A stretch of DNA of 64,000 bases from positions 535,659 through 599,658 of the forward strand of contig BQKD01000001.1 in assembly GCA_022834735.1 (NCBI GenBank). The letters are read 5' to 3'. Origin of the DNA: Erysipelotrichaceae bacterium OPF54 (lineage in GTDB: Bacteria > Bacillota_I > Bacilli_A > Erysipelotrichales > Erysipelotrichaceae). The position numbers and the translations under genes were made by a program. Shown piece after piece: positions 1 to 64,000 of the stretch. Numbering within the stretch: the first letter of the stretch is position 1; every line of letters begins with the position of its first letter. The notes beneath the pieces are model-generated. The model did not search any database and was not told where the DNA came from. It saw nothing but the letters and a program-made list of their open reading frames with translations.

Positions 1-2
1 AT

Positions 3-539
3 GAAAGCTATACGAAAAGGGGGATCCCGCCTATTGTGCAGATCAGTGAACGGGCAAAGATCCTTATCATTGGGCAGGCGCCCGGACGCAAGGTCGAAGA
101 AACCTTGATCCCGTTCAACGATCAATCGGGAGCCACTTTGCGAAAATGGCTCGGGATCGATGAAAAGACGTTTTATTCGGACCAGATCGCCATTATGCCG
201 ATGGATTTCTATTTTCCGGGAAAAGGGAAAAGCGGCGATCTTCCGCCAAGGAAGTTCATGGCAGCCTATCACGAACAAATGCGAAAACTGCTGCCAAATA
301 TCCGGCTGACAATTCTGATCGGGAAATACGCGATCGACCATTATCTGAAAAAGGAAAAATATCCGACATTGACAGAAACGGTCCGTCACTATGAACAGTA
401 TCTGCCAGCCTATTTCCCGATCGTTCATCCAAGCCCGTTGAATTACGGATGGAGAAAGAAAAATCCGTGGTTCGAACAGGAAGTGGTCCCTGCGCTGCAG
501 ACCAGGATACACGCGATCCTGAAGGAAAAAGAGGTCTAG
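3..539 (+). CDS. Uracil-DNA glycosylase family protein, 5' end outside the window
   Basis: A uracil-DNA glycosylase superfamily enzyme would excise uracil from DNA in base-excision repair. The reading frame is open to the left edge, so the GTG at 36 is probably internal and the true start lies upstream. The visible part has the family signature GQAPG near the N-terminal end, GKSGDLPPR, and a HPSPLNYGW motif near residue 131 (counted from 36), which are the expected active-site loops. It ends at a TAG followed by a strong terminator, so it closes its transcription unit. Activity is inferred from the family; the enzyme could belong to one of the less-studied UDG branches. Confidence 0.8.
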   Translation, partial: ESYTKRGIPPIVQISERAKILIIGQAPGRKVEETLIPFNDQSGATLRKWLGIDEKTFYSDQIAIMPMDFYFPGKGKSGDLPPRKFMAAYHEQMRKLLPNIRLTILIGKYAIDHYLKKEKYPTLTETVRHYEQYLPAYFPIVHPSPLNYGWRKKNPWFEQEVVPALQTRIHAILKEKEV

Positions 540-570
540 AACACTATGCTTTCAAAGCATAGACACTATG

Positions 571-607
571 AAGAACAGGCATTTTACTGTGCCCGTTCTT
601 TTTTTTA
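571..607 (+). terminator. Rho-independent terminator after the UDG gene
   Basis: AAGAACAGGCA and TGCCCGTTCTT form a stem around a short loop, followed by a run of eight T. A perfect palindrome (TATGCTTTCAAAGCATA) sits just before it at about 545-561. Confidence 0.85.
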
Positions 608-636
608 ATATAGAAGCAACAAGGAGGCATAGAAAG

Positions 637-1374
637 ATGTATCAGGACATTTTGAAAAAATATCATGAAGATCTGGAGGAAAATAATGGACAGATGATTT
701 TCCGCTGGGAATACTTTGCGGCAGAAGATGTGGCAGGCCATTCAAAGCTTGACGGGAAAACACGCTGCATGGCCATCCTGGCTGTCCTGCTCGGCTGCCA
801 GGGAAAAGAAGAATTCAAAAGAATGCTCCAGGTCGCGCTGGATTGCGGCGTGAGTCCGGTCCAGGCAAAGGAAATTGTCTATCAGGCAACGGCTTATCTG
901 GGCATGGGCCGGGTCGCTCCGTTTTATAAGGTGGTCGACAAAGTTTTCAAAAAGAGAAATATCGTGATCGCGGACGATCGCCAGACAACAACGATGGAAG
1001 ATCGTATGCGCAAAGGCAACGATATCCAGATCGCCTATTTTGGTGAAGGCATGAGAGATTCGTGGCAGAAAGCGCCTGAAGCTACGGCGCACATCCAGAA
1101 GTGGCTGGCTGCCAACTGTTTCGGAGATTACTATACGCGTGCCGGGCTGACAGACAATCAGCGCGAAATGATCACATTCTGCTTTATTCTCGGCCAGGGA
1201 GGATGCGAAAATCAGCTGCGCGGACACACGAACGGCAATATGAATCTTGGCAACGATCATGCGTTCCTTGTCGATGTGATTTCCCAGTGCGTACCGTTTA
1301 TCGGCTATCCACGAAGCCTGAACGCACTGAATGTGGTCAATGAAATCCAGAAACAGAGAGAGGAGAATAAATAA
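637..1374 (+). CDS. Carboxymuconolactone decarboxylase family protein
   Basis: A 245-aa protein with two CMD/AhpD-type helical repeats, roughly residues 40-105 and 155-235. Such proteins act as decarboxylases or as alkylhydroperoxidase-like oxidoreductases. No CxxC pair is visible, so a thiol-peroxidase role is unlikely. The ATG at 637 is chosen because AAGGAGG precedes it by 9 nt; a longer frame from 568 runs through the upstream terminator. It is first in an operon with a cupin gene (overlap TAATG) and a flavodoxin gene. CMD-cupin-flavodoxin clusters are common in Firmicutes and suggest a small redox or detoxification role, but the substrate is unknown. Confidence 0.8.
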   Translation: MYQDILKKYHEDLEENNGQMIFRWEYFAAEDVAGHSKLDGKTRCMAILAVLLGCQGKEEFKRMLQVALDCGVSPVQAKEIVYQATAYLGMGRVAPFYKVVDKVFKKRNIVIADDRQTTTMEDRMRKGNDIQIAYFGEGMRDSWQKAPEATAHIQKWLAANCFGDYYTRAGLTDNQREMITFCFILGQGGCENQLRGHTNGNMNLGNDHAFLVDVISQCVPFIGYPRSLNALNVVNEIQKQREENK

Positions 1375-1775
1375 TGAGCGAATTTAAACCGGTCTTCACA
1401 AAAGGAGAAGTCAATCCGTTCGGACAGTTCTTCGAAGGAACGAGCTATCTGAACATGCTTTCAAAAGAAGATGTTAGCATCGGGGATGTCATCTTCGAAC
1501 CGGGCTGCATCAATCACTGGCATATCCATCACGCAAGCCAGGGCGGCGGACAGATACTGCTCTGCCTTGCAGGACATGGCTGGTATCAGGAAGAAGGAAA
1601 ACCGGCACAGGCTCTGGAAGCCGGAAGTTTCGTAAAGATCCCTGCCAATGTCAAGCACTGGCATGGGGCGGCCAAAGATGACTGGTTCGAACATATCTCG
1701 ATCGAAGTGCCGGGAAAAGACACATCGACCGAATGGTGCGAACCGGTCAGCGAAAAGGAGTATCTTGCATTATGA
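1374..1775 (+). CDS. Small cupin-domain protein
   Basis: A 133-aa single-domain cupin. The metal-binding motifs are plain: H48, H50 and H52 in NHWHIHH, and H95 and H97 in KHWHGA. It starts on the A of the preceding stop codon (TAATG) and its own stop overlaps the next start (ATGA), so it is translationally coupled to the CMD and flavodoxin genes. Cupins fused to or beside CMD proteins usually act on small organic acids or peroxides. The exact reaction cannot be read from the sequence. Confidence 0.82.
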   Translation: MSEFKPVFTKGEVNPFGQFFEGTSYLNMLSKEDVSIGDVIFEPGCINHWHIHHASQGGGQILLCLAGHGWYQEEGKPAQALEAGSFVKIPANVKHWHGAAKDDWFEHISIEVPGKDTSTEWCEPVSEKEYLAL

Positions 1776-2242
1776 GCAGAAATCTTGTAGCGTATTTTTC
1801 TGCAACCGGCACGACCGAAAAGGCTGCCCGAAAACTGGCAGAAGCCCTTCATGCCGATCTTTTCCGCATCGTGCCTGAAACAGCGTACAGCCGGGCCGAT
1901 CTGGACTGGATGGATAAAAAATCACGCTCATCGGTCGAGATGAACGATCCGGACTGCCGGCCAGCCATCATGAAAGAAGAACTCGATCCTGCCTCGTATG
2001 ATACGATCCTCCTCGGCTTTCCTATATGGTGGTATGTGGCGCCAAGGATCATCCAGACTTTTCTGGAAACATACGATTTTTCCGGGAAGAAGATCGTCCT
2101 GTTCGCGACTTCGGGCGGCAGCGGATTCGGCAAGGCAGCCGATGAGCTGAAGCAGGATGTGCCCGCTTCGGCTGTGATCGAAGAAGGAGCGATCCTGAAC
2201 AGCGAACAAGCGGTAAAAGCGCTGGCAAAACGCTTTTCATAA
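1772..2242 (+). CDS. Flavodoxin
   Basis: A 156-aa flavodoxin-fold electron carrier. The FMN phosphate loop SATGTTEK lies at residues 10-17 and an isoalloxazine-contact loop GFPIWWYVAP near residues 73-82. The start at 1772 is supported by AAAAGGAG and the ATGA overlap with the cupin stop; the frame extends upstream to 1733 but only inside the cupin gene. It probably supplies electrons to a reaction carried out with the two upstream products. An AT-rich hairpin near 2315-2340 may end the operon. Confidence 0.85.
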   Translation: MSRNLVAYFSATGTTEKAARKLAEALHADLFRIVPETAYSRADLDWMDKKSRSSVEMNDPDCRPAIMKEELDPASYDTILLGFPIWWYVAPRIIQTFLETYDFSGKKIVLFATSGGSGFGKAADELKQDVPASAVIEEGAILNSEQAVKALAKRFS

Positions 2243-2386
2243 GGCACAACACATAATATATACCATAATTTCACAAAATAAGGGAAAAGGTAATATTAAA
2301 ATGTATTCGCTTTCAAAATGGAGCATTTTAATTTTCTTTTCTCCTTTTTTTTCGTATATTTTTGTCGATCAAAAGGAGGACAAACG

Positions 2387-2530
2387 ATGAACAATGATCA
2401 AATCTTTGAAATGGAAATTGACGATATGCTTGCCCGCTTTATGTATAAGGAAGATGAAATGAAAGTGATCGTTCGGGTCAAGACGAGCAAGGAAGGACGC
2501 ATCGTCCATTGTGTGGAAAATCTGGAATAG
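2387..2530 (+). CDS. Hypothetical 47-aa protein
   Basis: A short gene with a good ribosome-binding site (AAAAGGAGG, 7 nt before ATG). The product is acidic at its N-terminus and ends in a basic, beta-like stretch (KVIVRVKTSKEGRIVHCVEN). No family was recognised. The clear SD sequence and codon use like its neighbours support it as real. The same frame is open further upstream, but that part is low-complexity Phe-rich sequence and is rejected. Confidence 0.55.
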   Translation: MNNDQIFEMEIDDMLARFMYKEDEMKVIVRVKTSKEGRIVHCVENLE

Positions 2531-2600
2531 AGTGCATGATTAGGTAGAACGAACGGAATATGGTACGATAAAGACACCAAACCTCAAGGAGGTACGATTT

Positions 2601-3176
2601 ATGGATAATAGTACAAACAAAATGAAAATAGTCATGCTGGTCGGTTCGCTGCGCAGACAGTCCCTTAACCGCCAGCTTGCCGAAGAGGCCGGAAAGCTGC
2701 TCGAAGACGAGGCAGAATGCACGATCTTCACACCAGCCGGCATCCCTTTGTTCGATCAGGATACCGAGTTTCCTGCGCCAGAACAGATCGAGACGATCCG
2801 CCAGGCCATCCGGCAAAGCGATGGCGTATGGATCTTTTCCCCCGAATACAATGGCGCTATACCAGGCGGACTGAAAAATCTGCTTGACTGGCTGTCCCGC
2901 CCGCTGTTCGAAAACGATCCGGACTGGAAAGACACGGCCGTATGGGGCAAAAAAGCGACCATTTCCGGCATAGGAGGCAATAATGCCACCCGTTCGGTAC
3001 AGGATGCGCTCATCACGCTGCTTCATTTTATGGGTATGGATGTCATGACAGAGGATCGCGCAATGATCGCGATGTCGCCCGAAACGATGAAGACAAGCGA
3101 CTTGTCAAAGACAGAAAATGTACAGAAGGCTTTAAGGACACAGGCAGACGCTTTCATGAAATTTATCGAAAAATAA
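2601..3176 (+). CDS. NADPH-dependent FMN reductase family protein
   Basis: A 191-aa flavodoxin-like oxidoreductase of the NAD(P)H-dependent FMN/azo/quinone reductase family. The FMN loop GSLRRQSLNRQL is at residues 15-26, and the conserved SPEYNGAIPGGLKN segment that contacts the flavin is near residue 80. AAGGAGG lies 7 nt upstream of the ATG. It stands alone between the small 2387 gene and a terminator at 3183. Likely cytoplasmic; the physiological acceptor (flavin, quinone or azo compound) is not evident. Confidence 0.85.
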   Translation: MDNSTNKMKIVMLVGSLRRQSLNRQLAEEAGKLLEDEAECTIFTPAGIPLFDQDTEFPAPEQIETIRQAIRQSDGVWIFSPEYNGAIPGGLKNLLDWLSRPLFENDPDWKDTAVWGKKATISGIGGNNATRSVQDALITLLHFMGMDVMTEDRAMIAMSPETMKTSDLSKTENVQKALRTQADAFMKFIEK

Positions 3177-3182
3177 ACAGAG

Positions 3183-3216
3183 AACGGATCTTTATGCAAA
3201 GAAAGGTCCGTTTTTT
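3183..3216 (+). terminator. Terminator after the FMN reductase gene
   Basis: AACGGATCTTT pairs with AAAGGTCCGTT across a short loop and is followed by T6. Confidence 0.75.
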
Positions 3217-3232
3217 AGCTGAGCATTCCAAT

Positions 3233-3259
3233 TTGCTGAAAAGCTGTTTCTGTTATAAT
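3233..3259 (+). promoter_or_regulatory. Promoter of the CNNM/CBS gene
   Basis: An extended -10 element TGTTATAAT ends at 3259, preceded by a TTGCTG-like -35 at 3233-3238 (spacing 15). The start codon follows about 40 nt downstream. Confidence 0.5.
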
Positions 3260-3298
3260 GGTCTCAAAAACAAAGAAAGAGGTAAAAAACGAACGTAT

Positions 3299-4357
3299 AT
3301 GGACAGTAGTATATTGTGGATGCTTTTGCTTCAGGTCGTGCTCATCGCCTTGAATGCCGTATTTGCCTGCGCGGAGATTGCAGTCATTTCCGTTAATGAA
3401 AACAAAGTGGAAAAGATGGCAGCCGAAGGGAACCGGAAAGCCGGAAAGCTGCTGAATCTGGTCAGCGATCCGTCACGCTTTCTGGCAACGATCCAGGTTG
3501 CCATTACTTTGTCAGGATTTTTAGGAAGCGCATTTGCTGCCGATAACTTTTCGGAATATCTTGTGGACTGGCTTGTCGGGCTCGGCGTCGGAATTTCTCC
3601 GGATATCCTGGATACGATTGCCGTCATCGTGATCACGATCATCCTGTCGTACTTCACGCTTGTTTTTGGCGAACTGGTGCCCAAACAGGTGGCGATGCAG
3701 AAAAAAGATCAGCTCGCCCTTTCCGTCGCCGGACTGATCACCGTGATCTCCAAAGCGTTCAAGCCGCTCGTTTCGCTGCTCACAGTTTCTACAAACAGCG
3801 TGCTGCGGCTGCTCGGGATCGATCCGGACCAGGATAACGATCAGGTGAGCGAAGAGGAGATCCGGCTCATGGTCGAAGCCGGCAGCGAAAAAGGAACGAT
3901 CGATCACGAAGAAAATGAATGGATCCAGAATGTATTTGAATTTGATGATCTGCCCATCCGCGATGTCATGACACATCGCCGGCAGACCGTGATGCTCGAT
4001 CTGGACGCATCCGACCACGAATGGGAAGAGCAGATCACAAAAAGTCCGTATTCCTTGTTTCCGGTCTATCAGGAAAACAAGGATTCGATCATCGGTGTGC
4101 TGAATGCGAAAAAATTTCTGCGGCTCAAGGACCGCTCGCGCAGCCATGTGATGGAAAAGGCAGTGTCCGGACCGTATTTCGTTCCGGAAAATCTGAAAGC
4201 CGACGTGCTGTTCGCCAATATGAAAAAGGACAGGGAAAAGATGGCTGTAGTCCTCGATGAATACGGAGGGTTCTGCGGGATCGTGACAATGAACGATTTG
4301 ATCAGCGAGCTCATCGGCGATATGGATGTGGACGATCCAGCTCCGTACATAAAATAA
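3299..4357 (+). CDS. CNNM transmembrane / CBS-domain protein (hemolysin C-CorC type)
   Basis: A 352-aa membrane protein. Residues 1-170 form a CNNM (DUF21) domain with about three membrane segments, including the GELVPK motif after an SYFTLVF helix. Residues 210-340 carry two CBS domains with the typical IRDVMTHR entry. It lacks the C-terminal CorC_HlyC domain present in longer homologues (about 430 aa). Family members are linked to magnesium or cobalt efflux; the older name hemolysin is misleading. The ATG at 3299 is chosen because the upstream frame from 3194 runs through a terminator and promoter. AGAGGT lies rather far upstream (about 14 nt). Confidence 0.82.
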   Translation: MDSSILWMLLLQVVLIALNAVFACAEIAVISVNENKVEKMAAEGNRKAGKLLNLVSDPSRFLATIQVAITLSGFLGSAFAADNFSEYLVDWLVGLGVGISPDILDTIAVIVITIILSYFTLVFGELVPKQVAMQKKDQLALSVAGLITVISKAFKPLVSLLTVSTNSVLRLLGIDPDQDNDQVSEEEIRLMVEAGSEKGTIDHEENEWIQNVFEFDDLPIRDVMTHRRQTVMLDLDASDHEWEEQITKSPYSLFPVYQENKDSIIGVLNAKKFLRLKDRSRSHVMEKAVSGPYFVPENLKADVLFANMKKDREKMAVVLDEYGGFCGIVTMNDLISELIGDMDVDDPAPYIK

Positions 4358-4359
4358 AA

Positions 4360-4386
4360 ACAACCGCAGATTTTGCGGCTGTTTTT
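4360..4386. terminator. Bidirectional terminator between convergent genes
   Basis: CCGCA and TGCGG form the stem, flanked by A-rich and T-rich runs on both sides, so it can end the CNNM gene on the + strand and the ABC permease gene on the - strand. Confidence 0.75.
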
Positions 4387-4393
4387 GGATAAA

Positions 4394-5992
4394 TTAAATA
4401 TTCATCAAATGGCGGATCACCAGTTTTGGCACGATCACAGCCAGCACGATGATCAGTCCGATCAGAACGATGCCGGTCACGATCGTAAAAAGCATCAGAT
4501 TTTCAAGGAGGAAGAACAGAGCCGCAAACAGTCCGAGCACGAGCCATGACAGGAACAGCTCGGCAATGACGTTCATGTTGTTTTTGACAGCAGCCGTCTC
4601 GTCTTCCCAGTTCAGCTTTGGATGCAGCCCGTCGATCAGGATCGCGATCTCGTTGATGAGCATGGTCGAAAGCAGAGCGCCAAGAATGAACACCACATCA
4701 TAATATACCGGATAGGTAAAGATAAAATGGGCCGGGATAATGAGGATGAGCGTGCCGATCAGCGAGAAAAGGACACCTACGCTCATCTTTGCATAGATCT
4801 GTTTTTCCATAGCCATCGGGATCATCTTTACAAAATCTATATTGTTCCCGAGGCGCGAAAACGCAGTACCGCTGATCCCGTTGACCGATCCGAAGAAAAA
4901 TCCACCGCCAGCCCCGATCAGAAACATGACGATCCATAAATTGAACATGGAATCGAGCGGGAGCGCCTTGGCCATCGGGATCAGTTCGCGGATCTGCGGG
5001 TTGATCAGCAGCACAGCCGCCATCACGATCGGCATGATGAGAGAACCGAGCACGCAGTTGGAAAAATAAGCTGGTGTGCGCACAAGCGTTTTGATTTCCA
5101 CGAGCGCATAGCTGACCAGACCGTCTTTGCGGGAAATTGATTTTCTTTTCTTCTTTTTGGATCCGGACTGGCTCATTGTCAGTACAACAGGCAGATACAG
5201 TTTGTCGGCACATACAAAGAACAGACCGCCCAGCACAGCGATGATCGCGACGCTGACCAGCATGCTCAGCCATGAGCCGTCCACGATGCTTCGGGCCGCA
5301 CTTGGCACATGGAAGAAGATCGTGGTCGCCATGCCAAGCAGCTTCGGATTGCTGGACAGGAAATTGACCATGACCTCGCCCGAATCGGCCGTGAAGGAGT
5401 TGCTCAAAACGCCAATACCGACGCCAAAGAAGATACCGACGATCCCGAGAATAAGATTGAAACGGTCTTTATTGGCAAACAGGGGTATGAAGCGCATGAT
5501 CAGCATCGTGATGATGCCCATCACGAACAGCGGCGGCAGGATGTTCAGGAACAGCTGCACGATGAAAAAAACGATTCCCGCGATATTGCCCGGATGCGTC
5601 TGCGCAAAAGCGATCAGGACAGGCAGCAGAGCGATCAGGCTCAGGGATAAAAGCGAAATATAGTTGACAACAAACTTGGCCGCCACGATCGTCCAGGACG
5701 GCACAGGCAACACGAGCAGCTTGGGCACGTCGTTGGAAAAATAGAACGAGCTCGCGAAGGTGAACAGCGAGATCCAGAGCACAAGCAGGGCCGTGACAAA
5801 CAGGAACAGCTCGATCCACATGAAATCGAAGCGCGTCTTTAAATAGGACATGCTTGAAAAATAAAGCATGGCGATCATCGGGATCAGCGATACGGCGATC
5901 ACGATCCCCAGAGCGATCGTGCGCCCTTTCTTTTTTCCTAAGGAGAAGCTGTTTTTCAGCAGGGCCCTGGAAATGACGAACAGGCTATTCAT
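4394..5992 (-). CDS. ABC-2-type exporter permease
   Basis: A 532-aa polytopic membrane protein with many long hydrophobic segments and a charged cytoplasmic KKKKRK loop about half way. It is the membrane partner of the ATPase encoded directly upstream; the two genes overlap by 8 bp. The start MNSLFVISRALLKN at 5992 is chosen; further upstream the frame lies inside the ATPase gene. The length is about twice that of a simple ABC-2 permease, suggesting two fused half-permeases. The substrate is unknown. Confidence 0.8.
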   Translation of the reverse strand: MNSLFVISRALLKNSFSLGKKKGRTIALGIVIAVSLIPMIAMLYFSSMSYLKTRFDFMWIELFLFVTALLVLWISLFTFASSFYFSNDVPKLLVLPVPSWTIVAAKFVVNYISLLSLSLIALLPVLIAFAQTHPGNIAGIVFFIVQLFLNILPPLFVMGIITMLIMRFIPLFANKDRFNLILGIVGIFFGVGIGVLSNSFTADSGEVMVNFLSSNPKLLGMATTIFFHVPSAARSIVDGSWLSMLVSVAIIAVLGGLFFVCADKLYLPVVLTMSQSGSKKKKRKSISRKDGLVSYALVEIKTLVRTPAYFSNCVLGSLIMPIVMAAVLLINPQIRELIPMAKALPLDSMFNLWIVMFLIGAGGGFFFGSVNGISGTAFSRLGNNIDFVKMIPMAMEKQIYAKMSVGVLFSLIGTLILIIPAHFIFTYPVYYDVVFILGALLSTMLINEIAILIDGLHPKLNWEDETAAVKNNMNVIAELFLSWLVLGLFAALFFLLENLMLFTIVTGIVLIGLIIVLAVIVPKLVIRHLMNI

Positions 5993-6704
5993 GGGATACG
6001 ACCTCAAGGAAGATGTCTTCCAGGCTTTCGCCTTCATGCTGCGCCTTGAGCTCGTCAAGCGTTCCGTCATATTTGATCGCTCCGCTGCTGATCATGACGA
6101 TCTTGTCGCACAGCTTTTCGGCCACTTCGAGCACATGGGTCGAAAAGAAGACCGTATTGCCTGCTTCGGCGTGCTGCTTCATTTTTTCCTTCAACAGGTA
6201 GGAGCTTTCCGGATCGAGCCCGGTCATCGGTTCGTCAAGGATCCAGATGCTCGGATTGCACACCAGGGCTGCGATGATGATCGCTTTCTGGCGCATACCA
6301 TGCGAATAGCCTGCCATCTGGGAATCAAAGTCGTTTTCCAGCTTGAATTCATGAACAAGCTGATCGAGACGTTCCTGTCTTTCCTGCTGGCTGATCCCGT
6401 AAATGTCCGCCATAAAGTTGGCGTATTCGCGCCCGCTCAGACGCAGGAACAGATCCGGGGAATCCGGGACGAGCGCAAACTGTTTCTTCGCTTCGATCGG
6501 ATCTTTTGCGATATCGATCCCGTTGAGCGTGATCATGCCCGCATCCGGAGCCAGCACGCCGGTCATCATATGGATGGTCGTTGTTTTTCCGGCACCGTTC
6601 GGTCCGATAAATCCGGTAATGCATCCGGAAGGAATGTCAAATGAAATATCGTTGACAGCAATCTTGCTGCCGAATTTTTTCGTCGCATTTTCAATTCTGA
6701 TCAT
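5985..6704 (-). CDS. ABC transporter ATP-binding protein
   Basis: A 239-aa ABC ATPase. Walker A is GPNGAGKTTT near residue 35, the signature is the variant YSHGMRQ, Walker B is IWILDEP, and the H-loop is FFSTHV. It ends in a short C-terminal tail typical of ABC-2 exporter ATPases. The ATG at 6704 has AAAGGAA upstream; the frame extends to 6770 through the promoter and is rejected. It forms an operon with the permease at 4394-5992. Probably an export system; drug, peptide and lipid substrates are all possible. Confidence 0.88.
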   Translation of the reverse strand: MIRIENATKKFGSKIAVNDISFDIPSGCITGFIGPNGAGKTTTIHMMTGVLAPDAGMITLNGIDIAKDPIEAKKQFALVPDSPDLFLRLSGREYANFMADIYGISQQERQERLDQLVHEFKLENDFDSQMAGYSHGMRQKAIIIAALVCNPSIWILDEPMTGLDPESSYLLKEKMKQHAEAGNTVFFSTHVLEVAEKLCDKIVMISSGAIKYDGTLDELKAQHEGESLEDIFLEVVSHE

Positions 6705-6738
6705 AATACATATTCCTTTCACTAACTGTATTACGCAA

Positions 6739-6767
6739 ATAATACAACCAGCCGGCATAAGATGCAA
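6739..6767 (-). promoter_or_regulatory. Promoter of the ABC exporter operon
   Basis: On the minus strand, TTGCAT (6762-6767) and TATTAT (6739-6744) are separated by 17 bp. Confidence 0.65.
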
Positions 6768-6797
6768 CAAAAATGGACTGCTTTACCCTTACATTGA

Positions 6798-6822
6798 AAA
6801 AGACGGCTTTGCACCGTCTTTT
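6798..6822. terminator. Terminator between the GNAT gene and the ABC operon
   Basis: AAAGACGG and CCGTCTTT form a stem with A- and T-runs on either side. It ends the minus-strand GNAT operon before the ABC promoter. Confidence 0.75.
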
Positions 6823-6828
6823 CATGAA

Positions 6829-7728
6829 TCACATCAGACCGAACCACATCGGTCCGGACAGGTCTTTGAACGCTTCCGCTTTGTCTTTGTTCAAAAAGGA
6901 AGCGAAAAGTTTCGGGTTGTTGATCGAAGCCAGGACCGGCATCTTCTTTTTCCACTTTAAGTTCGGATACAGCTTTTCCAGCGCTTCGTTGTGCGAAACA
7001 GAAATGTAGATCTTATCGCTGATCAGAGCCAGGTTCGAGAACAGCTGTTCCAGAGCGTCGGAATTGAGATACAGAAGAAGTTCGATATGAATGGCGGCTT
7101 CCTGCACGCTGTACACGGCCAGGCCGATCGGTTCGTAGTGTTCATCCATCATGATGTCGATCTTCTTTTTCGCCGCATGAAGATAGGCGAGTTCATTTTC
7201 GAACTGGCTGCGCTCGAGCCGGATCGAACCGTCAAAGTGCGCCATGAATTTTTCGTAAAGAGGATACACATCGATGTTCGGACGATATCTTCTCGTTCTT
7301 GAAAAGTTCAGCGTTTCCACACGCGATGAAGGAAGCGTGTATTCTTTCATGAACGTGATTTCCGAAAAGGGAAGACCGGCATAGACCTTCACAGACGAGG
7401 TTTTTACAAGCGAAACGAGCTCGTTGCAGGCGGCTTTCTGCATGAAAGCCTCTGCGAGCGCTTTATAAAACCCCTGGTTCCGCTTGTTTCCGGCTGTCAG
7501 TCCCATTTCGATCACGCTGACAGCCGCTTTTTTCTGATCGTACTGCAGGGTGCGCCGGGCATACTGAAGGCACGATACGATATGTCCGTCCTCTATGTAG
7601 AGAAACATGCGATCCGCATCAAATTTATATTTGAGCCATGCCTCGATTTCATGATCCTTGGCAAAGCACCATTGTTTCATAAATTTATAGAGCGCTTTTT
7701 CATAGCCTCTGGCTGTCTGTACGATCAT
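6829..7728 (-). CDS. GNAT-family acetyltransferase, Eis-like two-domain type
   Basis: A 299-aa protein. The first half (residues 1-140) resembles an acyltransferase fold: IEDGHIVSCLQYARRTLQ followed by the VIEMGLTAGNKRNQGFYKAL acetyl-CoA-binding turn. The second half resembles the extra domains of Eis-type enzymes. It is the last gene of a three-gene minus-strand run with the small membrane protein (4-bp overlap) and YigZ. Acceptor substrate unknown. Confidence 0.7.
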   Translation of the reverse strand: MIVQTARGYEKALYKFMKQWCFAKDHEIEAWLKYKFDADRMFLYIEDGHIVSCLQYARRTLQYDQKKAAVSVIEMGLTAGNKRNQGFYKALAEAFMQKAACNELVSLVKTSSVKVYAGLPFSEITFMKEYTLPSSRVETLNFSRTRRYRPNIDVYPLYEKFMAHFDGSIRLERSQFENELAYLHAAKKKIDIMMDEHYEPIGLAVYSVQEAAIHIELLLYLNSDALEQLFSNLALISDKIYISVSHNEALEKLYPNLKWKKKMPVLASINNPKLFASFLNKDKAEAFKDLSGPMWFGLM

Positions 7729-8006
7729 GAGCGCGGCTCATCCTTTTCTTCGTATTCGGTGAATTCGACATCGATCGCGTCCGGCCTTTTTTCTCTTGTC
7801 TGAACACGAGGCTGTTCGTAGTCGTCATTCGAATAATACTGTTCATAGGTATTGACAAAATCGTTTTCCGCTTTGTTTTTCTGCAGCGCTCTGCGCACGG
7901 CCCCGATCAGCGAAATGATGATCAGAAACGGAACAAGGACCGGGAGCATGTAAAACGCGAACATGAACAGTCCCACAAGTATCAAAATAAAAATTAAAAA
8001 TTCCAT
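7725..8006 (-). CDS. Small membrane protein of unknown function
   Basis: A 93-aa protein: residues 1-40 are one long or two short hydrophobic segments, followed by a basic KNK patch and a highly acidic, tyrosine-rich cytoplasmic tail. GGAGGT lies 7 nt upstream of the ATG at 8006; a TTG at 8015 is an alternative start without better support. It overlaps the GNAT gene by 4 bp and lies next to yigZ, so the three are co-transcribed. No family was recognised. Confidence 0.65.
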   Translation of the reverse strand: MEFLIFILILVGLFMFAFYMLPVLVPFLIIISLIGAVRRALQKNKAENDFVNTYEQYYSNDDYEQPRVQTREKRPDAIDVEFTEYEEKDEPRS

Positions 8007-8011
8007 ATATA

Positions 8012-8623
8012 TCAACCTCCAAACGGCATGAGCGATTCCTGCGTGAACTCTCCGAGATATTCGATCAGAATATTGCCGGAAGTCAGCTCGTTCAGCTCTG
8101 CCTCCATATTTTCCCTGCTGCAGAATTCATAGATCACATCGCTCTCATACTGTCTGCTGAGCACCTCGATGCGGCCGGCCCTGAAAAACTGGTCGATCCT
8201 GCCGATCGCGCTGTAATCGAAAACGATCCGCCAGCGCATGAGCGTCCGGACCTCGACAAGCTGCGCGTTCTGCAGTGCCTCCTGCACGCTTGAGGAATAG
8301 GCACGTACCAGACCGCCCTTGCCAAGCAGCGTTCCTCCGAAATAACGGACCACGACCGCCAGAATGTCCTCCATATGGCTGCCCGCAAGCACATCAAGCA
8401 TAGGATGTCCGGCTGTGCCGGCCGGTTCGCCATCGTCGCTTGAGCGCACTGTATTGCCAATGATCATGGCCGTACAGTGATGCGAGGCATCCGGATGCTC
8501 CTTTTTGACCAGTCTGAGAAATTCTTTTGCTTCTTCTTCGCTGTCTGTCCGGTGCAGATATGTGATGAACCGGCTTTTTTTTATCTCGATCGAATGTTCC
8601 GTATCGTTTTTTAATTTCGGCAT
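8012..8623 (-). CDS. YigZ/IMPACT family protein
   Basis: A 203-aa protein of the YigZ (UPF0029/IMPACT) family. The N-terminal domain contains the conserved DDGEPAGTAGHPML and VVRYFGGTLLGKGGLVRAY motifs, and the C-terminal DUF1949-like domain spans about residues 140-195. Members are thought to act in translation or stress regulation; the bacterial role is not settled. The ATG at 8623 follows AAAGGAG. The frame stays open upstream to 10123, but that part is antisense to nirA and is rejected. Confidence 0.88.
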   Translation of the reverse strand: MPKLKNDTEHSIEIKKSRFITYLHRTDSEEEAKEFLRLVKKEHPDASHHCTAMIIGNTVRSSDDGEPAGTAGHPMLDVLAGSHMEDILAVVVRYFGGTLLGKGGLVRAYSSSVQEALQNAQLVEVRTLMRWRIVFDYSAIGRIDQFFRAGRIEVLSRQYESDVIYEFCSRENMEAELNELTSGNILIEYLGEFTQESLMPFGG

Positions 8624-8746
8624 TAGCTCTCCTTTGCATACGCTAATCATATTATACGCAGGAAAACCGTTCAGACTCAAGCAATCAAATGCCGAAACTG
8701 CACGAATGTATGATATTATAAAATCAATATTCAGGAGGCATTTTAT

Positions 8747-10282
8747 ATGAATAAAGAATGGATCGAACTGTACCGGAAAGAAATTAAAGAATTCGGTGAA
8801 GAGACCAGAGAATTCCATGACAAGGAAATGAACCGCAAGGACTACAAACATGTTTCCGGCGGCATGGGATCCTATGCGCAGCGCGACGCAGACCAGCATA
8901 TGGTCCGTTTCAGGATGAATGGCGGAAATCTGACAAAAGCCAAATTGAAACATCTCGTCGACACGATCGACAAATACGATGTAAAACGTCTGAAGCTGTC
9001 CACATGCCAGACCATTCAGCTGCATGATCTGAAATACGATCAGGTCGCTCCGATCATCGAGGAAGCGATCGATGCCAAAATATACACGAAGGCAGGCGGC
9101 GGAGACAATCCGCGCAATGTCATGACCTCGCCGCTGGCAGGCCTGCAGAAAGGCGAGCCTTTTGATGTGATGCCTTACGCCACGGCAGCAGCCGATTACA
9201 TGCTGTCCATATGCCGCGATTTCAAGATGCCGCGCAAGCTCAAGGTCGCTTTCTGTAACGGAGTGGACGACAGCGTGCATACGACATTCCGCGATATGGG
9301 CTTTGTTGCCAATCCGAACGGCACATTCAAACTGTATGTGGCCGGAGGGCTCGGAGCAAACCATAAAATGGGCGTGCTCGTCAAGGAGGATGTGCCGGCA
9401 AAAGATATTTTCTACTATATCAAGGCGATGATCGATCTGTTCTGTGCCAACGGAAACTATGAGAACCGCGCCAAGGCCCGCACCCGTTATCTGCAGGAAA
9501 CAATGGGAGCTGAACCGCTCAAAGAGGAACTCCTGCGCCGTGCCGGCGAACTGGCGGCGCAGGGCGGACATGACTGCATCGTACAGAGCGACGAGCCGAA
9601 AAAACGGGGCACGAAAACGATCGAAGGACCGCGGATCATCGAGCAGAAGCAGGAAGGGCTGTACGCTGTCGAATACCATCCGATCGGCGGCGAGCTGCCG
9701 GTCGATATGCCAAAGAAGATGCTGGATGCTCTGAGCCGCATGGATGAGGTCGAATGCCGGATCGGACCGGACGAAACGATGTATTTTGTCAACTGCACAG
9801 CAGATGAAGCACAGGAATTCCTGGATATGACGAACGACGCGGCCAGTACACCATTCGAACATTCGGTCGCATGTATCGGCGCTTCGATCTGTCAGCAGGG
9901 ACTGCGCAATTCCCAGGCCGTTCTTCGCGACTGCATCGAAGAGCTGAAAAAGCATCCGCAGGCAGCGGTGGTTCTGCCGAAAGTGCGCATTTCGGGCTGC
10001 ACTTCCAGCTGTTCCGCCCATCAGATCGGCGCGATCGGCTTCCAGGGTTTTGTCAAGGTGGTCGACAAAGTGCCTCAGCCGGCATACCGCGTATTCGTGG
10101 GCGGCAGCGACAAGAGCGATCATGTGACGTTCGGGGATTTCGTGGATGTCGTCCTGGAAAAGGATATGCCTGCCCTGTTCGTGAAACTGGGCGAAGCATG
10201 CGCTGCAGCAGGAAAAGACTGGGACAGCTATGCGCAGGATAACCGCGAAGAGATCGTGGAGATCATTAAGTCTTTTGTGTAA
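8747..10282 (+). CDS. Nitrite/sulfite reductase, siroheme and 4Fe-4S type
   Basis: A 511-aa enzyme of the assimilatory nitrite/sulfite reductase family. The siroheme-[4Fe-4S] ligands are visible as C376-x5-C382 and C418-x3-C422 in the SGCTSSCSAHQIG motif. Two ferredoxin-like half-domains are present (about residues 45-115 and 300-365). AGGAGG precedes the ATG by 9 nt and an AT-rich TATAAA-like element is just upstream. It is monocistronic, divergent from yigZ and ends at a terminator. Whether nitrite or sulfite is the substrate cannot be decided; no sulfate-activation or nitrate genes are in view. Confidence 0.85.
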   Translation: MNKEWIELYRKEIKEFGEETREFHDKEMNRKDYKHVSGGMGSYAQRDADQHMVRFRMNGGNLTKAKLKHLVDTIDKYDVKRLKLSTCQTIQLHDLKYDQVAPIIEEAIDAKIYTKAGGGDNPRNVMTSPLAGLQKGEPFDVMPYATAAADYMLSICRDFKMPRKLKVAFCNGVDDSVHTTFRDMGFVANPNGTFKLYVAGGLGANHKMGVLVKEDVPAKDIFYYIKAMIDLFCANGNYENRAKARTRYLQETMGAEPLKEELLRRAGELAAQGGHDCIVQSDEPKKRGTKTIEGPRIIEQKQEGLYAVEYHPIGGELPVDMPKKMLDALSRMDEVECRIGPDETMYFVNCTADEAQEFLDMTNDAASTPFEHSVACIGASICQQGLRNSQAVLRDCIEELKKHPQAAVVLPKVRISGCTSSCSAHQIGAIGFQGFVKVVDKVPQPAYRVFVGGSDKSDHVTFGDFVDVVLEKDMPALFVKLGEACAAAGKDWDSYAQDNREEIVEIIKSFV

Positions 10283-10318
10283 ATGAACGCAGAATCTGCA
10301 TAAAATGAAACAAAAATG

Positions 10319-10347
10319 AGTGCTTTCATCAGGAAGGCACTTTTTTT
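10319..10347 (+). terminator. Terminator after the nitrite/sulfite reductase gene
   Basis: AGTGCTTTC pairs with GAAGGCACT around ATCAG, followed by T7. Confidence 0.8.
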
Positions 10348-10443
10348 CTTTGGAAAAAAGTATTGCGCTCGATTTAAAATTCGTGTAAATAAATGTTAAG
10401 CGTACTTAAATACGAAAGGGTAAAAAAAGGTGAATAACAGATT

Positions 10444-12213
10444 ATGAGCGAGAATATTTTAATGGTCCTGAATTTACTGTGCGGGGTTGCGCTTTTTCTG
10501 TACGGAATGTCGTCCATGGGTGACGGCCTGAAAAAAGTGGCCGGCAACAAGCTGGAACTCATTCTGTACAAGCTGACAAACTCTCCGCTGAAAGGATTTC
10601 TGCTCGGCACAGCTGTCACAGCTGTCATTCAATCCTCATCGGCTGCCTGCGTCATGGTTGTCGGATTTGTCAATTCCGGCATGATGAGCGTATCCCAGGC
10701 GATCGGCGTTATTTTGGGGGCGAATATCGGAACAAGTATAACGGGATGGATCATCTGTCTTTCCTATCTGCCGAACTCGGGCGGATTCGCTTCGTTCTTC
10801 TCGTCGGCAACGATCACGGCTGTGGTGGCGATCATCGGCATCCTGCTGAAAATGTTCGCGAAAAAGGATACCCTCATCCATTTGGGGACGATCATGCTCG
10901 GCTTTGCCGTGCTCATGACCGGCATGTCGACCATGTCCGGAGCGGTTTCGCCTCTGCGCTCGAATCCGGCATTCATCAACATCATGACTTCATTGAACAA
11001 TCCGGTGCTCGGCACGCTGTTCGGAATTGCGTTCGCGGCCTTGCTGCAGTCCGCTTCAGCCGCAGTCGGTGTGCTGCAGGCCCTTGCGACCACAGGCGCC
11101 ATCGGTTTCGGGGCTGCATTCCCGATGGTCCTCGGGATCGGTGTGGGGGCGAGCGCGCCCGTGCTTCTCGCTGCTCTTGGAGCCAACAAGAACGGACAGC
11201 GGACCTCGTTCCTTTATCTGATCGTCGCGACGATCGGTATGATCATGGGTCTTATCGGCTTTTATGGACTGGATACATTTTTTCACTTCCCGTTTGCGGA
11301 CATGACCATGGATCCGTTCGCGATCGCGATCACCAATACGGCATACCGCGCGCTGACCATGACCTTGATGCTGCCGGCATGCGGCCTGCTCGAAAAGCTG
11401 ATCTACCGTCTGATCCCGGAAGTGCAGACCGACGAGGAGGAAAAGCCGGAATTCGATCTGCTCGAGGACCGTTTTCTTTCCAACCCGGATGTGGCGTACG
11501 AACAGAGCATGATCGTCATGAACGGGATGGCGAAAAAAGCCCGCAAAAATGTGGATCGTTCATTGATGCTCATCGAAAGCTATTCTTCCGAAGGGTATAA
11601 AAAGGTGGCGGAGCTCGAGCAGACCTTGAACAAATACGAAGACAAGCTCGGCTCCTATCTGATGAAGCTCACTTCAGCCGGTGTCAGCGAGGAACAGGGA
11701 CAGGTCATCAACAAGGCGCTGCAGGCGATCAGCGATTTCGAAAAGCTGAGCGATTACGCGCTCAATATTGCCGATACCGCGAAAATGATGCATGATGCCA
11801 AGCTGACCTTTACTCTGAACGCGATCGACGAGCTGACCGTCGTATCGACCGCGGTAGATGAAATGGTCGATATCACGGTGAGCGGATTCATCGAAAACGA
11901 TGTCAGAAATATCAAACGCGTGTTCCCGCTCAAGGAACTGATTGCCATGAACTGCAACGAGATCAAGAAGCGGCACGTGCTTCGGCTGCGTTCGGGCGAA
12001 TGCCATACCCAGCCAGGCCTCGCATTGTACGATCTGCTCAACGATATGCTTCACATTGCCGATCACTGCGCAAGCCTTGCGCTGGACATTATTAAAATGG
12101 ATGAGAAGGAATTCAATCTTCATCGTTTCCTGCGCCGCTATCAGGAGGAAACAGAAAATGAATATTCCGATCTTCTTCACGATTATGAAGTGAAATATTC
12201 GATTCAACTTTGA
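10444..12213 (+). CDS. Na/Pi cotransporter family protein with PhoU-like tail
   Basis: A 589-aa protein. Residues 1-310 form the membrane part with two inverted Na/Pi_cotrans repeats, carrying the signature QSSSA at residue 63 and LLQSASAA near residue 200. Residues 340-560 form a helical PhoU-like cytoplasmic domain. The family takes up inorganic phosphate with sodium, and the PhoU-like part is thought to regulate it. AAAGGTG lies about 11 nt before the ATG. The gene stands alone, with terminators on both sides. Confidence 0.88.
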   Translation: MSENILMVLNLLCGVALFLYGMSSMGDGLKKVAGNKLELILYKLTNSPLKGFLLGTAVTAVIQSSSAACVMVVGFVNSGMMSVSQAIGVILGANIGTSITGWIICLSYLPNSGGFASFFSSATITAVVAIIGILLKMFAKKDTLIHLGTIMLGFAVLMTGMSTMSGAVSPLRSNPAFINIMTSLNNPVLGTLFGIAFAALLQSASAAVGVLQALATTGAIGFGAAFPMVLGIGVGASAPVLLAALGANKNGQRTSFLYLIVATIGMIMGLIGFYGLDTFFHFPFADMTMDPFAIAITNTAYRALTMTLMLPACGLLEKLIYRLIPEVQTDEEEKPEFDLLEDRFLSNPDVAYEQSMIVMNGMAKKARKNVDRSLMLIESYSSEGYKKVAELEQTLNKYEDKLGSYLMKLTSAGVSEEQGQVINKALQAISDFEKLSDYALNIADTAKMMHDAKLTFTLNAIDELTVVSTAVDEMVDITVSGFIENDVRNIKRVFPLKELIAMNCNEIKKRHVLRLRSGECHTQPGLALYDLLNDMLHIADHCASLALDIIKMDEKEFNLHRFLRRYQEETENEYSDLLHDYEVKYSIQL

Positions 12214-12215
12214 TC

Positions 12216-12239
12216 AAGCTCCATAAGGAGCTTTTTTTT
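12216..12239 (+). terminator. Terminator after the Na/Pi transporter gene
   Basis: AAGCTCC and GGAGCTT form a 7-bp stem with an ATAA loop, followed by T7. Confidence 0.85.
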
Positions 12240-12254
12240 GAAGGGGGCATTTCA

Positions 12255-12770
12255 ATGATCATAGAAACAGAACGTTTGTATTTTGAACCGCTAGGCAGCC
12301 AGGATCTCGATGCGCTCAAGCAAATCCTGCAGAACGGAAAGACGATGGAATCGTATGGCGGGGTGCGCAGCGACGAGGAATGCAGCCAGTGGATCGACCG
12401 GCAGCAGCAGCGCTACGAACAGCTAGGCTACGGCATCTGGTCCATACTGCGCAAAGACACCCGCCAGATGATCGGGCAGGGCGGGCTTGTCTACCATAAC
12501 TGGAAAAAGGAGCCGGTGCTCGATCTGGTATATATCATAAAAAACGAATACTGGCAGCAGGGATACGGCAAGGAGGCAGCGGCCGCCCTGGAACGGTACG
12601 CTTTCGAAACGCTCGATGTCGAAGAAGTCAATTCGATCATCCGGGACACGAATGAGTATTCCCAGATCATTTCTCTCGGGCTCGGCATGGAAGTCATCGA
12701 CCGCAAGACCGATGTGTACCGTGGCGTATCGAGACCGCACTACCTGTACAATGTGAAAAGGAACAAATGA
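12255..12770 (+). CDS. GNAT N-acetyltransferase, RimJ/RimL-like
   Basis: A 171-aa acetyltransferase. It opens with the ETERLYFEPLG strand typical of the RimJ/RimL/Acetyltransf_3 group and has the acetyl-CoA loop QQGYGKEAAAALERYAF near residues 95-112. The ATG at 12255 follows AAGGGGGC by 6 nt; the frame upstream to 12210 overlaps the terminator. It ends just before the ADP-ribosylglycohydrolase gene, so the two are probably co-transcribed. Substrate unknown. Confidence 0.82.
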   Translation: MIIETERLYFEPLGSQDLDALKQILQNGKTMESYGGVRSDEECSQWIDRQQQRYEQLGYGIWSILRKDTRQMIGQGGLVYHNWKKEPVLDLVYIIKNEYWQQGYGKEAAAALERYAFETLDVEEVNSIIRDTNEYSQIISLGLGMEVIDRKTDVYRGVSRPHYLYNVKRNK

Positions 12771-12771
12771 G

Positions 12772-13741
12772 ATGCAGGAAAGAGAAAAAAGGATCTTCGG
12801 TATGCTGGCCGGCTGTGCTCTGGGCGATGCGATGGGAATGCCTTCGGAAGGAATGGATGCCAAAACGATCCGCACTACGTTCGGGACGATCCGCCGTTTT
12901 CTTCCTTCGTGCGAAAAGGATGTCCTGGGGCGCTCGTTCAAGGCCGGACAGGTCACAGATGATACGATCAACACGCTGCTTGTCTGCGATGCTGTCATTG
13001 CTGGTCAGGGAAGCTTTGATCCGTTCGTTTATCTTTCGCTTCTGCAGACATGGATCTGCGAAAACAGGGGACAGAGCCAATATATGATCGGTCCAAGCAC
13101 GAAACAGGCTCTGCAGGCCATCGCAGACGGTATCCCCCTCGAGGAAGCGGGCCGAAACGGAACGACAAACGGCGCAGCCATGAAAGCGGCACCGCTTGGC
13201 ATCATTTCAGATTATAAACGCCTCGATCAGCTGATCGACCACGTTTCCTTATTGTGCCTGCCGACCCATCATACACCAGTGGCCATCGCGGGAGCGTCTA
13301 TCGTCGCCACGCTGTCCAGCTATGCGCTGCAAGGCGGCTGCGATATGGAGGATATGTGGGAACTGGCTGAAAGAGTGTGCAGCCATCGGAGAGCTTATGA
13401 TCTGGCTGCAGAACTGGACGATATCAGAGAATATATGATCAGGCATGAAAAGGCGGAGATTCTCAGATATCTTGAAAAAAAAGGGAACAGGCATCGAAAC
13501 GATCCGGACGATCCCGGCCGTACTGACACTTCTCGAACTGTCCGGTCCGGATCCGTATGAATGTGCTGTTCTGGCTGCCAGTCTGGGCGGCGATACCGAC
13601 ACAATCGGCGCGATCAGCTGCTCAATCTGCGGAACCGTTCATCCGGATATTGATGAAACGCTCGTTTCAGTCCTGGAACAGGTAAACGGCATCGTTTTTT
13701 CTGCCTATGCCCGAAACCTTTCGAAATATGGATCATCATGA
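12772..13741 (+). pseudogene. ADP-ribosylglycohydrolase, frameshifted at an A8 tract
   Basis: The first frame (from 12772) encodes the N-terminal two thirds of an ADP-ribosylglycohydrolase: GMLAGCALGDAMGMPSE, then TDDT-type metal ligands in GQVTDDTINTLL. Homology breaks after residue 237 at A8 (13475-13482) and resumes in the +1 frame, which carries the conserved C-terminal metal motif GGDTDTIGA and ends at 13741. Removing one A gives a continuous protein of about 322 aa, the usual family length. The family hydrolyses ADP-ribose from proteins or DNA. The break may be a true mutation, phase variation, slippage during expression, or a sequencing error. Confidence 0.75.
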
Positions 13742-13772
13742 ACAGGACTTTCAAAAAGTTTTCTGAAAATTG

Positions 13773-13801
13773 TTGACTTTGTTTCATTCTTTTTTTATCA
13801 T
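13773..13801 (+). promoter_or_regulatory. Promoter of the leucine operon
   Basis: TTGACT (13773-13778) and TATCAT (13796-13801) are separated by 17 bp, immediately before the T-box leader. Confidence 0.75.
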
Positions 13802-13807
13802 TAGGGT

Positions 13808-14080
13808 ACTTATTGGATTGAGAAAAAGCGTTGAAGAGGAAATTGACCGTAGTTTGCGATGCAGAGAGAGCTGCCGGAGGGTGGAAGGCAGCCATCGGAT
13901 GATCGGCCATCTCGCCTTGGAGCTGATGGAGCGAATGAAGTAGTTTCATACGGAGCCCCGCCGTTAAAAGGGAAACAGTTGGCAGACTGTAAGTGGTCAC
14001 GAATGTGGCAATGAGAGTGGTACCGCGGGAACAAAAGCTCGTCTCTCAAGGAATGAACCTTGAAGGCGGGCTTTTTCTTT
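13808..14080 (+). promoter_or_regulatory. T-box leader, probably tRNA-Leu specific
   Basis: A leader of about 270 nt between the promoter and leuA. The T-box core GAGTGGTACCGCGG is at 14015-14028. Stem I has the GGAGGGTGGAAGG apical motif near 13875-13888, and CTC (13911-13913), followed by a purine, is the best specifier candidate; CTT and CTG nearby would also read as Leu. A terminator hairpin (TCAAGG/CCTTGA extended outward, then a T-run) ends near 14080. Uncharged tRNA-Leu would stabilise the antiterminator and switch on leuA-leuC-leuD-leuB. Confidence 0.9.
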
Positions 14081-14111
14081 CGCTTTCGAGAAAAACAGGA
14101 GGAAAAACGCA

Positions 14112-15779
14112 ATGATGGATGCAAAAAAGTACAGGCCGGGCTATTTTCCGCCCCGGGAAAACGAATACCGTTGGGTAAAGAAAGATCACATTGAACAGGC
14201 GCCTGCCTGGTGCTCGGTGGATCTGCGCGACGGCAATCAGGCGCTGATCGTGCCTATGGATCTGGAAGAGAAACTTGAATTCTACAAAATGCTGCTGGAG
14301 ATCGGATTCAAGGAAATCGAGGTCGGATTCCCTGCCGCCTCGCAGACAGAGTATGAATTTCTGCGCACGATCATCGATCACGACATGATCCCGGAAGATG
14401 TGACGATCCAGGTGCTCACCCAGTGCCGCGATCACATTATCCGCAAGACGTTCGAAGCGGTCAAAGGGGCGCCGCGCGCCGTGATCCATTTTTACAATTC
14501 CACTTCGCTTGCACAGCGCGAGCAGGTGTTCAGAAAATCAAAAGAGGAAATCAAACAGATCGCGATCGAAGGAGCCAGGCTCGTGAAAAAGCTGTCCCGC
14601 GAATATGAAGGGAACTTTTTGTTCGAGTACTCTCCGGAAAGCTTTACCGGGACCGAACCGGATTTCGCGCTGGACGTATGCAATGCCGTCCTGGATATCA
14701 TGCAGCCGACACCGGAACAGCCGATGATCATCAATCTGCCGGTCACTGTGGAAATGTCGATGCCGCATATTTACGCCAATCAGATCGAATACTGCTCCGA
14801 CCGACTGAAATACCGGGACGCGGTGATCCTTTCCACGCATCCGCACAATGACCGGGGCACCGGCGTGGCGGATACAGAGCTTGCGCTGCTCGCCGGCGCG
14901 CAGCGGGTGGAATGCTGCCTGTTCGGCAACGGCGAACGGACCGGAAACGTGGATGCCGTCACCCTGGCCATGAACATGTATACGCATGGCGTGGATCCGA
15001 AACTTGACTTTTCGAATATGCCTTCGATCGTCGAACGATACGAGCGGCTGACCCGGATGCATGTGTCGCCGCGCCAGCCTTATGCCGGCCAGCTTGTTTT
15101 TGCGGCATTCTCCGGCTCTCATCAGGATGCGATCGCCAAGGGAATGAAGCACCGCGAGGAAAACGATATTTTCCAGTGGAATGTCCCGTATATCCCGCTT
15201 GATCCTCACGATGTTTCCAGGACGTACGACAGCGATGTCATCCGCATCAATTCGCAGTCCGGAAAAGGCGGGATCGGCTACATCCTCGAAACTTCGTACG
15301 GCTATGCACTGCCTGCAAAAATGCGCGAGCATTTCGGCTATACGGTCAAGGATATCAGCGACCATGCCCACAAGGAGCTGTCTGCGGAGGAAGTGTACGA
15401 AATTTTCGAAAAAACATATGTCAATATCGAACGTCCCGTTTATGTGCGCGAGGCACATTTCAGACAGGGGCCGATGACCGAAGCGTCCGTGACCGCTCTG
15501 ATCGGAGGGCACAGACACGAGCTCATCGCCAAAGGAAACGGTCGTCTCGATGCGGTATGCAGCGCATTGAAAAGCTGTCTGGATGCGGACTTCACCCTCC
15601 AGAGCTATCACGAGCATTCGCTTGATCAGGGATCGCATTCCAGGGCAGCCGGCTATGTCGGGCTGCAGTGGGCGGACGGACGTTTCACATGGGGCGCAGG
15701 CGTCGATACAGATATTATCCGCGCCAGCATCAAAGCGCTTACGAGCGCCATCAACAACGGATTAAGAGAAGGGGAATAA
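14112..15779 (+). CDS. leuA: 2-isopropylmalate synthase
   Basis: A 555-aa enzyme that condenses acetyl-CoA with 2-oxoisovalerate, the first committed step of leucine synthesis. The TIM-barrel catalytic domain begins with [11 protein letters not shown] (metal and substrate site); the HxH metal ligands are in [11 protein letters not shown] and the GNGERTGN motif follows. A C-terminal LeuA allosteric/dimer domain covers about residues 430-550. Length and N-terminus match the longer (type 2, yeast/actinobacterial-like) LeuA. AGGAGG precedes the ATG. First gene of the T-box-controlled operon. Confidence 0.93.
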
Positions 15780-15783
15780 TATC

Positions 15784-17046
15784 ATGTCCATGACAATGTC
15801 ACAGAAAATATTAGCAGCACATGCCGGACTGGACGAAGTCAAGGCCGGACAGCTCATCGAAGTCAGGCTCGACGGCGTGCTTGGCAACGACATTACGACA
15901 CCAGTCGCTATCAAGGAATTTGACAAAGCCGGATTCGATCAGGTGTACGATAAAGAAAAGATCAATATCGTGCTCGATCATTTCGTGCCGAACAAAGATA
16001 TCAAAGCGGCCCAGCAGTCGGCTGCATGCCGCAGTTTTGCGAACCGGTACGGCATCACGAACTTTTTCGATGTCGGAAAAATGGGCATCGAGCATGCCCT
16101 TCTGCCGGAGCAGGGGGTCGTGACCGCCGGCGACTGCATCATCGGGGCCGATTCCCACACGTGCACATACGGGGCGCTGGGCGCTTTTTCGACCGGGGTC
16201 GGCTCGACCGACATGGCCTACGGCATGGCGACCGGACAGGCATGGTTCAAGGTGCCGGCAGCCATCAAGGTCGTATTGAACGGAAAATTGAAAAAGCGGG
16301 TGACAGGAAAGGATGTCATCCTTCATCTGATCGGGCAGATCGGTGTCGACGGCGCCTTGTATGAATCGCTGGAATTCTGCGGGGAAGGCATTGCCTCGCT
16401 GTCGATGGACGATCGTCTGTGCATCTGCAACATGGCGATCGAGGCCGGTGCCAAAAACGGGATCTTTCCGGTCGATCAGGTAACCATCGATTATTTGACG
16501 AACCGTTCAAAAAGGGAGTGGACCGTTTACGAAGCAGACGAGGACGCCCTGTATGAGAAAACGATCGAGATCGATCTTTCTGCGCTCGAACCGACTGTGT
16601 CGTATCCGCATCTTCCGGAAAATACCCATCTGGCAAAAGAGTCCGAAGACATCGCGATCGACCAGGTCGTGATCGGTTCCTGCACGAACGGCCGCCTCGA
16701 AGATATGGAAGCGGCGTATGAAGTGCTCAACGGAAAACAGGTGGCGGATGGCGTGCGTGTCATCATCATCCCGGCAACGATGCAGATCTACAAGGAATGC
16801 ATACGCCGCGGGTATACGGAAGCTTTTATCGATGCCGGATGTGTGGTATCGACACCGACATGCGGTCCTTGCCTTGGCGGGTACATGGGGATTCTTGCGG
16901 AAAACGAGCGCTGCATTTCCACGACCAACCGCAATTTTGTCGGGCGAATGGGCCACACGAGTTCTGAAGTGTATCTTGCCAGCCCGTATACGGCAGCTGC
17001 CAGCGCGCTGACGGGTCATATCAGCGATCCGAGAGAAGGAGAATAA
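15784..17046 (+). CDS. leuC: 3-isopropylmalate dehydratase, large subunit
   Basis: A 420-aa aconitase-family protein that isomerises 2- to 3-isopropylmalate together with LeuD. Conserved features include [23 protein letters not shown], the 4Fe-4S ligand in IGSCTNGR, and the paired cysteines in [10 protein letters not shown] near residue 360. It starts 4 nt after leuA ends and is followed by leuD after 2 nt. At 420 aa it is the shorter archaeal/Firmicute form, normal for a split enzyme. Confidence 0.93.
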
Positions 17047-17048
17047 CG

Positions 17049-17543
17049 ATGGAAAACGTACAGGGAAAAGTATTTAAATTCGGCAATAACGTCGATACGG
17101 ATGTCATCATTCCGGCCCGCTATCTCAATACGCCGGATGCAGCCGAACTGGCGGATCACTGCATGGAGGATATCGATCCGGAGTTTGTGAAACATGTACA
17201 GAAAAACGATATCATCGTCGCGGGGTGGAATTTCGGATGCGGTTCATCGCGGGAACATGCGCCTCTGGCGATCAAGACGGCTGGCACAGGATGTGTGATC
17301 GCGAAAAGCTTTGCCCGTATCTTTTACCGGAACGCGATCAATATCGGGATGCCGATCCTGGAATGCGAGGCGGCAGCGGATGAGATCCGCGCCGGCGATA
17401 CGGTGCACATTGATTTTGCCACGGGTGTCATTACGGATCTGACACAGAACCGGTCCTGGCAGGCTGAGCCGTTTCCGCCGTTCATCCAAAAGATCATTGA
17501 TGCGGGCGGGCTGCTTGCTTCGATACGAAAGGAGCGCGTATGA
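17049..17543 (+). CDS. leuD: 3-isopropylmalate dehydratase, small subunit
   Basis: A 164-aa swivel-domain subunit that completes the isopropylmalate isomerase with LeuC. It has the expected [16 protein letters not shown] opening, the [10 protein letters not shown] substrate loop and [16 protein letters not shown]. It lies 2 nt after leuC and its stop overlaps the leuB start (ATGA). Confidence 0.93.
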
Positions 17544-18610
17544 AAAAGAAGATCGGTGTGATCCGGGGCGACTGCTCTTCTCCGGAAATCGTGGCGCAGA
17601 CACTGCGTGTGCTGGACCGGATCGCGGAAAAACACGGGCATGAATTTGAATATACGAAGATCCTGATGGGCGGCGAAGCGATCGACGAGATGGGCGAACC
17701 GCTGCCGCAAAGCCAGCTCGAACTGTGCCTGCAGCAGGATTCGGTGCTGCTTGGCGCGATCGGCGGCCCGAAATGGGAAGGACTGCCTGGACCGATGCGT
17801 CCGGAAAAAGGACTTCTTGCGCTGCGTGCAGGCATGGGACTGTATTCCAACAACCGTCCGGCAAAGATCTGGCCGCAGCTTGCGGCCGCTTCTCCGCTGA
17901 AAAAGGAGATCGTCGACAAAGGGATCGATTTTATCATCGTGCGCGAACTGATCGGCGGCGCCTATTTCGGCAGGCATGAGCTGTATGAAAACGAGGGCGA
18001 GCTGTGCGCGCTCGACACGATGCCTTATAGCGAACACGAGATCGAGCGGATCGGACGGATCGGTTTTGAAACGGCGATGAAGCGAAGGAAAAAGCTTTGT
18101 ATGGTGGACAAGCACAATGTGCTGGAAACTTCGCGCTTATGGGTCAAGGTGTTCGACAGGCTCAAAAAAGAGTATCCGGAAGTCGAGTATTCGACCATGT
18201 TTGTGGACAACTGCGCGATGCAGATCTGCAAAGATCCTGCTCAGTTTGATGTGATCGTCACCGAAAATCTGTTTGGCGATATTTTGTCCGATGAGGCAAG
18301 CGAAATTACCGGAAGCATCGGCATGATCCCGAGCTCGTCGCTGGGCAGCACGAAAAACGGCTTGTACGAACCGATCCACGGGTCGGCGCCGGACATTGCC
18401 GGAAAAAACATTGTCAATCCGATCGCGTGCATTTTATCGGCTGCCATGATGCTGCGCTTTTCCTTCGATATGCCGGCAGAAGCGGACGAGATCGAACAGG
18501 CAGTCAATGCGGTCCTGGATCAAGGATTGCGGACGGCCGATATGATGAGCGAAGGAATGAAGCGGGTCGGAACGAAGGAAATGACCGACGCGATCCTGGC
18601 GCAAATATAA
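17540..18610 (+). CDS. leuB: 3-isopropylmalate dehydrogenase
   Basis: A 356-aa beta-decarboxylating dehydrogenase that oxidises 3-isopropylmalate with NAD and yields 2-oxoisocaproate. Family motifs include [23 protein letters not shown] and the nucleotide-site [16 protein letters not shown] metal-binding Asp lies in [17 protein letters not shown]. It overlaps leuD by 4 bp and is last in the operon, followed directly by a terminator. The set lacks ilv genes, so 2-oxoisovalerate must come from elsewhere. Confidence 0.93.
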
Positions 18611-18618
18611 GAAGGACG

Positions 18619-18647
18619 AAAAGATAGAGAAATTTTCTATCTTTTTT
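18619..18647 (+). terminator. Terminator of the leucine operon
   Basis: AAAAGATAGA and TTTCTATCTTTT form a stem around GAAAT, ending in T6. Confidence 0.82.
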
Positions 18648-18648
18648 G

Positions 18649-18678
18649 TTGCGAATAATATTATACAATATATAATAT
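18649..18678 (+). promoter_or_regulatory. PadR promoter with overlapping palindromic operator
   Basis: TTGCGA (18649-18654) and TATAAT (18671-18676) are 16 bp apart. ATATTATA and TATAATAT (18658-18665 and 18671-18678) form an inverted repeat across CAATA that covers the -10, as expected for an autorepressing PadR protein. Confidence 0.6.
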
Positions 18679-18697
18679 AGTTAAAGGAGATAATATT

Positions 18698-19012
18698 ATG
18701 GGATTTCAATATGGAGGAGCTGTCCTTGATCTTTGTGTCCTGGCCATTGTTGCCAAGGAAGATACATACGGGTACAAGCTCACTCATGAAGTGAAGGAAA
18801 CGCTGAATGTGTCGGAATCGACGCTGTATCCTGTTCTGCGCCGGCTCACCAAGGAAAACTGTCTGTCCACATACGATAAGCCGTACGACGGACGCAACCG
18901 CCGCTATTATACGATCACTCCTGTCGGGAAAGAGCGGCTGAAAGCGGCACGGGAAGAGTGGAAACGGTATATCGGAAAAGTGGAGGAGATCTTAGAAAGG
19001 AGCCATGTATGA
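18698..19012 (+). CDS. PadR-family transcriptional regulator
   Basis: A 104-aa winged-helix repressor of the short PadR-s2 type. It has the typical YGYKLTHEV helix, the SESTLYPVLRRL recognition helix and the GRNRRYYTITPVG wing, then a short C-terminal dimer helix. AAGGAG precedes the ATG. Its gene overlaps the DUF1700 gene by 4 bp. The palindrome over its promoter suggests autoregulation of this PadR-DUF1700-DUF4097 operon, a standard envelope-associated set in Firmicutes. Confidence 0.9.
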   Translation: MGFQYGGAVLDLCVLAIVAKEDTYGYKLTHEVKETLNVSESTLYPVLRRLTKENCLSTYDKPYDGRNRRYYTITPVGKERLKAAREEWKRYIGKVEEILERSHV

Positions 19013-19617
19013 CAAAAAGCGAATATATCCAGATCGTGCAGAGCCGTCTGAGCGGACTTGACAGGAAAGATGTGTCGGACGCTCTGGTTTATTTAAATGA
19101 ATATTTCGAGGAGGCAGGGGCACAGCATGAACAGGATGTGATCGCGGAGCTGGGAGCGCCGGATCAGTATGCGGCCATTATCCGCGCGGATCTGGCTGCC
19201 AATGTGCCGCCGCGCATTCCGGTGGCTGCCAGGACCCGGGAAAGCGATCACTCCGCATGGAAGACGATCGGTATCATCGTGCTTGGCATATGCGCCCTGC
19301 CGATCGCCCTGCCGCTTATGATCGCTGTGCTTGCGCTTGTCTTTGCGGCTGTCGTGACCATGCTGGCGCTGCTGTTTGCGCTCGGCATGTGCGTGCTGGC
19401 TTTTGTGCTTGCCTTCTTTGCGTGCATCTATCAGTTTGTCGTCACGCTGGGAACAGATGGCATGGTCACTTTGTTCCTGCTGGGCGTGATCCTGGGCAGC
19501 GCCGGGGTCGTGATCCTGACCGTTCTTGCGATCGGATGGATCGTCAAGGTCGGCTTTCCTGCGCTGGGGCGCACGGTTGCCCGTCTGTACAGACGGCTGA
19601 GAAATCGAGGTGAATAA
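19009..19617 (+). CDS. DUF1700 (HAAS-type) membrane protein
   Basis: A 202-aa protein. Residues 1-65 are the HAAS/DUF1700 head (KSEYIQIVQSRLSGL and YFEEAG), followed by a linker and three to four hydrophobic segments (about 85-185). The ATG at 19009 follows AAAGGAG; a frame from 18958 lies inside the PadR gene. DUF1700 proteins occur with PadR and DUF4097 genes and are thought to take part in envelope-stress regulation. No biochemical role is established. Confidence 0.85.
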   Translation: MTKSEYIQIVQSRLSGLDRKDVSDALVYLNEYFEEAGAQHEQDVIAELGAPDQYAAIIRADLAANVPPRIPVAARTRESDHSAWKTIGIIVLGICALPIALPLMIAVLALVFAAVVTMLALLFALGMCVLAFVLAFFACIYQFVVTLGTDGMVTLFLLGVILGSAGVVILTVLAIGWIVKVGFPALGRTVARLYRRLRNRGE

Positions 19618-19622
19618 GGACG

Positions 19623-20423
19623 ATGAAACATAAAAAGCTTTTCATAACTGGCGTGCTGTGCGTGCTGATCGGCTTCGTGTGCTGCACGATCGCGTACCGG
19701 GTGCGGGGCGATAGCCTGCTCCAGTATACGGAGATCCGCATTGGCAGCGAATCGACTCTGCTCCTTGGACGCAAAACGACCAATCCGTTTTCCGGTGCGC
19801 ATGAAACGTATGCGCCGGCAGGAAATTTTACGAACTACCGGATCGAAGCGGATATGGCCGATATCGAGATCGTGAAAGGAGAGCAGTTCATGATCGAAAC
19901 GTGGAATATGCCGGCACTTGGCGAAAAGGATGATACGATGATCTGGAACGAGAAAAAGGAAAACGGCACATATGCGAATACATTGCGTGTGCAATCAAAA
20001 TTTGCCCATAATAATTTCAATGCCCGCATCCGGGTGACCCTGCCGGAAACGTTCAGCACTCTTGAAATCGAAAATCATCTGGGAACGATCGCTCTTGATC
20101 ACCTTTCGCTGGCAGACTGCCATATCGAAGCGGATCTTGGGGATGTGGAGGTCAAGAACTGCCGTTTTGTCCATTCGGCTTTTGATCTTGCGATGGGATC
20201 GTTTGATTTTGAAGGTATGGTGAAAAAGAGGATGAAGGTCGACTGTGCCATGGGCGATGCCGATCTTGTCCTGCAGGGAAAGCCGGAAGACTATACGATC
20301 GAGGCAGACTGCGATATGGGCAGCGTCGATATCGACGGAAAAGAAAGCCATCCGTATCATGGCGATGCGCATGTCGAGCTGGATATGAGCATGGGCAGCG
20401 TCGATATCGGGTTCGAGGAATAG
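19623..20423 (+). CDS. DUF4097 domain protein, membrane-anchored
   Basis: A 266-aa protein with an N-terminal membrane anchor (about residues 6-24) and a long beta-rich part whose rungs repeat as DLGDVEV, AMGSFDFEG, AMGDADLVLQG, DMGSVDIDG and SMGSVDIGF. This is the stacked-strand pattern of DUF4097 (adhesin-like) proteins. It is third in the PadR operon, 6 nt after the DUF1700 gene. Likely exposed outside the membrane; function unknown. Confidence 0.85.
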   Translation: MKHKKLFITGVLCVLIGFVCCTIAYRVRGDSLLQYTEIRIGSESTLLLGRKTTNPFSGAHETYAPAGNFTNYRIEADMADIEIVKGEQFMIETWNMPALGEKDDTMIWNEKKENGTYANTLRVQSKFAHNNFNARIRVTLPETFSTLEIENHLGTIALDHLSLADCHIEADLGDVEVKNCRFVHSAFDLAMGSFDFEGMVKKRMKVDCAMGDADLVLQGKPEDYTIEADCDMGSVDIDGKESHPYHGDAHVELDMSMGSVDIGFEE

Positions 20424-20426
20424 AAG

Positions 20427-20921
20427 ATGTCCGAAATGATCCTGAGAGAAGCGCGAAGCAGCGATCTTGGACAGATCATCGCTCTGGAGCAGGCGTGTTT
20501 TCCGCCAGAGCAGGCGGCATCACCTTCAGCTCTGAAAGAACGGATCGAGAGGTTCGGACCGTATTTCCTGGTGGCAGAAAAAGGAGGAACGATCGTCGGG
20601 ATGATCAACGGCATGCCGACCAATGAGACCGATCTGTGCGATGAAATGTACGAAGGGGCACTCCTGTATGATCCGGCAGGCGGGCATATCATGATCTTCG
20701 GCGTGGATACGCTTCCGGCATTTGAACATCAGGGAATTGCTTCCATGCTCATGGAGGCCTATATAAAATCCGCCCGAAAGGATGGACGAAAAAGTATCGT
20801 GCTCACGTGCCGGAAGCGGCTGATCGGATTTTATGAACAGTTCGGCTTCGTGTGCGAAGGAATATCCGGATCGGAGCATGGAAATGTCGTATGGTATCAA
20901 ATGAGGATCGTTACAGGATGA
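20427..20921 (+). CDS. GNAT N-acetyltransferase, arylalkylamine type
   Basis: A 164-aa acetyltransferase. Features are the N-terminal LREARSSDLGQI strand-helix, a central GVDTLPAFEHQGIASMLMEAYI acetyl-CoA-binding turn near residues 93-113, and YEQFGFVCEGIS near the C-terminus, like serotonin/arylalkylamine N-acetyltransferase relatives. It is 4 nt after the DUF4097 gene and closes the operon. Substrate unknown. Confidence 0.85.
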   Translation: MSEMILREARSSDLGQIIALEQACFPPEQAASPSALKERIERFGPYFLVAEKGGTIVGMINGMPTNETDLCDEMYEGALLYDPAGGHIMIFGVDTLPAFEHQGIASMLMEAYIKSARKDGRKSIVLTCRKRLIGFYEQFGFVCEGISGSEHGNVVWYQMRIVTG

Positions 20922-20929
20922 GAGAATGA

Positions 20930-20954
20930 AAAAGGCGGGATGTCCCGCTCTTTT
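20930..20954. terminator. Bidirectional terminator between GNAT and the hydroxyacid dehydrogenase
   Basis: GCGGGA-TG-TCCCGC, flanked by AAAAAG and CTCTTTT, serves convergent genes on both strands. Confidence 0.75.
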
Positions 20955-20961
20955 CGTTCGA

Positions 20962-21912
20962 TCATTTGCTCAGAAGCTCTCTGGCTGTCTGAAGGTTGTT
21001 TCGGATCGTCTGCGCACACGCATCAAACCGTTCGCGTTCTGTTTCGGTCAGCGGCAGCTCGATGACCTGTTCGATGCCGCCGCTGCCGATCACGGCCGGA
21101 ACGCCGGCAAACAGGCCGCTCTGTCCGTATTGTCCAGTAAGAGGTGCGGATACCGGCATGATCAGGTGTTCGTTTCGCAGCACGGCCCGGGCTAGCCGGG
21201 CACCGGTTGCCGCAATGCCGTATTCTGTACAGTACTTGCCGCTGAACGTGATCCATCCGCCGGCGATCGCATCTTTCTCGATGGCTGTCCAGTCGAACGG
21301 GCCGGCTGTGCTTTCGATCGAAGAAAGCGGCGCTCCCTTGAAGGAAAGGATGGAACGGGGAGCGAACTGTTCGTTTCCGTGTTCTCCAAGCATATAGGCG
21401 GTGATGGATCTTTCGTCTATCCCGGTCTTTTTCGATAATACAGACAGGAGCCGGGATGTGTCGAGGGCGGTTCCGGTGCCGAACACATGCCCTTTGGGGA
21501 GCCCGAGCGTTTCATCGAGCAGCGCTGTGATCACGTCGCACGGATTGGAAATATTAATAAGTATGCCGTCAAATCCGCTGTTTTTGATTTTTGCGGCTGT
21601 TTCTTTTAACTGCTTCGTATTGAAGGAGAGTTCATGGATGCGGTCATGATCGGCGCGCAGCAGTTCGATATCTCCCACACTGTAAACGATAAGATCGGTG
21701 TCTTTAAGATCTTCATACGTCCCTTCTGTGATTTTTACGGAATATGGGAGCATGAGCAGGGCGTCATTCAGGTCCTGGACCTCGGATCTTGTTTTTTTCG
21801 GGTCTTTGTCGATCAGAACGATCTCGTCCACGATTCCCTGGGTCGTCAGAGCAAAAGCAGCATGGGCACCGACATGGCCGACGCCGATGATGGCGGCTTT
21901 TCGAGCTTTCAT
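20962..21912 (-). CDS. L-lactate / L-2-hydroxyisocaproate dehydrogenase family protein
   Basis: A 316-aa NAD-dependent L-2-hydroxyacid dehydrogenase. The Rossmann loop GVGHVGAHAA is at the N-terminus, INISNPCDVIT mid-protein, and the catalytic His is in GEHGNEQFAPRS. The substrate loop reads VGDIELLRADHDR, closer to L-2-hydroxyisocaproate dehydrogenase (GNIKL type) than to classical LDH (AGAPQKPGETR type). It would reduce pyruvate or a branched 2-oxoacid. Start: ATG 21912 is listed; ATG 21924, with AGGAAAGG closer to it, is equally possible. The much longer open frame upstream is an antisense shadow of the aldo/keto reductase gene. Confidence 0.85.
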   Translation of the reverse strand: MKARKAAIIGVGHVGAHAAFALTTQGIVDEIVLIDKDPKKTRSEVQDLNDALLMLPYSVKITEGTYEDLKDTDLIVYSVGDIELLRADHDRIHELSFNTKQLKETAAKIKNSGFDGILINISNPCDVITALLDETLGLPKGHVFGTGTALDTSRLLSVLSKKTGIDERSITAYMLGEHGNEQFAPRSILSFKGAPLSSIESTAGPFDWTAIEKDAIAGGWITFSGKYCTEYGIAATGARLARAVLRNEHLIMPVSAPLTGQYGQSGLFAGVPAVIGSGGIEQVIELPLTETERERFDACAQTIRNNLQTARELLSK

Positions 21913-22019
21913 AGTTGTATCCATCCTTTCCTGATTTTTTGATATAGAATAGTGATACCATAGGAAAAAAGAAAAGGATCCATGATTTGCCCGAAAAGTA
22001 GAGGGCGTCTTGCTATTCG

Positions 22020-22054
22020 TTGTGTGCATACTTGTGTGCATATACAATATTGTA
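22020..22054. promoter_or_regulatory. Direct repeats and palindrome in a divergent promoter region
   Basis: TTGTGTGCATA occurs twice (22020-22030 and 22032-22042), 12 bp apart, directly followed by the perfect palindrome TACAATATTGTA (22043-22054). The block lies between the divergent dehydrogenase and aldo/keto reductase genes and looks like a regulator-binding site. Confidence 0.4.
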
Positions 22055-22110
22055 CTTTCCGGGTCCTGTTTAATAAGATATAGACAGGAAAAAAAGCGAG
22101 GTAGATCAAA

Positions 22111-22950
22111 ATGGAAAAAACGAAATTGAATAATGATGTGGAAATGCCGGTCCTTGGACTGGGAACGTTTCTGATGCTGCCGGCACAGGCGGAAAAGGCT
22201 GTATACGATGCGCTTGAATGCGGTTATGAAATGATCGACACGGCGAATGCCTATATGAACGAAAAAGCGGTAGGCCGCGGGATCAGGAAAGCCGGAAAGA
22301 ACGATGTGTTCCTCGTGTCCAAGCTTTGGCCGACAGTATATGAAGAGGAGGATGCGGTCGAAAAAACGCTGGCACGTCTGGGCGTGGATCATCTGGATCT
22401 CATGTTCCTGCACCAGCCGGCAGGAAATTTTATGACTGGGTACCGGCTTCTGGAAAAAGCGTATAAAAAAGGCCTGATCAAAGCGATCGGTCTGTCGAAC
22501 TTTCATGATAAAAAGCTGCAGAAGGTGCTTGATGAATGCGAGATCAAACCCCAGGTCATCCAGTACGAGTGCCATCCGTACTATCATGCGGAAGAGGTCA
22601 TGGATGTGCTCGCACCTCTTGGGGTCAAGCTGATGTGCTGGTATCCGCTTGGCCATGGTGACAAAATGCTGATCGGCGAAGAAGTGTTCAAGCGGCTGGC
22701 CGAAAAATACAATAAAACGAATGCGCAGATCATTTTGCGCTGGCATATCCAGAAAGGCCATATCGTGATCCCGGGATCGACAAATCCGGAACATATCAGG
22801 CAGAATGCGGATATCTTCGAGTTCGCCCTGACCGATGAGGAAATGAAGGAGATTGATGCGCTCAACTGCCATAAGCGCTACTATACAGCGGACAATGAAA
22901 AAGAGGAATCGTACGCTTCCATGATCCTTGATTTTGCGGATCAGGAATAA
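22111..22950 (+). CDS. Aldo/keto reductase
   Basis: A 279-aa NADPH-dependent aldo/keto reductase. The catalytic tetrad is visible: Asp and Tyr in DTANAY, Lys in LVSKLWP and His in LHQPAG. The C-terminal IPGSTNPEHIRQN cofactor loop is intact. GAGGT lies 9 nt before the ATG. It is a single gene with its own terminator, divergent from the hydroxyacid dehydrogenase. It probably reduces small aldehydes or 2-oxo compounds such as methylglyoxal; the substrate is not evident. Confidence 0.9.
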   Translation: MEKTKLNNDVEMPVLGLGTFLMLPAQAEKAVYDALECGYEMIDTANAYMNEKAVGRGIRKAGKNDVFLVSKLWPTVYEEEDAVEKTLARLGVDHLDLMFLHQPAGNFMTGYRLLEKAYKKGLIKAIGLSNFHDKKLQKVLDECEIKPQVIQYECHPYYHAEEVMDVLAPLGVKLMCWYPLGHGDKMLIGEEVFKRLAEKYNKTNAQIILRWHIQKGHIVIPGSTNPEHIRQNADIFEFALTDEEMKEIDALNCHKRYYTADNEKEESYASMILDFADQE

Positions 22951-22970
22951 TACGTATATAGAAGAAAAGA

Positions 22971-23004
22971 CAGAACACAGAGAACGTTATGTGTTCTGTT
23001 TTTT
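22971..23004 (+). terminator. Terminator after the aldo/keto reductase gene
   Basis: CAGAACACA pairs with TGTGTTCTG and is followed by T6. Confidence 0.85.
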
Positions 23005-23066
23005 AGTTTTTTGTTGTAAGCGCATACATCATGAAGTAAAATAGGAAAAAACAAAGGAGAACGATT

Positions 23067-23831
23067 ATGGATCGATTAAAAAACAAGACCGCGATCATTA
23101 CGGGAGGAAACTCCGGTGTTGGTGCGGCGACCGCAAAACTGTTTGCGGCAGAAGGCGCGAATGTCATCATCACGGCACGCCGGGCTGCTAAGCTCGAGGA
23201 AGTGGCTGAAAAGATCCGCCAGGCGGGCGGGGAAGTCATGGCTGTTTCCACGGATATTTCAAAGAAAGACGACTGCGAAAGCCTGGTGGCAGCAGTGAAA
23301 GAGAAATATGGTAAAGTGGATATTTTAGTCAACAATGCCGGGATCCTGGAAGCGGGACTCAAACCGGTCGATGCCTACGAGGATGACGACCTGGCCCGCC
23401 TGCTGAATACGAACACGGCAGGAACGATGCAGATGATGCGTGCTGTGCTTCGCGAAGAGAGCGGAGAAAACGCGATCAGTATCGTGAACGTGGATTCGAT
23501 CGCGGGACTGCTTGGCTGCGGCGGCGCGGCCTATGTTGCCAGCAAGGCGGCTGTCCTGGGGATCACGAAACATACGGCGCTGCGCTACGCGGGGACGAAC
23601 ATCCGCTGCAACGCGGTATGTCCGGGCACGATCGTGACGCCGATGGTGGCGGGCATGAGCGCTGACAATATGAATATGAATATGTTTTCGCAGATGGCAA
23701 AGCATGCGGATCTGAAGGTGCGTCCGTGCCAGCCGGAAAATGTGGCGAATATCCTGCTGTTTTTAGCAAGCGATGAATCTGCTTCGATGACAGGAAATGT
23801 GCTGACGAGCGATTTTGGAGGCAGTTTATAA
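23067..23831 (+). CDS. Short-chain dehydrogenase/reductase
   Basis: A 254-aa classical SDR. The cofactor loop ITGGNSGVGAATAKL is at residues 11-25, NNAG near residue 87, the catalytic Ser in VDSIAG, and Tyr-x3-Lys in AAYVASKAA. CPGTIVTPMV follows, and the protein ends with the usual GNVLTSDFGGSL. AAAGGAG precedes the ATG. It is two nt from the esterase gene, so the two are co-transcribed with the HAD gene. Specific substrate unknown. Confidence 0.88.
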   Translation: MDRLKNKTAIITGGNSGVGAATAKLFAAEGANVIITARRAAKLEEVAEKIRQAGGEVMAVSTDISKKDDCESLVAAVKEKYGKVDILVNNAGILEAGLKPVDAYEDDDLARLLNTNTAGTMQMMRAVLREESGENAISIVNVDSIAGLLGCGGAAYVASKAAVLGITKHTALRYAGTNIRCNAVCPGTIVTPMVAGMSADNMNMNMFSQMAKHADLKVRPCQPENVANILLFLASDESASMTGNVLTSDFGGSL

Positions 23832-23833
23832 GT

Positions 23834-24670
23834 ATGGCGGTCGTACAAGTCGATTTTTTCTCGCAGTCCCTGCTGAGAAATTCAACATTCTATGCGGTGA
23901 TCCCGTGCGACAAAATGTATTTTGACGGCAGGATCCGCACGCCCGGGCCGTTCAAGACGCTTTATCTGCTTCATGGCGTGTTTGGCGACTATACGGACTG
24001 GCTGTACGGCACGAGGATCCAGCGGTGGGCGCAGGACCGCAACCTGGCTGTGATCATGCCTTCGGGAGAAAACAAGTTTTATGTGGATAATGAAAAATCG
24101 ACCGACAAGTTTTCGAAATATATCGAAGAGCTTGTCGCTGTTTCGCGCCATATGTTCCATCTTTCAAACAAAAGGGAGGATACGTTCATTGCGGGCCTGA
24201 GCATGGGCGGATATGGCGCGATCACCAACGGGCTGAAATATTCCGGACTGTTTTCTCACATTGCCGGATTGAGCGCGGCTTTGCATATCGATACGTTTGT
24301 CGATGCGACAGAGGATGCACCTTTGCCGATCATGCGCCGTTCCTATCTGGAAAGCGTATTCGGCGACCTCGATGCGCTGCAAGGTTCGGACAAGGATTTT
24401 CATGCGCTGGCAAAAAGGCTGACTGAAGAGAATAAAGAGCTGCCGGAAATTTATCTGGCATGCGGTACGGAAGACGATCTGATCGGATGCAACCGGGCGT
24501 TCCGGGATGAACTGGAGCAGCTTGGCTATCCGGTCACCTGGAAAGAAGGACCGGGCGGCCACGAATGGGATTTCTGGGACCGCATGATCCTCGATGTGCT
24601 CGAATGGCTTCCGCTCGATGAAGTGGAGCAGGCGGTATCGAGCGGCAATGTGATGGAAAATGAACAATAA
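23834..24670 (+). CDS. Esterase, FrmB/tributyrin esterase-like
   Basis: A 278-aa alpha/beta hydrolase of the EstA/FrmB esterase family (Putative_esterase). The oxyanion segment is LLHGVFGDYTDW, the nucleophile Ser is in GLSMGGYGA, and the acid and base are in GTEDDLI and GGHEWDFW. No signal peptide, so cytoplasmic. It begins 2 nt after the SDR gene and overlaps the HAD gene by 11 bp. It would cleave short acyl esters. Confidence 0.88.
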   Translation: MAVVQVDFFSQSLLRNSTFYAVIPCDKMYFDGRIRTPGPFKTLYLLHGVFGDYTDWLYGTRIQRWAQDRNLAVIMPSGENKFYVDNEKSTDKFSKYIEELVAVSRHMFHLSNKREDTFIAGLSMGGYGAITNGLKYSGLFSHIAGLSAALHIDTFVDATEDAPLPIMRRSYLESVFGDLDALQGSDKDFHALAKRLTEENKELPEIYLACGTEDDLIGCNRAFRDELEQLGYPVTWKEGPGGHEWDFWDRMILDVLEWLPLDEVEQAVSSGNVMENEQ

Positions 24671-25496
24671 AGGTACACTTGTTCTTGATATCGACGGGAC
24701 GCTGCTGAGCAGTGAAAAGAAGCTGACCAAGCGCACGAAAGAGGCGCTGATCGAGGCGCAGAAGCAAGGGTGGCTGCTCATCCTTGCTTCGGGCCGGCCC
24801 GTAAACGGGCTTATGCGTTTTGCCCGGGAGCTGAAAATGGATGCGTTCGGGGGCGCGCTGGTCGCGTTCAACGGCAGCAAGGTCGTGGATATGCGATCGG
24901 GCGAGGTGCTGTTCGAACAGCCGATGAGCGTGAGCGAAGGAAAAGCGGTGCTCGAGCATCTGAAAAATTTTGATGTGATCGTGCTGATCGACCACGACGA
25001 ATATATGCTCACGAACGACGTATACCGTACGATCGAGCGAAACGGCCGTGATTTTGCGGTCATCGAATACGAGTCCCGCAGCAACAACTATCTGCTTTGC
25101 GAAAAAAAGGATCTGGCTGCTTTCGTCGATTTTCCTCTCAACAAGATCCTGACGGCGGCAACGCCGGCCTATCTGCAGGCGCACTGGAAAGAAATGGCGG
25201 CTCCGTTTCAGGATCGTCTGAACAGCATGTTCACGGCTGATTTCTATTTTGAATTCACGGCCAAGGGGATCGACAAGGCACAGGCGCTTCGAAAGACGAT
25301 GGAGAAGCTTGGTTGCCGGCCGGAGGATATGATCGCGTTCGGCGATGCGCAGAACGACCGGTCGATGCTCGAGATGGCAGGTGTCGGTATAGCGATGGGC
25401 AACGCGACCGATGAACTGAAACAGGTGGCGGATGTCATCACCTGTTCGAATGACGAGGACGGGATCGCGGTGTATCTCGAAGAGCATGTGTTATGA
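24660..25496 (+). CDS. Cof-type HAD hydrolase
   Basis: A 278-aa HAD-IIB phosphatase. Motif I is LDIDGTLL, motif II LASGRPV, the motif III Lys precedes the cap-to-core return, and motif IV is AFGDAQNDRSML. It overlaps the esterase gene end by 11 bp. The family dephosphorylates sugar phosphates or flavin/pyridoxal phosphates; specificity cannot be read here. Three more HAD genes of similar type are in this window. Confidence 0.9.
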   Translation: MNNKGTLVLDIDGTLLSSEKKLTKRTKEALIEAQKQGWLLILASGRPVNGLMRFARELKMDAFGGALVAFNGSKVVDMRSGEVLFEQPMSVSEGKAVLEHLKNFDVIVLIDHDEYMLTNDVYRTIERNGRDFAVIEYESRSNNYLLCEKKDLAAFVDFPLNKILTAATPAYLQAHWKEMAAPFQDRLNSMFTADFYFEFTAKGIDKAQALRKTMEKLGCRPEDMIAFGDAQNDRSMLEMAGVGIAMGNATDELKQVADVITCSNDEDGIAVYLEEHVL

Positions 25497-25527
25497 TATA
25501 AATGTTATGGGCATTATAATACAATTA

Positions 25528-25695
25528 TTCGAGCGGATTTGTTAAGATAGACGGCGTAAGGAAGATATGGTATCAAGTATCTCGGACCTGCTTTCATGAT
25601 TGAAAGGACTGGGTGCGTTTTCGCCTTTGGCAGATCTGGCCCGTTACTCCTTATGAACGATCCTTAACGGATGGAAACGCATCGATGGTGTAATA
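25528..25695 (+). ncRNA. Candidate structured RNA or leader of the 86-aa gene
   Basis: The roughly 200-nt gap before the 25698 gene is not coding but is rich in pairing. TATAAT (25516-25521) predicts a start near 25528. GTTAAG with CTTAAC and GTAAGGA with TCCTTAT can close a long stem (about 25541-25562 with 25647-25670). Inside are AGATA/TATCT, CTTTCA-TGAT-TGAAAG and GCG-TTTT-CGC hairpins. No known riboswitch core, SRP, tmRNA or RNase P signature was seen. It could be a 6S-like RNA or a cis-regulatory leader. This is inference from hand pairing only. Confidence 0.35.
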
Positions 25696-25697
25696 TT

Positions 25698-25958
25698 ATG
25701 ACAAAAGAACAATTCAAGGAAATGCTGACGGAGAAAATCGGGGGAACTCCTTTTGCCGAAGAAGTAATTGAAGATCTGACCGTTAATTTTGATCCGGAAA
25801 AGTATGCGCAAAACGCGAAAGACCGTCTGGACGAGCGTAAAGGTTCGGTAGTCGGATGGGCCGAGAAGTTCTATGAAAAAGGACAGTATGCAAAAGCGGC
25901 TGAGGAATACTCGAAAGCTGCTGTAATTGCCAACGCTCTTGCTGCAATTGCTGCCTAG
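25698..25958 (+). CDS. Hypothetical 86-aa protein
   Basis: A small, soluble, mostly helical protein. It starts with a TKEQFKEMLTEKIGG helix, has a KYAQNAKDRLDERKGSVVGWAEKFYEKG middle, and ends in an Ala-rich helix. The segment GQYAKAAEEYSKAA resembles one TPR-like helix pair. The ATG at 25698 has only GGTG as SD; an in-frame ATG at 25671 is possible. It follows a structured leader and precedes a strong UUCG terminator, so it is probably expressed. No family was recognised. Confidence 0.6.
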   Translation: MTKEQFKEMLTEKIGGTPFAEEVIEDLTVNFDPEKYAQNAKDRLDERKGSVVGWAEKFYEKGQYAKAAEEYSKAAVIANALAAIAA

Positions 25959-25976
25959 TCAGGCTATTCACCGCAA

Positions 25977-26002
25977 GGAAGATCTTCGGATCTTCTTTTT
26001 TT
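25977..26002 (+). terminator. UUCG terminator after the 86-aa gene
   Basis: GAAGATC-TTCG-GATCTTC followed by T7. Confidence 0.9.
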
Positions 26003-26003
26003 G

Positions 26004-26075
26004 TTGACTAATATATCGCAAGACGATATAATAATGCCAGATATAACGAGTCGCGATATATTTCGAGGCGATAGA
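26004..26075 (+). promoter_or_regulatory. PadR/DUF2812 promoter with two operator-like palindromes
   Basis: TTGACT (26004-26009) and TATAAT (26027-26032) are 17 bp apart. TATATCG and CGATATA (26012-26030) form a palindrome inside the spacer and -10. A second imperfect copy, GATATAACGAGTCGCGATATA, lies at about 26040-26060 and shares the TATATCGC half-site. Both are likely binding sites of the PadR protein encoded next. Confidence 0.65.
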
Positions 26076-26086
26076 AAGAGGAGAAT

Positions 26087-26401
26087 ATGAGTCAGGATCT
26101 GCCGTTGACGGAAACGCTCTACTACATCCTTCTTGTCCTGCACCGGCCGATGCATGGCTATAAAATGGCACAGGAAGTCGAAACGATGACGCAGGGAAGA
26201 GTAGTGCTCGGGGCCGGAACATTGTACGGGGCTATCAAAAATCTTTTGAAAAAGGGATGGATCCGGGTGTACCGGGATGATCAGGATGCCCGGCGAAAAA
26301 AGGAATACATCCTTACAGAAGAAGGGAAAAATGTGTTCGAAGAGGAAGTAAAAAGACTGGAAAAAATGCTGGAAGATGCAAAAAAGGCGGGACAATTATG
26401 A
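26087..26401 (+). CDS. PadR-family transcriptional regulator
   Basis: A 104-aa winged-helix repressor. It shows HGYKMAQEVE, the recognition helix GAGTLYGAIKNLLKKGWI and the wing DQDARRKKEYILTEEG, then a helical tail. AGAGGAG precedes the ATG. It overlaps the DUF2812 gene by 4 bp, the usual PadR-DUF2812 arrangement in which the effector protein is repressed by its PadR partner. Confidence 0.9.
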   Translation: MSQDLPLTETLYYILLVLHRPMHGYKMAQEVETMTQGRVVLGAGTLYGAIKNLLKKGWIRVYRDDQDARRKKEYILTEEGKNVFEEEVKRLEKMLEDAKKAGQL

Positions 26402-27117
26402 AAAAATTCAAGATGATGTTCGATAAGGACAAGGAAATTCAATGGCTGAACGAAATGTGCCGAAAGGGGTGGGCATTGAAGCGCTTTAAATACGGATTGT
26501 ATACTTTCGAGCCGTGCAGTCCGGGAGAATACGTGTTCGAGACCGACCTGAACGACAGGATGTTTTCTCTTTCGCAGGAGTACAGGAATATCCTTGAAGA
26601 CATGGATATCGAGTTTCTGTGCTGCTCGGGATTCTGGTTTCTGGTGCGGCGCAGGGCGGATAAAGGGCCGCTGGAGCTGTATACGGATTATGAGTCGAAG
26701 ATCGCACAGTATACCCGCATCCGCAATATGTTCAAGAGGACGGCGCTGCTCGAGCTGATCGTCATGTATATGGAACTGTTTGTTTATATGGAGGTACGCA
26801 GACCATTCTTTCTTGTGATCTCGGTCTTGCTGTTTCTGATGTTCCTTGTGCTGTTCAGAGCAGCTCTGACCATGGATGAAAGAATGCAGGTCATGAAGGC
26901 GAAAGCCGGGAATGAGGATGTGGATCTGAGGCTGAAAGAGCGTACGGAGCGTGCGCGCAAAGTGCTGATGGCCGGGATCATGATCTCATGTCTTGGTCTT
27001 CTGGATATTTTTCCTGAAACAGTGAGCTGTTTTCTGATGGGGGCTGGTTTCGGGATCGAGCTGGTGTCTTTGTTCATCTTTGTATGGCGGAAAAAGCACC
27101 AGGGCATGGTACAATAG
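26398..27117 (+). CDS. DUF2812 domain membrane protein
   Basis: A 239-aa protein. The N-terminal DUF2812 domain (about residues 1-95) has the typical KDKEIQWLNEMCRKGWALK opening and YVFETDL. Three or four hydrophobic segments follow (about residues 110-155 and 190-230). It is always found with a PadR regulator, as here. Function unknown; a drug- or stress-responsive membrane role is often proposed. Confidence 0.85.
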   Translation: MKKFKMMFDKDKEIQWLNEMCRKGWALKRFKYGLYTFEPCSPGEYVFETDLNDRMFSLSQEYRNILEDMDIEFLCCSGFWFLVRRRADKGPLELYTDYESKIAQYTRIRNMFKRTALLELIVMYMELFVYMEVRRPFFLVISVLLFLMFLVLFRAALTMDERMQVMKAKAGNEDVDLRLKERTERARKVLMAGIMISCLGLLDIFPETVSCFLMGAGFGIELVSLFIFVWRKKHQGMVQ

Positions 27118-27138
27118 AAAAAAGAAGGGGGCAGGGAT

Positions 27139-27465
27139 ATGAGCATTACAGTGAACCTTTATTACACGGGCAAGGATGGAAGCGCGAAAGCATTCGTGAA
27201 CGAAATGATCGAGTCGGGGGTCGTGGAGGCGATCCGCAGCGAAGACGGCAATGAGAAGTACGATTATTTTTTCAGCGCGGACGATCCGGAAACGGTGCTT
27301 CTGATCGACCAGTGGCGAGATCAGGAAGCGATCGATGTGCATCATGCGTCCTGGATGATGGATAAGCTGGCAGAACTGCGCGATAAGTATGATCTGCATA
27401 TGCGGGTCGAACGGTTCGAACCGATCGGGATGGAAACGAAAGACGAAAAGTTCCTGCGCAGATGA
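27139..27465 (+). CDS. ABM-domain protein (putative quinol monooxygenase)
   Basis: A 108-aa single-domain protein of the antibiotic biosynthesis monooxygenase (YgiN-like) group. The dimeric alpha/beta pattern is visible: an ITVNLYYTGK strand, a helix FVNEMIESG, and the signature VLLIDQWRDQEAIDVHHAS. AAGGGGG precedes the ATG. It lies 21 nt after the DUF2812 gene and ends at a UUCG terminator, so it may belong to the same PadR operon. Confidence 0.82.
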   Translation: MSITVNLYYTGKDGSAKAFVNEMIESGVVEAIRSEDGNEKYDYFFSADDPETVLLIDQWRDQEAIDVHHASWMMDKLAELRDKYDLHMRVERFEPIGMETKDEKFLRR

Positions 27466-27469
27466 TCTC

Positions 27470-27493
27470 AAAGAAGCTTCGGCTTCTTTTTTT
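27470..27493 (+). terminator. UUCG terminator after the ABM gene
   Basis: AGAAGC-TTCG-GCTTCT followed by T6. Confidence 0.88.
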
Positions 27494-27507
27494 AATGTAT
27501 TGGAATA

Positions 27508-27536
27508 TTGAAATGCCAGCCGGAATTCAGTAGAGT
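27508..27536 (+). promoter_or_regulatory. Promoter giving a probable leaderless capA-like mRNA
   Basis: TTGAAA (27508-27513), 17 bp, TAGAGT (27531-27536), then only GAATAT before the ATG at 27543. No SD sequence is present. Confidence 0.55.
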
Positions 27537-27542
27537 GAATAT

Positions 27543-28751
27543 ATGAAAAGAAGAAAAATACGTAAAGGAAGACTCATGCTGGCTGTATGCGTGGCGCTTT
27601 TGCTTGTTTCCGGCACAGGATGGGGGATCCATGCTCTTTTCTCTTCTGCCAAAAAAGAAAAGGTGACCGAAGAGAAGGAAACACCAGGGACAGAGGAAAC
27701 TGCTCTGATCACCGCAACAGGCGATCTTCTGCTTGAAGACGGATTCGTGAATGCGTTCGGAAAGGGAAGCTGGAACGATTATATGAACGATCTTTCGCCA
27801 TGGTTTGCCAAAGATGACTGGACGCTGGCCAATCTGGAAGTGCCGATCGCCGGGGAAGAACTGGGACTGGCAGGGGCGGATTACTGTTTCAACGCGCCGG
27901 CGCAGACCGCAGGAAATCTGAAAACCAATTCGATCGAATATGTGACGCTGGCGAACAATCATGCGATGGACCGGGGCGTGGAAGGACTTGAAAAAACGAT
28001 CGGGCATCTGGACGAGAATGAGATCGGACATACGGGCGCGTTCCTTTCGGAAGAGGATCGCGATACGGTGTCGTTTGCGGATGTGAACGGGATCCGGATC
28101 GGGATCGTATCCTGGACGTACCAGACCAATCAGGTGGCTGATACGGACTGGCGTGTCAATCAGTTTTACGATGCGTCAAGTTCCATGATCCCTGTGCTGA
28201 TGGACGATATTGCCAGGGCCAGACAGGAAAGCGACTGCGTTATCGTATGCATGCACTGGGGCACCGAATTCACGTATGAGCTCAATGAAGCGCAGATGCT
28301 CCTTTCGCAGCAGATCGCGGATGCCGGAGCGGATGTGATCGTCGGGAATCATCCGCATACGATCCAGCCTGCAGCATGGCTCACCGGCACGAACGGAAAC
28401 CGCACGCTTTGTTTTTATTCGCTTGGCAATCTGATCTCGAGCGCCTATATGGTGGATCGGGCCGACGAGACATTTCAGGATATGTACGAGGTGGGAGCGA
28501 TCGCTCAGTTCCGCCTGAAAAAGACAAAAGACGGATCTGTTGCTGTTCTTGATCCGCATATCATACCGATCGTCAATCATTTCGAAGGAGAATATACGAA
28601 TTTCCATATCTATCCTTTGAAGGAGTATACAGAAGAGCTGGCAGCCGTCCATTCGCAGCGGCAGTATTCGGATCTGTTTACGAAACAGTGGCTTCAGGAT
28701 CAGGTGGAAGGCGTGTTTTCAGGATCTGGTATCCCGGTGGTGCTGGAGTAA
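27543..28751 (+). CDS. CapA family protein (PGA_cap metallophosphatase-like)
   Basis: A 402-aa protein with a basic N-terminus and one membrane anchor (about residues 11-28), then a linker and a CapA domain (about 55-380). Its motifs are ATGDLLL, ANLEVPI, LANNHAMDRG, MHWGTEF, GNHPHTIQP and FYSLGN, the metallophosphatase-like metal sites. CapA proteins help make or export poly-gamma-glutamate or modify the envelope, but no capB or capC is nearby, so it may have another envelope role. It is a single gene and probably leaderless. Confidence 0.88.
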   Translation: MKRRKIRKGRLMLAVCVALLLVSGTGWGIHALFSSAKKEKVTEEKETPGTEETALITATGDLLLEDGFVNAFGKGSWNDYMNDLSPWFAKDDWTLANLEVPIAGEELGLAGADYCFNAPAQTAGNLKTNSIEYVTLANNHAMDRGVEGLEKTIGHLDENEIGHTGAFLSEEDRDTVSFADVNGIRIGIVSWTYQTNQVADTDWRVNQFYDASSSMIPVLMDDIARARQESDCVIVCMHWGTEFTYELNEAQMLLSQQIADAGADVIVGNHPHTIQPAAWLTGTNGNRTLCFYSLGNLISSAYMVDRADETFQDMYEVGAIAQFRLKKTKDGSVAVLDPHIIPIVNHFEGEYTNFHIYPLKEYTEELAAVHSQRQYSDLFTKQWLQDQVEGVFSGSGIPVVLE

Positions 28752-28773
28752 ATGGCATTGTTTGCGGGAAATT

Positions 28774-28797
28774 ACGGAACTTCGGTTCCGTTTTTTA
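28774..28797 (+). terminator. UUCG terminator after the capA-like gene
   Basis: ACGGAAC-TTCG-GTTCCGT followed by T5. Confidence 0.9.
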
Positions 28798-28858
28798 TTG
28801 CATTTTGTGACAAAAACCAGATACAATATCAGTACTAAATAAAATGAAAAATATTTAG
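28798..28858 (+). promoter_or_regulatory. lacI-type regulator promoter and operator
   Basis: TTGCAT (28798-28803) and TACAAT (28822-28827) are 18 bp apart. CTAAATA (28835-28841) and TATTTAG (28852-28858) form an inverted repeat just downstream of the predicted start, a good position for repression. A similar pair lies at 29859-29883 before the sugar operon. Confidence 0.5.
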
Positions 28859-28873
28859 GGGGAGGTTTTATGA

Positions 28874-29866
28874 ATGAAAGTGACGATTGCACAAATTGCC
28901 AAAGCCGCCGGCGTGTCCCCGGGATCGGTCAGCAACGCGCTCAACAATCGAAAGGGAACGATCAGCGAGCAGAAACGGGAACATATCATCCGGATCGCAG
29001 AACAGCTCGGCTATTTTAAAAAAGGAAAACGCACGGGCATTATTTCTCTTGTGCTCTATGACGCAGGCGAAACGATCGTCCAGACCGATCAGCCTTTTTT
29101 CTCGGCCCTGATCCGCGGGATGGAGGAAGGCTGTCATCAGTATGACTACCAGCTGCGGATCCGCAAAGTCCGAAGCGATGATCAAAAAGCGATCGAGACG
29201 CTCGATAATATCAGCGAAAGCGACGGTCTTCTCGTGATGGGAACCGAAATGCATTTCAAGGATGTGGAGAAATTCCGTCATTTCAAGATCCCTTTCGTGA
29301 TCGTGGACAATGCGTATATCATGGAAAACTGCGATTTTGTCGCCATCAACAATAAAGACGGAATGTACGAGGTGACAAAACTGCTGATCGATAAAGGATA
29401 CACAAAGATCGGTCTGATCAATTCGCTGCGCATGATCAATAATTTCAAGGAACGCAAGCTCGGCTTTCTTCAGGCGCTGGCAGATCACGATCTTTCATTC
29501 AACGGCGACGACGAGATTTTCGTCGAACCGCATATCGAAGAAGGAACAAAGGATTTTTCCCGCTTCCTGCATCAGCAGAAAGAGCTTGGCATCCTTCTGC
29601 CGGAAGCGTTTGTCGCGATGAACGATTATATTGCGCTCGCCTCCCTGCGCGCTATGAAAGAGGAAGGGATCCCGATCCCGGTCGTGGGATTCGATGATAT
29701 CGAAATGGCGCGCTACAGCGAACCTTCTTTGACCACTGTGCGTGTCAATAAAGAAGACCTGGGCAAGATCGCGGTCGGACGACTGATCGCCAAATTCGAA
29801 AGACCGGAAGAATCCATGAAGATCCTTGTCAATACGAGCGTGATCGAACGAAATTCAACTAAATAA
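28874..29866 (+). CDS. LacI-family transcriptional regulator
   Basis: A 330-aa repressor. The DNA-binding head (residues 1-50) contains the helix-turn-helix TIAQIAKAAGVSPGSVSNALN and the hinge helix region; the rest is a periplasmic-binding-protein-like sugar-sensing domain ending in PVVGFDDIEMARYSEPSLTTV. GGGGGAGG is 7 nt upstream of the ATG. It sits directly before the EIIC-transketolase operon on the same strand, with its own terminator between, so it is the likely regulator of that operon. Confidence 0.9.
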   Translation: MKVTIAQIAKAAGVSPGSVSNALNNRKGTISEQKREHIIRIAEQLGYFKKGKRTGIISLVLYDAGETIVQTDQPFFSALIRGMEEGCHQYDYQLRIRKVRSDDQKAIETLDNISESDGLLVMGTEMHFKDVEKFRHFKIPFVIVDNAYIMENCDFVAINNKDGMYEVTKLLIDKGYTKIGLINSLRMINNFKERKLGFLQALADHDLSFNGDDEIFVEPHIEEGTKDFSRFLHQQKELGILLPEAFVAMNDYIALASLRAMKEEGIPIPVVGFDDIEMARYSEPSLTTVRVNKEDLGKIAVGRLIAKFERPEESMKILVNTSVIERNSTK

Positions 29867-29903
29867 ATAGATAAAATATTTAGTGTATTAATAGATAAAT
29901 TTT

Positions 29904-29932
29904 AGCTGAAAACCTTGTTTTCGGCTTTTTTT
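29904..29932 (+). terminator. Terminator after the lacI-type gene
   Basis: AGCTGAAAAC pairs with GTTTTCGGCT around CTT, followed by T6-7. Confidence 0.85.
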
Positions 29933-29949
29933 GCGCTAAAATGAAACCA

Positions 29950-29963
29950 AGAAAACGGTTACA
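29950..29963 (+). promoter_or_regulatory. cre/LacI-like operator before the sugar operon
   Basis: AGAAAACGGTTACA matches 12 of 14 positions of the CcpA cre consensus TGWAARCGYTWNCW. It lies between a possible TAAAAT -10 (29937-29942) and the EIIC start, so bound CcpA or the LacI protein would block transcription. Confidence 0.5.
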
Positions 29964-29982
29964 TAAGCCGTAGGAGGAGATT

Positions 29983-31290
29983 ATGGAAAACAACAAAACC
30001 ATTGACAAGGTCCTGGAATTCGCTGCCAGATTTCAGGCCAACATCTATCTTGATTCCATCTCGAAAGGTCTGATGGGAACGCTGCCGATCACGATGATCG
30101 GATCGATCGCTCTGCTGCTCGCTGTCCTGCCGATCCAGGCATGGAAAGACTTCATAACAGCAATCGGCGTCGCCCCGTATTTGCTTGCGGCATCTACGCT
30201 CACGACAAGCTGCCTTTCGATCTATGCGTCGTTTCTGATCGGATATCGTCTCGCGCATCATCTGCAGGTCGATGAGATCCCGGGCGGACTCATTTCGCTG
30301 TTTGCCTTTTTCATCGCCACACCACTGACAGACGGCGCCCTGACCATGAGCTACATGGGAGCGCAGGGACTGTTCACTGCATTGATCGCTTCTCTGCTCG
30401 CAACCAGGCTCTATGCCGCGCTCATGAAATGCGACAAGCTGAAGATCAAGATGCCGCCAAGCGTGCCAGGCATGATCGCCACGACATTCTCTACCATGAT
30501 CCCGGCTATCCTGGTCGGTCTGATCTTCATCGGCATTGCGGTCGTATTCTCTTATACGCCGTGGGGCTCGTTTGCGGAAATGATCTACTCGCTGGTCGCT
30601 ACGCCGCTCATGAATGTAGGCGGAAGCATCTGGTCTCTTGTGGCCATCGTGCTCGTGCAGATGATCCTGTGGTTCTTCGGAATTCATGGCTCGCTCGTTG
30701 TCGGCACTGTGATCAATGCCGTTTACATGCCAATGGCTCTTGAAAATATGGAACTGTACGCTGCCGGAACGCCAGCTGGCGAACTGCCGCACATATTAGG
30801 AAATACCTTTTATGCCCTTTATGCAGGAATCGGCGGGGCAGGCGGAACGCTCTCGCTGCTCATCGTCATGTTCCTCTTTGCCAAGGCGAAACAGAACAAG
30901 GAGCTGGCCAAGCTGGCCGGTATTCCGGGAATCTTTGTCATCAACGAGCCGATCGTATTCGGATACCCGCTCATCCTCAATCCAGTGATGGCGATCCCGT
31001 TCATCCTTACGCCGATCGTGCAGCTGCTGATCCCTTACTTTGTGACGGCCATTGGCCTTATTCCGCCTCTTACTGGCGTGCAGGTCCCGTTCGGGCTTCC
31101 TGTGATCGTTAACGGCTTCATGGCCGGTGGATGGACAGCAGCACTGATGCAGATCATCGACATCGCGGTCGGATGTCTGCTCTGGTTCCCGTTCTTCAAG
31201 ATTTCCGATGCGCAGATGTACAAAGAGGAAAAAGGCGAAACGATGGAACAGATCGCCGAGGAATACGAAAAGGAAGCACAGGAGGCATAA
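29983..31290 (+). CDS. PTS sugar transporter EIIC (cellobiose/lichenan family)
   Basis: A 435-aa membrane permease of the PTS lactose-cellobiose EIIC family with about ten hydrophobic segments. Family motifs FFGIHGS (about residue 227) and INEPIVFGYPL are present. AGGAGG precedes the ATG. No EIIB or EIIA gene is nearby, so phosphotransfer would need partners encoded elsewhere, or the protein may work without phosphorylating. As first gene of the operon it sets the cargo as a disaccharide or glycoside. Confidence 0.88.
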   Translation: MENNKTIDKVLEFAARFQANIYLDSISKGLMGTLPITMIGSIALLLAVLPIQAWKDFITAIGVAPYLLAASTLTTSCLSIYASFLIGYRLAHHLQVDEIPGGLISLFAFFIATPLTDGALTMSYMGAQGLFTALIASLLATRLYAALMKCDKLKIKMPPSVPGMIATTFSTMIPAILVGLIFIGIAVVFSYTPWGSFAEMIYSLVATPLMNVGGSIWSLVAIVLVQMILWFFGIHGSLVVGTVINAVYMPMALENMELYAAGTPAGELPHILGNTFYALYAGIGGAGGTLSLLIVMFLFAKAKQNKELAKLAGIPGIFVINEPIVFGYPLILNPVMAIPFILTPIVQLLIPYFVTAIGLIPPLTGVQVPFGLPVIVNGFMAGGWTAALMQIIDIAVGCLLWFPFFKISDAQMYKEEKGETMEQIAEEYEKEAQEA

Positions 31291-31291
31291 C

Positions 31292-32194
31292 ATGATCTGC
31301 AGGACGATACCGCTCAATGAAACAGCCCATCTTGATACGTATATACTGAACAATTCCAATGAATACAACGTAGGGAAAAAGCGCCCCTTTGTCCTGGTCC
31401 TGCCAGGCGGGGCGTATGCCTTCACGTCCGATCGCGAAGCGGAGCCGGTCGCGCTGCGCTTCAATTCGATCGGCTGCCATGCCGGCGTGCTCTGGTATAC
31501 GACCCGTGATCTTGTGCCCAATGTTCCAAGAAACGCGTTCGAGGAAGCCATGATGGCCGTAAAGTGGGTGCGCGAGCATGCCGAAGAATATCTCATCCAC
31601 ACGGATCAGATCATTGTATGCGGCTTTTCGGCCGGAGGACATCTCGCCATCGAATGCGCAACGATGTGGCATGAATCCTGGATCGCGGAAAAGCTGCACT
31701 GCTCTTCCGACATGCTGAAGATCAATCTCGCCATTCCGTGTTATGCGGCAGGAAAAGCGGAAAAAATGCCGGTCGGAGAAAATGGTCCGTTGATGCTTCA
31801 TGCAAGACAAAGCGGAAACATGCGCTTTTTCGGAAGCGATGATCCCACCGATGAACAGGTGGAAGCGTACAACTGCCTGCGCCGGATCGGCAGACATACC
31901 CCGCCAATGTTCATATGGCACACGTATGAGGATCAGCTCGTTGACGTCTCGAACTCCATCGAGCTGGCATGGAACATGAAAAAGCATGCCATTCCGTTCG
32001 AACTGCATATTTTTGAAAAAGGAGAGCACGGCCTCGCGCTGGCGGACCGGACGACGGCCCGCAAGGATTCGCATAAAAACGCCCATGTCTATCACTGGTT
32101 CGAACTGTGCGAGGAATGGCTCTCAAACTACATCGATATCGAGGAAGGAATGTACGGCGAGCTGCCGTTCAATCCTGATTTTATGAACAGGTAA
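31292..32194 (+). CDS. Alpha/beta hydrolase, sugar-acetylesterase-like
   Basis: A 300-aa carbohydrate-esterase-like hydrolase of the BD-FAE/acetyl-xylan-esterase group. The HGG-type oxyanion region appears as VLPGGAYAFTSDREAEP, the nucleophile is in CGFSAGGHLA, and the likely acid and base residues are in WHTYEDQLVD and GEHGLAL. The ATG at 31292 follows AGGAGG; the longer frame from 31208 lies inside the EIIC gene. It has no signal peptide, so it would remove acetyl or similar groups from the imported glycoside inside the cell. Confidence 0.82.
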   Translation: MICRTIPLNETAHLDTYILNNSNEYNVGKKRPFVLVLPGGAYAFTSDREAEPVALRFNSIGCHAGVLWYTTRDLVPNVPRNAFEEAMMAVKWVREHAEEYLIHTDQIIVCGFSAGGHLAIECATMWHESWIAEKLHCSSDMLKINLAIPCYAAGKAEKMPVGENGPLMLHARQSGNMRFFGSDDPTDEQVEAYNCLRRIGRHTPPMFIWHTYEDQLVDVSNSIELAWNMKKHAIPFELHIFEKGEHGLALADRTTARKDSHKNAHVYHWFELCEEWLSNYIDIEEGMYGELPFNPDFMNR

Positions 32195-32204
32195 AGGAGA
32201 ATTT

Positions 32205-33020
32205 ATGGAAACAAGGGAACTGATACAAAACGGAAACGAGCTCCGCAAAGATATAGTGACAATGTGCTATATGTCCAAAGCCGGCCATGTAGGCGGCTCG
32301 CTTTCTTCGATCGACATTTTGAATACGCTCTACAACGCGGAAATGAAACACCGGCCTGCACAGCCTGACTGGTCCGGACGGGACCGGTTCGTTTTGAGCA
32401 AAGGGCATGTCGCCGAATCGCTGTTTGCGGTGCTTGCACAGCAGGGATATATGGAAAAAGAGGAGCTTGGCACATTTTCCGCTTTCGGTTCCCGTCTGAT
32501 CGGCCATCCCAATAACAAGATCGACGGCATTGAAATGAATACGGGCGCGCTCGGACACGGCGTATGTGTGGCCGTCGGAATGGCCATTGCCGGAAAGATG
32601 GATCATTGCCCATGGCGCGTGTATTGCCTGATGGGAGACGGAGAACAGGCGGAAGGAAGCGTCTGGGAAGCAGCGATGGCAGCAGCCCATTACAATCTCG
32701 ACAATCTGGTGCTCATCCTGGACCGCAACGGTCTGCAGATCTCCGGAAACACGGAAGATGTCATGGCACTTCGTGATATTCATCTGAAATATGAAGCGTT
32801 CGGATTCAACGTGATCGAGACCGACGGGCATAACTATGAGGATCTGATGGCAGCCTTTACGCTGGCACGCCATACAAAAGAAAAACCGACCCTGATCGTT
32901 GCCAATACGGTAAAAGGAAAGGGAATTTCATTTATGGAAAACGTGGCAGCGTGGCATCACGGCGTACTCAATGAAGAACAATATATGCAGGCAATGAAAG
33001 AACTGGAGGAACAAGCATGA
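32205..33020 (+). CDS. Transketolase, N-terminal (TPP-binding) subunit
   Basis: A 271-aa split transketolase alpha subunit. It contains GHVGGSLSSIDIL, FVLSKGHVAESLFA and the thiamine diphosphate-binding motif from MGDGEQAEGSVWEAAMAAAH to LDRNGLQISG. AAAGGAG precedes the ATG. Its stop overlaps the start of the C-terminal subunit gene. Split transketolases in sugar operons often have special substrates; with the FGGY kinase, isomerase and apiosidase-like genes here, apulose-4-phosphate transketolase (AptA-like) is the best guess. Confidence 0.85.
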   Translation: METRELIQNGNELRKDIVTMCYMSKAGHVGGSLSSIDILNTLYNAEMKHRPAQPDWSGRDRFVLSKGHVAESLFAVLAQQGYMEKEELGTFSAFGSRLIGHPNNKIDGIEMNTGALGHGVCVAVGMAIAGKMDHCPWRVYCLMGDGEQAEGSVWEAAMAAAHYNLDNLVLILDRNGLQISGNTEDVMALRDIHLKYEAFGFNVIETDGHNYEDLMAAFTLARHTKEKPTLIVANTVKGKGISFMENVAAWHHGVLNEEQYMQAMKELEEQA

Positions 33021-33943
33021 AAAAGGCCAATCGTGTCGCGATCTGCGACGCACTGCTCGAAAAAGCAAAAACCGATCCGGATATCGTGATCGTGGTATCG
33101 GATTCGCGCGGATCGGCTTCGCTGACCCCGTTTGCCCAGGCTTTCCCGGAGCGGACAGTGGAAGCCGGGATCGCGGAACAGGATCTTGTCGGGATCGCTG
33201 CCGGAATGGCGAGCGCAGGGAAAAAGCCGTTTGCCGCCTCGCCCGCCAGCTTTCTGACGATGCGTGCGATCGAACAGATCAAGGTCGATGTCGCTTATTC
33301 CAATGTGAATGTGAAACTGATCGGCATCAGTGCCGGCGTCAGCTACGGAGCGCTTGGCATGTCCCATCACTCGCTGCAGGATCTGGCCGTTCTTTCGGCT
33401 ATTCCGAATATGCGTGTTCTGGTGCCGGCTGATTTTATCGAAACGAAAAAGATGATGGAGCAGATCATGGAGGATACGATCCCGACCTATATCCGGGTCG
33501 GACGAAATCCGGTAGAGCCGGTGCATGAAAACGATGATTTCGATCTCGAGATCGGCAAGGCGATCGAACTGCGGCCAGGCACTGATGCGGCGATCATCGC
33601 GACCGGGGAAATGGTTCGGACGGCTTGCGATACGGCCGATCGGCTGTGCGAAAAAGGACTGAAGGTCCGGGTCCTCGATATGCATACGATCAAACCGCTC
33701 GATGAACAAAGCATCATCCGGGCGGCCAGGGAAACCGGGACGATCATTACGCTGGAAGAACACAGTGTTGTGAACGGACTTGGGGCCATGGTGGCAAAGG
33801 TAGTGTGCGAACATGCTCCGTGCCGGCTGAAAGCGCTCGGTCTGCCGGATGAATCGCTTATTACCGGAGAGAGCGCCGAGCTGTTCGAATACTATGGCCT
33901 GATTCCGGAAAAGATCGCAGCCTTGATCAAGGAGATCGTATGA
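33017..33943 (+). CDS. Transketolase, C-terminal subunit
   Basis: A 308-aa beta subunit with the pyrimidine-binding domain (about residues 1-165) and the transketolase C domain (about 185-300). The catalytic Glu that activates thiamine is in VEAGIAEQDLVG, and AGVSYGALGMSHHSLQDLAVL is conserved. It overlaps both neighbours by 4 bp. With the 32205 product it should form a complete heteromeric transketolase. AptB-like function is inferred from context only. Confidence 0.85.
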   Translation: MKKANRVAICDALLEKAKTDPDIVIVVSDSRGSASLTPFAQAFPERTVEAGIAEQDLVGIAAGMASAGKKPFAASPASFLTMRAIEQIKVDVAYSNVNVKLIGISAGVSYGALGMSHHSLQDLAVLSAIPNMRVLVPADFIETKKMMEQIMEDTIPTYIRVGRNPVEPVHENDDFDLEIGKAIELRPGTDAAIIATGEMVRTACDTADRLCEKGLKVRVLDMHTIKPLDEQSIIRAARETGTIITLEEHSVVNGLGAMVAKVVCEHAPCRLKALGLPDESLITGESAELFEYYGLIPEKIAALIKEIV

Positions 33944-35400
33944 AATCGGCATCGATCGTGATCGATCAGAGCACGACGGCTTCCAAAGTGTATTTGATCG
34001 ATGAAACCGGGACCATCCTCGATGCGTGTTCGAAAACCCACAATAAGTATTATCCGGACAAGGGCTGGGTGGAGCATGATCCGCAGCAGATCTGGGAACA
34101 GGTGCTTGAATGTATTCGCCGGCTTATCCTGGCTCATGGCGATGAAATGAAATTTGTCAGAGCCAGTATCACGAATCAGCGCGAAACGGTCGTTGCCTGG
34201 AACAAGGAAACGGGAAAGCCGGTCTGCAATGCGATCGTCTGGCAATGCGCGCGCACGAATGATCTGTGCCGGAAAATGATCCGGGAAGGACATGAACCTT
34301 TTGTCCTTCAAAGGACGGGTCTCAAGATCGATCCGTATTTTTCGGCAACCAAGATGAAATGGATCCTGGATCACTGCGAGGTTGATCGGCAGAAAGTGCG
34401 GTTCGGAACGATCGATTCGTGGCTTATTTATAAACTGACAAACGGCAAAGTGCATGCGACCGATCACACGAACGCTTCGCGCACCTTATTGTACGGGCTG
34501 GAAAGTGAAACGTGGGACGACGAGCTTTGTACTCTGTTCGGAATAGAGCGATCGATGCTTCCGGACATCCTCTGCTCGGATGATGTGTTCGGATGGACAG
34601 ACCTGAATGGGCTGCTGAAAGAGCCGATCCCGATCCAGGGGGTCATGGGCGACAGCCAGGCTGCATTTTATGCGCAGCGCTGCGTGCATGAGGGGGATAT
34701 CAAGATGACTTTAGGTACTGGCAGCTCGATCATGATGAACAGTTCGAAGCGGCAGCCAAGGATCGACGGGCTGGTCAATGTGCTTGGATACAAAATGAAA
34801 GAAAGCCGTGCTTACGGTGTCGAAGGGATTGTCAACTGCAACGGAGAAAGCCTGAACTGGGCAAAAGAGGATATGCGCTGGTTTTTTGATTATGACGAGC
34901 TGAACGAGGATCTGTTCGAACGTTCGTCTTCTGTGCTGTTCGTTCCTGCACTTACCGGTCTTTCGATGCCGTACTGGAATCCCGCTGCCCAGGGAATGTT
35001 TATAGGGGTTGGCCGCCAGAGCAGGAGGGAAGACTTCCTTCTTGCGGTGATCCATGGGGTGATTTGTCAGTTATGCGATGCGCTGGCGTGTTTTGGATCT
35101 GCAGGCATGCCGGTCCGTGTTGACGGAGGGCTTTCCAGAAACAAATTTATAATGCAGCTGCTGGCTGATTTGTCGGGACGCACGATCGAAGTGTGCGAGC
35201 ATCCCGATCTGTCGGCGATGGGCGTATGGCTGGCAGGAAGCGGAAAGAATGATTTTAAGAGGAAGACGAATACGCTGTATCCGAAAAGGCCGGATGCGTG
35301 GCGGCAGGCGCAGCTTGAGCGATACCATAGAGCGATCGACTGCGTGCTCATGCTGGCAAATGTAAAGAAAGAGGAAACAGAAGATGAAACGAAAATATAA
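33940..35400 (+). CDS. FGGY-family carbohydrate kinase
   Basis: A 486-aa sugar kinase close to glycerol kinase in its first half (SITNQRETVVAWNKETGKP, NAIVWQCART) but in a pentose-type operon. The ATP-binding phosphate loops are in VIDQSTTASK, MTLGTGSSIMMN and VDGGLSRNKFIMQLLAD. It overlaps the transketolase gene by 4 bp and the isomerase gene by 17 bp. It would phosphorylate the ketose made by the isomerase; in the apiose model this is apulose kinase. Confidence 0.85.
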   Translation: MKSASIVIDQSTTASKVYLIDETGTILDACSKTHNKYYPDKGWVEHDPQQIWEQVLECIRRLILAHGDEMKFVRASITNQRETVVAWNKETGKPVCNAIVWQCARTNDLCRKMIREGHEPFVLQRTGLKIDPYFSATKMKWILDHCEVDRQKVRFGTIDSWLIYKLTNGKVHATDHTNASRTLLYGLESETWDDELCTLFGIERSMLPDILCSDDVFGWTDLNGLLKEPIPIQGVMGDSQAAFYAQRCVHEGDIKMTLGTGSSIMMNSSKRQPRIDGLVNVLGYKMKESRAYGVEGIVNCNGESLNWAKEDMRWFFDYDELNEDLFERSSSVLFVPALTGLSMPYWNPAAQGMFIGVGRQSRREDFLLAVIHGVICQLCDALACFGSAGMPVRVDGGLSRNKFIMQLLADLSGRTIEVCEHPDLSAMGVWLAGSGKNDFKRKTNTLYPKRPDAWRQAQLERYHRAIDCVLMLANVKKEETEDETKI

Positions 35401-36796
35401 TTTGAAACTGGGTGTTGTCGGAACCCGGCGTGATATCTTCAGCAAAGAGGATGCTCTGAAATATAATGCGCTGATCCTTTCCAGGCTGGAAGGGATGGGG
35501 ATCGATTTTGCCGATATCATGGATGTGAATGAAGAAGGGCTTCTTTTTGACGAAAAAGATGTGGACGCGATCGTCGATCATTTGAAAAAGGAAAAGGTGG
35601 ATGCGCTGTTTTTCCCGCACTGCAATTTCGGAACGGAGGATCTGGTGGCGAAAGTGGCAAAAGAGATCGGCAAGCCGGTTCTTCTGTGGGGGCCGCGCGA
35701 TGAGGCACCTCTTGAAAACGGGGCGAGGCTTCGCGATTCGCAATGCGGTCTGTTTGCGACTGGAAAGATCCTTCGGCGCTTTCAGGTCCCGTTTTCCTAT
35801 ATGAATATGTGCCGCCTGGATGATCCGTATTTTGCATGGCGTCTGGACAACTTCCTTCGTGCGGCCCAGGTTGTCAAGGAACTGGACGGGATGACGATCC
35901 TGCAGATCGGAACGCGTCCGGCCGGGTTCTGGACGGTCATGATCAACGAAGGAGAGCTGATCGAAAAGTTCAATGTCCGGGTGCATCCGGTTTCGCTTCC
36001 TGAACTGAAGGAGGAAATGGAGCGGGTCGGCGAGCAGGAGATCGGCGATACGATCGCAACGATCCGAAAGACAATGGAGATCGGGGTCAGCACAGAGGCG
36101 GTCCGTCAGACAGCTGCTTTGAAATGTGCGATGAAGCGGCTGATGGATCGTTTTGGCTGCAAGGCGGCGGCGATCCAGTGCTGGAATGCGCTGCAGGGAC
36201 ATATCGGCCTGTTTCCGTGTGTGGCTAACGCGCTGCTTAACGATGAAGGATATCCGGTCGTTTGCGAAACGGATGTACATGGGGCCATCACTTCGCTGCT
36301 TGTACAGGCGGCTGCCAGAGGAGAGCATGTTCCGTTTTTTGCGGACTGGACGGTTCCGCATCCGACCAATGAAAACGGGGAGCTGCTGCAGCACTGCGGC
36401 CCGTGGCCGGTGTCGCTGATGAAGGAGAAGCCGCGTTTCGGGGCGCCGTTCGCGTTTAATTATTCCCATCCTGGCGCGCTGCATGGCGAGATCAGAGGCG
36501 GCGATATGAGCATTGTGCGTTTCGATGGCGATAATGGCGAATACCGTCTGCTGATGGGGCATGCAAAAGGGATCGACGGCCCGAAAAATCAGGGAACGTA
36601 TGTATGGATCGAGGTGGAGAATCTCAGGAAGCTGGAGGCGAAGATCGTGGAAGGTCCCTATATCCATCATTGTGTGGGGGTGCATGCGGATGTTCTTCCT
36701 GTTCTTCATGAGGCGTTCAGGTTCATTCCGGACCTGACAAGCGACTATTACGATACAGATAATGATACAATGGATGCGGTATTGAGAGGAGAATGA
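35384..36796 (+). CDS. L-fucose/L-arabinose isomerase family protein
   Basis: A 470-aa protein of the fucose/arabinose isomerase superfamily. The N-terminal half has the LGVVGTRRDIFSKEDAL opening and ALFFPHCNFGTEDLV; the C-terminal half has the putative active-site segments IQCWNALQ, CETDVHGAITSLL, FADWTVPHPTN and the late ligand region GPYIHHCVGVHADV. It would interconvert an aldose and a ketose. It lies between the kinase and the apiosidase-like gene. Substrate (possibly D-apiose) is inferred from context. Confidence 0.8.
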   Translation: MKRKYNLKLGVVGTRRDIFSKEDALKYNALILSRLEGMGIDFADIMDVNEEGLLFDEKDVDAIVDHLKKEKVDALFFPHCNFGTEDLVAKVAKEIGKPVLLWGPRDEAPLENGARLRDSQCGLFATGKILRRFQVPFSYMNMCRLDDPYFAWRLDNFLRAAQVVKELDGMTILQIGTRPAGFWTVMINEGELIEKFNVRVHPVSLPELKEEMERVGEQEIGDTIATIRKTMEIGVSTEAVRQTAALKCAMKRLMDRFGCKAAAIQCWNALQGHIGLFPCVANALLNDEGYPVVCETDVHGAITSLLVQAAARGEHVPFFADWTVPHPTNENGELLQHCGPWPVSLMKEKPRFGAPFAFNYSHPGALHGEIRGGDMSIVRFDGDNGEYRLLMGHAKGIDGPKNQGTYVWIEVENLRKLEAKIVEGPYIHHCVGVHADVLPVLHEAFRFIPDLTSDYYDTDNDTMDAVLRGE

Positions 36797-38058
36797 ATAT
36801 GCTGAGCGTTTCAGTTTCGGGAAACTATCTGGAAAAAAACGGGAAGCCGTTTTTCTATCTGGCGGATACGTGCTGGTCGGCATTTACGAATATCAGCGAT
36901 ACGGAATGGGTCTATTATCTGGAAAAGCGCCGGGCGCAGGGATTCAATGTGGTGCAGATCAATATCCTGCCGCAGTGGGATGCGTCGCCTACGCTTCTGG
37001 AGCATGATCCGTTTGAGCGGATCGATGGGGCCTGGGACTATTCGCGCATGAAAGAGGAATATTTTGAGCATGCGGCTTCCATGTGCGTCATGGCCAAAGC
37101 CTACGGATTTGAGCTGGCACTTGTGGTATTGTGGTGCAATTACGTGCCTGATACATGGGCGAGCCGGTTTTACAAAATGGGGATCATGCCAAAAGATGCG
37201 ATCGCCGCTTATATTGACAAGGTAAATGAGACGTTCAGCTGTTTTGATCCGGTCTATGTGATCAGCGGCGATACGGATTTCAATACGCCGCTTTGCGAAT
37301 CGTATTATATCGAAGCGTTCGATCGGTTAAAGGAGCTGGCGCCGGATTGTCTTTTCACGACCCATATCAAGGGCCGGTATACGTATATCCCAGAAAGGCT
37401 GGCTGACGGGCTGGATCTGCTGTTTTATCAGAGCGGGCACAATCATAACGATCTTGCTATGCCTTACAAGCTGGCTCTTGAGATGCGCGAAAAATATCCT
37501 GGAAAGCCGATCATCAACGGCGAGCCGTGTTATGAGGAAATGGGTTTTTCCGGCGGCAGGAGCGGCCGCTGGCATCGGGCTGATATCGTAAGGGCGGCCT
37601 GGGAAAGTGTGCTTTCGGGCGCGTCTGCCGGTATTGCGTATGGTGCGGCGGGAATTTATTCGTGGCATATGGCGGGAACGATGTTTGGTTCCTCGATCGG
37701 GGAAGGTTTTGCGGCGCCGAAGCCGTGGCAGGATGCTCTGAATTTCGAGGGGGCGTGGGACTACGGTTTTCTTGCCTACTGGATCGGTCTGTATCAATTA
37801 TATGATCTTGTTCCGGATCCGGGTTTTCTGGCTCGTGAATACGAGGGGGTCCGGGTCGCAAAATGCGCGCGTGGGCATGTGCTCTATATGCCGTACAATG
37901 TTCCGCTGAAAACGACGCTGGCTTTGAAGGGGGTCCGGGCGACAATCCTGGATCTGGAGCGGCGTTATGTTTCGGTCATGGAGATCCCGGATGAGACGGA
38001 TACGCTGCCGATCCATCCGTTCCATCGGGATGTGGTCGTCCTTCTTGAAAAAGCGTGA
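36793..38058 (+). CDS. DUF4038 apiosidase-like glycoside hydrolase (GH140-type)
   Basis: A 421-aa TIM-barrel protein of the DUF4038 family, whose Pfam name refers to the apiosidase-like catalytic domain (GH140). It opens with the typical LEKNGKPFFYLADTCWSAF strand and has likely acidic catalytic residues in VISGDTDF and INGEPCYEE. A short C-terminal beta domain (about residues 335-420) follows. There is no signal peptide, unlike secreted polysaccharide-degrading relatives, so it would cut an imported glycoside in the cytoplasm. It overlaps the isomerase gene by 4 bp and ends the operon. Confidence 0.8.
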   Translation: MNMLSVSVSGNYLEKNGKPFFYLADTCWSAFTNISDTEWVYYLEKRRAQGFNVVQINILPQWDASPTLLEHDPFERIDGAWDYSRMKEEYFEHAASMCVMAKAYGFELALVVLWCNYVPDTWASRFYKMGIMPKDAIAAYIDKVNETFSCFDPVYVISGDTDFNTPLCESYYIEAFDRLKELAPDCLFTTHIKGRYTYIPERLADGLDLLFYQSGHNHNDLAMPYKLALEMREKYPGKPIINGEPCYEEMGFSGGRSGRWHRADIVRAAWESVLSGASAGIAYGAAGIYSWHMAGTMFGSSIGEGFAAPKPWQDALNFEGAWDYGFLAYWIGLYQLYDLVPDPGFLAREYEGVRVAKCARGHVLYMPYNVPLKTTLALKGVRATILDLERRYVSVMEIPDETDTLPIHPFHRDVVVLLEKA

Positions 38059-38076
38059 TCTTTTTTCTCTTTCCTG

Positions 38077-38107
38077 GCCTGGAATGTGCAGCATTCCGGG
38101 CTTTTTT
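38077..38107 (+). terminator. Terminator of the sugar operon
   Basis: CCTGGAATG and CATTCCGGG form a stem around TGCAG, followed by T6. Confidence 0.88.
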
Positions 38108-38137
38108 GAAGGAAAGGAAACAGTGTTTCAACTTTTT

Positions 38138-38174
38138 TTAAAGCGTTTTCATCGGGACTGTGGTTTGCTACAAT
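38138..38174 (+). promoter_or_regulatory. Promoter of the HAD gene overlapped by a cre site
   Basis: TTTTCA (38146-38151) and TACAAT (38169-38174) are 17 bp apart. TTAAAGCGTTTTCA (38138-38151) matches 13 of 14 positions of the cre consensus and covers the -35, predicting repression by CcpA when preferred sugars are present. Confidence 0.65.
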
Positions 38175-38207
38175 GAGACTGAAAGTAAAAGGAAAAAGGA
38201 GGAGAAT

Positions 38208-39053
38208 ATGAGCAAGATCGTATTTTTGGATGTGGATGGCACATTGATCGATTATTCGGCGCAGTGTCCGGATTCTGCGAAAGAGGCTGTTGAAAAGGCG
38301 CGCGCGAACGGTCATAAGGTGTATATCTGCACGGGATGTTCGAAGGCGGAGATCGAACAGCGCGATCTTCCTGAGCTTGACGGGATGATCGGGGGCAACG
38401 GCGCGTATGTGGAGGACGATGGCGAGGTTGTGATGCATCAGGGTCTTTCAAAAGAAGATGTCAAGCACATTGTAGACTGGTGCAATGATCGTCATCTTGG
38501 ATTTTATCTGGAGGCGAATTCGGGAATGTACGCCAACGACTATATGAAAGAACAGGGTCCTGCGGTCATGTTCCAGTATGGTACGGGCAAAGGGGCAGAT
38601 GAAATGACGGCTAAAGAATCGGCTGCCCATTTCGTGAATGGTTTTATTTATCTGGATGGCGAGGATCTGTACCGGGATGATGTGAACAAGATCAGCTTTA
38701 TTCTTTCGGATTATCAGGATCATCTGGATTCGAAAGAGGAATTTCCTCATCTGATCGCGAATACGTGGGGTGGCAAGGGCGAGCATGCACTGTTTGGCGA
38801 TCTTGGCCCGACGGGTATTACGAAAAAGCATGCGATCGAGGTGCTTCTTGATCACCTGGATGCCGATCAGAAGGATACGATTTCTTTCGGGGATGCGAAG
38901 ATCGATCTTTCGATGTTCGAGCTGTGCAATTATAATGTAGCGATGGGCAATGGCGGAACAGAAATCAAGGAGGCTGCCGACTATATCACGGATGATGTCA
39001 ACGAGGATGGCTTGTACAACGCGTTCGTCCATCTTGGCCTGATCGAAGAATAA
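38208..39053 (+). CDS. Cof-type HAD hydrolase
   Basis: A 281-aa HAD-IIB phosphatase: motif I FLDVDGTLID, motif II CTGCS, and motif IV SFGDAKIDLSMFEL. GGAGGAG precedes the ATG at 38208; the frame extends to 38160 through the promoter and is rejected. It sits alone under a cre-controlled promoter after the sugar operon, so a sugar-phosphate phosphatase role is plausible but unproven. Confidence 0.88.
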   Translation: MSKIVFLDVDGTLIDYSAQCPDSAKEAVEKARANGHKVYICTGCSKAEIEQRDLPELDGMIGGNGAYVEDDGEVVMHQGLSKEDVKHIVDWCNDRHLGFYLEANSGMYANDYMKEQGPAVMFQYGTGKGADEMTAKESAAHFVNGFIYLDGEDLYRDDVNKISFILSDYQDHLDSKEEFPHLIANTWGGKGEHALFGDLGPTGITKKHAIEVLLDHLDADQKDTISFGDAKIDLSMFELCNYNVAMGNGGTEIKEAADYITDDVNEDGLYNAFVHLGLIEE

Positions 39054-39066
39054 AAACTGATTTTAT

Positions 39067-39095
39067 GAAAAGCGCTGAAGGAGCGCTTTTCTTTT
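39067..39095 (+). terminator. Terminator after the HAD gene
   Basis: AAAAGCGCT and AGCGCTTTT form a 9-bp stem around GAAGG, followed by CTTTT. Confidence 0.88.
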
Positions 39096-39143
39096 GGAAA
39101 TAAAAATATCGTATAATGTGCATAATGGAAAGAAGGTAGTGAT

Positions 39144-40061
39144 ATGGCAGTCTATGTGATCGGTTCGCTGAATATCGATATGTTTTTTGATGTGGATCAT
39201 TTTGTTCGCCCGAAGGAAACGCTGATGCCCCGACATACACAGGTGCTTCCGGGAGGGAAAGGGCTCAATCAGGCGTGTGCGTGCGCGAAAGGAAAAGCGC
39301 AAACGTGGATGGCAGGAAAGATCGGGACAGATGGTACGTTGCTGCTCGATACGCTTAATGAGGCTGGTGTCGATACAACGTTTGTTGAGACCGAAAAAGA
39401 TAAGTTGAGCGGCAGGGCAGTGATCCAGAGAGACCGGAAAGCGGAAAACTGTATTCTTCTTGTTCCGGGTGCCAACCATGATCTGGAAAGAGCGGATTTT
39501 GAACGGGTGCTGAAAAATGTGAGGGAAAATGATATCGTTCTGATCCAGAATGAAATTTCGAATTTAAAGGATCTGGCGGAATGTCTGAAGGAGAAGGGCT
39601 GTTTTGTGGTTTTCAATCCGGCACCAGTCACAGAGGATATTCCGGAAGATCTTTCGTTTGTCTCCTGTCTTGTGGTCAATGAAGTGGAGATCGAACAGCT
39701 TTTGAAAATGAAGGGGAGTCCGAAGAAATTATGTCGGAAATGGCTGCGTCTTTATCCGGGTTCGTCAATCGTGCTCACATTGTCTTCGAATGGATCGATG
39801 TATGCAGACCGGGATGGTATTCTTTTTATGCCGGCTTACAAGGTGGATGCAGTCGATACAACAGGTGCGGGAGATACGTATACAGGATATTTCTGCGCCA
39901 TGCTGGATAGAGGATATGGTGTTGAAGTTGCGATGCGCTATGCTTCGATCGCGTCGGCTCTGGCTGTCACAAAGCCTGGCGCCGCTTCATCGATTCCCAA
40001 TTTCGAAACGGTAAAAGAAAAGATCGAACAAAACGAAGAAGTTTGTCCGATCAGGCGTTGA
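39144..40061 (+). CDS. PfkB-family carbohydrate kinase, ribokinase-like
   Basis: A 305-aa PfkB kinase. The substrate end shows VIGSLNIDMFFDV and LPGGKGLNQACACA, and the ATP/anion-hole motif DTTGAGDTYTGYF is near residue 238. A TATAAT box lies about 30 nt before the ATG, with GAAGG as SD. The family phosphorylates ribose, fructose or nucleosides; this one most resembles ribokinase. Its last 11 bp overlap the end of the convergent esterase gene. Confidence 0.88.
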   Translation: MAVYVIGSLNIDMFFDVDHFVRPKETLMPRHTQVLPGGKGLNQACACAKGKAQTWMAGKIGTDGTLLLDTLNEAGVDTTFVETEKDKLSGRAVIQRDRKAENCILLVPGANHDLERADFERVLKNVRENDIVLIQNEISNLKDLAECLKEKGCFVVFNPAPVTEDIPEDLSFVSCLVVNEVEIEQLLKMKGSPKKLCRKWLRLYPGSSIVLTLSSNGSMYADRDGILFMPAYKVDAVDTTGAGDTYTGYFCAMLDRGYGVEVAMRYASIASALAVTKPGAASSIPNFETVKEKIEQNEEVCPIRR

Positions 40062-40737
40062 GCTGGTGCAGCGACCATACGATCCCTTTGGCAAGGCGCA
40101 GATCTGCGTTGACAAAGTGGTTGCCTGGGTTCCATTCCAGCACACATGGAATATGGATCTCTTTGTAGAATTTCTGGAGCTTTTCCATGAAGATGCCGGT
40201 TTGTGATAAATAAGGGTTGCGGGTCTGTGACTCCTTTCTGCCTAAGGATAAATAGATGGATCGCGGCTGTCCTTTCATGGCATGGGTGGTGGCGTATTCA
40301 TAAAAACCGGGATACCAGACGGATCCGGAAGCGCAGACGATCGCGTCGAATTGGGTGGACTGGTAGGCTGCGTACAGGCTGAACAGACCTCCCATGGAGT
40401 AGCCGGACAGGATGGTGTATGTGTTGGGGCCGACGATCGTTCTGGCCCACTCGACCGCTTTTTCGACTGTTTTTAAGAATTCGGGCGCGTTGCCGGTGAA
40501 ATGGTCGTCTTTCTGCACGATGGGTTCGTGGGGCCATGGGGAAAGGTCTTCGTCCCAGTTCAGATCATGAAAGCAGAGGGTATGAAAAGGCTGATTTTCA
40601 TCAAGCGAATGGCATACTTTCTGCACCGTTTCTACGAGCTGATGGTTGACGATCAGGATGACGAGTGGCGCATGCTGAAGGGAGCAGACCTGAAGAGATA
40701 CTTTTCGATTGTCTATGAGAGTTTGTTGGTTTTTCAT
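40051..40737 (-). CDS. Esterase-like alpha/beta hydrolase
   Basis: A 228-aa hydrolase resembling enterochelin-esterase/EstA proteins: the nucleophile Ser is in SGYSMGGLFSLYAAY and the likely His in WNPGNHFVNADLRL. The ATG at 40737 lies 6 nt after a TATAAT box on the minus strand with no SD, so the mRNA is probably leaderless. A longer frame to 40806 would cross that box and a hairpin. Convergent overlap of 11 bp with the pfkB gene. Substrate unknown. Confidence 0.8.
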   Translation of the reverse strand: MKNQQTLIDNRKVSLQVCSLQHAPLVILIVNHQLVETVQKVCHSLDENQPFHTLCFHDLNWDEDLSPWPHEPIVQKDDHFTGNAPEFLKTVEKAVEWARTIVGPNTYTILSGYSMGGLFSLYAAYQSTQFDAIVCASGSVWYPGFYEYATTHAMKGQPRSIYLSLGRKESQTRNPYLSQTGIFMEKLQKFYKEIHIPCVLEWNPGNHFVNADLRLAKGIVWSLHQLNA

Positions 40738-40759
40738 GGCTTTATTATAAATGGTATGG

Positions 40760-40787
40760 GCGTAAAGGTGGTGCTTTACGCTTTTTT
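40760..40787 (+). terminator. Plus-strand terminator upstream of the esterase gene
   Basis: GCGTAAAG-GTGGTG-CTTTACGC followed by T6 reads as a terminator on the + strand. It would stop pfkB read-through or transcripts antisense to the esterase before they reach the CRISPR region. Confidence 0.7.
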
Positions 40788-40799
40788 GAATAGGTAATT

Positions 40800-41185
40800 T
40801 GTCCAATCAAGTGCAACATCTAATGTAAGTGTTATAAAGTAAACACTTCGTTAGGTGTTTTAAATTCTAAATATTTCCGTGGCGTGTTATTCATTTTATC
40901 AAGATTGATCCGAAGCTTATCTTCGTCAACTAAAGATAAAGTCCATTCCTTTTGAATAATGCTCTCTCAATAATCCGTTTGTGTTTTCACTTGTTCCTTT
41001 TTGCTACTCACAATACGGATCCCCAAAATATGTTTTACAATTTAACTCTTTTTTATCTCTTTATAGTCAGGAAACTCCTTGCTTCTATCAAATGTAATTG
41101 TCTTTACAAGCTCATCAGAATATTCTTTTAATGCGTTGATGATGGCTGTGTAACCTCGGTTGCTGTTCTGGTCGTTTCCGGTTGT
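40800..41185 (-). pseudogene. IS30-family transposase remnant
   Basis: Read on the minus strand, several frames together spell the C-terminal half of an IS30-type DDE transposase: ITFDRSKEFPDYKEI, YFGDPYCE, GTSENTNGLLREHYSKGMDF, NNTPRKYLEFKTP. Frameshifts and a stop interrupt it and the N-terminal half is missing. The sequence near 40802-40820 (GTTGCACTTGATTGGAC on the minus strand) resembles the terminal repeat of this IS family. The element is dead. It borders the CRISPR-Cas island. Confidence 0.75.
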
Positions 41186-41457
41186 AGAAAAGCATAGTAT
41201 CATCTTTTTCCTCCATGTTTTGTACTTAAATCTATTTATATTTCAACGGATTTAAGGTGAAATGTATAATGCTTTTTGTATGCGAAAGTATGAGATTTTT
41301 GCATAGTGAAAAGATGTTTTGCAATAGAACAATCAAGTATAAGTATAAACAAAAGCATATATAGAAAGTGCTTACTAAAAAGAATATAATATCAGTAATA
41401 ACATGGGATAAAACATTTGCAGGGATACTTAATTGCTTCAGAGTTATAAAAAGACAG

Positions 41458-41559
41458 AAAAAAGGGCACATGTCCACTAAAAGGACCTGCCCGCCAAATG
41501 GTGGTGTGTTCGGTTCTTTCCAAACTGGAAAGCCTTATTTGAACTCACTTGTAAATTTC
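41458..41559 (-). ncRNA. tracrRNA of the type II-A CRISPR system
   Basis: On the minus strand, about 102 nt. The anti-repeat (41537-41560) pairs with the crRNA repeat: TTTGA with repeat positions 2-6, a small internal bulge, then 14 bp (ACTTGTAAATTTCA, repeat positions 10-23). After the anti-repeat comes AAATAAGGC, close to the same place in S. pyogenes tracrRNA, then a CTTTCC/GGAAAG hairpin (41516-41532), a weak hairpin, and a terminator stem GGGCAGGTCC/GGACATGTGCCC (41464-41492) with U6. Start predicted from the promoter at 41566-41593. Confidence 0.88.
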
Positions 41560-41565
41560 AAATAA

Positions 41566-41593
41566 ATAGTATCACGGTAAGCTGTTTTGTCAA
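41566..41593 (-). promoter_or_regulatory. tracrRNA promoter overlapping the cas9 RBS
   Basis: On the minus strand, a perfect TTGACA (41588-41593), 16 bp, and TACTAT (41566-41571). The -35 abuts the cas9 Shine-Dalgarno AAGGAGG on the opposite strand, so tracrRNA initiation and the cas9 leader share the same few bases. Confidence 0.8.
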
Positions 41594-41606
41594 GGAGGAA
41601 AAGATT

Positions 41607-44600
41607 ATGAATCAAAAAAACAATGAAGGTTACTTTATAGGATTGGATATGGGAACTTCTTCTGTTGGCTGGGCAGCTACAGATACTCATTACAATCTGA
41701 TCCGCGGAAAAGGGAAAGATTTGTGGGGTGTTCGTTTATTTGAAGAAGCTTCTACAGCACAGGAGAGGAGAACGAACCGAACGAGCCGGAGAAGAAATCA
41801 AAGAAAAAAACAGCGGATTGCGTTTGTGAAAGAAAAATTCAGAGCAGAGATAGAGAAAGTGGATCCGAATTTCTTTAAGAGACTGGATGAAAGTCAGCTT
41901 TATTTGGAGGATAAAACAATCAAAGCTCCTTATTTGCTGTTTAATGACCGGAATTTTACGGATCAGGATTTTTACCGGCAGTATCCGACTGTTTTTCATT
42001 TAAGAAGCGAGATGCTCAATTCTGATAAAAAATTTGATATTCGTGAAATTTATATTGCGTGTTCTAGTTTATTCGAGCATCGGGGGAATTTTTTGAATAA
42101 ATCATTGGGTAGTGATGTTTTGGATGGTGAGCAGATTTTTCATGATCTTAGTGAAGTTTCTGAACACTGCGGAATTGACTGGAATCTGAAACATACAAAG
42201 CTTTATGAAGTCAGAAAAATTTTGAGTGACAGAAATACTACCAGGACGAAAAAACTGGATGAACTAAAAGAATGCTTAGAGATTGATAAAAAAACAGAAA
42301 AAAATAAAATTGAATTTTTAAAGCTTCTATGCGGAAACAAAGCGGATCCGAAAATAATGTTCCCTCAATATACGTTTGATTCGGATTCAGTATCTTCTTT
42401 CACATTTATGGATGCAAACTGGGAACAAAGTCTTTCGGCAATCGAAGATAAAATATCTACAGATGAATATGATCTGATTCTTGTATTGAAAAGTATATAT
42501 GACTGGAGCATTATAGCAAATCTAATGAAAAACGAAAAAACTGGTGGAATGTATCCTTATTTGTCTATGGCTCGTAAAGATTCCTATGATAAGCATAAAG
42601 AAGATCTTCATTTGTTAAAATCGGTTATCAAACGTCTGGTGCCTGAGGAATATAACCGCTTTTTTCGTGAATATAATGAAAAAGGTAATGTTTATACAAA
42701 CTATATTGGTTCAGTACAGTATCATGGAAAGAAACAGCGTTTCAAACATAGCACTAGAGAAGATTTTTATAAGGAAGTCAATAAGCTTCTGAAACCTTTT
42801 GAAGGAAAGGACGAGGAAGTTGACAGGATTTTTAAAGAAATTGAGTTGGCAACTTTCATGCCTAAGCAGATCACAAATATGAATGGTGTGATTCCTAATC
42901 AGGTTCATGCAAAGGAATTGATAGTTATTTTAGAGAAGGCAAGCAAATATTATGATTTTTTAAATAAAATTGATGAGAGCGGTCTTACGGTTAAAGATCA
43001 GATCATACAGATGTTTACGTTCCAGATTCCTTATTATGTAGGCCCCTTGGCCAATTATAACGGAAAAGGAAATGGCTGGGCTGTCCGTAAGCCTGGAGAG
43101 GAAACGACGAAAGTTTATCCATGGAACATAAGTAAGGTAATTGATGAAAAAGAAACGGCAGATCAGTTTATTAAACGAATGATTAAGACTTGTACTTATC
43201 TTGGAGATGAATATGTTTTACCTAAATCTTCGATTCTTTATCAGAAGTTTGCGGTATTAAATGAACTAAATCCGTTAAAAATTGACGGACAGCCGGTATC
43301 GGTAGAGCTCAAACAAAGTATTTATCATGATCTATTCGAAAAAGGAAAAAAAGTAACTCAAAAGGGATTAATTAACTATCTAAAGAAAGAGGGAGTGATT
43401 CCTAAGAATGGAGAAACTGTCTTATTATCTGGATTTGATATTGATTTTAAAAATACACTTTCTTCTTATCGAAAATTCTGTGATGTTTTTGAAGCGAAAT
43501 CTTTAAATGATAAACAAATCCAAATGGCCGAAAATATCATTGAATGGTTAACAGTTTTTGGAGATTCGAAAAAATTTGTTAAAGAAAAAATAGCGGAAAG
43601 CTACCCTCAGCTGAATAAACAGCAGGTCAAACGAATCCTGAGCTTTAATTTTAAAGACTGGGGTCAGTTGTCTAAGCAGTTTTTGGAACTGGAAGGAGAA
43701 GATCTGGAGACTGGTGAATACCATACGATCATTCAATCGCTTTGGGAAACGAATAATAATCTTAATCAGCTAATGAGTAATCGTTTTACTTATAAAGAAC
43801 AACTGAATAAGAAACGTAAAAAAATCGATAAGGATCTTTTTGAATTTACTCATGAAGATCTAAATGATCTTTATATTTCAGCGCCGGTCAAACGTATGGC
43901 GTGGCAGACCATGAAAATTATGAAAGATGTTGTCACGGTGATGAAGGAGCCTCCGAAGAAAATTTTTATTGAAATGACACGTAGCGATGGAGAAAAAGTA
44001 CGTACAGATTCGAGAAAGAAAAAACTAGCTCTGCTATATCGAAAAATCAAAGGAGAATCACGTGACTGGATAAAAGAAATCAATAAATATGAAGATAAAG
44101 ATTTCAGAAGCAGGAAACTGTATTTATACTATACCCAGATGGGAAAATGTGCGTATTCCGGCGAGCCGATTGATATGGAGCGGCTGTTTGATAAGAACGT
44201 GTATGATATTGATCATATTTATCCTCGATGCAGAGTAAAAGATGATAGTCTGCTCAATAATTGCGTATTAGTAAAACGAGAGGAAAATACGAATAAAGAA
44301 GATCTCTTTCCTGTTCGTCCTGAAGTCCAGAATAAGCAGGAAAGCCTATGGAAATTCTGGCTTGAAAAAGGATTGATATCTCAGGAGAAGTTCAATCGTC
44401 TGACAAGAAAGACTCCATTTACTGATGATGAACTGGCTAACTTTGTAAATCGTCAATTGGTTGAAACGGGACAAGCGACAAAAACAATTGCGGATTTATT
44501 CAAATTTACATTTCCAAAATCGGAGATTGTTTACGTCAAAGCAGGCAATGTAACGGAATTTAGAAATAAATTCAAGCTCTATAAATGTCGCGAAGTCAAT

Positions 44601-45707
44601 AATTTCCATCATGCGCATGATGCTTATTTGAATATTGTTGTTGGAAATGTGTATGATACAAAATTTACGAAAAATCCAAGAAACTATATTAAGGAGCAAA
44701 AGAAAGACGATTCAAAAGAAAAGTATCATATGAATAAGATATTTGAATATCCGGTATCAAGAAATGGTGTAGATGCATGGATTACGAAACAAAATGAAAG
44801 TATCAATATCGTGAAGAAAACAATATCCAAAAAAACACCAATTATTACAAAGAGAAGCTATAAAGCTTCTGGGCCAATTGTGAAAGCAACAATTTATCCA
44901 AAAAATAAAACAAAAGATGAAAGTTATCTTCCAAAGCAAACGTCTGTACCTGCTTTGAGGGATATGAAAAAGTATGGAGGAATGACAGATATAAAAGTAG
45001 CTTATTTCTTTTTGGTTGAGCATGAAGAGAAGGGGAAGAAGATTCGTACTTTAGAAGTTGTTCCATTTTATAAAATAAGCGAATTAAAAACGAAAGAACA
45101 ACTACAATCCTATTGTGAAAAAGAATTACATTTTATTAAGCCTGTTGTGCGATGCAAAGAGATTAAAATGTATTCTCTTTTGAATATTAATGGTGTTTTA
45201 TATTACATTACAGGCAAAACCGGAAAATATTGTTCATTAACCAATGCTATGGAATTGTACGTGAATCAGAAAGTTATAGATCATATTCGAAACATAGTTA
45301 AATATAAAAATATGGGATATTTCAATGGTGCAGAGGAAGATTTTGTTGCAGAAAACTTGAAATTATACAATTTATTGAAAGATAAACATTTAACTGTGTT
45401 TAATAAACGACTAAATCCAGAAGGAGAAAAGCTTGAAAAATATCAAACTGTATTTGAAAAATTATCTATAGCTGAACAGGTTGAAATACTTTTACAAATA
45501 TTACGTTTAACTTCGACTAATAGAAAAACAGAGGCTGATTTAACTTTAATCGGAGGTAGTGCACACGAAGGAACACTTAAATTATCAAAAAATCTTACAA
45601 GATTTGCAAAGGATCAGGTTAAGAATGGACAAATACCGAAAATTCTTTTGATTAATCAATCGCCGTCAGGTCTATTTGAAAGTGAAATTGATCTGCTGAC
45701 TGTATGA
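41607..45707 (+). CDS. cas9: CRISPR-associated endonuclease Cas9, type II-A
   Basis: A 1366-aa RNA-guided DNA endonuclease. RuvC-I is GLDMGTSSVGWA with catalytic D14; an Arg-rich bridge helix follows at about 54-72; RuvC-II is FIEMTRS with E about 789; the HNH site is DIDHIYPRC with H about 870; RuvC-III is HHAHDAY with D about 1005. All nuclease residues are intact. Length matches the large II-A group. AAGGAGG lies 8 nt before the ATG. The stop overlaps cas1 (ATGA). The gene is clearly more AT-rich than flanking host genes, a sign of transfer. The PAM cannot be read from the sequence. Confidence 0.97.
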   Translation: MNQKNNEGYFIGLDMGTSSVGWAATDTHYNLIRGKGKDLWGVRLFEEASTAQERRTNRTSRRRNQRKKQRIAFVKEKFRAEIEKVDPNFFKRLDESQLYLEDKTIKAPYLLFNDRNFTDQDFYRQYPTVFHLRSEMLNSDKKFDIREIYIACSSLFEHRGNFLNKSLGSDVLDGEQIFHDLSEVSEHCGIDWNLKHTKLYEVRKILSDRNTTRTKKLDELKECLEIDKKTEKNKIEFLKLLCGNKADPKIMFPQYTFDSDSVSSFTFMDANWEQSLSAIEDKISTDEYDLILVLKSIYDWSIIANLMKNEKTGGMYPYLSMARKDSYDKHKEDLHLLKSVIKRLVPEEYNRFFREYNEKGNVYTNYIGSVQYHGKKQRFKHSTREDFYKEVNKLLKPFEGKDEEVDRIFKEIELATFMPKQITNMNGVIPNQVHAKELIVILEKASKYYDFLNKIDESGLTVKDQIIQMFTFQIPYYVGPLANYNGKGNGWAVRKPGEETTKVYPWNISKVIDEKETADQFIKRMIKTCTYLGDEYVLPKSSILYQKFAVLNELNPLKIDGQPVSVELKQSIYHDLFEKGKKVTQKGLINYLKKEGVIPKNGETVLLSGFDIDFKNTLSSYRKFCDVFEAKSLNDKQIQMAENIIEWLTVFGDSKKFVKEKIAESYPQLNKQQVKRILSFNFKDWGQLSKQFLELEGEDLETGEYHTIIQSLWETNNNLNQLMSNRFTYKEQLNKKRKKIDKDLFEFTHEDLNDLYISAPVKRMAWQTMKIMKDVVTVMKEPPKKIFIEMTRSDGEKVRTDSRKKKLALLYRKIKGESRDWIKEINKYEDKDFRSRKLYLYYTQMGKCAYSGEPIDMERLFDKNVYDIDHIYPRCRVKDDSLLNNCVLVKREENTNKEDLFPVRPEVQNKQESLWKFWLEKGLISQEKFNRLTRKTPFTDDELANFVNRQLVETGQATKTIADLFKFTFPKSEIVYVKAGNVTEFRNKFKLYKCREVNNFHHAHDAYLNIVVGNVYDTKFTKNPRNYIKEQKKDDSKEKYHMNKIFEYPVSRNGVDAWITKQNESINIVKKTISKKTPIITKRSYKASGPIVKATIYPKNKTKDESYLPKQTSVPALRDMKKYGGMTDIKVAYFFLVEHEEKGKKIRTLEVVPFYKISELKTKEQLQSYCEKELHFIKPVVRCKEIKMYSLLNINGVLYYITGKTGKYCSLTNAMELYVNQKVIDHIRNIVKYKNMGYFNGAEEDFVAENLKLYNLLKDKHLTVFNKRLNPEGEKLEKYQTVFEKLSIAEQVEILLQILRLTSTNRKTEADLTLIGGSAHEGTLKLSKNLTRFAKDQVKNGQIPKILLINQSPSGLFESEIDLLTV

Positions 45708-46570
45708 GCTGGCGTACTGTAGTAGTTACTCAAACGTGCAAGCTGGATTATCAGCAGAATTATCTGGTTGTTCGAGGAAAAGAAACGTTGAAGGTTCATA
45801 TTCAGGAAATTGCGGTGCTGATGATTGAAAGCACCGCCGTTTCCCTCACTACATATTTGTTAAACGAGCTGATTAAAAACAAAGTAAAAATTATCTTCTG
45901 CGACGAGAAAAGAAACCCATGCAGCGAGCTTGTTCCGTATTATGGAAGTTTCGATACGAGTTCAAAAGTTCGTAATCAGATTCGATTTAATAAGGATATA
46001 AAAACAGAAGTTTGGACAAAAATTGTACGGGAAAAGATTTGTCAGCAAAAACAACTGCTTAAAGATTTAGAAAAAGAGGAATATCTTCTTCTTGAGCAGT
46101 ATGAGAAGAATGTTATATCAGGAGATTCGACAAATAGGGAAGGCCATGCGGCCAAGGTGTATTTTAATTCTTTATTTGGAAAGTCCTTTTCAAGAAAAGA
46201 AGATAATTCGATCAATGCAGCATTGAATTATGGCTATTCTTTGATTCTTTCAGCTATCAATCGGGAAATATCTGCCAATGGTTATTTAACTCAGCTTGGT
46301 TTATTCCATAATAATGTTCATAATCCATTTAATTTAGGTTGTGACTTGATGGAGCCTTTCCGTCCTTTAGTTGATCGTGCAGTAGTTGATAATAAATTTG
46401 AGCAATTTGGAAAAGAAGAAAAACAATTAATGCTGGCGCTTTTATCTCAGGAAGTGATGATTAAAGGGAAAAAGGAAAAGCTACTCAATGCGATAAAGAT
46501 TTACGTGAAAAGTATTTTTGATGTGCTCGAAGAACAGGATGAAAGCCTGATCAGCTTTTATGAGCTATAG
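45704..46570 (+). CDS. cas1: CRISPR integrase Cas1
   Basis: A 288-aa type II Cas1 that with Cas2 inserts new spacers. Likely metal ligands are the Glu in STNREGHAA (about 146), the His in LGLFHNN (about 205) and the acidic residue in DLMEPFRPLVDR. It overlaps cas9 by 4 bp and cas2 by 11 bp, giving tight coupling. Length is normal for type II. Confidence 0.96.
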   Translation: MSWRTVVVTQTCKLDYQQNYLVVRGKETLKVHIQEIAVLMIESTAVSLTTYLLNELIKNKVKIIFCDEKRNPCSELVPYYGSFDTSSKVRNQIRFNKDIKTEVWTKIVREKICQQKQLLKDLEKEEYLLLEQYEKNVISGDSTNREGHAAKVYFNSLFGKSFSRKEDNSINAALNYGYSLILSAINREISANGYLTQLGLFHNNVHNPFNLGCDLMEPFRPLVDRAVVDNKFEQFGKEEKQLMLALLSQEVMIKGKKEKLLNAIKIYVKSIFDVLEEQDESLISFYEL

Positions 46571-46880
46571 GTATATGCGAGTAATGGTTATGTATGATTT
46601 GCCTGCGGTGACTGCAAAAGAAAAGAAGATTCATCATGATTTCCAGAAATTATTGGTTCAGTCCGGTTTTCTAATGATGCAGGAAAGCATTTATTGCAAG
46701 CTGGCTCAAAATCAACAGGCGGCTGATGCGATCATCAAACAGTTGAAGAAACAGTTGCCTGATAAGGGACTTGTTCAGGTCTTGACTATTACGGAAAAAC
46801 AATTTGCCAAGATCGAATATTTGGTAGGTAAAAAAGTGTCAGAAGTCATTGATACAGATGATAGGGTCGTGATCTTATGA
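46560..46880 (+). CDS. cas2: CRISPR-associated Cas2
   Basis: A 106-aa ferredoxin-fold partner of Cas1. The conserved Asp is in MVMYDLP (D13), followed by a typical HHDFQKLLVQSGFLMMQESIYC helix-strand. It begins inside the end of cas1 and overlaps csn2 by 4 bp. An internal Met at residue 6 is an alternative start. Confidence 0.95.
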   Translation: MSYRYMRVMVMYDLPAVTAKEKKIHHDFQKLLVQSGFLMMQESIYCKLAQNQQAADAIIKQLKKQLPDKGLVQVLTITEKQFAKIEYLVGKKVSEVIDTDDRVVIL

Positions 46881-47551
46881 AACTTGTCTATTATGAATAT
46901 GGAATCAAAATAAATTTTCGGGAAAATAGAATTCAAACATTAGTTCTTGAACGACCAAAAGTATTTGCTGAGTTTGTTCAAACGTTCTTTCAACAGTTCC
47001 AAGGCAAGGATGGAGCAATAATCCTTTCGGATCAAGATGAAATCAATATTCATAAAGAAGTTGAATTGATCATGGATCCGATCAATATAGATATAAATAA
47101 CAAACGGGTCATTGGCCAACTCTATAATGAACTTCATAATATTGCCAATGAATCATTGGAAGAAAAATTTAAGATCAATAGTGAAATTGTTAATTACCTG
47201 GATCAATTAGTCTGGAAATCTTCTTATGAAAATTTACAATTGATACCCATACCAAAATGGGAGAACCTGTTTAAGCTTTATGAAATCAAAATTGATGTGG
47301 AAACAACATCTTTATTTGAAAAGCTGATTGAATATTTAAAAGTATGTTCTTCTATTCTTAAACTTCGGCTATATGTTTTCGTAAATTTAAGGCAATACTT
47401 TGAAGAAGCGGAGATGCAGGAATTTATAAATTGGGTAAAAAGGTTAAAAATTCATGTTTTATTGATTGAATCTGTTGAACCAGTGTATAATGCAGATACA
47501 GATGTTTATATCATCGATCAGGATTATTGCCTGATTGAAAAGATCTATTGA
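46877..47551 (+). CDS. csn2: CRISPR adaptation protein Csn2
   Basis: A 224-aa Csn2, the ring-shaped DNA-end-binding protein that marks subtype II-A and is needed for spacer acquisition. The N-terminal MKLVYYEYGIKINF strand and the later KLRLYVFVNLRQYF and VLLIESVEP strands match the short Csn2 type. It is last in the cas operon, ending 94 bp before the first repeat. Confidence 0.93.
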   Translation: MKLVYYEYGIKINFRENRIQTLVLERPKVFAEFVQTFFQQFQGKDGAIILSDQDEINIHKEVELIMDPINIDINNKRVIGQLYNELHNIANESLEEKFKINSEIVNYLDQLVWKSSYENLQLIPIPKWENLFKLYEIKIDVETTSLFEKLIEYLKVCSSILKLRLYVFVNLRQYFEEAEMQEFINWVKRLKIHVLLIESVEPVYNADTDVYIIDQDYCLIEKIY

Positions 47552-47645
47552 AATTTGAACCGATTTCACCAATTGGAAAAGTATCAGTGACAACTTATAG
47601 GCTCTTTTATACATAAAGAGCCTATTTTATCAATGTTAATTTGAG
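47552..47645 (+). promoter_or_regulatory. CRISPR leader with ATTTGAG anchor
   Basis: Between csn2 and the first repeat. It ends with ATTTGAG (47639-47645) directly against repeat 1, the leader-anchoring motif known from streptococcal type II-A loci, so new spacers should be added here. A weak promoter TTGGAA (47573-47578), 17 bp, TATAGG (47596-47601) is followed by a strong hairpin (47597-47624). Confidence 0.75.
47597..47628 (+). terminator. Hairpin in the leader, possible cas-operon terminator
   Basis: ATAGGCTCTTT pairs with AAAGAGCCTAT, followed by TTTTAT. It could end the cas operon; if so, array transcription must start within the remaining 20 bp, read through, or start inside repeats. 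Confidence 0.6.
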
Positions 47646-49268
47646 GTTTGAGATACTTGTAAATTTCATTAGTTCTAAAACTTTTCTTTGCATTCCGAAT
47701 CTGCGTAGGAGGGTTTGAGATACTTGTAAATTTCATTAGTTCTAAAACTGTAAGAAAAAAATTGATACGGTGCAAGGCGTTTGAGATACTTGTAAATTTC
47801 ATTAGTTCTAAAACGGTTCGGACGATCTCTGAATCCGGCATAGGGTTTGAGATACTTGTAAATTTCATTAGTTCTAAAACCGTTCATGATGACTTCCTGC
47901 ACCTTCTTTGGTTTGAGATACTTGTAAATTTCATTAGTTCTAAAACAGCTACCAAAATAAAGACACCTTGCAGGGCGTTTGAGATACTTGTAAATTTCAT
48001 TAGTTCTAAAACTCGCATCCCGCATGCCTTGGAAGTAAACCGGTTTGAGATACTTGTAAATTTCATTAGTTCTAAAACTTTTAATGTTCTAATTTTTGTT
48101 GTCTAAAAGTTTGAGATACTTGTAAATTTCATTAGTTCTAAAACCCAGAGGGAACACCAAAAGACTGCATAGCCGTTTGAGATACTTGTAAATTTCATTA
48201 GTTCTAAAACGCGAAACCCCTTGAGTAGAGGAACGATATGGTTTGAGATACTTGTAAATTTCATTAGTTCTAAAACATTTCAACACCTGACAGCGCTAAA
48301 ATGTAGGTTTGAGATACTTGTAAATTTCATTAGTTCTAAAACTTTAAAGCGTTTCTCTCGGGGATGCATCCCGTTTGAGATACTTGTAAATTTCATTAGT
48401 TCTAAAACAGCTCAAAAGAAAGCTGGAGAGAAGTCAAAGTTTGAGATACTTGTAAATTTCATTAGTTCTAAAACTATTCAGAGTTTGAATGTAATCAATT
48501 ACATGTTTGAGATACTTGTAAATTTCATTAGTTCTAAAACCATAAATGATAAGGAGCGACAAGAGGAGATGTTTGAGATACTTGTAAATTTCATTAGTTC
48601 TAAAACCCGCCATCAACTCTCTAAATTCTTCAATGGGTTTGAGATACTTGTAAATTTCATTAGTTCTAAAACTGCAGAAGACGTGACCGATATTGTAGAG
48701 GGTTTGAGATACTTGTAAATTTCATTAGTTCTAAAACCTATATCGATTTTTCTTGAGTCTGTACGCTGTTTGAGATACTTGTAAATTTCATTAGTTCTAA
48801 AACCCTAAAATAAGCCCCTCGGCGATTGAGAGCGGTTTGAGATACTTGTAAATTTCATTAGTTCTAAAACTGCGGATTAAACGCCTGCGTGTTGTCGCAA
48901 AGTTTGAGATACTTGTAAATTTCATTAGTTCTAAAACGGTATGTATATTGCGAGAAATACGATATGATGTTTGAGATACTTGTAAATTTCATTAGTTCTA
49001 AAACACACTCCAAGGAATAGCACTATCAACGGCGGTTTGAGATACTTGTAAATTTCATTAGTTCTAAAACTGATAACCCGTGGGCAATGTTCAAAAAGGG
49101 GTTTGAGATACTTGTAAATTCATTAGTTCTAAAACTAGAGACAAATCCATGACAATATCGCAGATGTTTGAGATACTTGTAAATTTCATTAGTTCTAAAA
49201 CTCAGCAGACTTCACGCCGAGTATACTATTCAGTTTGAGATACTTGTAAATTTCATTAGTTCTAAAAC
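47646..49268 (+). CRISPR. CRISPR array, 25 repeats and 24 spacers
   Basis: Repeats of 36 bp begin GTTTGAGATACT and end TTAGTTCTAAAAC; spacers are 29-31 bp, mostly 30. Repeat 1 is at 47646-47681 and repeat 25 at 49233-49268. All copies are identical except repeat 23 (49101-49135), which lacks one T and is 35 bp, consistent with the leader-distal end being older. Pairing with the tracrRNA anti-repeat shows that crRNA is read on the + strand. Short frames through the array spell EILVNFISSKT again and again; these are repeat artefacts, not proteins. Confidence 0.99.
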
Positions 49269-49306
49269 TCACTTTTGATTTTGATGTCAAAGTGAATCTT
49301 TTTTAT
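49269..49306 (+). terminator. Terminator at the end of the CRISPR array
   Basis: TCACTTTTGA pairs with TCAAAGTGA (one bulge) and is followed by a T6 run directly after the last repeat. Confidence 0.75.
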
Positions 49307-49324
49307 ATCATTCCTCATTAATGC

Positions 49325-49330
49325 TACAAT
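49325..49330 (+). promoter_or_regulatory. Extended -10 of the leaderless HD gene
   Basis: TGCTACAAT is an extended -10; the ATG follows after 6 nt (AACCCT), with no SD. Confidence 0.55.
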
Positions 49331-49336
49331 AACCCT

Positions 49337-49924
49337 ATGAACAACAAAGAAAAATTTATTGAACTGTACAAGGAACATATCCATCGGGAAGGGGCGGACA
49401 AATTTCTTGAATACTTGTGCTCTTCCCATTCGGATTTCTTCGAAGCGCCGGCATCTACCCGCTTTCACGGCAACTATAAAGGAGGGCTTGTCGAGCATTC
49501 GCTTCATGTGTATGAATGTCTGAAAGACTATCTGGCAAGACAGCGCTGTCATGACGAATACAAGCTGAACTATTCGGATGAATCGATCGCGATCGTGGCC
49601 CTGCTGCACGACATCTGCAAGATCAATGTGTACAAGGAGTCGACCCGCAACAAAAAGGTGAATGGACAGTGGGTGCAGGTTCCTTATTATGAATTCGAGG
49701 ACAAGATACCGTTCGGACATGGAGAAAAATCGGTCTACATCCTGCAGAGCTACTTTCATCTGACAAGAGAGGAAGCATTTGCGATCCGCTATCATATGGG
49801 CTTTTCCAATGATGATCCGGCACGCAACGTGGGATACAGCTTCGAGCATTTTCCGCTTTCTTTCGCCTTGAGCACCGCCGACATGGAAGCAACGTACTTT
49901 CTTGACCGGACCGAAGAGAATTAA
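49337..49924 (+). CDS. HD-domain hydrolase, YhaM-like
   Basis: A 195-aa HD-superfamily metal hydrolase. Metal ligands are in FHGNYKGGLVEHSLHVY (first His), ALLHDICK (HD pair) and later RYHMGF and STADMEA. It resembles the HD part of the 3'-5' exoribonuclease YhaM without its OB domain. It lies right after the CRISPR terminator but has host-like codon use and its own promoter, so it is probably not part of the CRISPR locus. Function: phosphohydrolase on nucleotides or RNA, unproven. Confidence 0.85.
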   Translation: MNNKEKFIELYKEHIHREGADKFLEYLCSSHSDFFEAPASTRFHGNYKGGLVEHSLHVYECLKDYLARQRCHDEYKLNYSDESIAIVALLHDICKINVYKESTRNKKVNGQWVQVPYYEFEDKIPFGHGEKSVYILQSYFHLTREEAFAIRYHMGFSNDDPARNVGYSFEHFPLSFALSTADMEATYFLDRTEEN

Positions 49925-50010
49925 AAAAGCATCATAAAAGCTTAATTTTGATCGGCTTTCTATAATAGGAATAGACCGGAAAACGATCGTTTTCCCAAGG
50001 AGGTCAGGAT

Positions 50011-50901
50011 ATGAGCATATTTAAATTATCACCTGTTACAGAAAGTTTTGAATGGGGAGGAGAAAAACTGAAGGATTACGGGATCGAAGTGGACGGTTCG
50101 GTTGCGCAGGCATGGGAACTTTGCGCAAACGGAGAAAATCAGCCCGAAATTGTGACCGGACCTTTTGCCGGAATGAAACTGGGCAGATACCTGGAAGAAC
50201 ATAAGGACGCTGCTGGAGAACTGGCAAAACAATACGATTATTTTCCTCTGACCGTAAAGCTTGTGGACAATCAGAAACTGACTGCCCTGCAGGTCAATCC
50301 GGACCCGGACAAGATCCATCTCATTTATGTGCTGGACGCAAAAGAAGACGCCCTCATTTATTACGGATTCAATGAACCAGTAACACGCGAAGCGCTCGAA
50401 GAAAAAGTGCAGGACGGTTCGTTGAACGAGCTGATCCGCAGCGTAAAAGTCAAGGCAGGCGATTCCTTCCTGATCGAACCAGGAACCGTATTCGCCATCG
50501 GGGAAGATGTGCAGTATGTCAGCATTCAGCAGGATTCTCCATTGAAAGAATTCACGTTCGAACAGGTTCTGGACGCCGTCAATCTGGACGTCAAAAATAT
50601 GGAAGACGAAGAAGAACAGGAAGCGGTCGACGATGGACAGGCCATCACAACAATGCTTGCCAATACCGATGTATTCGCTACTTTCAAGACCGTATGCGAC
50701 GGGGAAGTCACCATCAACCAGGAAGAGGATTCCTTCGGTTCGTTATTGCTGATCGACGGTACAGCCGTCATTTCGCTTGGCAATGAAACGATCCACGCCA
50801 AGAAAGGAGATTCTCTCTTTATTGACGCCGGAACCAGGGACATCAGGATCGTCGGAAACTGCACGTGTTTATATACGTTCCTTTCCGAAAATGATGACTG
50901 A
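50011..50901 (+). CDS. Degenerate mannose-6-phosphate isomerase homologue
   Basis: A 296-aa type I PMI-fold protein, paralogous to the ManA at 54396. AAGGAGG precedes the ATG. The zinc-site residues of ManA are missing: QVHPD is QVNPD (N96), TEMWYIL is IHLIYVL, and GTIHAIG is GTVFAIG (F161). The substrate Arg in YRVYDFGR is also absent. The C-terminal cupin-like domain (about 210-290) keeps the KGDSLFIDAG turn. It is therefore likely a pseudoenzyme with a sugar-binding or regulatory role. Confidence 0.8.
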   Translation: MSIFKLSPVTESFEWGGEKLKDYGIEVDGSVAQAWELCANGENQPEIVTGPFAGMKLGRYLEEHKDAAGELAKQYDYFPLTVKLVDNQKLTALQVNPDPDKIHLIYVLDAKEDALIYYGFNEPVTREALEEKVQDGSLNELIRSVKVKAGDSFLIEPGTVFAIGEDVQYVSIQQDSPLKEFTFEQVLDAVNLDVKNMEDEEEQEAVDDGQAITTMLANTDVFATFKTVCDGEVTINQEEDSFGSLLLIDGTAVISLGNETIHAKKGDSLFIDAGTRDIRIVGNCTCLYTFLSENDD

Positions 50902-50931
50902 GATCATTTGTTTCAATAAACAAAAACAGGA

Positions 50932-50974
50932 TGCGAAACCATACCGATGTATGCGCCTAGCATCCTTTTGCTTT
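50932..50974 (+). terminator. Possible terminator after the PMI-like gene
   Basis: AGGATGC pairs with GCATCCT, with an inner ATAC/GTAT stem, then TTTTGCTTTT. It abuts a minus-strand gene remnant. Confidence 0.5.
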
Positions 50975-51130
50975 TATTCGACGATTATTTTTTGATGAAG
51001 CTGGCCGACAGCCTGCAAAGAAAGACCGGTCAGTTCAGCAATCCTTGGCAGGGGATACATGCCGTCTTTGATCAGACTCGCTGCAATCTCAGCTTTTCCT
51101 TAGGCTCTTCCTTCATCACGGCATTCTACC
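50974..51130 (-). pseudogene. C-terminal remnant of an Rpn-family nuclease/transposase-like gene
   Basis: On the minus strand a short frame ends in EIAASLIKDGMYPLPRIAEL followed by TGLSLQAVGQL and a stop. This is the tail motif of Rpn (recombination-promoting nuclease, PD-(D/E)XK) and related proteins. A frameshift separates it from KEEPKEK-like sequence upstream and the catalytic domain is gone. Assignment rests on the tail only. Confidence 0.45.
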
Positions 51131-51164
51131 ATTATAGAACATGAAAAATGAAATAGAATATAAA

Positions 51165-51187
51165 AAGCTGCTCCCCGCAGCTCTTTC
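51165..51187 (-). terminator. Terminator after the XRE regulator gene
   Basis: On the minus strand, GAGCTGC-GGGG-(A)GCAGCT followed by TTTT. Confidence 0.75.
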
Positions 51188-51719
51188 AACCCAGCTTTCT
51201 TTCCAGTGCACACGCCTGGCCAAGGATCTCTATTTCCTCTTTGGCACACACGATCTCATGTTCTGGATCGCCCGCATCCCGGAACACCCATACATTCCCG
51301 TATTCATGGAACCGGCGGATCAGCCGGTCCCCCTCAAACTGTATGCATACGATCGAATTGGCCTTATACTGTTTTTTCTTGACGAAAAACACCAGATCGT
51401 TTTTCAGGATCCCTGCCTCTTTCATCGAAAAGTCGTTCATATATAAACAAAAATCGGCCTTGATATTTGTTTCGACCCTCTGCAGCGTTCCCAGGACCTC
51501 GATTCCCCGGACAGCAGGCTTTTCCTCGAACCCCATCAAATAAGAGAACGAAACACCAAGCGCATCCGCCAGCTTATGAACGATCTTGTCGCTCACCTCG
51601 CGCCCCTTTTCGATCTTATTAATCGACGAACGGGAAGTATACCCCATCTTCTTTGCCAGCTCGTCCTGCGAAAGACCAAGCTCGATCCGTTTTTTCTTTA
51701 CTTTATCTGCCAGATTCAT
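51186..51719 (-). CDS. XRE-family regulator with S24/LexA-like domain
   Basis: A 177-aa protein. Residues 1-60 are an XRE helix-turn-helix (KKKRIELGLSQDELAKKMGY, SRSSINKIEKG). Residues 80-170 resemble the CI/LexA S24 fold: the Ser position reads NDFSMKEAGI, but the expected catalytic Lys position reads LIRRF, so self-cleavage may be lost. The start is ATG 51719, which lies 6 nt after TATAAT with no SD (leaderless); a GTG at 51737 is inside the promoter. Prophage-like or stress regulator; no phage genes are nearby. Confidence 0.82.
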   Translation of the reverse strand: MNLADKVKKKRIELGLSQDELAKKMGYTSRSSINKIEKGREVSDKIVHKLADALGVSFSYLMGFEEKPAVRGIEVLGTLQRVETNIKADFCLYMNDFSMKEAGILKNDLVFFVKKKQYKANSIVCIQFEGDRLIRRFHEYGNVWVFRDAGDPEHEIVCAKEEIEILGQACALERKLG

Positions 51720-51798
51720 AACTTCATTATAAAGCACATTTTACTTTTTCATCCATAGATGAGAAAATAAAAACCAGGAAATATAAGGGAGAAGTTAT

Positions 51799-52626
51799 AT
51801 GAAACAAAATCTGCATACGCACACACAGTACTGCGACGGCAAAGATACTGTCGAAGAAATGGTGCTCGAAGCCATCTCGAGAAACTTTGATTCGATCGGT
51901 TTTTCAGGACACGGGACCAATTACCCCTACGATCCGTGCTCCATGGACGAGCAGCGGACCGATCTGTATATGCGCGATATTTACGCAGCCAACGAACAGT
52001 ATCAGGACCGCATCCGCGTCTATCTCGGAATCGAGGAAGACTCGATCGGACAGCGCTTTTCGCACGAGGATTTCGAATATATTATCGGCAGCGTGCATTT
52101 TCTCATCCATAACGGCGAAGCCGCACCGATCGACTACAGCCAGGCACGCTTTGAACAAATACTCACCGACTGGTATGACAGCGACATCCTGAAAATGGCC
52201 AAAGCCTATTACGATGCAGTCAAGGAAATGGTATCCCGTCCCGAAGTCGATATTGTCGGCCATATCGACCTGATCGCCAAATACAACGAAAACGAAAAAT
52301 ACTTCCGATTCGAAGACCCGGCCTATTTAGCCATGGCCAAGGACGCGGCAGAAACCGCCATCGCCAACAATAAGATCATCGAAATGAATACAGGCGCTAT
52401 TGCCAGAGGATACCGGACCAAACCATATCCCCATATCGCACTGCTCAAACATATTCATGAATGCGGCGGAAAGATCTGCATCAGCAGCGATTGCCATAAC
52501 CGCGCCAACCTCGATCTTGGCTTTGAACAATGCGTAGAACTTGCCAGGCTCGCCGGATTCACAGAAATCACGATGCTCGGCGATGAAGGGTTTTATCCCG
52601 TCCCGATCGAAGAAGCCGGATGTTAA
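51799..52626 (+). CDS. Histidinol-phosphatase, PHP family
   Basis: A 275-aa PHP-domain phosphatase of the HisK/YtvP type. Metal-site motifs are NLHTHTQYCDG at the N-terminus, GFSGHGT, GIEEDS, IGSVHFL, VGHIDLI and ISSDCHN near residue 230. GGGAGAAG precedes the ATG. In histidine synthesis it would dephosphorylate histidinol phosphate, but no other his gene is in view, so another phosphoester is possible. Confidence 0.88.
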   Translation: MKQNLHTHTQYCDGKDTVEEMVLEAISRNFDSIGFSGHGTNYPYDPCSMDEQRTDLYMRDIYAANEQYQDRIRVYLGIEEDSIGQRFSHEDFEYIIGSVHFLIHNGEAAPIDYSQARFEQILTDWYDSDILKMAKAYYDAVKEMVSRPEVDIVGHIDLIAKYNENEKYFRFEDPAYLAMAKDAAETAIANNKIIEMNTGAIARGYRTKPYPHIALLKHIHECGGKICISSDCHNRANLDLGFEQCVELARLAGFTEITMLGDEGFYPVPIEEAGC

Positions 52627-52648
52627 GGAAAAGGAAGTCTGAAAAACT

Positions 52649-52673
52649 AAAAGCTGCCGCGGCAGCTTTTTAT
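52649..52673. terminator. Bidirectional terminator between the phosphatase and nitrilase genes
   Basis: AAAGCTGCC-GC-GGCAGCTTT with A- and T-runs on either side, shared by convergent genes. Confidence 0.85.
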
Positions 52674-53455
52674 TTACTCTCTTCTTTCTTTTTCCAGACA
52701 ACCTCATACAAATCATTTCTTCTCTGCTTCCATAAAGGCATCCTTCTGCGGATCTTTTTTATTTCCTGTGCGTCAATATGATCCGTGATCCGTCCGAACG
52801 GATCGACGATCATCGAATGGCCCCAGGACCGAAATGATCCATACGAATATTGTGGAGCACACGCAGCCACATAGATCTCGTTTTCGATGGCACGCGCCTT
52901 GATCAGCGCCTCCCAGTGCGCTTCGCCCACCTTTTCGTTGAACGCAGCCGGAACGAACAGACACTCGATCCCGTCTTTTGCCAGCAGCCTCGTCAGCTCC
53001 GGAAACCGGATATCGTAGCAGACGATCAGCCCGCACTTCATATCGCCGATCATAAAAGTGACCAGATCGTTTCCGGGCTCAAATACATCGCTCTCAAAAT
53101 AGTCGTGCCTTGCATGCACTTCCAGAAGGTGCATCTTGGAATACGAAACCATTTCCTTTCCCTTGTCATCATAAACAAAACATGTGTTATACCATTTGCC
53201 ATCGTGCTCGTGACAGATCGTGCCCCCGATCACGTATGCCTCGTTTTCTTTTGCGAAACACGACATGGCACTTCGCGCCAGCCCTTCATAGGCCCTGGCC
53301 TCCAGGATCTTTTCGTTATCGAAAGGAACGAGCCACAACTCAGGAAGCACAAGAACCAGAGGATCCTTGTCCTTTTTGAATTTCATCCTTTTCAGAAGCC
53401 TGATATTTCTTTCGATATCCGCTCCTGTTTCAAATTCGATCAGCCGGACATCCAT
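52670..53455 (-). CDS. Carbon-nitrogen hydrolase (nitrilase superfamily, omega-amidase-like)
   Basis: A 261-aa amidase. The catalytic triad is clear: E39 in VLPELW, K107 in YSKMHL and C146 in VCYDIRFPE. The form and length match omega-amidase/YafV-type enzymes that hydrolyse 2-oxoglutaramate-like amides. The start at 53455 lies inside the end of the HAD gene (26-bp overlap), with GGGAG upstream, so the two genes are co-transcribed. Confidence 0.88.
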   Translation of the reverse strand: MDVRLIEFETGADIERNIRLLKRMKFKKDKDPLVLVLPELWLVPFDNEKILEARAYEGLARSAMSCFAKENEAYVIGGTICHEHDGKWYNTCFVYDDKGKEMVSYSKMHLLEVHARHDYFESDVFEPGNDLVTFMIGDMKCGLIVCYDIRFPELTRLLAKDGIECLFVPAAFNEKVGEAHWEALIKARAIENEIYVAACAPQYSYGSFRSWGHSMIVDPFGRITDHIDAQEIKKIRRRMPLWKQRRNDLYEVVWKKKEESK

Positions 53456-54248
53456 CCCTTTGCTCCCTGAAAAAGTTTTCCTTTAAAAATGTATAAATGC
53501 CGGCTTCCTTCACCGAAGGACAGTGGTTTTCGATCTTTGCCAGTACCCTGGCATCCCCGTCCGCCATGGCCGCGCCCAGCGAAGCGTTCTCCAGCATTTC
53601 CAGATCGTTGAGCGCATCCCCGAATGCCATATAGTCATGTTCGTTCAATCCGAAATGATCCATCAGCACTTTGATCCCTTCGTATTTGCTCAGATCCTTG
53701 CGCATGATATCGATCGAAGCTTCGTTGTACAGGATCTGGATATCCGGGATCGATTCGAATTCCGGCCTTCTTTTGCGCGTATCGCTCACGGCAAGAGAAA
53801 TGATACAGAACTCGTCGTTTTCCGTTTTATCGCGGAACGGAACATCGACAATCGAAAAATCGTTCAGAAGCTGACGGGTCGGTCCATCGTCCCGGGTACA
53901 GAACGCGCAGTTTCCTGCCACGAACAGTCCGATCTGTTCTTTTTCTGCCCGATCGAAAATGTCATCCGCGCTCTTTTTCGGGATCACATTTTTAAATAGT
54001 TCCACACCCTCCTTGTCGTAAACGTAGGAACCGTTGCCGCATACGAATCCGTCCCAGTCCGCTTCGGAAAGGATGCCCAGATTCTGAAGCAGCGGCCATG
54101 CCCGCCCGGAACAAAGACAGATCTTTATGCCCCGTTCCTTGAGCATTTTCAGCATTTCCAGATGCAGAAAAGGAATTTCCTTTTTTTTGTGGTCGTACAG
54201 CGTCCCGTCCACATCGAAGAACGCTGCCTTGATATTTTTGTTTTTCAT
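53430..54248 (-). CDS. Cof-type HAD hydrolase
   Basis: A 272-aa HAD-IIB phosphatase: motif I FFDVDGTLYD, motif II CLCSGRAW, and motif IV AFGDALNDLEML. First gene of a two-gene minus-strand operon with the nitrilase. The ATG at 54248 is 6 nt after a TACAAT box and has no SD, so the mRNA is probably leaderless. Substrate is likely a small phosphorylated metabolite. Confidence 0.88.
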   Translation of the reverse strand: MKNKNIKAAFFDVDGTLYDHKKKEIPFLHLEMLKMLKERGIKICLCSGRAWPLLQNLGILSEADWDGFVCGNGSYVYDKEGVELFKNVIPKKSADDIFDRAEKEQIGLFVAGNCAFCTRDDGPTRQLLNDFSIVDVPFRDKTENDEFCIISLAVSDTRKRRPEFESIPDIQILYNEASIDIMRKDLSKYEGIKVLMDHFGLNEHDYMAFGDALNDLEMLENASLGAAMADGDARVLAKIENHCPSVKEAGIYTFLKENFFREQRDGCPADRI

Positions 54249-54254
54249 ACGCTT

Positions 54255-54283
54255 ATTGTACTGTTTCGGAAATGATATATCAA
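54255..54283 (-). promoter_or_regulatory. Promoter giving a leaderless HAD-nitrilase mRNA
   Basis: On the minus strand TTGATA (54278-54283), 17 bp, TACAAT (54255-54260), then AAGCGT and the ATG. Confidence 0.7.
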
Positions 54284-54395
54284 CTTTGATTTTAGAGGAT
54301 AATAAACATATAGATGATGCTTATAATTGACTAGACATAAATTTTGGACAGGTCTATAATAAAATCAAACAAGGTTTAAGGAGGAATGGTTAACC

Positions 54396-55358
54396 ATGTC
54401 TATTATTCAATTGGAACCTGCATTTAAAGATTATATCTGGGGCGGTACAAAGCTGAAGGAAAAATACAATAAGCATACCGATCTTGATATTGTTGCCGAA
54501 AGCTGGGAACTTTCTGTTCACAAAGACGGCGCCAGCACAGTAGCGAGCGGCGAGTATAAAGGACTGAGCTTTCCGGAATATCTCGAGAAAAAAGGAAAAC
54601 AGGTGCTCGGAACAGATTGTGAAAAGTTTGACCGCTTTCCGATCCTGATCAAATTTATCGATGCTCTGCAGCCATTATCGATCCAGGTCCATCCGGACAA
54701 CGAATACGCGCTGCGCGTAGAAGGCGAATACGGCAAGACCGAAATGTGGTACATTCTCGACTGCGAACCCGATTCGTTCCTGTATTTTGGCGTGAATCGC
54801 GAGATCACAAAAGAGGAATTCAGGAAACGGATCGAGGACAATACGCTTCTTGAAGTTCTCAAAGCCGTACCGGTCCATAAAGGGGACGTGTTCTTCATCA
54901 AGGCTGGAACGATCCACGCGATCGGTGCCGGAATCCAGATCTGCGAGATCCAGCAGAATTCCAACACCACATACCGTGTCTATGATTTCGGCCGTGTAGG
55001 CAAGGATGGAAAACCGCGCGAACTGCATATCGACAAAGCGATCGACGTATCCAACTTGTCGCCGATCGAGTCCGATTTCAAAGCATGCGGACCGGAAAGC
55101 GCCGATGACGGATCCAGAACCGTCAAGCTCGCATCGTGCGAGTATTTTACGACCTATGAAACGACGGTCGATACGAAAACAACGATCCATGTCGACCAGA
55201 GCTCATTCGTATCCATCATCGTGATCGAAGGCGAATGCACCATCACGAACGGCGACACAGTGATCCAGGCGCGCAAAGGCGATTCGATCTTCGCGGACGC
55301 CGGTTCCGGCGATGTGACCATCGAAGGAAAGTGCCAGTTCATCAAAACCTGCGAATAA
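54396..55358 (+). CDS. manA: Mannose-6-phosphate isomerase, class I
   Basis: A 320-aa zinc isomerase that interconverts mannose 6-phosphate and fructose 6-phosphate. The zinc ligands are intact: H99 in IQVHPD, E116 in KTEMWYI and H174 in GTIHAIG; the substrate Arg is in YRVYDFGR. Typical Firmicute ManA length. AAGGAGG precedes the ATG by 12 nt, and a TATAAT box is at about 54355. Single gene with a strong terminator. The 50011 gene is its degenerate paralogue. Confidence 0.93.
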   Translation: MSIIQLEPAFKDYIWGGTKLKEKYNKHTDLDIVAESWELSVHKDGASTVASGEYKGLSFPEYLEKKGKQVLGTDCEKFDRFPILIKFIDALQPLSIQVHPDNEYALRVEGEYGKTEMWYILDCEPDSFLYFGVNREITKEEFRKRIEDNTLLEVLKAVPVHKGDVFFIKAGTIHAIGAGIQICEIQQNSNTTYRVYDFGRVGKDGKPRELHIDKAIDVSNLSPIESDFKACGPESADDGSRTVKLASCEYFTTYETTVDTKTTIHVDQSSFVSIIVIEGECTITNGDTVIQARKGDSIFADAGSGDVTIEGKCQFIKTCE

Positions 55359-55370
55359 TACAAGTTCAGA

Positions 55371-55403
55371 ACAAGCGGAAAATGAAAGTTCCGCTTGTTT
55401 TTT
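55371..55403 (+). terminator. Terminator after manA
   Basis: AACAAGCGGAA pairs with TTCCGCTTGTT, followed by a long T-run. Confidence 0.88.
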
Positions 55404-55494
55404 TTTGTGTGTTTGTGAAGTTATTCTCTTTCTTTCACTTTTGATATGAAATGTCTATAATAAAACCTATCTTGTTCAAATTACGGAGGAAACT

Positions 55495-56706
55495 ATGTTA
55501 AATATACAGTCTGAAGCGCAGCGATGCCTTCAATGCAAAATACCGCGATGCCAGAAAGGATGTCCGATTTCCACAGATATCCCGAAAGCGATTGCCTTGT
55601 TCAAGCTAGGAAAGCTCCAGGAAGCGGCCCAGATGCTTTTCGACAACAATCCGCTTTCGCTCGTATGCTCGATCGTCTGCGATCATGACAAGCAGTGCGA
55701 AGGACACTGTGTAAAAGGGATCAAGGAAACACCGGTCGAATGGGGATCGATCGAACACTTCATTTCCGATACCTATCTCGAACGCGTACAGGTCAATAAA
55801 AAAGAGCCGACCGGCAGAACAGTAGCCGTGATCGGGGCCGGCCCGGCCGGCATGGGAGCAGCGATCGAACTGATCAAAATGGGACACGATGTCACGATCT
55901 TCGAGGAACAAAGCGAGATCGGCGGCATGCTCCGCTACGGAATTCCTGAATTCCGCCTTCCGAAAAGCATCCTCGACCGCTATGCGAAAAAAATGAAGAA
56001 AATGGGGATCCGGTTCCGCCTGCATACGGCAGTCGGCAATTCGATCACGATCGAGGACATGCGCCGCGACGGGTATGACGCAGTCCTGATCGCAAGCGGA
56101 TTGTGGCGGGCCCAGCCGCTCCATGTGCAAGGCGAATCGCTGCCCAATGTATGTTACGGGATCCATTATCTGGCAAGCCCGGACTCGTTCGAAATCGGCA
56201 ATCGTCTGGCCGTGATCGGGACGGGAAATACCGCGATCGATGTGGCAAGGACAGCCCTGCATAACGGCGTAAGCTACGTGACCTTGTATGCCCGCCGCAA
56301 CCAGAGCAATGCCGATCCGAAGGAGCGCGAGCTCGCTCTTCTGGAAGGCGCACAGTTCAAGACCGAGATGCAGATTTCCCGCATTACCAAGGAAGGCCCG
56401 ATGTTCAAAACGGTCCATCTGGATGAAAACGGACAGATCGCATCGATCGATGAAGAAGAAGTGCTCGAACCGGCCGATTTCACGATCATCGCAGCCAGCC
56501 AGGGACCGCTTTCCAAGCTGATCAATACGACAAGCGATCTGGAAGGGACAGAGCGCGGCCTGCTGAAGGTGGAAAACAATTACACCACTGCCGAAGGAGT
56601 GTTTGGCGCAGGCGACGTCGTGTATGGCGGACGTTCTGTGGTCGAAGCCGTGGCGGATGCCAAAAAAGCGGCACAGGCCATTGACGAGTATCTTAAAAAC
56701 AAATAG
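55495..56706 (+). CDS. GltD-like NAD(P)-dependent oxidoreductase
   Basis: A 403-aa flavoprotein related to the glutamate synthase small subunit and to NfnB-like subunits. The N-terminal Fe-S domain has CLQCKIPRCQKGCP and CSIVCDHDKQCEGHC; the FAD loop is VIGAGPAGMGAA near residue 112; the NAD(P) loop is VIGTGNTAIDVA near residue 242; GVFGAGDVVYGGRSVVEA ends the FAD site. At 403 aa it is shorter than GltD (about 480). No large glutamate synthase subunit is adjacent, so its electron partner is unknown. ACGGAGG precedes the ATG. Confidence 0.87.
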   Translation: MLNIQSEAQRCLQCKIPRCQKGCPISTDIPKAIALFKLGKLQEAAQMLFDNNPLSLVCSIVCDHDKQCEGHCVKGIKETPVEWGSIEHFISDTYLERVQVNKKEPTGRTVAVIGAGPAGMGAAIELIKMGHDVTIFEEQSEIGGMLRYGIPEFRLPKSILDRYAKKMKKMGIRFRLHTAVGNSITIEDMRRDGYDAVLIASGLWRAQPLHVQGESLPNVCYGIHYLASPDSFEIGNRLAVIGTGNTAIDVARTALHNGVSYVTLYARRNQSNADPKERELALLEGAQFKTEMQISRITKEGPMFKTVHLDENGQIASIDEEEVLEPADFTIIAASQGPLSKLINTTSDLEGTERGLLKVENNYTTAEGVFGAGDVVYGGRSVVEAVADAKKAAQAIDEYLKNK

Positions 56707-56728
56707 ATCGGACAAAGGAAAGAAAATG

Positions 56729-56758
56729 GACCGGATCATGGATCCGGTCTTTTCTTTT
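56729..56758 (+). terminator. Terminator after the GltD-like gene
   Basis: GACCGGATC-ATG-GATCCGGTC followed by TTTTCTTTT. Confidence 0.88.
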
Positions 56759-56820
56759 GAACAGAAAAAATATGAATTATAGATATTTAATTTTATAAAA
56801 TACAGTAATATAATGAAAAC

Positions 56821-57090
56821 ATGAACACAATTCCCCAAAAATACTATGTAGATATGATCGTTCGGATCTGTCGCGACGGGCGGAAGGTTCCTATGTACGT
56901 CATCTGGGACAACCATGCCTACAAGATCGACAAGATCCGTTCGGTGCGCGAAACGTATTCGAAAGCCGGCGGATGCGGCGTGCGGTATGAATGTATCGTG
57001 TTCGGAAAGATCCGCTATATTTTCCTGGAACGCAATGATCGCTGGTTCATCGAATCCTATATCGCGCAATACCAGATGGATGATTTCTGA
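56821..57090 (+). CDS. Hypothetical 89-aa protein
   Basis: A small soluble protein with a mainly beta pattern: KYYVDMIVRICRDGRKVPMY, then IWDNHAYKIDKI, CIVFGKIRYIFLE and DRWFIES. It resembles small DUF-type proteins that place an anti-parallel sheet around a basic IWDxxxYxIDK motif, but no family name is certain. Start: ATG 56821 lies 6 nt after TATAAT (56809-56814) with no SD, so it is probably leaderless. It is followed by mutY. Confidence 0.6.
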   Translation: MNTIPQKYYVDMIVRICRDGRKVPMYVIWDNHAYKIDKIRSVRETYSKAGGCGVRYECIVFGKIRYIFLERNDRWFIESYIAQYQMDDF

Positions 57091-57147
57091 AACCAGGAAT
57101 CATAAATTTCTGATATATTGATACTGTTTAGAAATCGAGGAGATCAA

Positions 57148-58128
57148 ATGACAATGCAGACAGACCTGCTGGCATGGTATTACGCCAACGCACGCCAGCT
57201 TGCTTTTAGGAAAAATCAGGATCCGTACTGTATATGGATCAGCGAGATCATGGCGCAGCAGACCCGCATCGAAGCCATGCTCCCTTATTATGAACGATTC
57301 ATGGCCCTTTATCCTGACCTGCCCTCTCTGGCGCAGGCGGATGACGAGCAGCTGCACAAGGCATGGGAGGGGCTGGGCTATTATTCGCGCTGCCGCAATC
57401 TGAAAAAGTGTGCCGTACAGTGTATGGAACAGTATGAAGGCAGGCTGCCGGCCACAAAAGAGGAGCTCAAAAAGCTGCCCGGGATCGGCGAGTATACGGC
57501 CGGGGCGATCGCAAGCATTGCCTACAAGGAAAAGGTAAGCGCAGTCGACGGCAATGTGATCCGCATTTTTTCCAGGCTGTACGATATTCATCTGGATGTG
57601 ACAAAGGCTGCGGGAAAGAGAAAGATCAGCGAACTGGTCGAAGAGTCGCTGTGCAATCCGATCGAATACTACAATCAGGCGCTCATGGAACTTGGTGCAC
57701 TGATCTGTACGCCCAAAAGCCCGAAATGCGATCTGTGCCCGGTTGGCCGATACTGCCGCACGACCGATCCGGAAAGCCTGCCCGTCAAGCCGAAAAAGAA
57801 GGAAAGGAAAATTGTCCGCAAGAAAATCTATGTGCTGACGGACGGATCCAGGATCCATATGGTCAAAAGGGGCCCGGATGGGCTGCTGGCCAACATGTAC
57901 GAATTCGATGAAACACCGCCTGCTGAATATGAGCGTATGGAAAGCCTTGGACAGTATACACACATTTTTTCCCATGTGGAATGGCATATGGATGCCCAGA
58001 TGCTTTATGTCAAAGAAGGAGATAATTTTTACACGATCGATCAGATCGAAAACGAGCTGGCTGTGCCGTCCGCGTTTATGCCTTTTTTCGAAGAAGCGAG
58101 AGAAAAACTCGAAAAAGAGATTGAATGA
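57148..58128 (+). CDS. mutY: A/G-specific adenine glycosylase
   Basis: A 326-aa DNA repair enzyme that removes adenine mispaired with 8-oxoguanine. The helix-hairpin-helix LPGIGEYTAGAIASIA is near residue 112, the catalytic Asp in AVDGNVIRIFSR, and the 4Fe-4S cysteines have the C-x6-C-x2-C-x5-C pattern in CTPKSPKCDLCPVGRYC. A NUDIX-like C-terminal domain (about 225-320) recognises 8-oxoG. The ATG at 57148 follows GAGGAG; a frame from 57118 has no SD. Confidence 0.93.
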   Translation: MTMQTDLLAWYYANARQLAFRKNQDPYCIWISEIMAQQTRIEAMLPYYERFMALYPDLPSLAQADDEQLHKAWEGLGYYSRCRNLKKCAVQCMEQYEGRLPATKEELKKLPGIGEYTAGAIASIAYKEKVSAVDGNVIRIFSRLYDIHLDVTKAAGKRKISELVEESLCNPIEYYNQALMELGALICTPKSPKCDLCPVGRYCRTTDPESLPVKPKKKERKIVRKKIYVLTDGSRIHMVKRGPDGLLANMYEFDETPPAEYERMESLGQYTHIFSHVEWHMDAQMLYVKEGDNFYTIDQIENELAVPSAFMPFFEEAREKLEKEIE

Positions 58129-58187
58129 CGAGAGGAAGAGATGTACTATTGTATTAGGTCAGTGATACAGTGAAAGGAGACAGAACC

Positions 58188-58565
58188 ATGGCATTTACAT
58201 TTTCCAATAACCGTCCGATCTATATTCAGCTGGTAGAGGATATCGAGCAGGCCATACTGACCGGTAAGTATGGGCCCAATGAAAAACTGCCTTCTGTCCG
58301 CGAATTTGCGTCCATGTATCAGGTCAATCCGAATACGATGCAGAAAGCTCTGCAGGAGCTGGAAAAGAAGAAGCTCATCTACACGGAAAGAACGAACGGG
58401 AAATTTGTATCTGAAAACTGTTCTCTGATCGATGATATCAAGGAGCAGCAGGCTGCCTTGATCGTGGAACGCTGTCTGAGCGAGCTGAAGGCATTAGGCT
58501 ACAGCGTGTCAGACGCGCTCGCACTGCTGAAAGAGGAGAACGAAAAAAATGGAACCGATCGTTAG
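58188..58565 (+). CDS. GntR-family regulator, YtrA subfamily
   Basis: A 125-aa regulator with a GntR winged helix (residues 1-75: RPIYIQLVEDIEQAILTG, LPSVREFASMYQVNPNTMQKAL) and a short helical tail, as in the YtrA group that controls ABC exporter operons. AAAGGAG precedes the ATG at 58188. It overlaps the ABC ATPase gene by 17 bp, so it almost surely represses its own operon. Confidence 0.9.
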   Translation: MAFTFSNNRPIYIQLVEDIEQAILTGKYGPNEKLPSVREFASMYQVNPNTMQKALQELEKKKLIYTERTNGKFVSENCSLIDDIKEQQAALIVERCLSELKALGYSVSDALALLKEENEKNGTDR

Positions 58566-59247
58566 CATCAAAAACGTTTCCAAAACATTCGCGCACAAAC
58601 ATGTTCTTGAGAACATCGATATCGACATTCCGGCAGGAAAGATCGTGGGACTGGTCGGAAAGAACGGGGCGGGCAAGACGACGCTCATCAAACTGATGAA
58701 CGGTCTGCTCCGGACCGATTCCGGAAAGATCCTGATCGAAAACGAGCCGGTAGGCATGCGGTCGAAAGAGCTGATCGCCTATCTTCCGGAACGCACTTAT
58801 CTGGACCGTGCCATGAAAGTCGGTCAGGTGCTGGATTATTTTTGTGATTTTTATAAAAATTTCGATCGCGGCAAGGCGGAGTCGCTTGTGCGCACCTTAG
58901 GGCTGGATGAAGAGATGAAGATCGCGAAGATGAGCAAAGGAATGCAGGAAAAACTGCAGCTGATCCTGGTGATGTCGCGCCGGGCAAAGCTTTATATTCT
59001 CGACGAGCCGCTTGGCGGCGTCGATCCGGCGACCCGGGATTACATTCTCGACACGATCCTTACGAATTTTGAAGAAGGGGCGTCGATCCTTCTTTCCACG
59101 CATCTGATCTCGGATATCGAACGGATCCTTGACGAGATCGTTATTATCGAGGACGGGCATGTCCGGCTTCATGAAGAGGCGGACACGATCCGTTCAGAAA
59201 ACGGCTGCTCGATCGACGAATACTTCAGGAGGACATACGCATGGTAG
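58549..59247 (+). CDS. ABC transporter ATP-binding protein
   Basis: A 232-aa ABC ATPase. Walker A is GKNGAGKTTLI near residue 40, the signature is the variant MSKGMQEKL, Walker B LYILDEPLGG, and the H-loop LLSTHL. It belongs with the GntR regulator upstream and the membrane protein downstream (7-bp overlap), the usual YtrA-ABC set found in cell-wall stress or antimicrobial-peptide response. Confidence 0.9.
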   Translation: MEPIVSIKNVSKTFAHKHVLENIDIDIPAGKIVGLVGKNGAGKTTLIKLMNGLLRTDSGKILIENEPVGMRSKELIAYLPERTYLDRAMKVGQVLDYFCDFYKNFDRGKAESLVRTLGLDEEMKIAKMSKGMQEKLQLILVMSRRAKLYILDEPLGGVDPATRDYILDTILTNFEEGASILLSTHLISDIERILDEIVIIEDGHVRLHEEADTIRSENGCSIDEYFRRTYAW

Positions 59248-60029
59248 GAAAGCTGCTGAAATACAATCTTATTTCCGAAGGAAAGCTGTGCGGCTCTTAC
59301 TGCCTGCTTACGCTGGCCTGTGCCGCAGCGTACCGCCTTTCCGGTCTGGGATCCAACGCGTTTTTTTCGATCATGCAGAAAGGGCTGCTGATCATGCTCG
59401 TTGTGCTTGTGATCGGAAGCATTCTTGTGCCGGTGGTGGAAGGCTGGGTGCACTACAACCGGCATGTATACAAGGATGAAGGCTATCTGACCAATACGCT
59501 GCCCGTATCCAAAGGGGCGATCTACTGGTCCGAATGGCTGAGCGGTGCGCTCTGTCTGTTCGTATGCCTGGCATGCGCCGTATTTTCCCTGTGGCTTGTC
59601 GTGTACTTCGAAGATCCGCAATGGATGCAGGCGACGCTTTCGGGCCTGGCCGAACAGCTTCATATCACGCATCCTGCCGGGATCGCGATCCTGATCGGGA
59701 TCACGTATTACACGCAGGTCCTGTTTGTCATGACATGCGGCTTTGCGGGCATGACGATCGGTCATTACTTTGACAAGGACAAGACGGCAAAATCGGTCCT
59801 GTTCAGTCTTCTGATGTATATTGCAGGGATCCTGATCATATTAGGAATGGTGTTCCTGATCGGCCGGTTCGATCCTGAGCTCATGGAGATACTCAACAGC
59901 GATGTCATCCCGGACGTTTCAGTGTTCAGGCTGTTCATGGGCTTTGCGTGCGGATCGTATATCGTGTGTGCCATCCTGCTCGATCTGATCAGCATAAAGG
60001 TGATGAACAAAGGAATGGAACTGGAATAG
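59241..60029 (+). CDS. ABC-2-type membrane permease
   Basis: A 262-aa polytopic membrane protein with about six hydrophobic segments (near residues 20-35, 47-70, 105-130, 150-175, 185-210 and 235-255). It starts within the end of the ATPase gene and is its membrane partner. No known family motif stands out. It ends the operon at a UUCG hairpin. Confidence 0.8.
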   Translation: MVGKLLKYNLISEGKLCGSYCLLTLACAAAYRLSGLGSNAFFSIMQKGLLIMLVVLVIGSILVPVVEGWVHYNRHVYKDEGYLTNTLPVSKGAIYWSEWLSGALCLFVCLACAVFSLWLVVYFEDPQWMQATLSGLAEQLHITHPAGIAILIGITYYTQVLFVMTCGFAGMTIGHYFDKDKTAKSVLFSLLMYIAGILIILGMVFLIGRFDPELMEILNSDVIPDVSVFRLFMGFACGSYIVCAILLDLISIKVMNKGMELE

Positions 60030-60052
60030 GAGCACTTCGTGTGCTTCTTTTT
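60028..60052 (+). terminator. UUCG terminator after the GntR-ABC operon
   Basis: GAGCAC-TTCG-TGTGCTTC followed by T6. Confidence 0.8.
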
Positions 60053-60190
60053 TCGTTGGCGGATCTAAAAAAACTTGCAAAAGAAACAGGTATACGGTTA
60101 AATGGCATTTGTATGAACAGGTGTGTAAAAATATGTTTTTATGTACCATATAATGTGTTATTATAAAGAGAACGAAAAAAGGAGGTACTA

Positions 60191-62644
60191 ATGGCCGGAT
60201 TTTTAAATGGACTTTTTTCGGAAGAAAAAAGGGAATTAAACAAACTGGAAAAAATGGCAGACAAAGTGCTGGCGCTCGAGCCTGGCATTTCGAAACTGTC
60301 CGATGACGAATTAAAAAATAAAACTGTTGAATTCCGCGATCGGCTCGAAAACGGGGAAACGACAGAAGATATTTTATATGAAGCGTTTGCGGTAGCGCGC
60401 GAAGCCGCATACCGCGTGATCAACGAGAAGCCGTATAAGGTACAGATCATGGGCTCGCTTGCGATGAACCTGGGCGATATTGCCGAAATGAAAACAGGAG
60501 AAGGAAAGACGCTGACGGCAACCATGGCCGTTTATCTGAATGCCCTGGAAGGAAAAGGCGTTCACGTTATTACGGTCAATGAATACCTGGCCGGACGCGA
60601 CGCGGCCTGGATGGGCGAGATCTACCGCTTTTTAGGGCTGACGGTCGGTGTCAACAAGCGTGAGCTTTCGCCGCGGGAAAAGCGCGAAGCCTATAACTGC
60701 GATATCACGTATACGACCAACTCGGAGCTTGGATTCGACTATCTGCGCGACAACATGGTGACCGATGTCAAGGATCGTGTCATGCGCGGACTGCATATGG
60801 CGATCATCGATGAGGTCGATTCGGTGCTGATCGATGAATCGAGGACGCCGCTCATCATTTCGGGAGGAAAGAAACAGACAGCCAATCTGTATATCGGAGC
60901 GGACCGTTTCGTGAAGACGCTCACTGCACCGGAATATGAAACAGACAAACACACGCATGAAAAGACGCTTGTTTCAGGTGATTATGATATCGACGAAAAG
61001 ACGCGTCAGGTCATGCTTTCCGAAGAAGGTGTAAAAAAGGCCGAAAAGTTCTTCAATATCGATAACCTGTACGATATCGAGCATACCCAGCTCGTGCACC
61101 ACATCAATCAGGCCCTGCGCGCCAACTACATCATGATGAAAGGTGTGGAATATGTCGTGAACGATGAGCAGGAAATCGTGATCGTCGACCAGTTTACCGG
61201 ACGTATGATGCCGGGACGTGCGTACAGCGACGGACTTCATCAGGCGATCGAGGCCAAGGAAGGCGTGCCGATCAAAGAGGAAACTTCCACGCTGGCAACG
61301 ATCACCTACCAGAACTTCTTCCGTCTGTACGAAAAGCTTGCCGGTATGACGGGTACGGCAAAAACAGAAGAAGAGGAATTCCTTTCGACATACAACATGA
61401 AGGTCATCGTGATCCCTACTAATAAGCCGGTCGTGCGCGATGACATGCCGGATGAGATTTATGCGCGCAAAGAGGATAAATACCGCGCTCTGGTCAACCG
61501 TGTCAAGGAGCTGCACGAAAAAGGACAGCCTGTTCTGGTCGGTACGATCGCGGTCGAAACTTCGGAGCTCATCTCGAAGATGCTCAAGAAGGAAAAGATC
61601 CCTCACGAAGTGCTCAATGCCAAGAACCATGCGCGCGAGGCGGAAATTGTTGCCAAGGCCGGACAGGTCGGTTCGGTAACGATCGCGACCAATATGGCTG
61701 GCCGCGGTACGGACATCAAGCTTTCTCCTGCATCCAGAGAGCTTGGCGGGCTTGCGGTGCTCGGCTCGGAACGTCACGAAAGCCGCCGTATCGACAATCA
61801 GCTGCGCGGACGTTCGGGGCGTCAGGGAGATCCGGGATTCTCGAAATTCTACGTATCGCTCGAGGATTCGCTCATGGTGCGTTTCGGCGGCGACAAGCTG
61901 CAGGGACTGTTCGACAAGATGGGCGATGAGCAGATCGAGTCAAAGACGGTGACGAAATCGATCACGATGGCTCAGAAACGTGTCGAAGGATTCAACTTCG
62001 ATTCGCGCAAGCAGCTGCTCGATTACGATGATGTGCTCCGCCGTCAGCGCGAGATCATTTACGCGCAGCGCAACAAGATCCTCGAAAGCGAGAGTGTGCA
62101 TGACATGGTCAAGGTCATTTTCGAAAAGGTGATCGATCAGACGCTGCAGGCCAATCTTTCGGATTCCAAAAAAGGGTCGGTCGATATTCCGGGATTGATC
62201 AAGTCGCTGGAAATGATGGGGCTTCAGGAAGACCGTGCCATCCATGCTGACGAGCTGGAAGGCAAAAACTACGATCAGATCAAGGAATACGTCTTCGACA
62301 AAGTGTGGACCGATTACGAAAACGAGATTGCCGATGTGAAAAACCAGTTCCTTCCGTTCGAGAAGACGGTGGTCCTGCGCAATATGGACCGCAACTGGAT
62401 CGAGCACATCGACCGTATGGATAAATTGAGAAGCGGTATCTATCTGCGTTCATATGCTCAGAACAACCCTCTGCAGCAATACGTGCAGGAAGGATTCGAC
62501 ATGTTCGAGGAAATGAACCAGCGGATCGACCGCGAGATCGCGTTCTTCCTCCTGAAGGTGCGCATACGCCGCGTGACCACGAAGAAGGAAGAGATCGTCC
62601 AGAAAGCAAAAGCTGCCCAGAAGGCAAAAGGAGCGAATGCGTAA
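60191..62644 (+). CDS. secA: Preprotein translocase ATPase SecA
   Basis: An 817-aa motor that drives proteins through SecYEG at the membrane. Walker A is MKTGEGKTLTA near residue 100, the DEVDS box near 208, NMAGRGTDIKL near 500, and ERHESRRIDNQLRGRSGRQGD near 530. The C-terminus ends in a Lys/Ala-rich stretch without the zinc-binding SEC-C tail, as in short Firmicute SecA. AAAGGAGG precedes the ATG. prfB follows with a TAATG overlap, the common secA-prfB order. Confidence 0.96.
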   Translation: MAGFLNGLFSEEKRELNKLEKMADKVLALEPGISKLSDDELKNKTVEFRDRLENGETTEDILYEAFAVAREAAYRVINEKPYKVQIMGSLAMNLGDIAEMKTGEGKTLTATMAVYLNALEGKGVHVITVNEYLAGRDAAWMGEIYRFLGLTVGVNKRELSPREKREAYNCDITYTTNSELGFDYLRDNMVTDVKDRVMRGLHMAIIDEVDSVLIDESRTPLIISGGKKQTANLYIGADRFVKTLTAPEYETDKHTHEKTLVSGDYDIDEKTRQVMLSEEGVKKAEKFFNIDNLYDIEHTQLVHHINQALRANYIMMKGVEYVVNDEQEIVIVDQFTGRMMPGRAYSDGLHQAIEAKEGVPIKEETSTLATITYQNFFRLYEKLAGMTGTAKTEEEEFLSTYNMKVIVIPTNKPVVRDDMPDEIYARKEDKYRALVNRVKELHEKGQPVLVGTIAVETSELISKMLKKEKIPHEVLNAKNHAREAEIVAKAGQVGSVTIATNMAGRGTDIKLSPASRELGGLAVLGSERHESRRIDNQLRGRSGRQGDPGFSKFYVSLEDSLMVRFGGDKLQGLFDKMGDEQIESKTVTKSITMAQKRVEGFNFDSRKQLLDYDDVLRRQREIIYAQRNKILESESVHDMVKVIFEKVIDQTLQANLSDSKKGSVDIPGLIKSLEMMGLQEDRAIHADELEGKNYDQIKEYVFDKVWTDYENEIADVKNQFLPFEKTVVLRNMDRNWIEHIDRMDKLRSGIYLRSYAQNNPLQQYVQEGFDMFEEMNQRIDREIAFFLLKVRIRRVTTKKEEIVQKAKAAQKAKGANA

Positions 62645-63745
62645 TGGAACTTTATGAATTAAAACAAGAAGCCGCTGCTCACCTGGAAAAGTTGGACGTT
62701 CTGGGTGAGTCACTTTGACCTCGCGTCAAAAGAAGAAGAAATAAAAAAACTCGACGAACAGATGCTTGCGCCCGATTTCTGGAATGACCAGAGAGGGGCG
62801 CAGAGCGTCATCCGGCGCCGCAACAGCATCAAGGACATTATCGATTCATACAACGCCCTGCACGACGAGCTGGCTTCGCTCGACGAAACGGCGGACGAAT
62901 TGAAAACAAACTTTGATGAAGAGCTCATGATGATGGCCGAGGAGGAGTACGCTCAGACCGCGAAAAAATTCGAGGACTTCGAAGTCAAGGTGCTTCTTTC
63001 CCACGAATACGACAACTCCAACGCGATCCTCGAGATCCACCCGGGAGCGGGCGGGACCGAAAGCTGCGACTGGGCCGGGATGCTGTATCGAATGTATACA
63101 CGATATGCCGAAAAGCACGGCTATAAAGTGAGCGTTCTCGATTATCTTCCTGGAGAAGAGGCCGGGATCAAAAGCGTGACCTTCCTTGTCGAAGGAGAAA
63201 AAGCGTACGGTTATCTGAAATCAGAAAAGGGCGTGCACCGTCTTGTGCGGATCTCGCCGTTCGATTCGGGCGCGCGGCGTCATACGTCGTTTGCTTCGCT
63301 CGAGGTCATGCCTCAGTTCAATGAGGAAATCGAGATCGAGATCAAGCCGGAAGATCTGATTATCGAAACGAAAAGAGCATCGGGTGCCGGCGGTCAGCAT
63401 ATCAACAAGACCGATTCGGCGATCCGTATGGTCCATAAGCCGACAGGGATCGTGGCGACGTGCCAGTCGGGACGCAGCCAGATCCAGAACCGCGAAGAAG
63501 CGCTGCGCATCCTCAAATCGAGGCTGTATCAGCGCGAGATCGAGGAACAGGAAAAGAAGATCGCGGCTCTGAAAGGGGAGCAGGCAGCCAACGAATGGGG
63601 ATCCCAGATCCGCAACTATGTGCTGCATCCGTACAGTCTTGTCAAGGACGTGCGTACCGGCTATGAAACGAGCCAGGTGCAGAGCGTGCTGGACGGCGAC
63701 CTGGACGGATTCATCTTCGCCTATCTGAAATCGCAGATCCAGTAA
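62644..63745 (+). CDS. prfB: Peptide chain release factor 2, with programmed +1 frameshift
   Basis: RF2 ends translation at UAA and UGA. The first 24 codons from ATG 62644 (overlapping the secA stop) end at CTT-TGA (62713-62718). Reading +1 (GAC from 62717) continues into DLASKEEEIKKLDEQ and the rest of RF2, about 366 aa in total. GGTGAG, complementary to the 16S anti-SD region, sits 3 nt before CTT, as expected. The stop-recognition tripeptide SPF and the catalytic GGQ (SGAGGQHINKTDSA) are intact. A GTG at 62705 is not the real start. Confidence 0.95.
62707..62719 (+). promoter_or_regulatory. prfB autoregulatory frameshift site
   Basis: The internal SD-like GGTGAG is at 62704-62709, a TCA spacer codon follows, then CTTTGAC with the in-frame UGA at 62716-62718. 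Low RF2 lets ribosomes pause at UGA and slip to +1, restoring RF2 synthesis. Confidence 0.92.
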
Positions 63746-63746
63746 G

Positions 63747-63768
63747 TCATCTTCGGATGGCTTTTTTT
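63747..63768 (+). terminator. UUCG hairpin after prfB
   Basis: GTCATC-TTCG-GATGGC followed by T8; the stem is short. Confidence 0.6.
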
Positions 63769-63792
63769 TGCGGATTCCGTATACTTGTACAT

Positions 63793-64000
63793 ATGGAACT
63801 TTATATGACTGCTTTTGAAAACATACAATCGAATCCTACTGAACCTGTTAACCGGATCGTGCTCGATCTTTGCTCGATGGAGGAAAAATGCACGTACGAA
63901 CAGCTTCTCGATCTCTATGCGTATTGCCTTGTTCATGAAATTTCCCTGCACATCGAAAGTCTGCCGGGCTGTTTCGAAAAAGATAAAAAGGTATGGAACA
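63793..64000 (+). CDS. Unknown protein, cut by the right edge
   Basis: An open frame from ATG 63793 runs at least 69 codons to the window end with host-like codon use (opening MELYMTAFENIQSNPTEPVN, with a VLDLCSMEEKCTYEQLLDLYAYC helix-rich part). A TATACT box ends 7 nt before the ATG and there is no SD, so it may be leaderless; the second ATG (63805) is also possible. No family was recognised from this part. Confidence 0.5.
   Translation, partial: MELYMTAFENIQSNPTEPVNRIVLDLCSMEEKCTYEQLLDLYAYCLVHEISLHIESLPGCFEKDKKVWN

Follow-up and report, generated by a model that had tools for sequence, protein, structure and literature searches.

Does the interval 41458–49268 of the window (the whole 64,000-nt stretch of DNA analysed here) hold a complete and working type II-A CRISPR-Cas system, and does its Cas9 use a guide RNA and PAM of its own? 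The original prediction answered the first part with a complete, probably active locus and offered the second as a possibility. The interval runs from the 3' end of the tracrRNA to the last repeat, and contains the following features.

41458–41563, minus strand: tracrRNA, with its 5' end at about 41563, its terminator hairpin and T-run ending at about 41458, and the anti-repeat TGAAATTTACAAGTGAGTTCAAA at 41560
41566–41593, minus strand: candidate tracrRNA promoter, TTGACA, 16 nt, TG-A-TACTAT (consensus match only)
41607–45707, plus strand: cas9, 1366 aa (TIGR01865, E 1.8e-269; Pfam domains; full-length match to FrCas9, 9JWK)
45704–46570, plus strand: cas1, 288 aa (TIGR03639, E 1.6e-93)
46560–46880, plus strand: cas2, 106 aa (TIGR01573, E 2.4e-20)
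46877–47551, plus strand: csn2, 224 aa, short form (TIGR01866, E 1.3e-46)
47552–47645, plus strand: leader, terminating in the leader-anchoring ATTTGAG (47639–47645)
47585–47593, plus strand: CAGTGACAA, a variant with one mismatch of the clade-wide leader motif CGG[TA]GANAA
47597–47625, plus strand: perfect terminator-like hairpin within the leader, followed by TTTTATC (from folding; putative function)
47646–49268, plus strand: CRISPR array of 25 repeats of 36 nt (number 23 has 35 nt) and 24 spacers, read from the sequence

The predicted gene order and coordinates agree with the sequence (40800–49800) and the ORF listing: cas9, cas1, cas2 and csn2 follow one another on the plus strand with overlapping ends, and the listing shows no frameshift or stop in any of them. 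Bit scores exceed the family cut-offs for Cas9 (TIGR01865, 897 versus 100), type II Cas1 (TIGR03639, 313 versus 120), Cas2 (72.6 versus 24.5) and Csn2 (TIGR01866, 159 versus 35; NCBIfam). The csn2 equivalog is a marker of type II-A, and here it shares one operon with the other three genes. With tracrRNA, leader and array also in place and no cas gene broken, the locus is complete, as had been claimed. Our preferred explanation, at a probability of about 0.92, is a CRISPR-Cas adaptive immune system of type II-A that is intact and whose Cas9 belongs to the FrCas9 clade. That gene order has misled us and the system belongs to type II-B or II-C is next to impossible: type II-C would be without csn2 and type II-B would have cas4 in its place, whereas csn2 is present with a match that excludes both, cas4 is not in the operon, and the 1366-aa Cas9 falls in the FrCas9 II-A clade. 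This is the sole Cas1 locus in the 3.22-Mb genome, and the array is the only one with its repeat. Between the upstream esterase-like gene and the tracrRNA, we spotted by eye a broken remnant of an IS30-family-like transposase (40832–41242, minus strand) with interrupted frames; it may be a trace of how the locus arrived.

The predicted tracrRNA is real. It occupies the minus strand of the intergenic region upstream of cas9, so that the two are divergent, and has a promoter and a terminator. In silico, its anti-repeat is complementary to the repeat, pairing with repeat bases 1–23 around a short bulge (cofold –45.2 kcal/mol). Downstream of the anti-repeat, a CTTTCC/GGAAAG stem leads to a small hairpin and then to a terminator, GGGC...GCCC with T6. 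A consensus scan places the promoter, TTGACA-16-TACTAT with a TG extension (extended –10), at 41593–41566, where it overlaps the region just ahead of the cas9 ribosome-binding site. No tracrRNA family in Rfam matched; the top-scoring entry, ncr1241, overlaps the tracrRNA but falls short of its cut-off. The array had been described as 25 uniform repeats. The count is right and 24 of the repeats are perfect, but the 23rd (49101–49135) has a 1-nt deletion. The 24 spacers are 29–31 nt long.

The Cas9 carries the Pfam bridge helix, REC, RuvC, HNH and PAM-interacting (PI) domains, with all catalytic residues of RuvC (D14, E789, H1002, D1005) and HNH (D869, H870, N894) there. Among solved structures, the best match is 9JWK (full length, 1239 bits), which is FrCas9 (PMC13052146), of Faecalibaculum rodentium. 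Identity to FrCas9 is 44.9%, as assembled from printed alignments, and 44% in the PI domain. The nearest Cas9 found, at 71% identity, is that of Firmicutes bacterium M10-2 (KE159700.1, our G142:C20). In a Cas9 tree of 88 rows, built by a quick method, the window and M10-2 proteins are sisters and join FrCas9 with an SH-aLRT of 99; these three lie outside a large group that is mostly Lachnospiraceae. Relatives in genome contigs were found with an alignment query, a single-sequence query having matched nothing.

This placement, which the original prediction had called for, bears on novelty. Near identity to a characterised Cas9 would have undone that claim, and the best solved relative is only ~45% identical. 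FrCas9 itself is characterised and has an NNTA PAM (PMC8931148). The window Cas9 adds a new ortholog to an already characterised group and does not represent a new kind. The idea of a separate guide-RNA pairing and PAM survives in part: the repeat does differ from streptococcal and listerial ones, but the novelty is smaller than supposed, given the characterised FrCas9 clade and the abundance of GTTTGAGA repeats. The latter are widespread, occurring in nearly all related Lachnospiraceae arrays, so the window repeat is typical of its clade. Two further relatives came to light. One is a full-length Cas9, 44% identical to the window's, encoded on a human faecal contig of 64 kb labelled 'Bacteriophage sp.' (MT835488.1:58274-62314); it is either phage-borne or host DNA in the record. 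In another genome (G002:C1:669923-674089), a relative's Cas9 gene exists only in stop-separated pieces, yet 42 repeats remain; this is probably a decaying sister locus, or the product of sequencing errors.

M10-2, for which we found no mention together with Cas9 in the papers we searched, has a II-A locus like that of the window in its 36-nt repeat, anti-repeat, tracrRNA promoter layout and leader hairpin, but unlike it in chromosomal site and in all of its spacers. Its array has 16 perfect repeats, identical to the window's, and the two arrays have no spacer in common. Identities are 71% for Cas9, 81% for Cas1, 89% for Cas2 and 77% for Csn2, with 60% in the PI domain of Cas9. The anti-repeat is unchanged, the tracrRNA structure is kept with different hairpin loops, and the promoter keeps its –35 element and spacing with TAAAAT as its –10 (TTGACA-16-TAAAAT). 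The genes that flank the window locus (esterase-like and HD-hydrolase-like) are close neighbours in M10-2, separated by a single HAD-type gene, which implies that within the genus the locus either moved or was acquired independently. Neither Cas9 nor the repeat is present in a third genome of the genus.

The leader meets the first repeat at ATTTGAG|GTTT (47639–47649), the anchor expected at a II-A junction; ATTTGAG is the leader end of group 1 II-A systems (PMC5382924), and 46 of 58 related leaders end in exactly this string. The motif CGG[TA]GANAA is found in 27 of the 58, compared to 0.2 expected, and in 25 of those 27 it sits 19–28 nt upstream of the first repeat. In Lachnospiraceae leaders, a small inverted repeat often stands ahead of it. 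The string CGGTGA is absent from the main text of PMC5382924. The variants in the window and in M10-2 (CGGTGACAA in the latter) lie ~60 nt from the first repeat, because an 11-bp hairpin with a T-run is interposed. Folding indicates that M10-2 retains the stem of this hairpin with a changed loop. A terminator scan did not list the hairpin (47597–47625); we infer a putative cas-operon terminator overlapping the array promoter.

The original prediction had proposed that the spacers be searched against phages and plasmids and the flanks of any hits aligned. Pooled spacers gave only a 22-nt chance-level match in INPHARED phages and no match in PLSDB plasmids, and exact scans of IMG/VR with spacers 24, 16 and 5 found none. 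Genomes at the order level yielded only partial matches of 19–25 nt, which we treated as chance. The search did succeed closer to home. Across 273 genomes of the family, three of the 24 spacers could be assigned, each to a perfect protospacer in a mobile element of a family member.

48079–48108, plus strand: spacer 7, protospacer in G085:C67, 3' flank TGTACT
48673–48701, plus strand: spacer 16, protospacer in the plasmid-like contig G085:C47, 3' flank CAAACT
49202–49232, plus strand: spacer 24, protospacer in an M10-2 prophage (G142:C12), 3' flank GAAATT

The spacer 24 target is a small gene just upstream of the endolysin gene. G085 belongs to another genus, and of its two short contigs matched by spacers 7 and 16, one has a repressor-like gene and an integrase and the other has ParA/ParB-like genes. 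Two M10-2 spacers add to these. Spacer 11 finds a perfect match in the G085 contig already hit by window spacer 16, and spacer 1 has a perfect protospacer in an ICE-like element of G085 (a GIY-YIG gene near a MobA-type relaxase). M10-2 spacer 1 also matches the window's own chromosome perfectly (G000:C1:3019503), within an integrated ICE-like element (G000:C1, ~3008000–3032000) that the window's own array does not target and in which an IS-like pair of genes (ORFs of 456 and 268 aa) occurs twice. We found no window spacer that targets its own genome. In IMG/VR relatives of the M10-2 prophage, searched with all 40 spacers, there were no further protospacers, and queries with ParB and the integrase retrieved no viral loci. 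These prophage relatives are near-identical around the endolysin, with the spacer 24 site replaced by diverged sequence; recombination and escape each fit, neither being proven. The three own and two sister sites, although few, place the spacers' sources in mobile DNA next to a candidate 3' PAM.

The flanks of the two M10-2 protospacers are TAAAAA and TGAAAA. Across the five sites, position 4 is always A, position 2 is always a purine, and position 3 is A in four and T in one. The pattern NRWA (N-R-(A/T)-A) fits five of five flanks, from which it was itself derived, and has a background of 10.8% in the targeted elements; NRAA fits four of five. NRNA, the part shared with FrCas9's NRTA, fits all five (P ~2e-4, or ~2 of 10000 random draws); for an invariant column taken by itself, the expectation is 4.6% of draws. 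For FrCas9, NNTA is reported to be needed, and a bacterial depletion assay suggested NRTA (PMC8931148). We predict, with moderate confidence from these flanks, that the PAM of the window Cas9 is 5'-NRWA-3', mostly NRAA, and related to FrCas9's NNTA/NRTA, with position 3 seemingly changed from T to A. One caveat here is that only three of the five flanks speak for the window Cas9 itself and the other two for its M10-2 sister (71% identity overall, 60% for the PI domain), which leaves the exact form NRWA soft. Within the array the flank is GTTT, which is at odds with NRWA, and hence the array would be spared.

A plain, FrCas9-like NNTA, with the A at position 3 due to chance or to tolerated non-canonical recognition, is an alternative account. 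FrCas9 is the closest characterised Cas9, scattered non-canonical NNAN has been reported for it (PMC8931148), and the spacer 7 flank is TGTA. This is, however, the only one of the five flanks to fit NNTA, a frequency not above the 6% background, and four of the five are NRAA; we regard this account as doubtful. Going back to the A-rich pattern, a broader proposal can be put forward tentatively, at somewhat less than even odds: the PAM of this one Cas9 of the FrCas9 clade would have drifted from NNTA to an A-rich NRAA/NRWA, with a sister Cas9 at 71% identity keeping the same repeat and anti-repeat while changing most in the PI domain (60%), and the leader hairpin would terminate cas-operon read-through close to the array promoter.

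Is the system working? In the established type II-A mechanism, Cas1, Cas2 and Csn2 together with Cas9 would integrate each new spacer between leader and first repeat, at ATTTGAG|GTTT; the array would be transcribed on the cas-gene strand; each repeat would pair with the divergently transcribed tracrRNA and then be processed; and the Cas9 ribonucleoprotein would cut spacer-matching phage, plasmid or conjugative DNA adjoining a 3' PAM. To this scheme, in which expression, processing, cleavage and the PAM stand as predictions, the window contributes its parts, the complementarity of its RNAs, a conserved leader anchor and perfect protospacers in the mobile elements of the family. A locus could also be intact and yet silent or decaying, its genes persisting beside an array that no longer works or grows, and the base deletion in one internal repeat would fit, as would the terminator-like hairpin 20 nt upstream of the first repeat, which could block read-through into the array. 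We consider this improbable, as the cas genes are unbroken, 24 repeats are identical, and the leader hairpin and leader end are kept in M10-2 despite a diverged locus (Cas9 71%). Furthermore, the wholly different M10-2 spacer set indicates that both arrays turned over after the split, and perfect matches to elements of family members imply recent acquisition. The system is probably active, with expression, crRNA maturation, cleavage and spacer acquisition all predicted; the original 'probably active' is well supported, though indirectly, by the intactness of all parts, by the conserved anchor of the leader, and by protospacers in mobile elements of the family that match perfectly and share a PAM-like flank.

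Biologically, this is an ordinary immune locus. The analysis adds a position beside FrCas9, a sister in M10-2 whose repeat is identical, and a testable prediction of an A-rich PAM. The window and M10-2 proteins form a second, divergent pair of natural orthologs beside FrCas9, which is prized in genome editing for the TA in its PAM; an NRAA/NRWA PAM, if true, would open other AT-rich targets. Being 71% identical and sharing one repeat, they also offer a clean pair for following the evolution of PAM recognition with the guide RNA nearly fixed. The prophage, plasmid-like and ICE-like sequences hit by the spacers also tell us what mobile DNA is in circulation among these bacteria.

Among known systems, that of FrCas9 shares with the window locus the type II-A gene set, an array on the cas strand and, upstream of cas9, a tracrRNA encoded on the other strand (PMC8931148), and the two Cas9 proteins align end to end, PI domain included. 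The systems differ in tracrRNA length (~106 nt predicted for the window, T-run included, versus a reported 71 nt without the T-run), and the protospacer flanks of the window locus are mainly NRAA instead of NNTA. The II-A loci of Lachnospiraceae with GTTTGAGA repeats (such as those of Eubacterium ramulus and Butyrivibrio hungatei) share the wider Cas9 clade (~42–48%) and the ATTTGAG leader end, but not the repeat interior or the leader spacing. SpCas9 (Streptococcus pyogenes, type II-A) is like the window Cas9 in mechanism class, domain layout and size; however, the match is mostly limited to residues 8–1028, with the PI domain unaligned at the threshold used, and its system has another repeat and another expected PAM.
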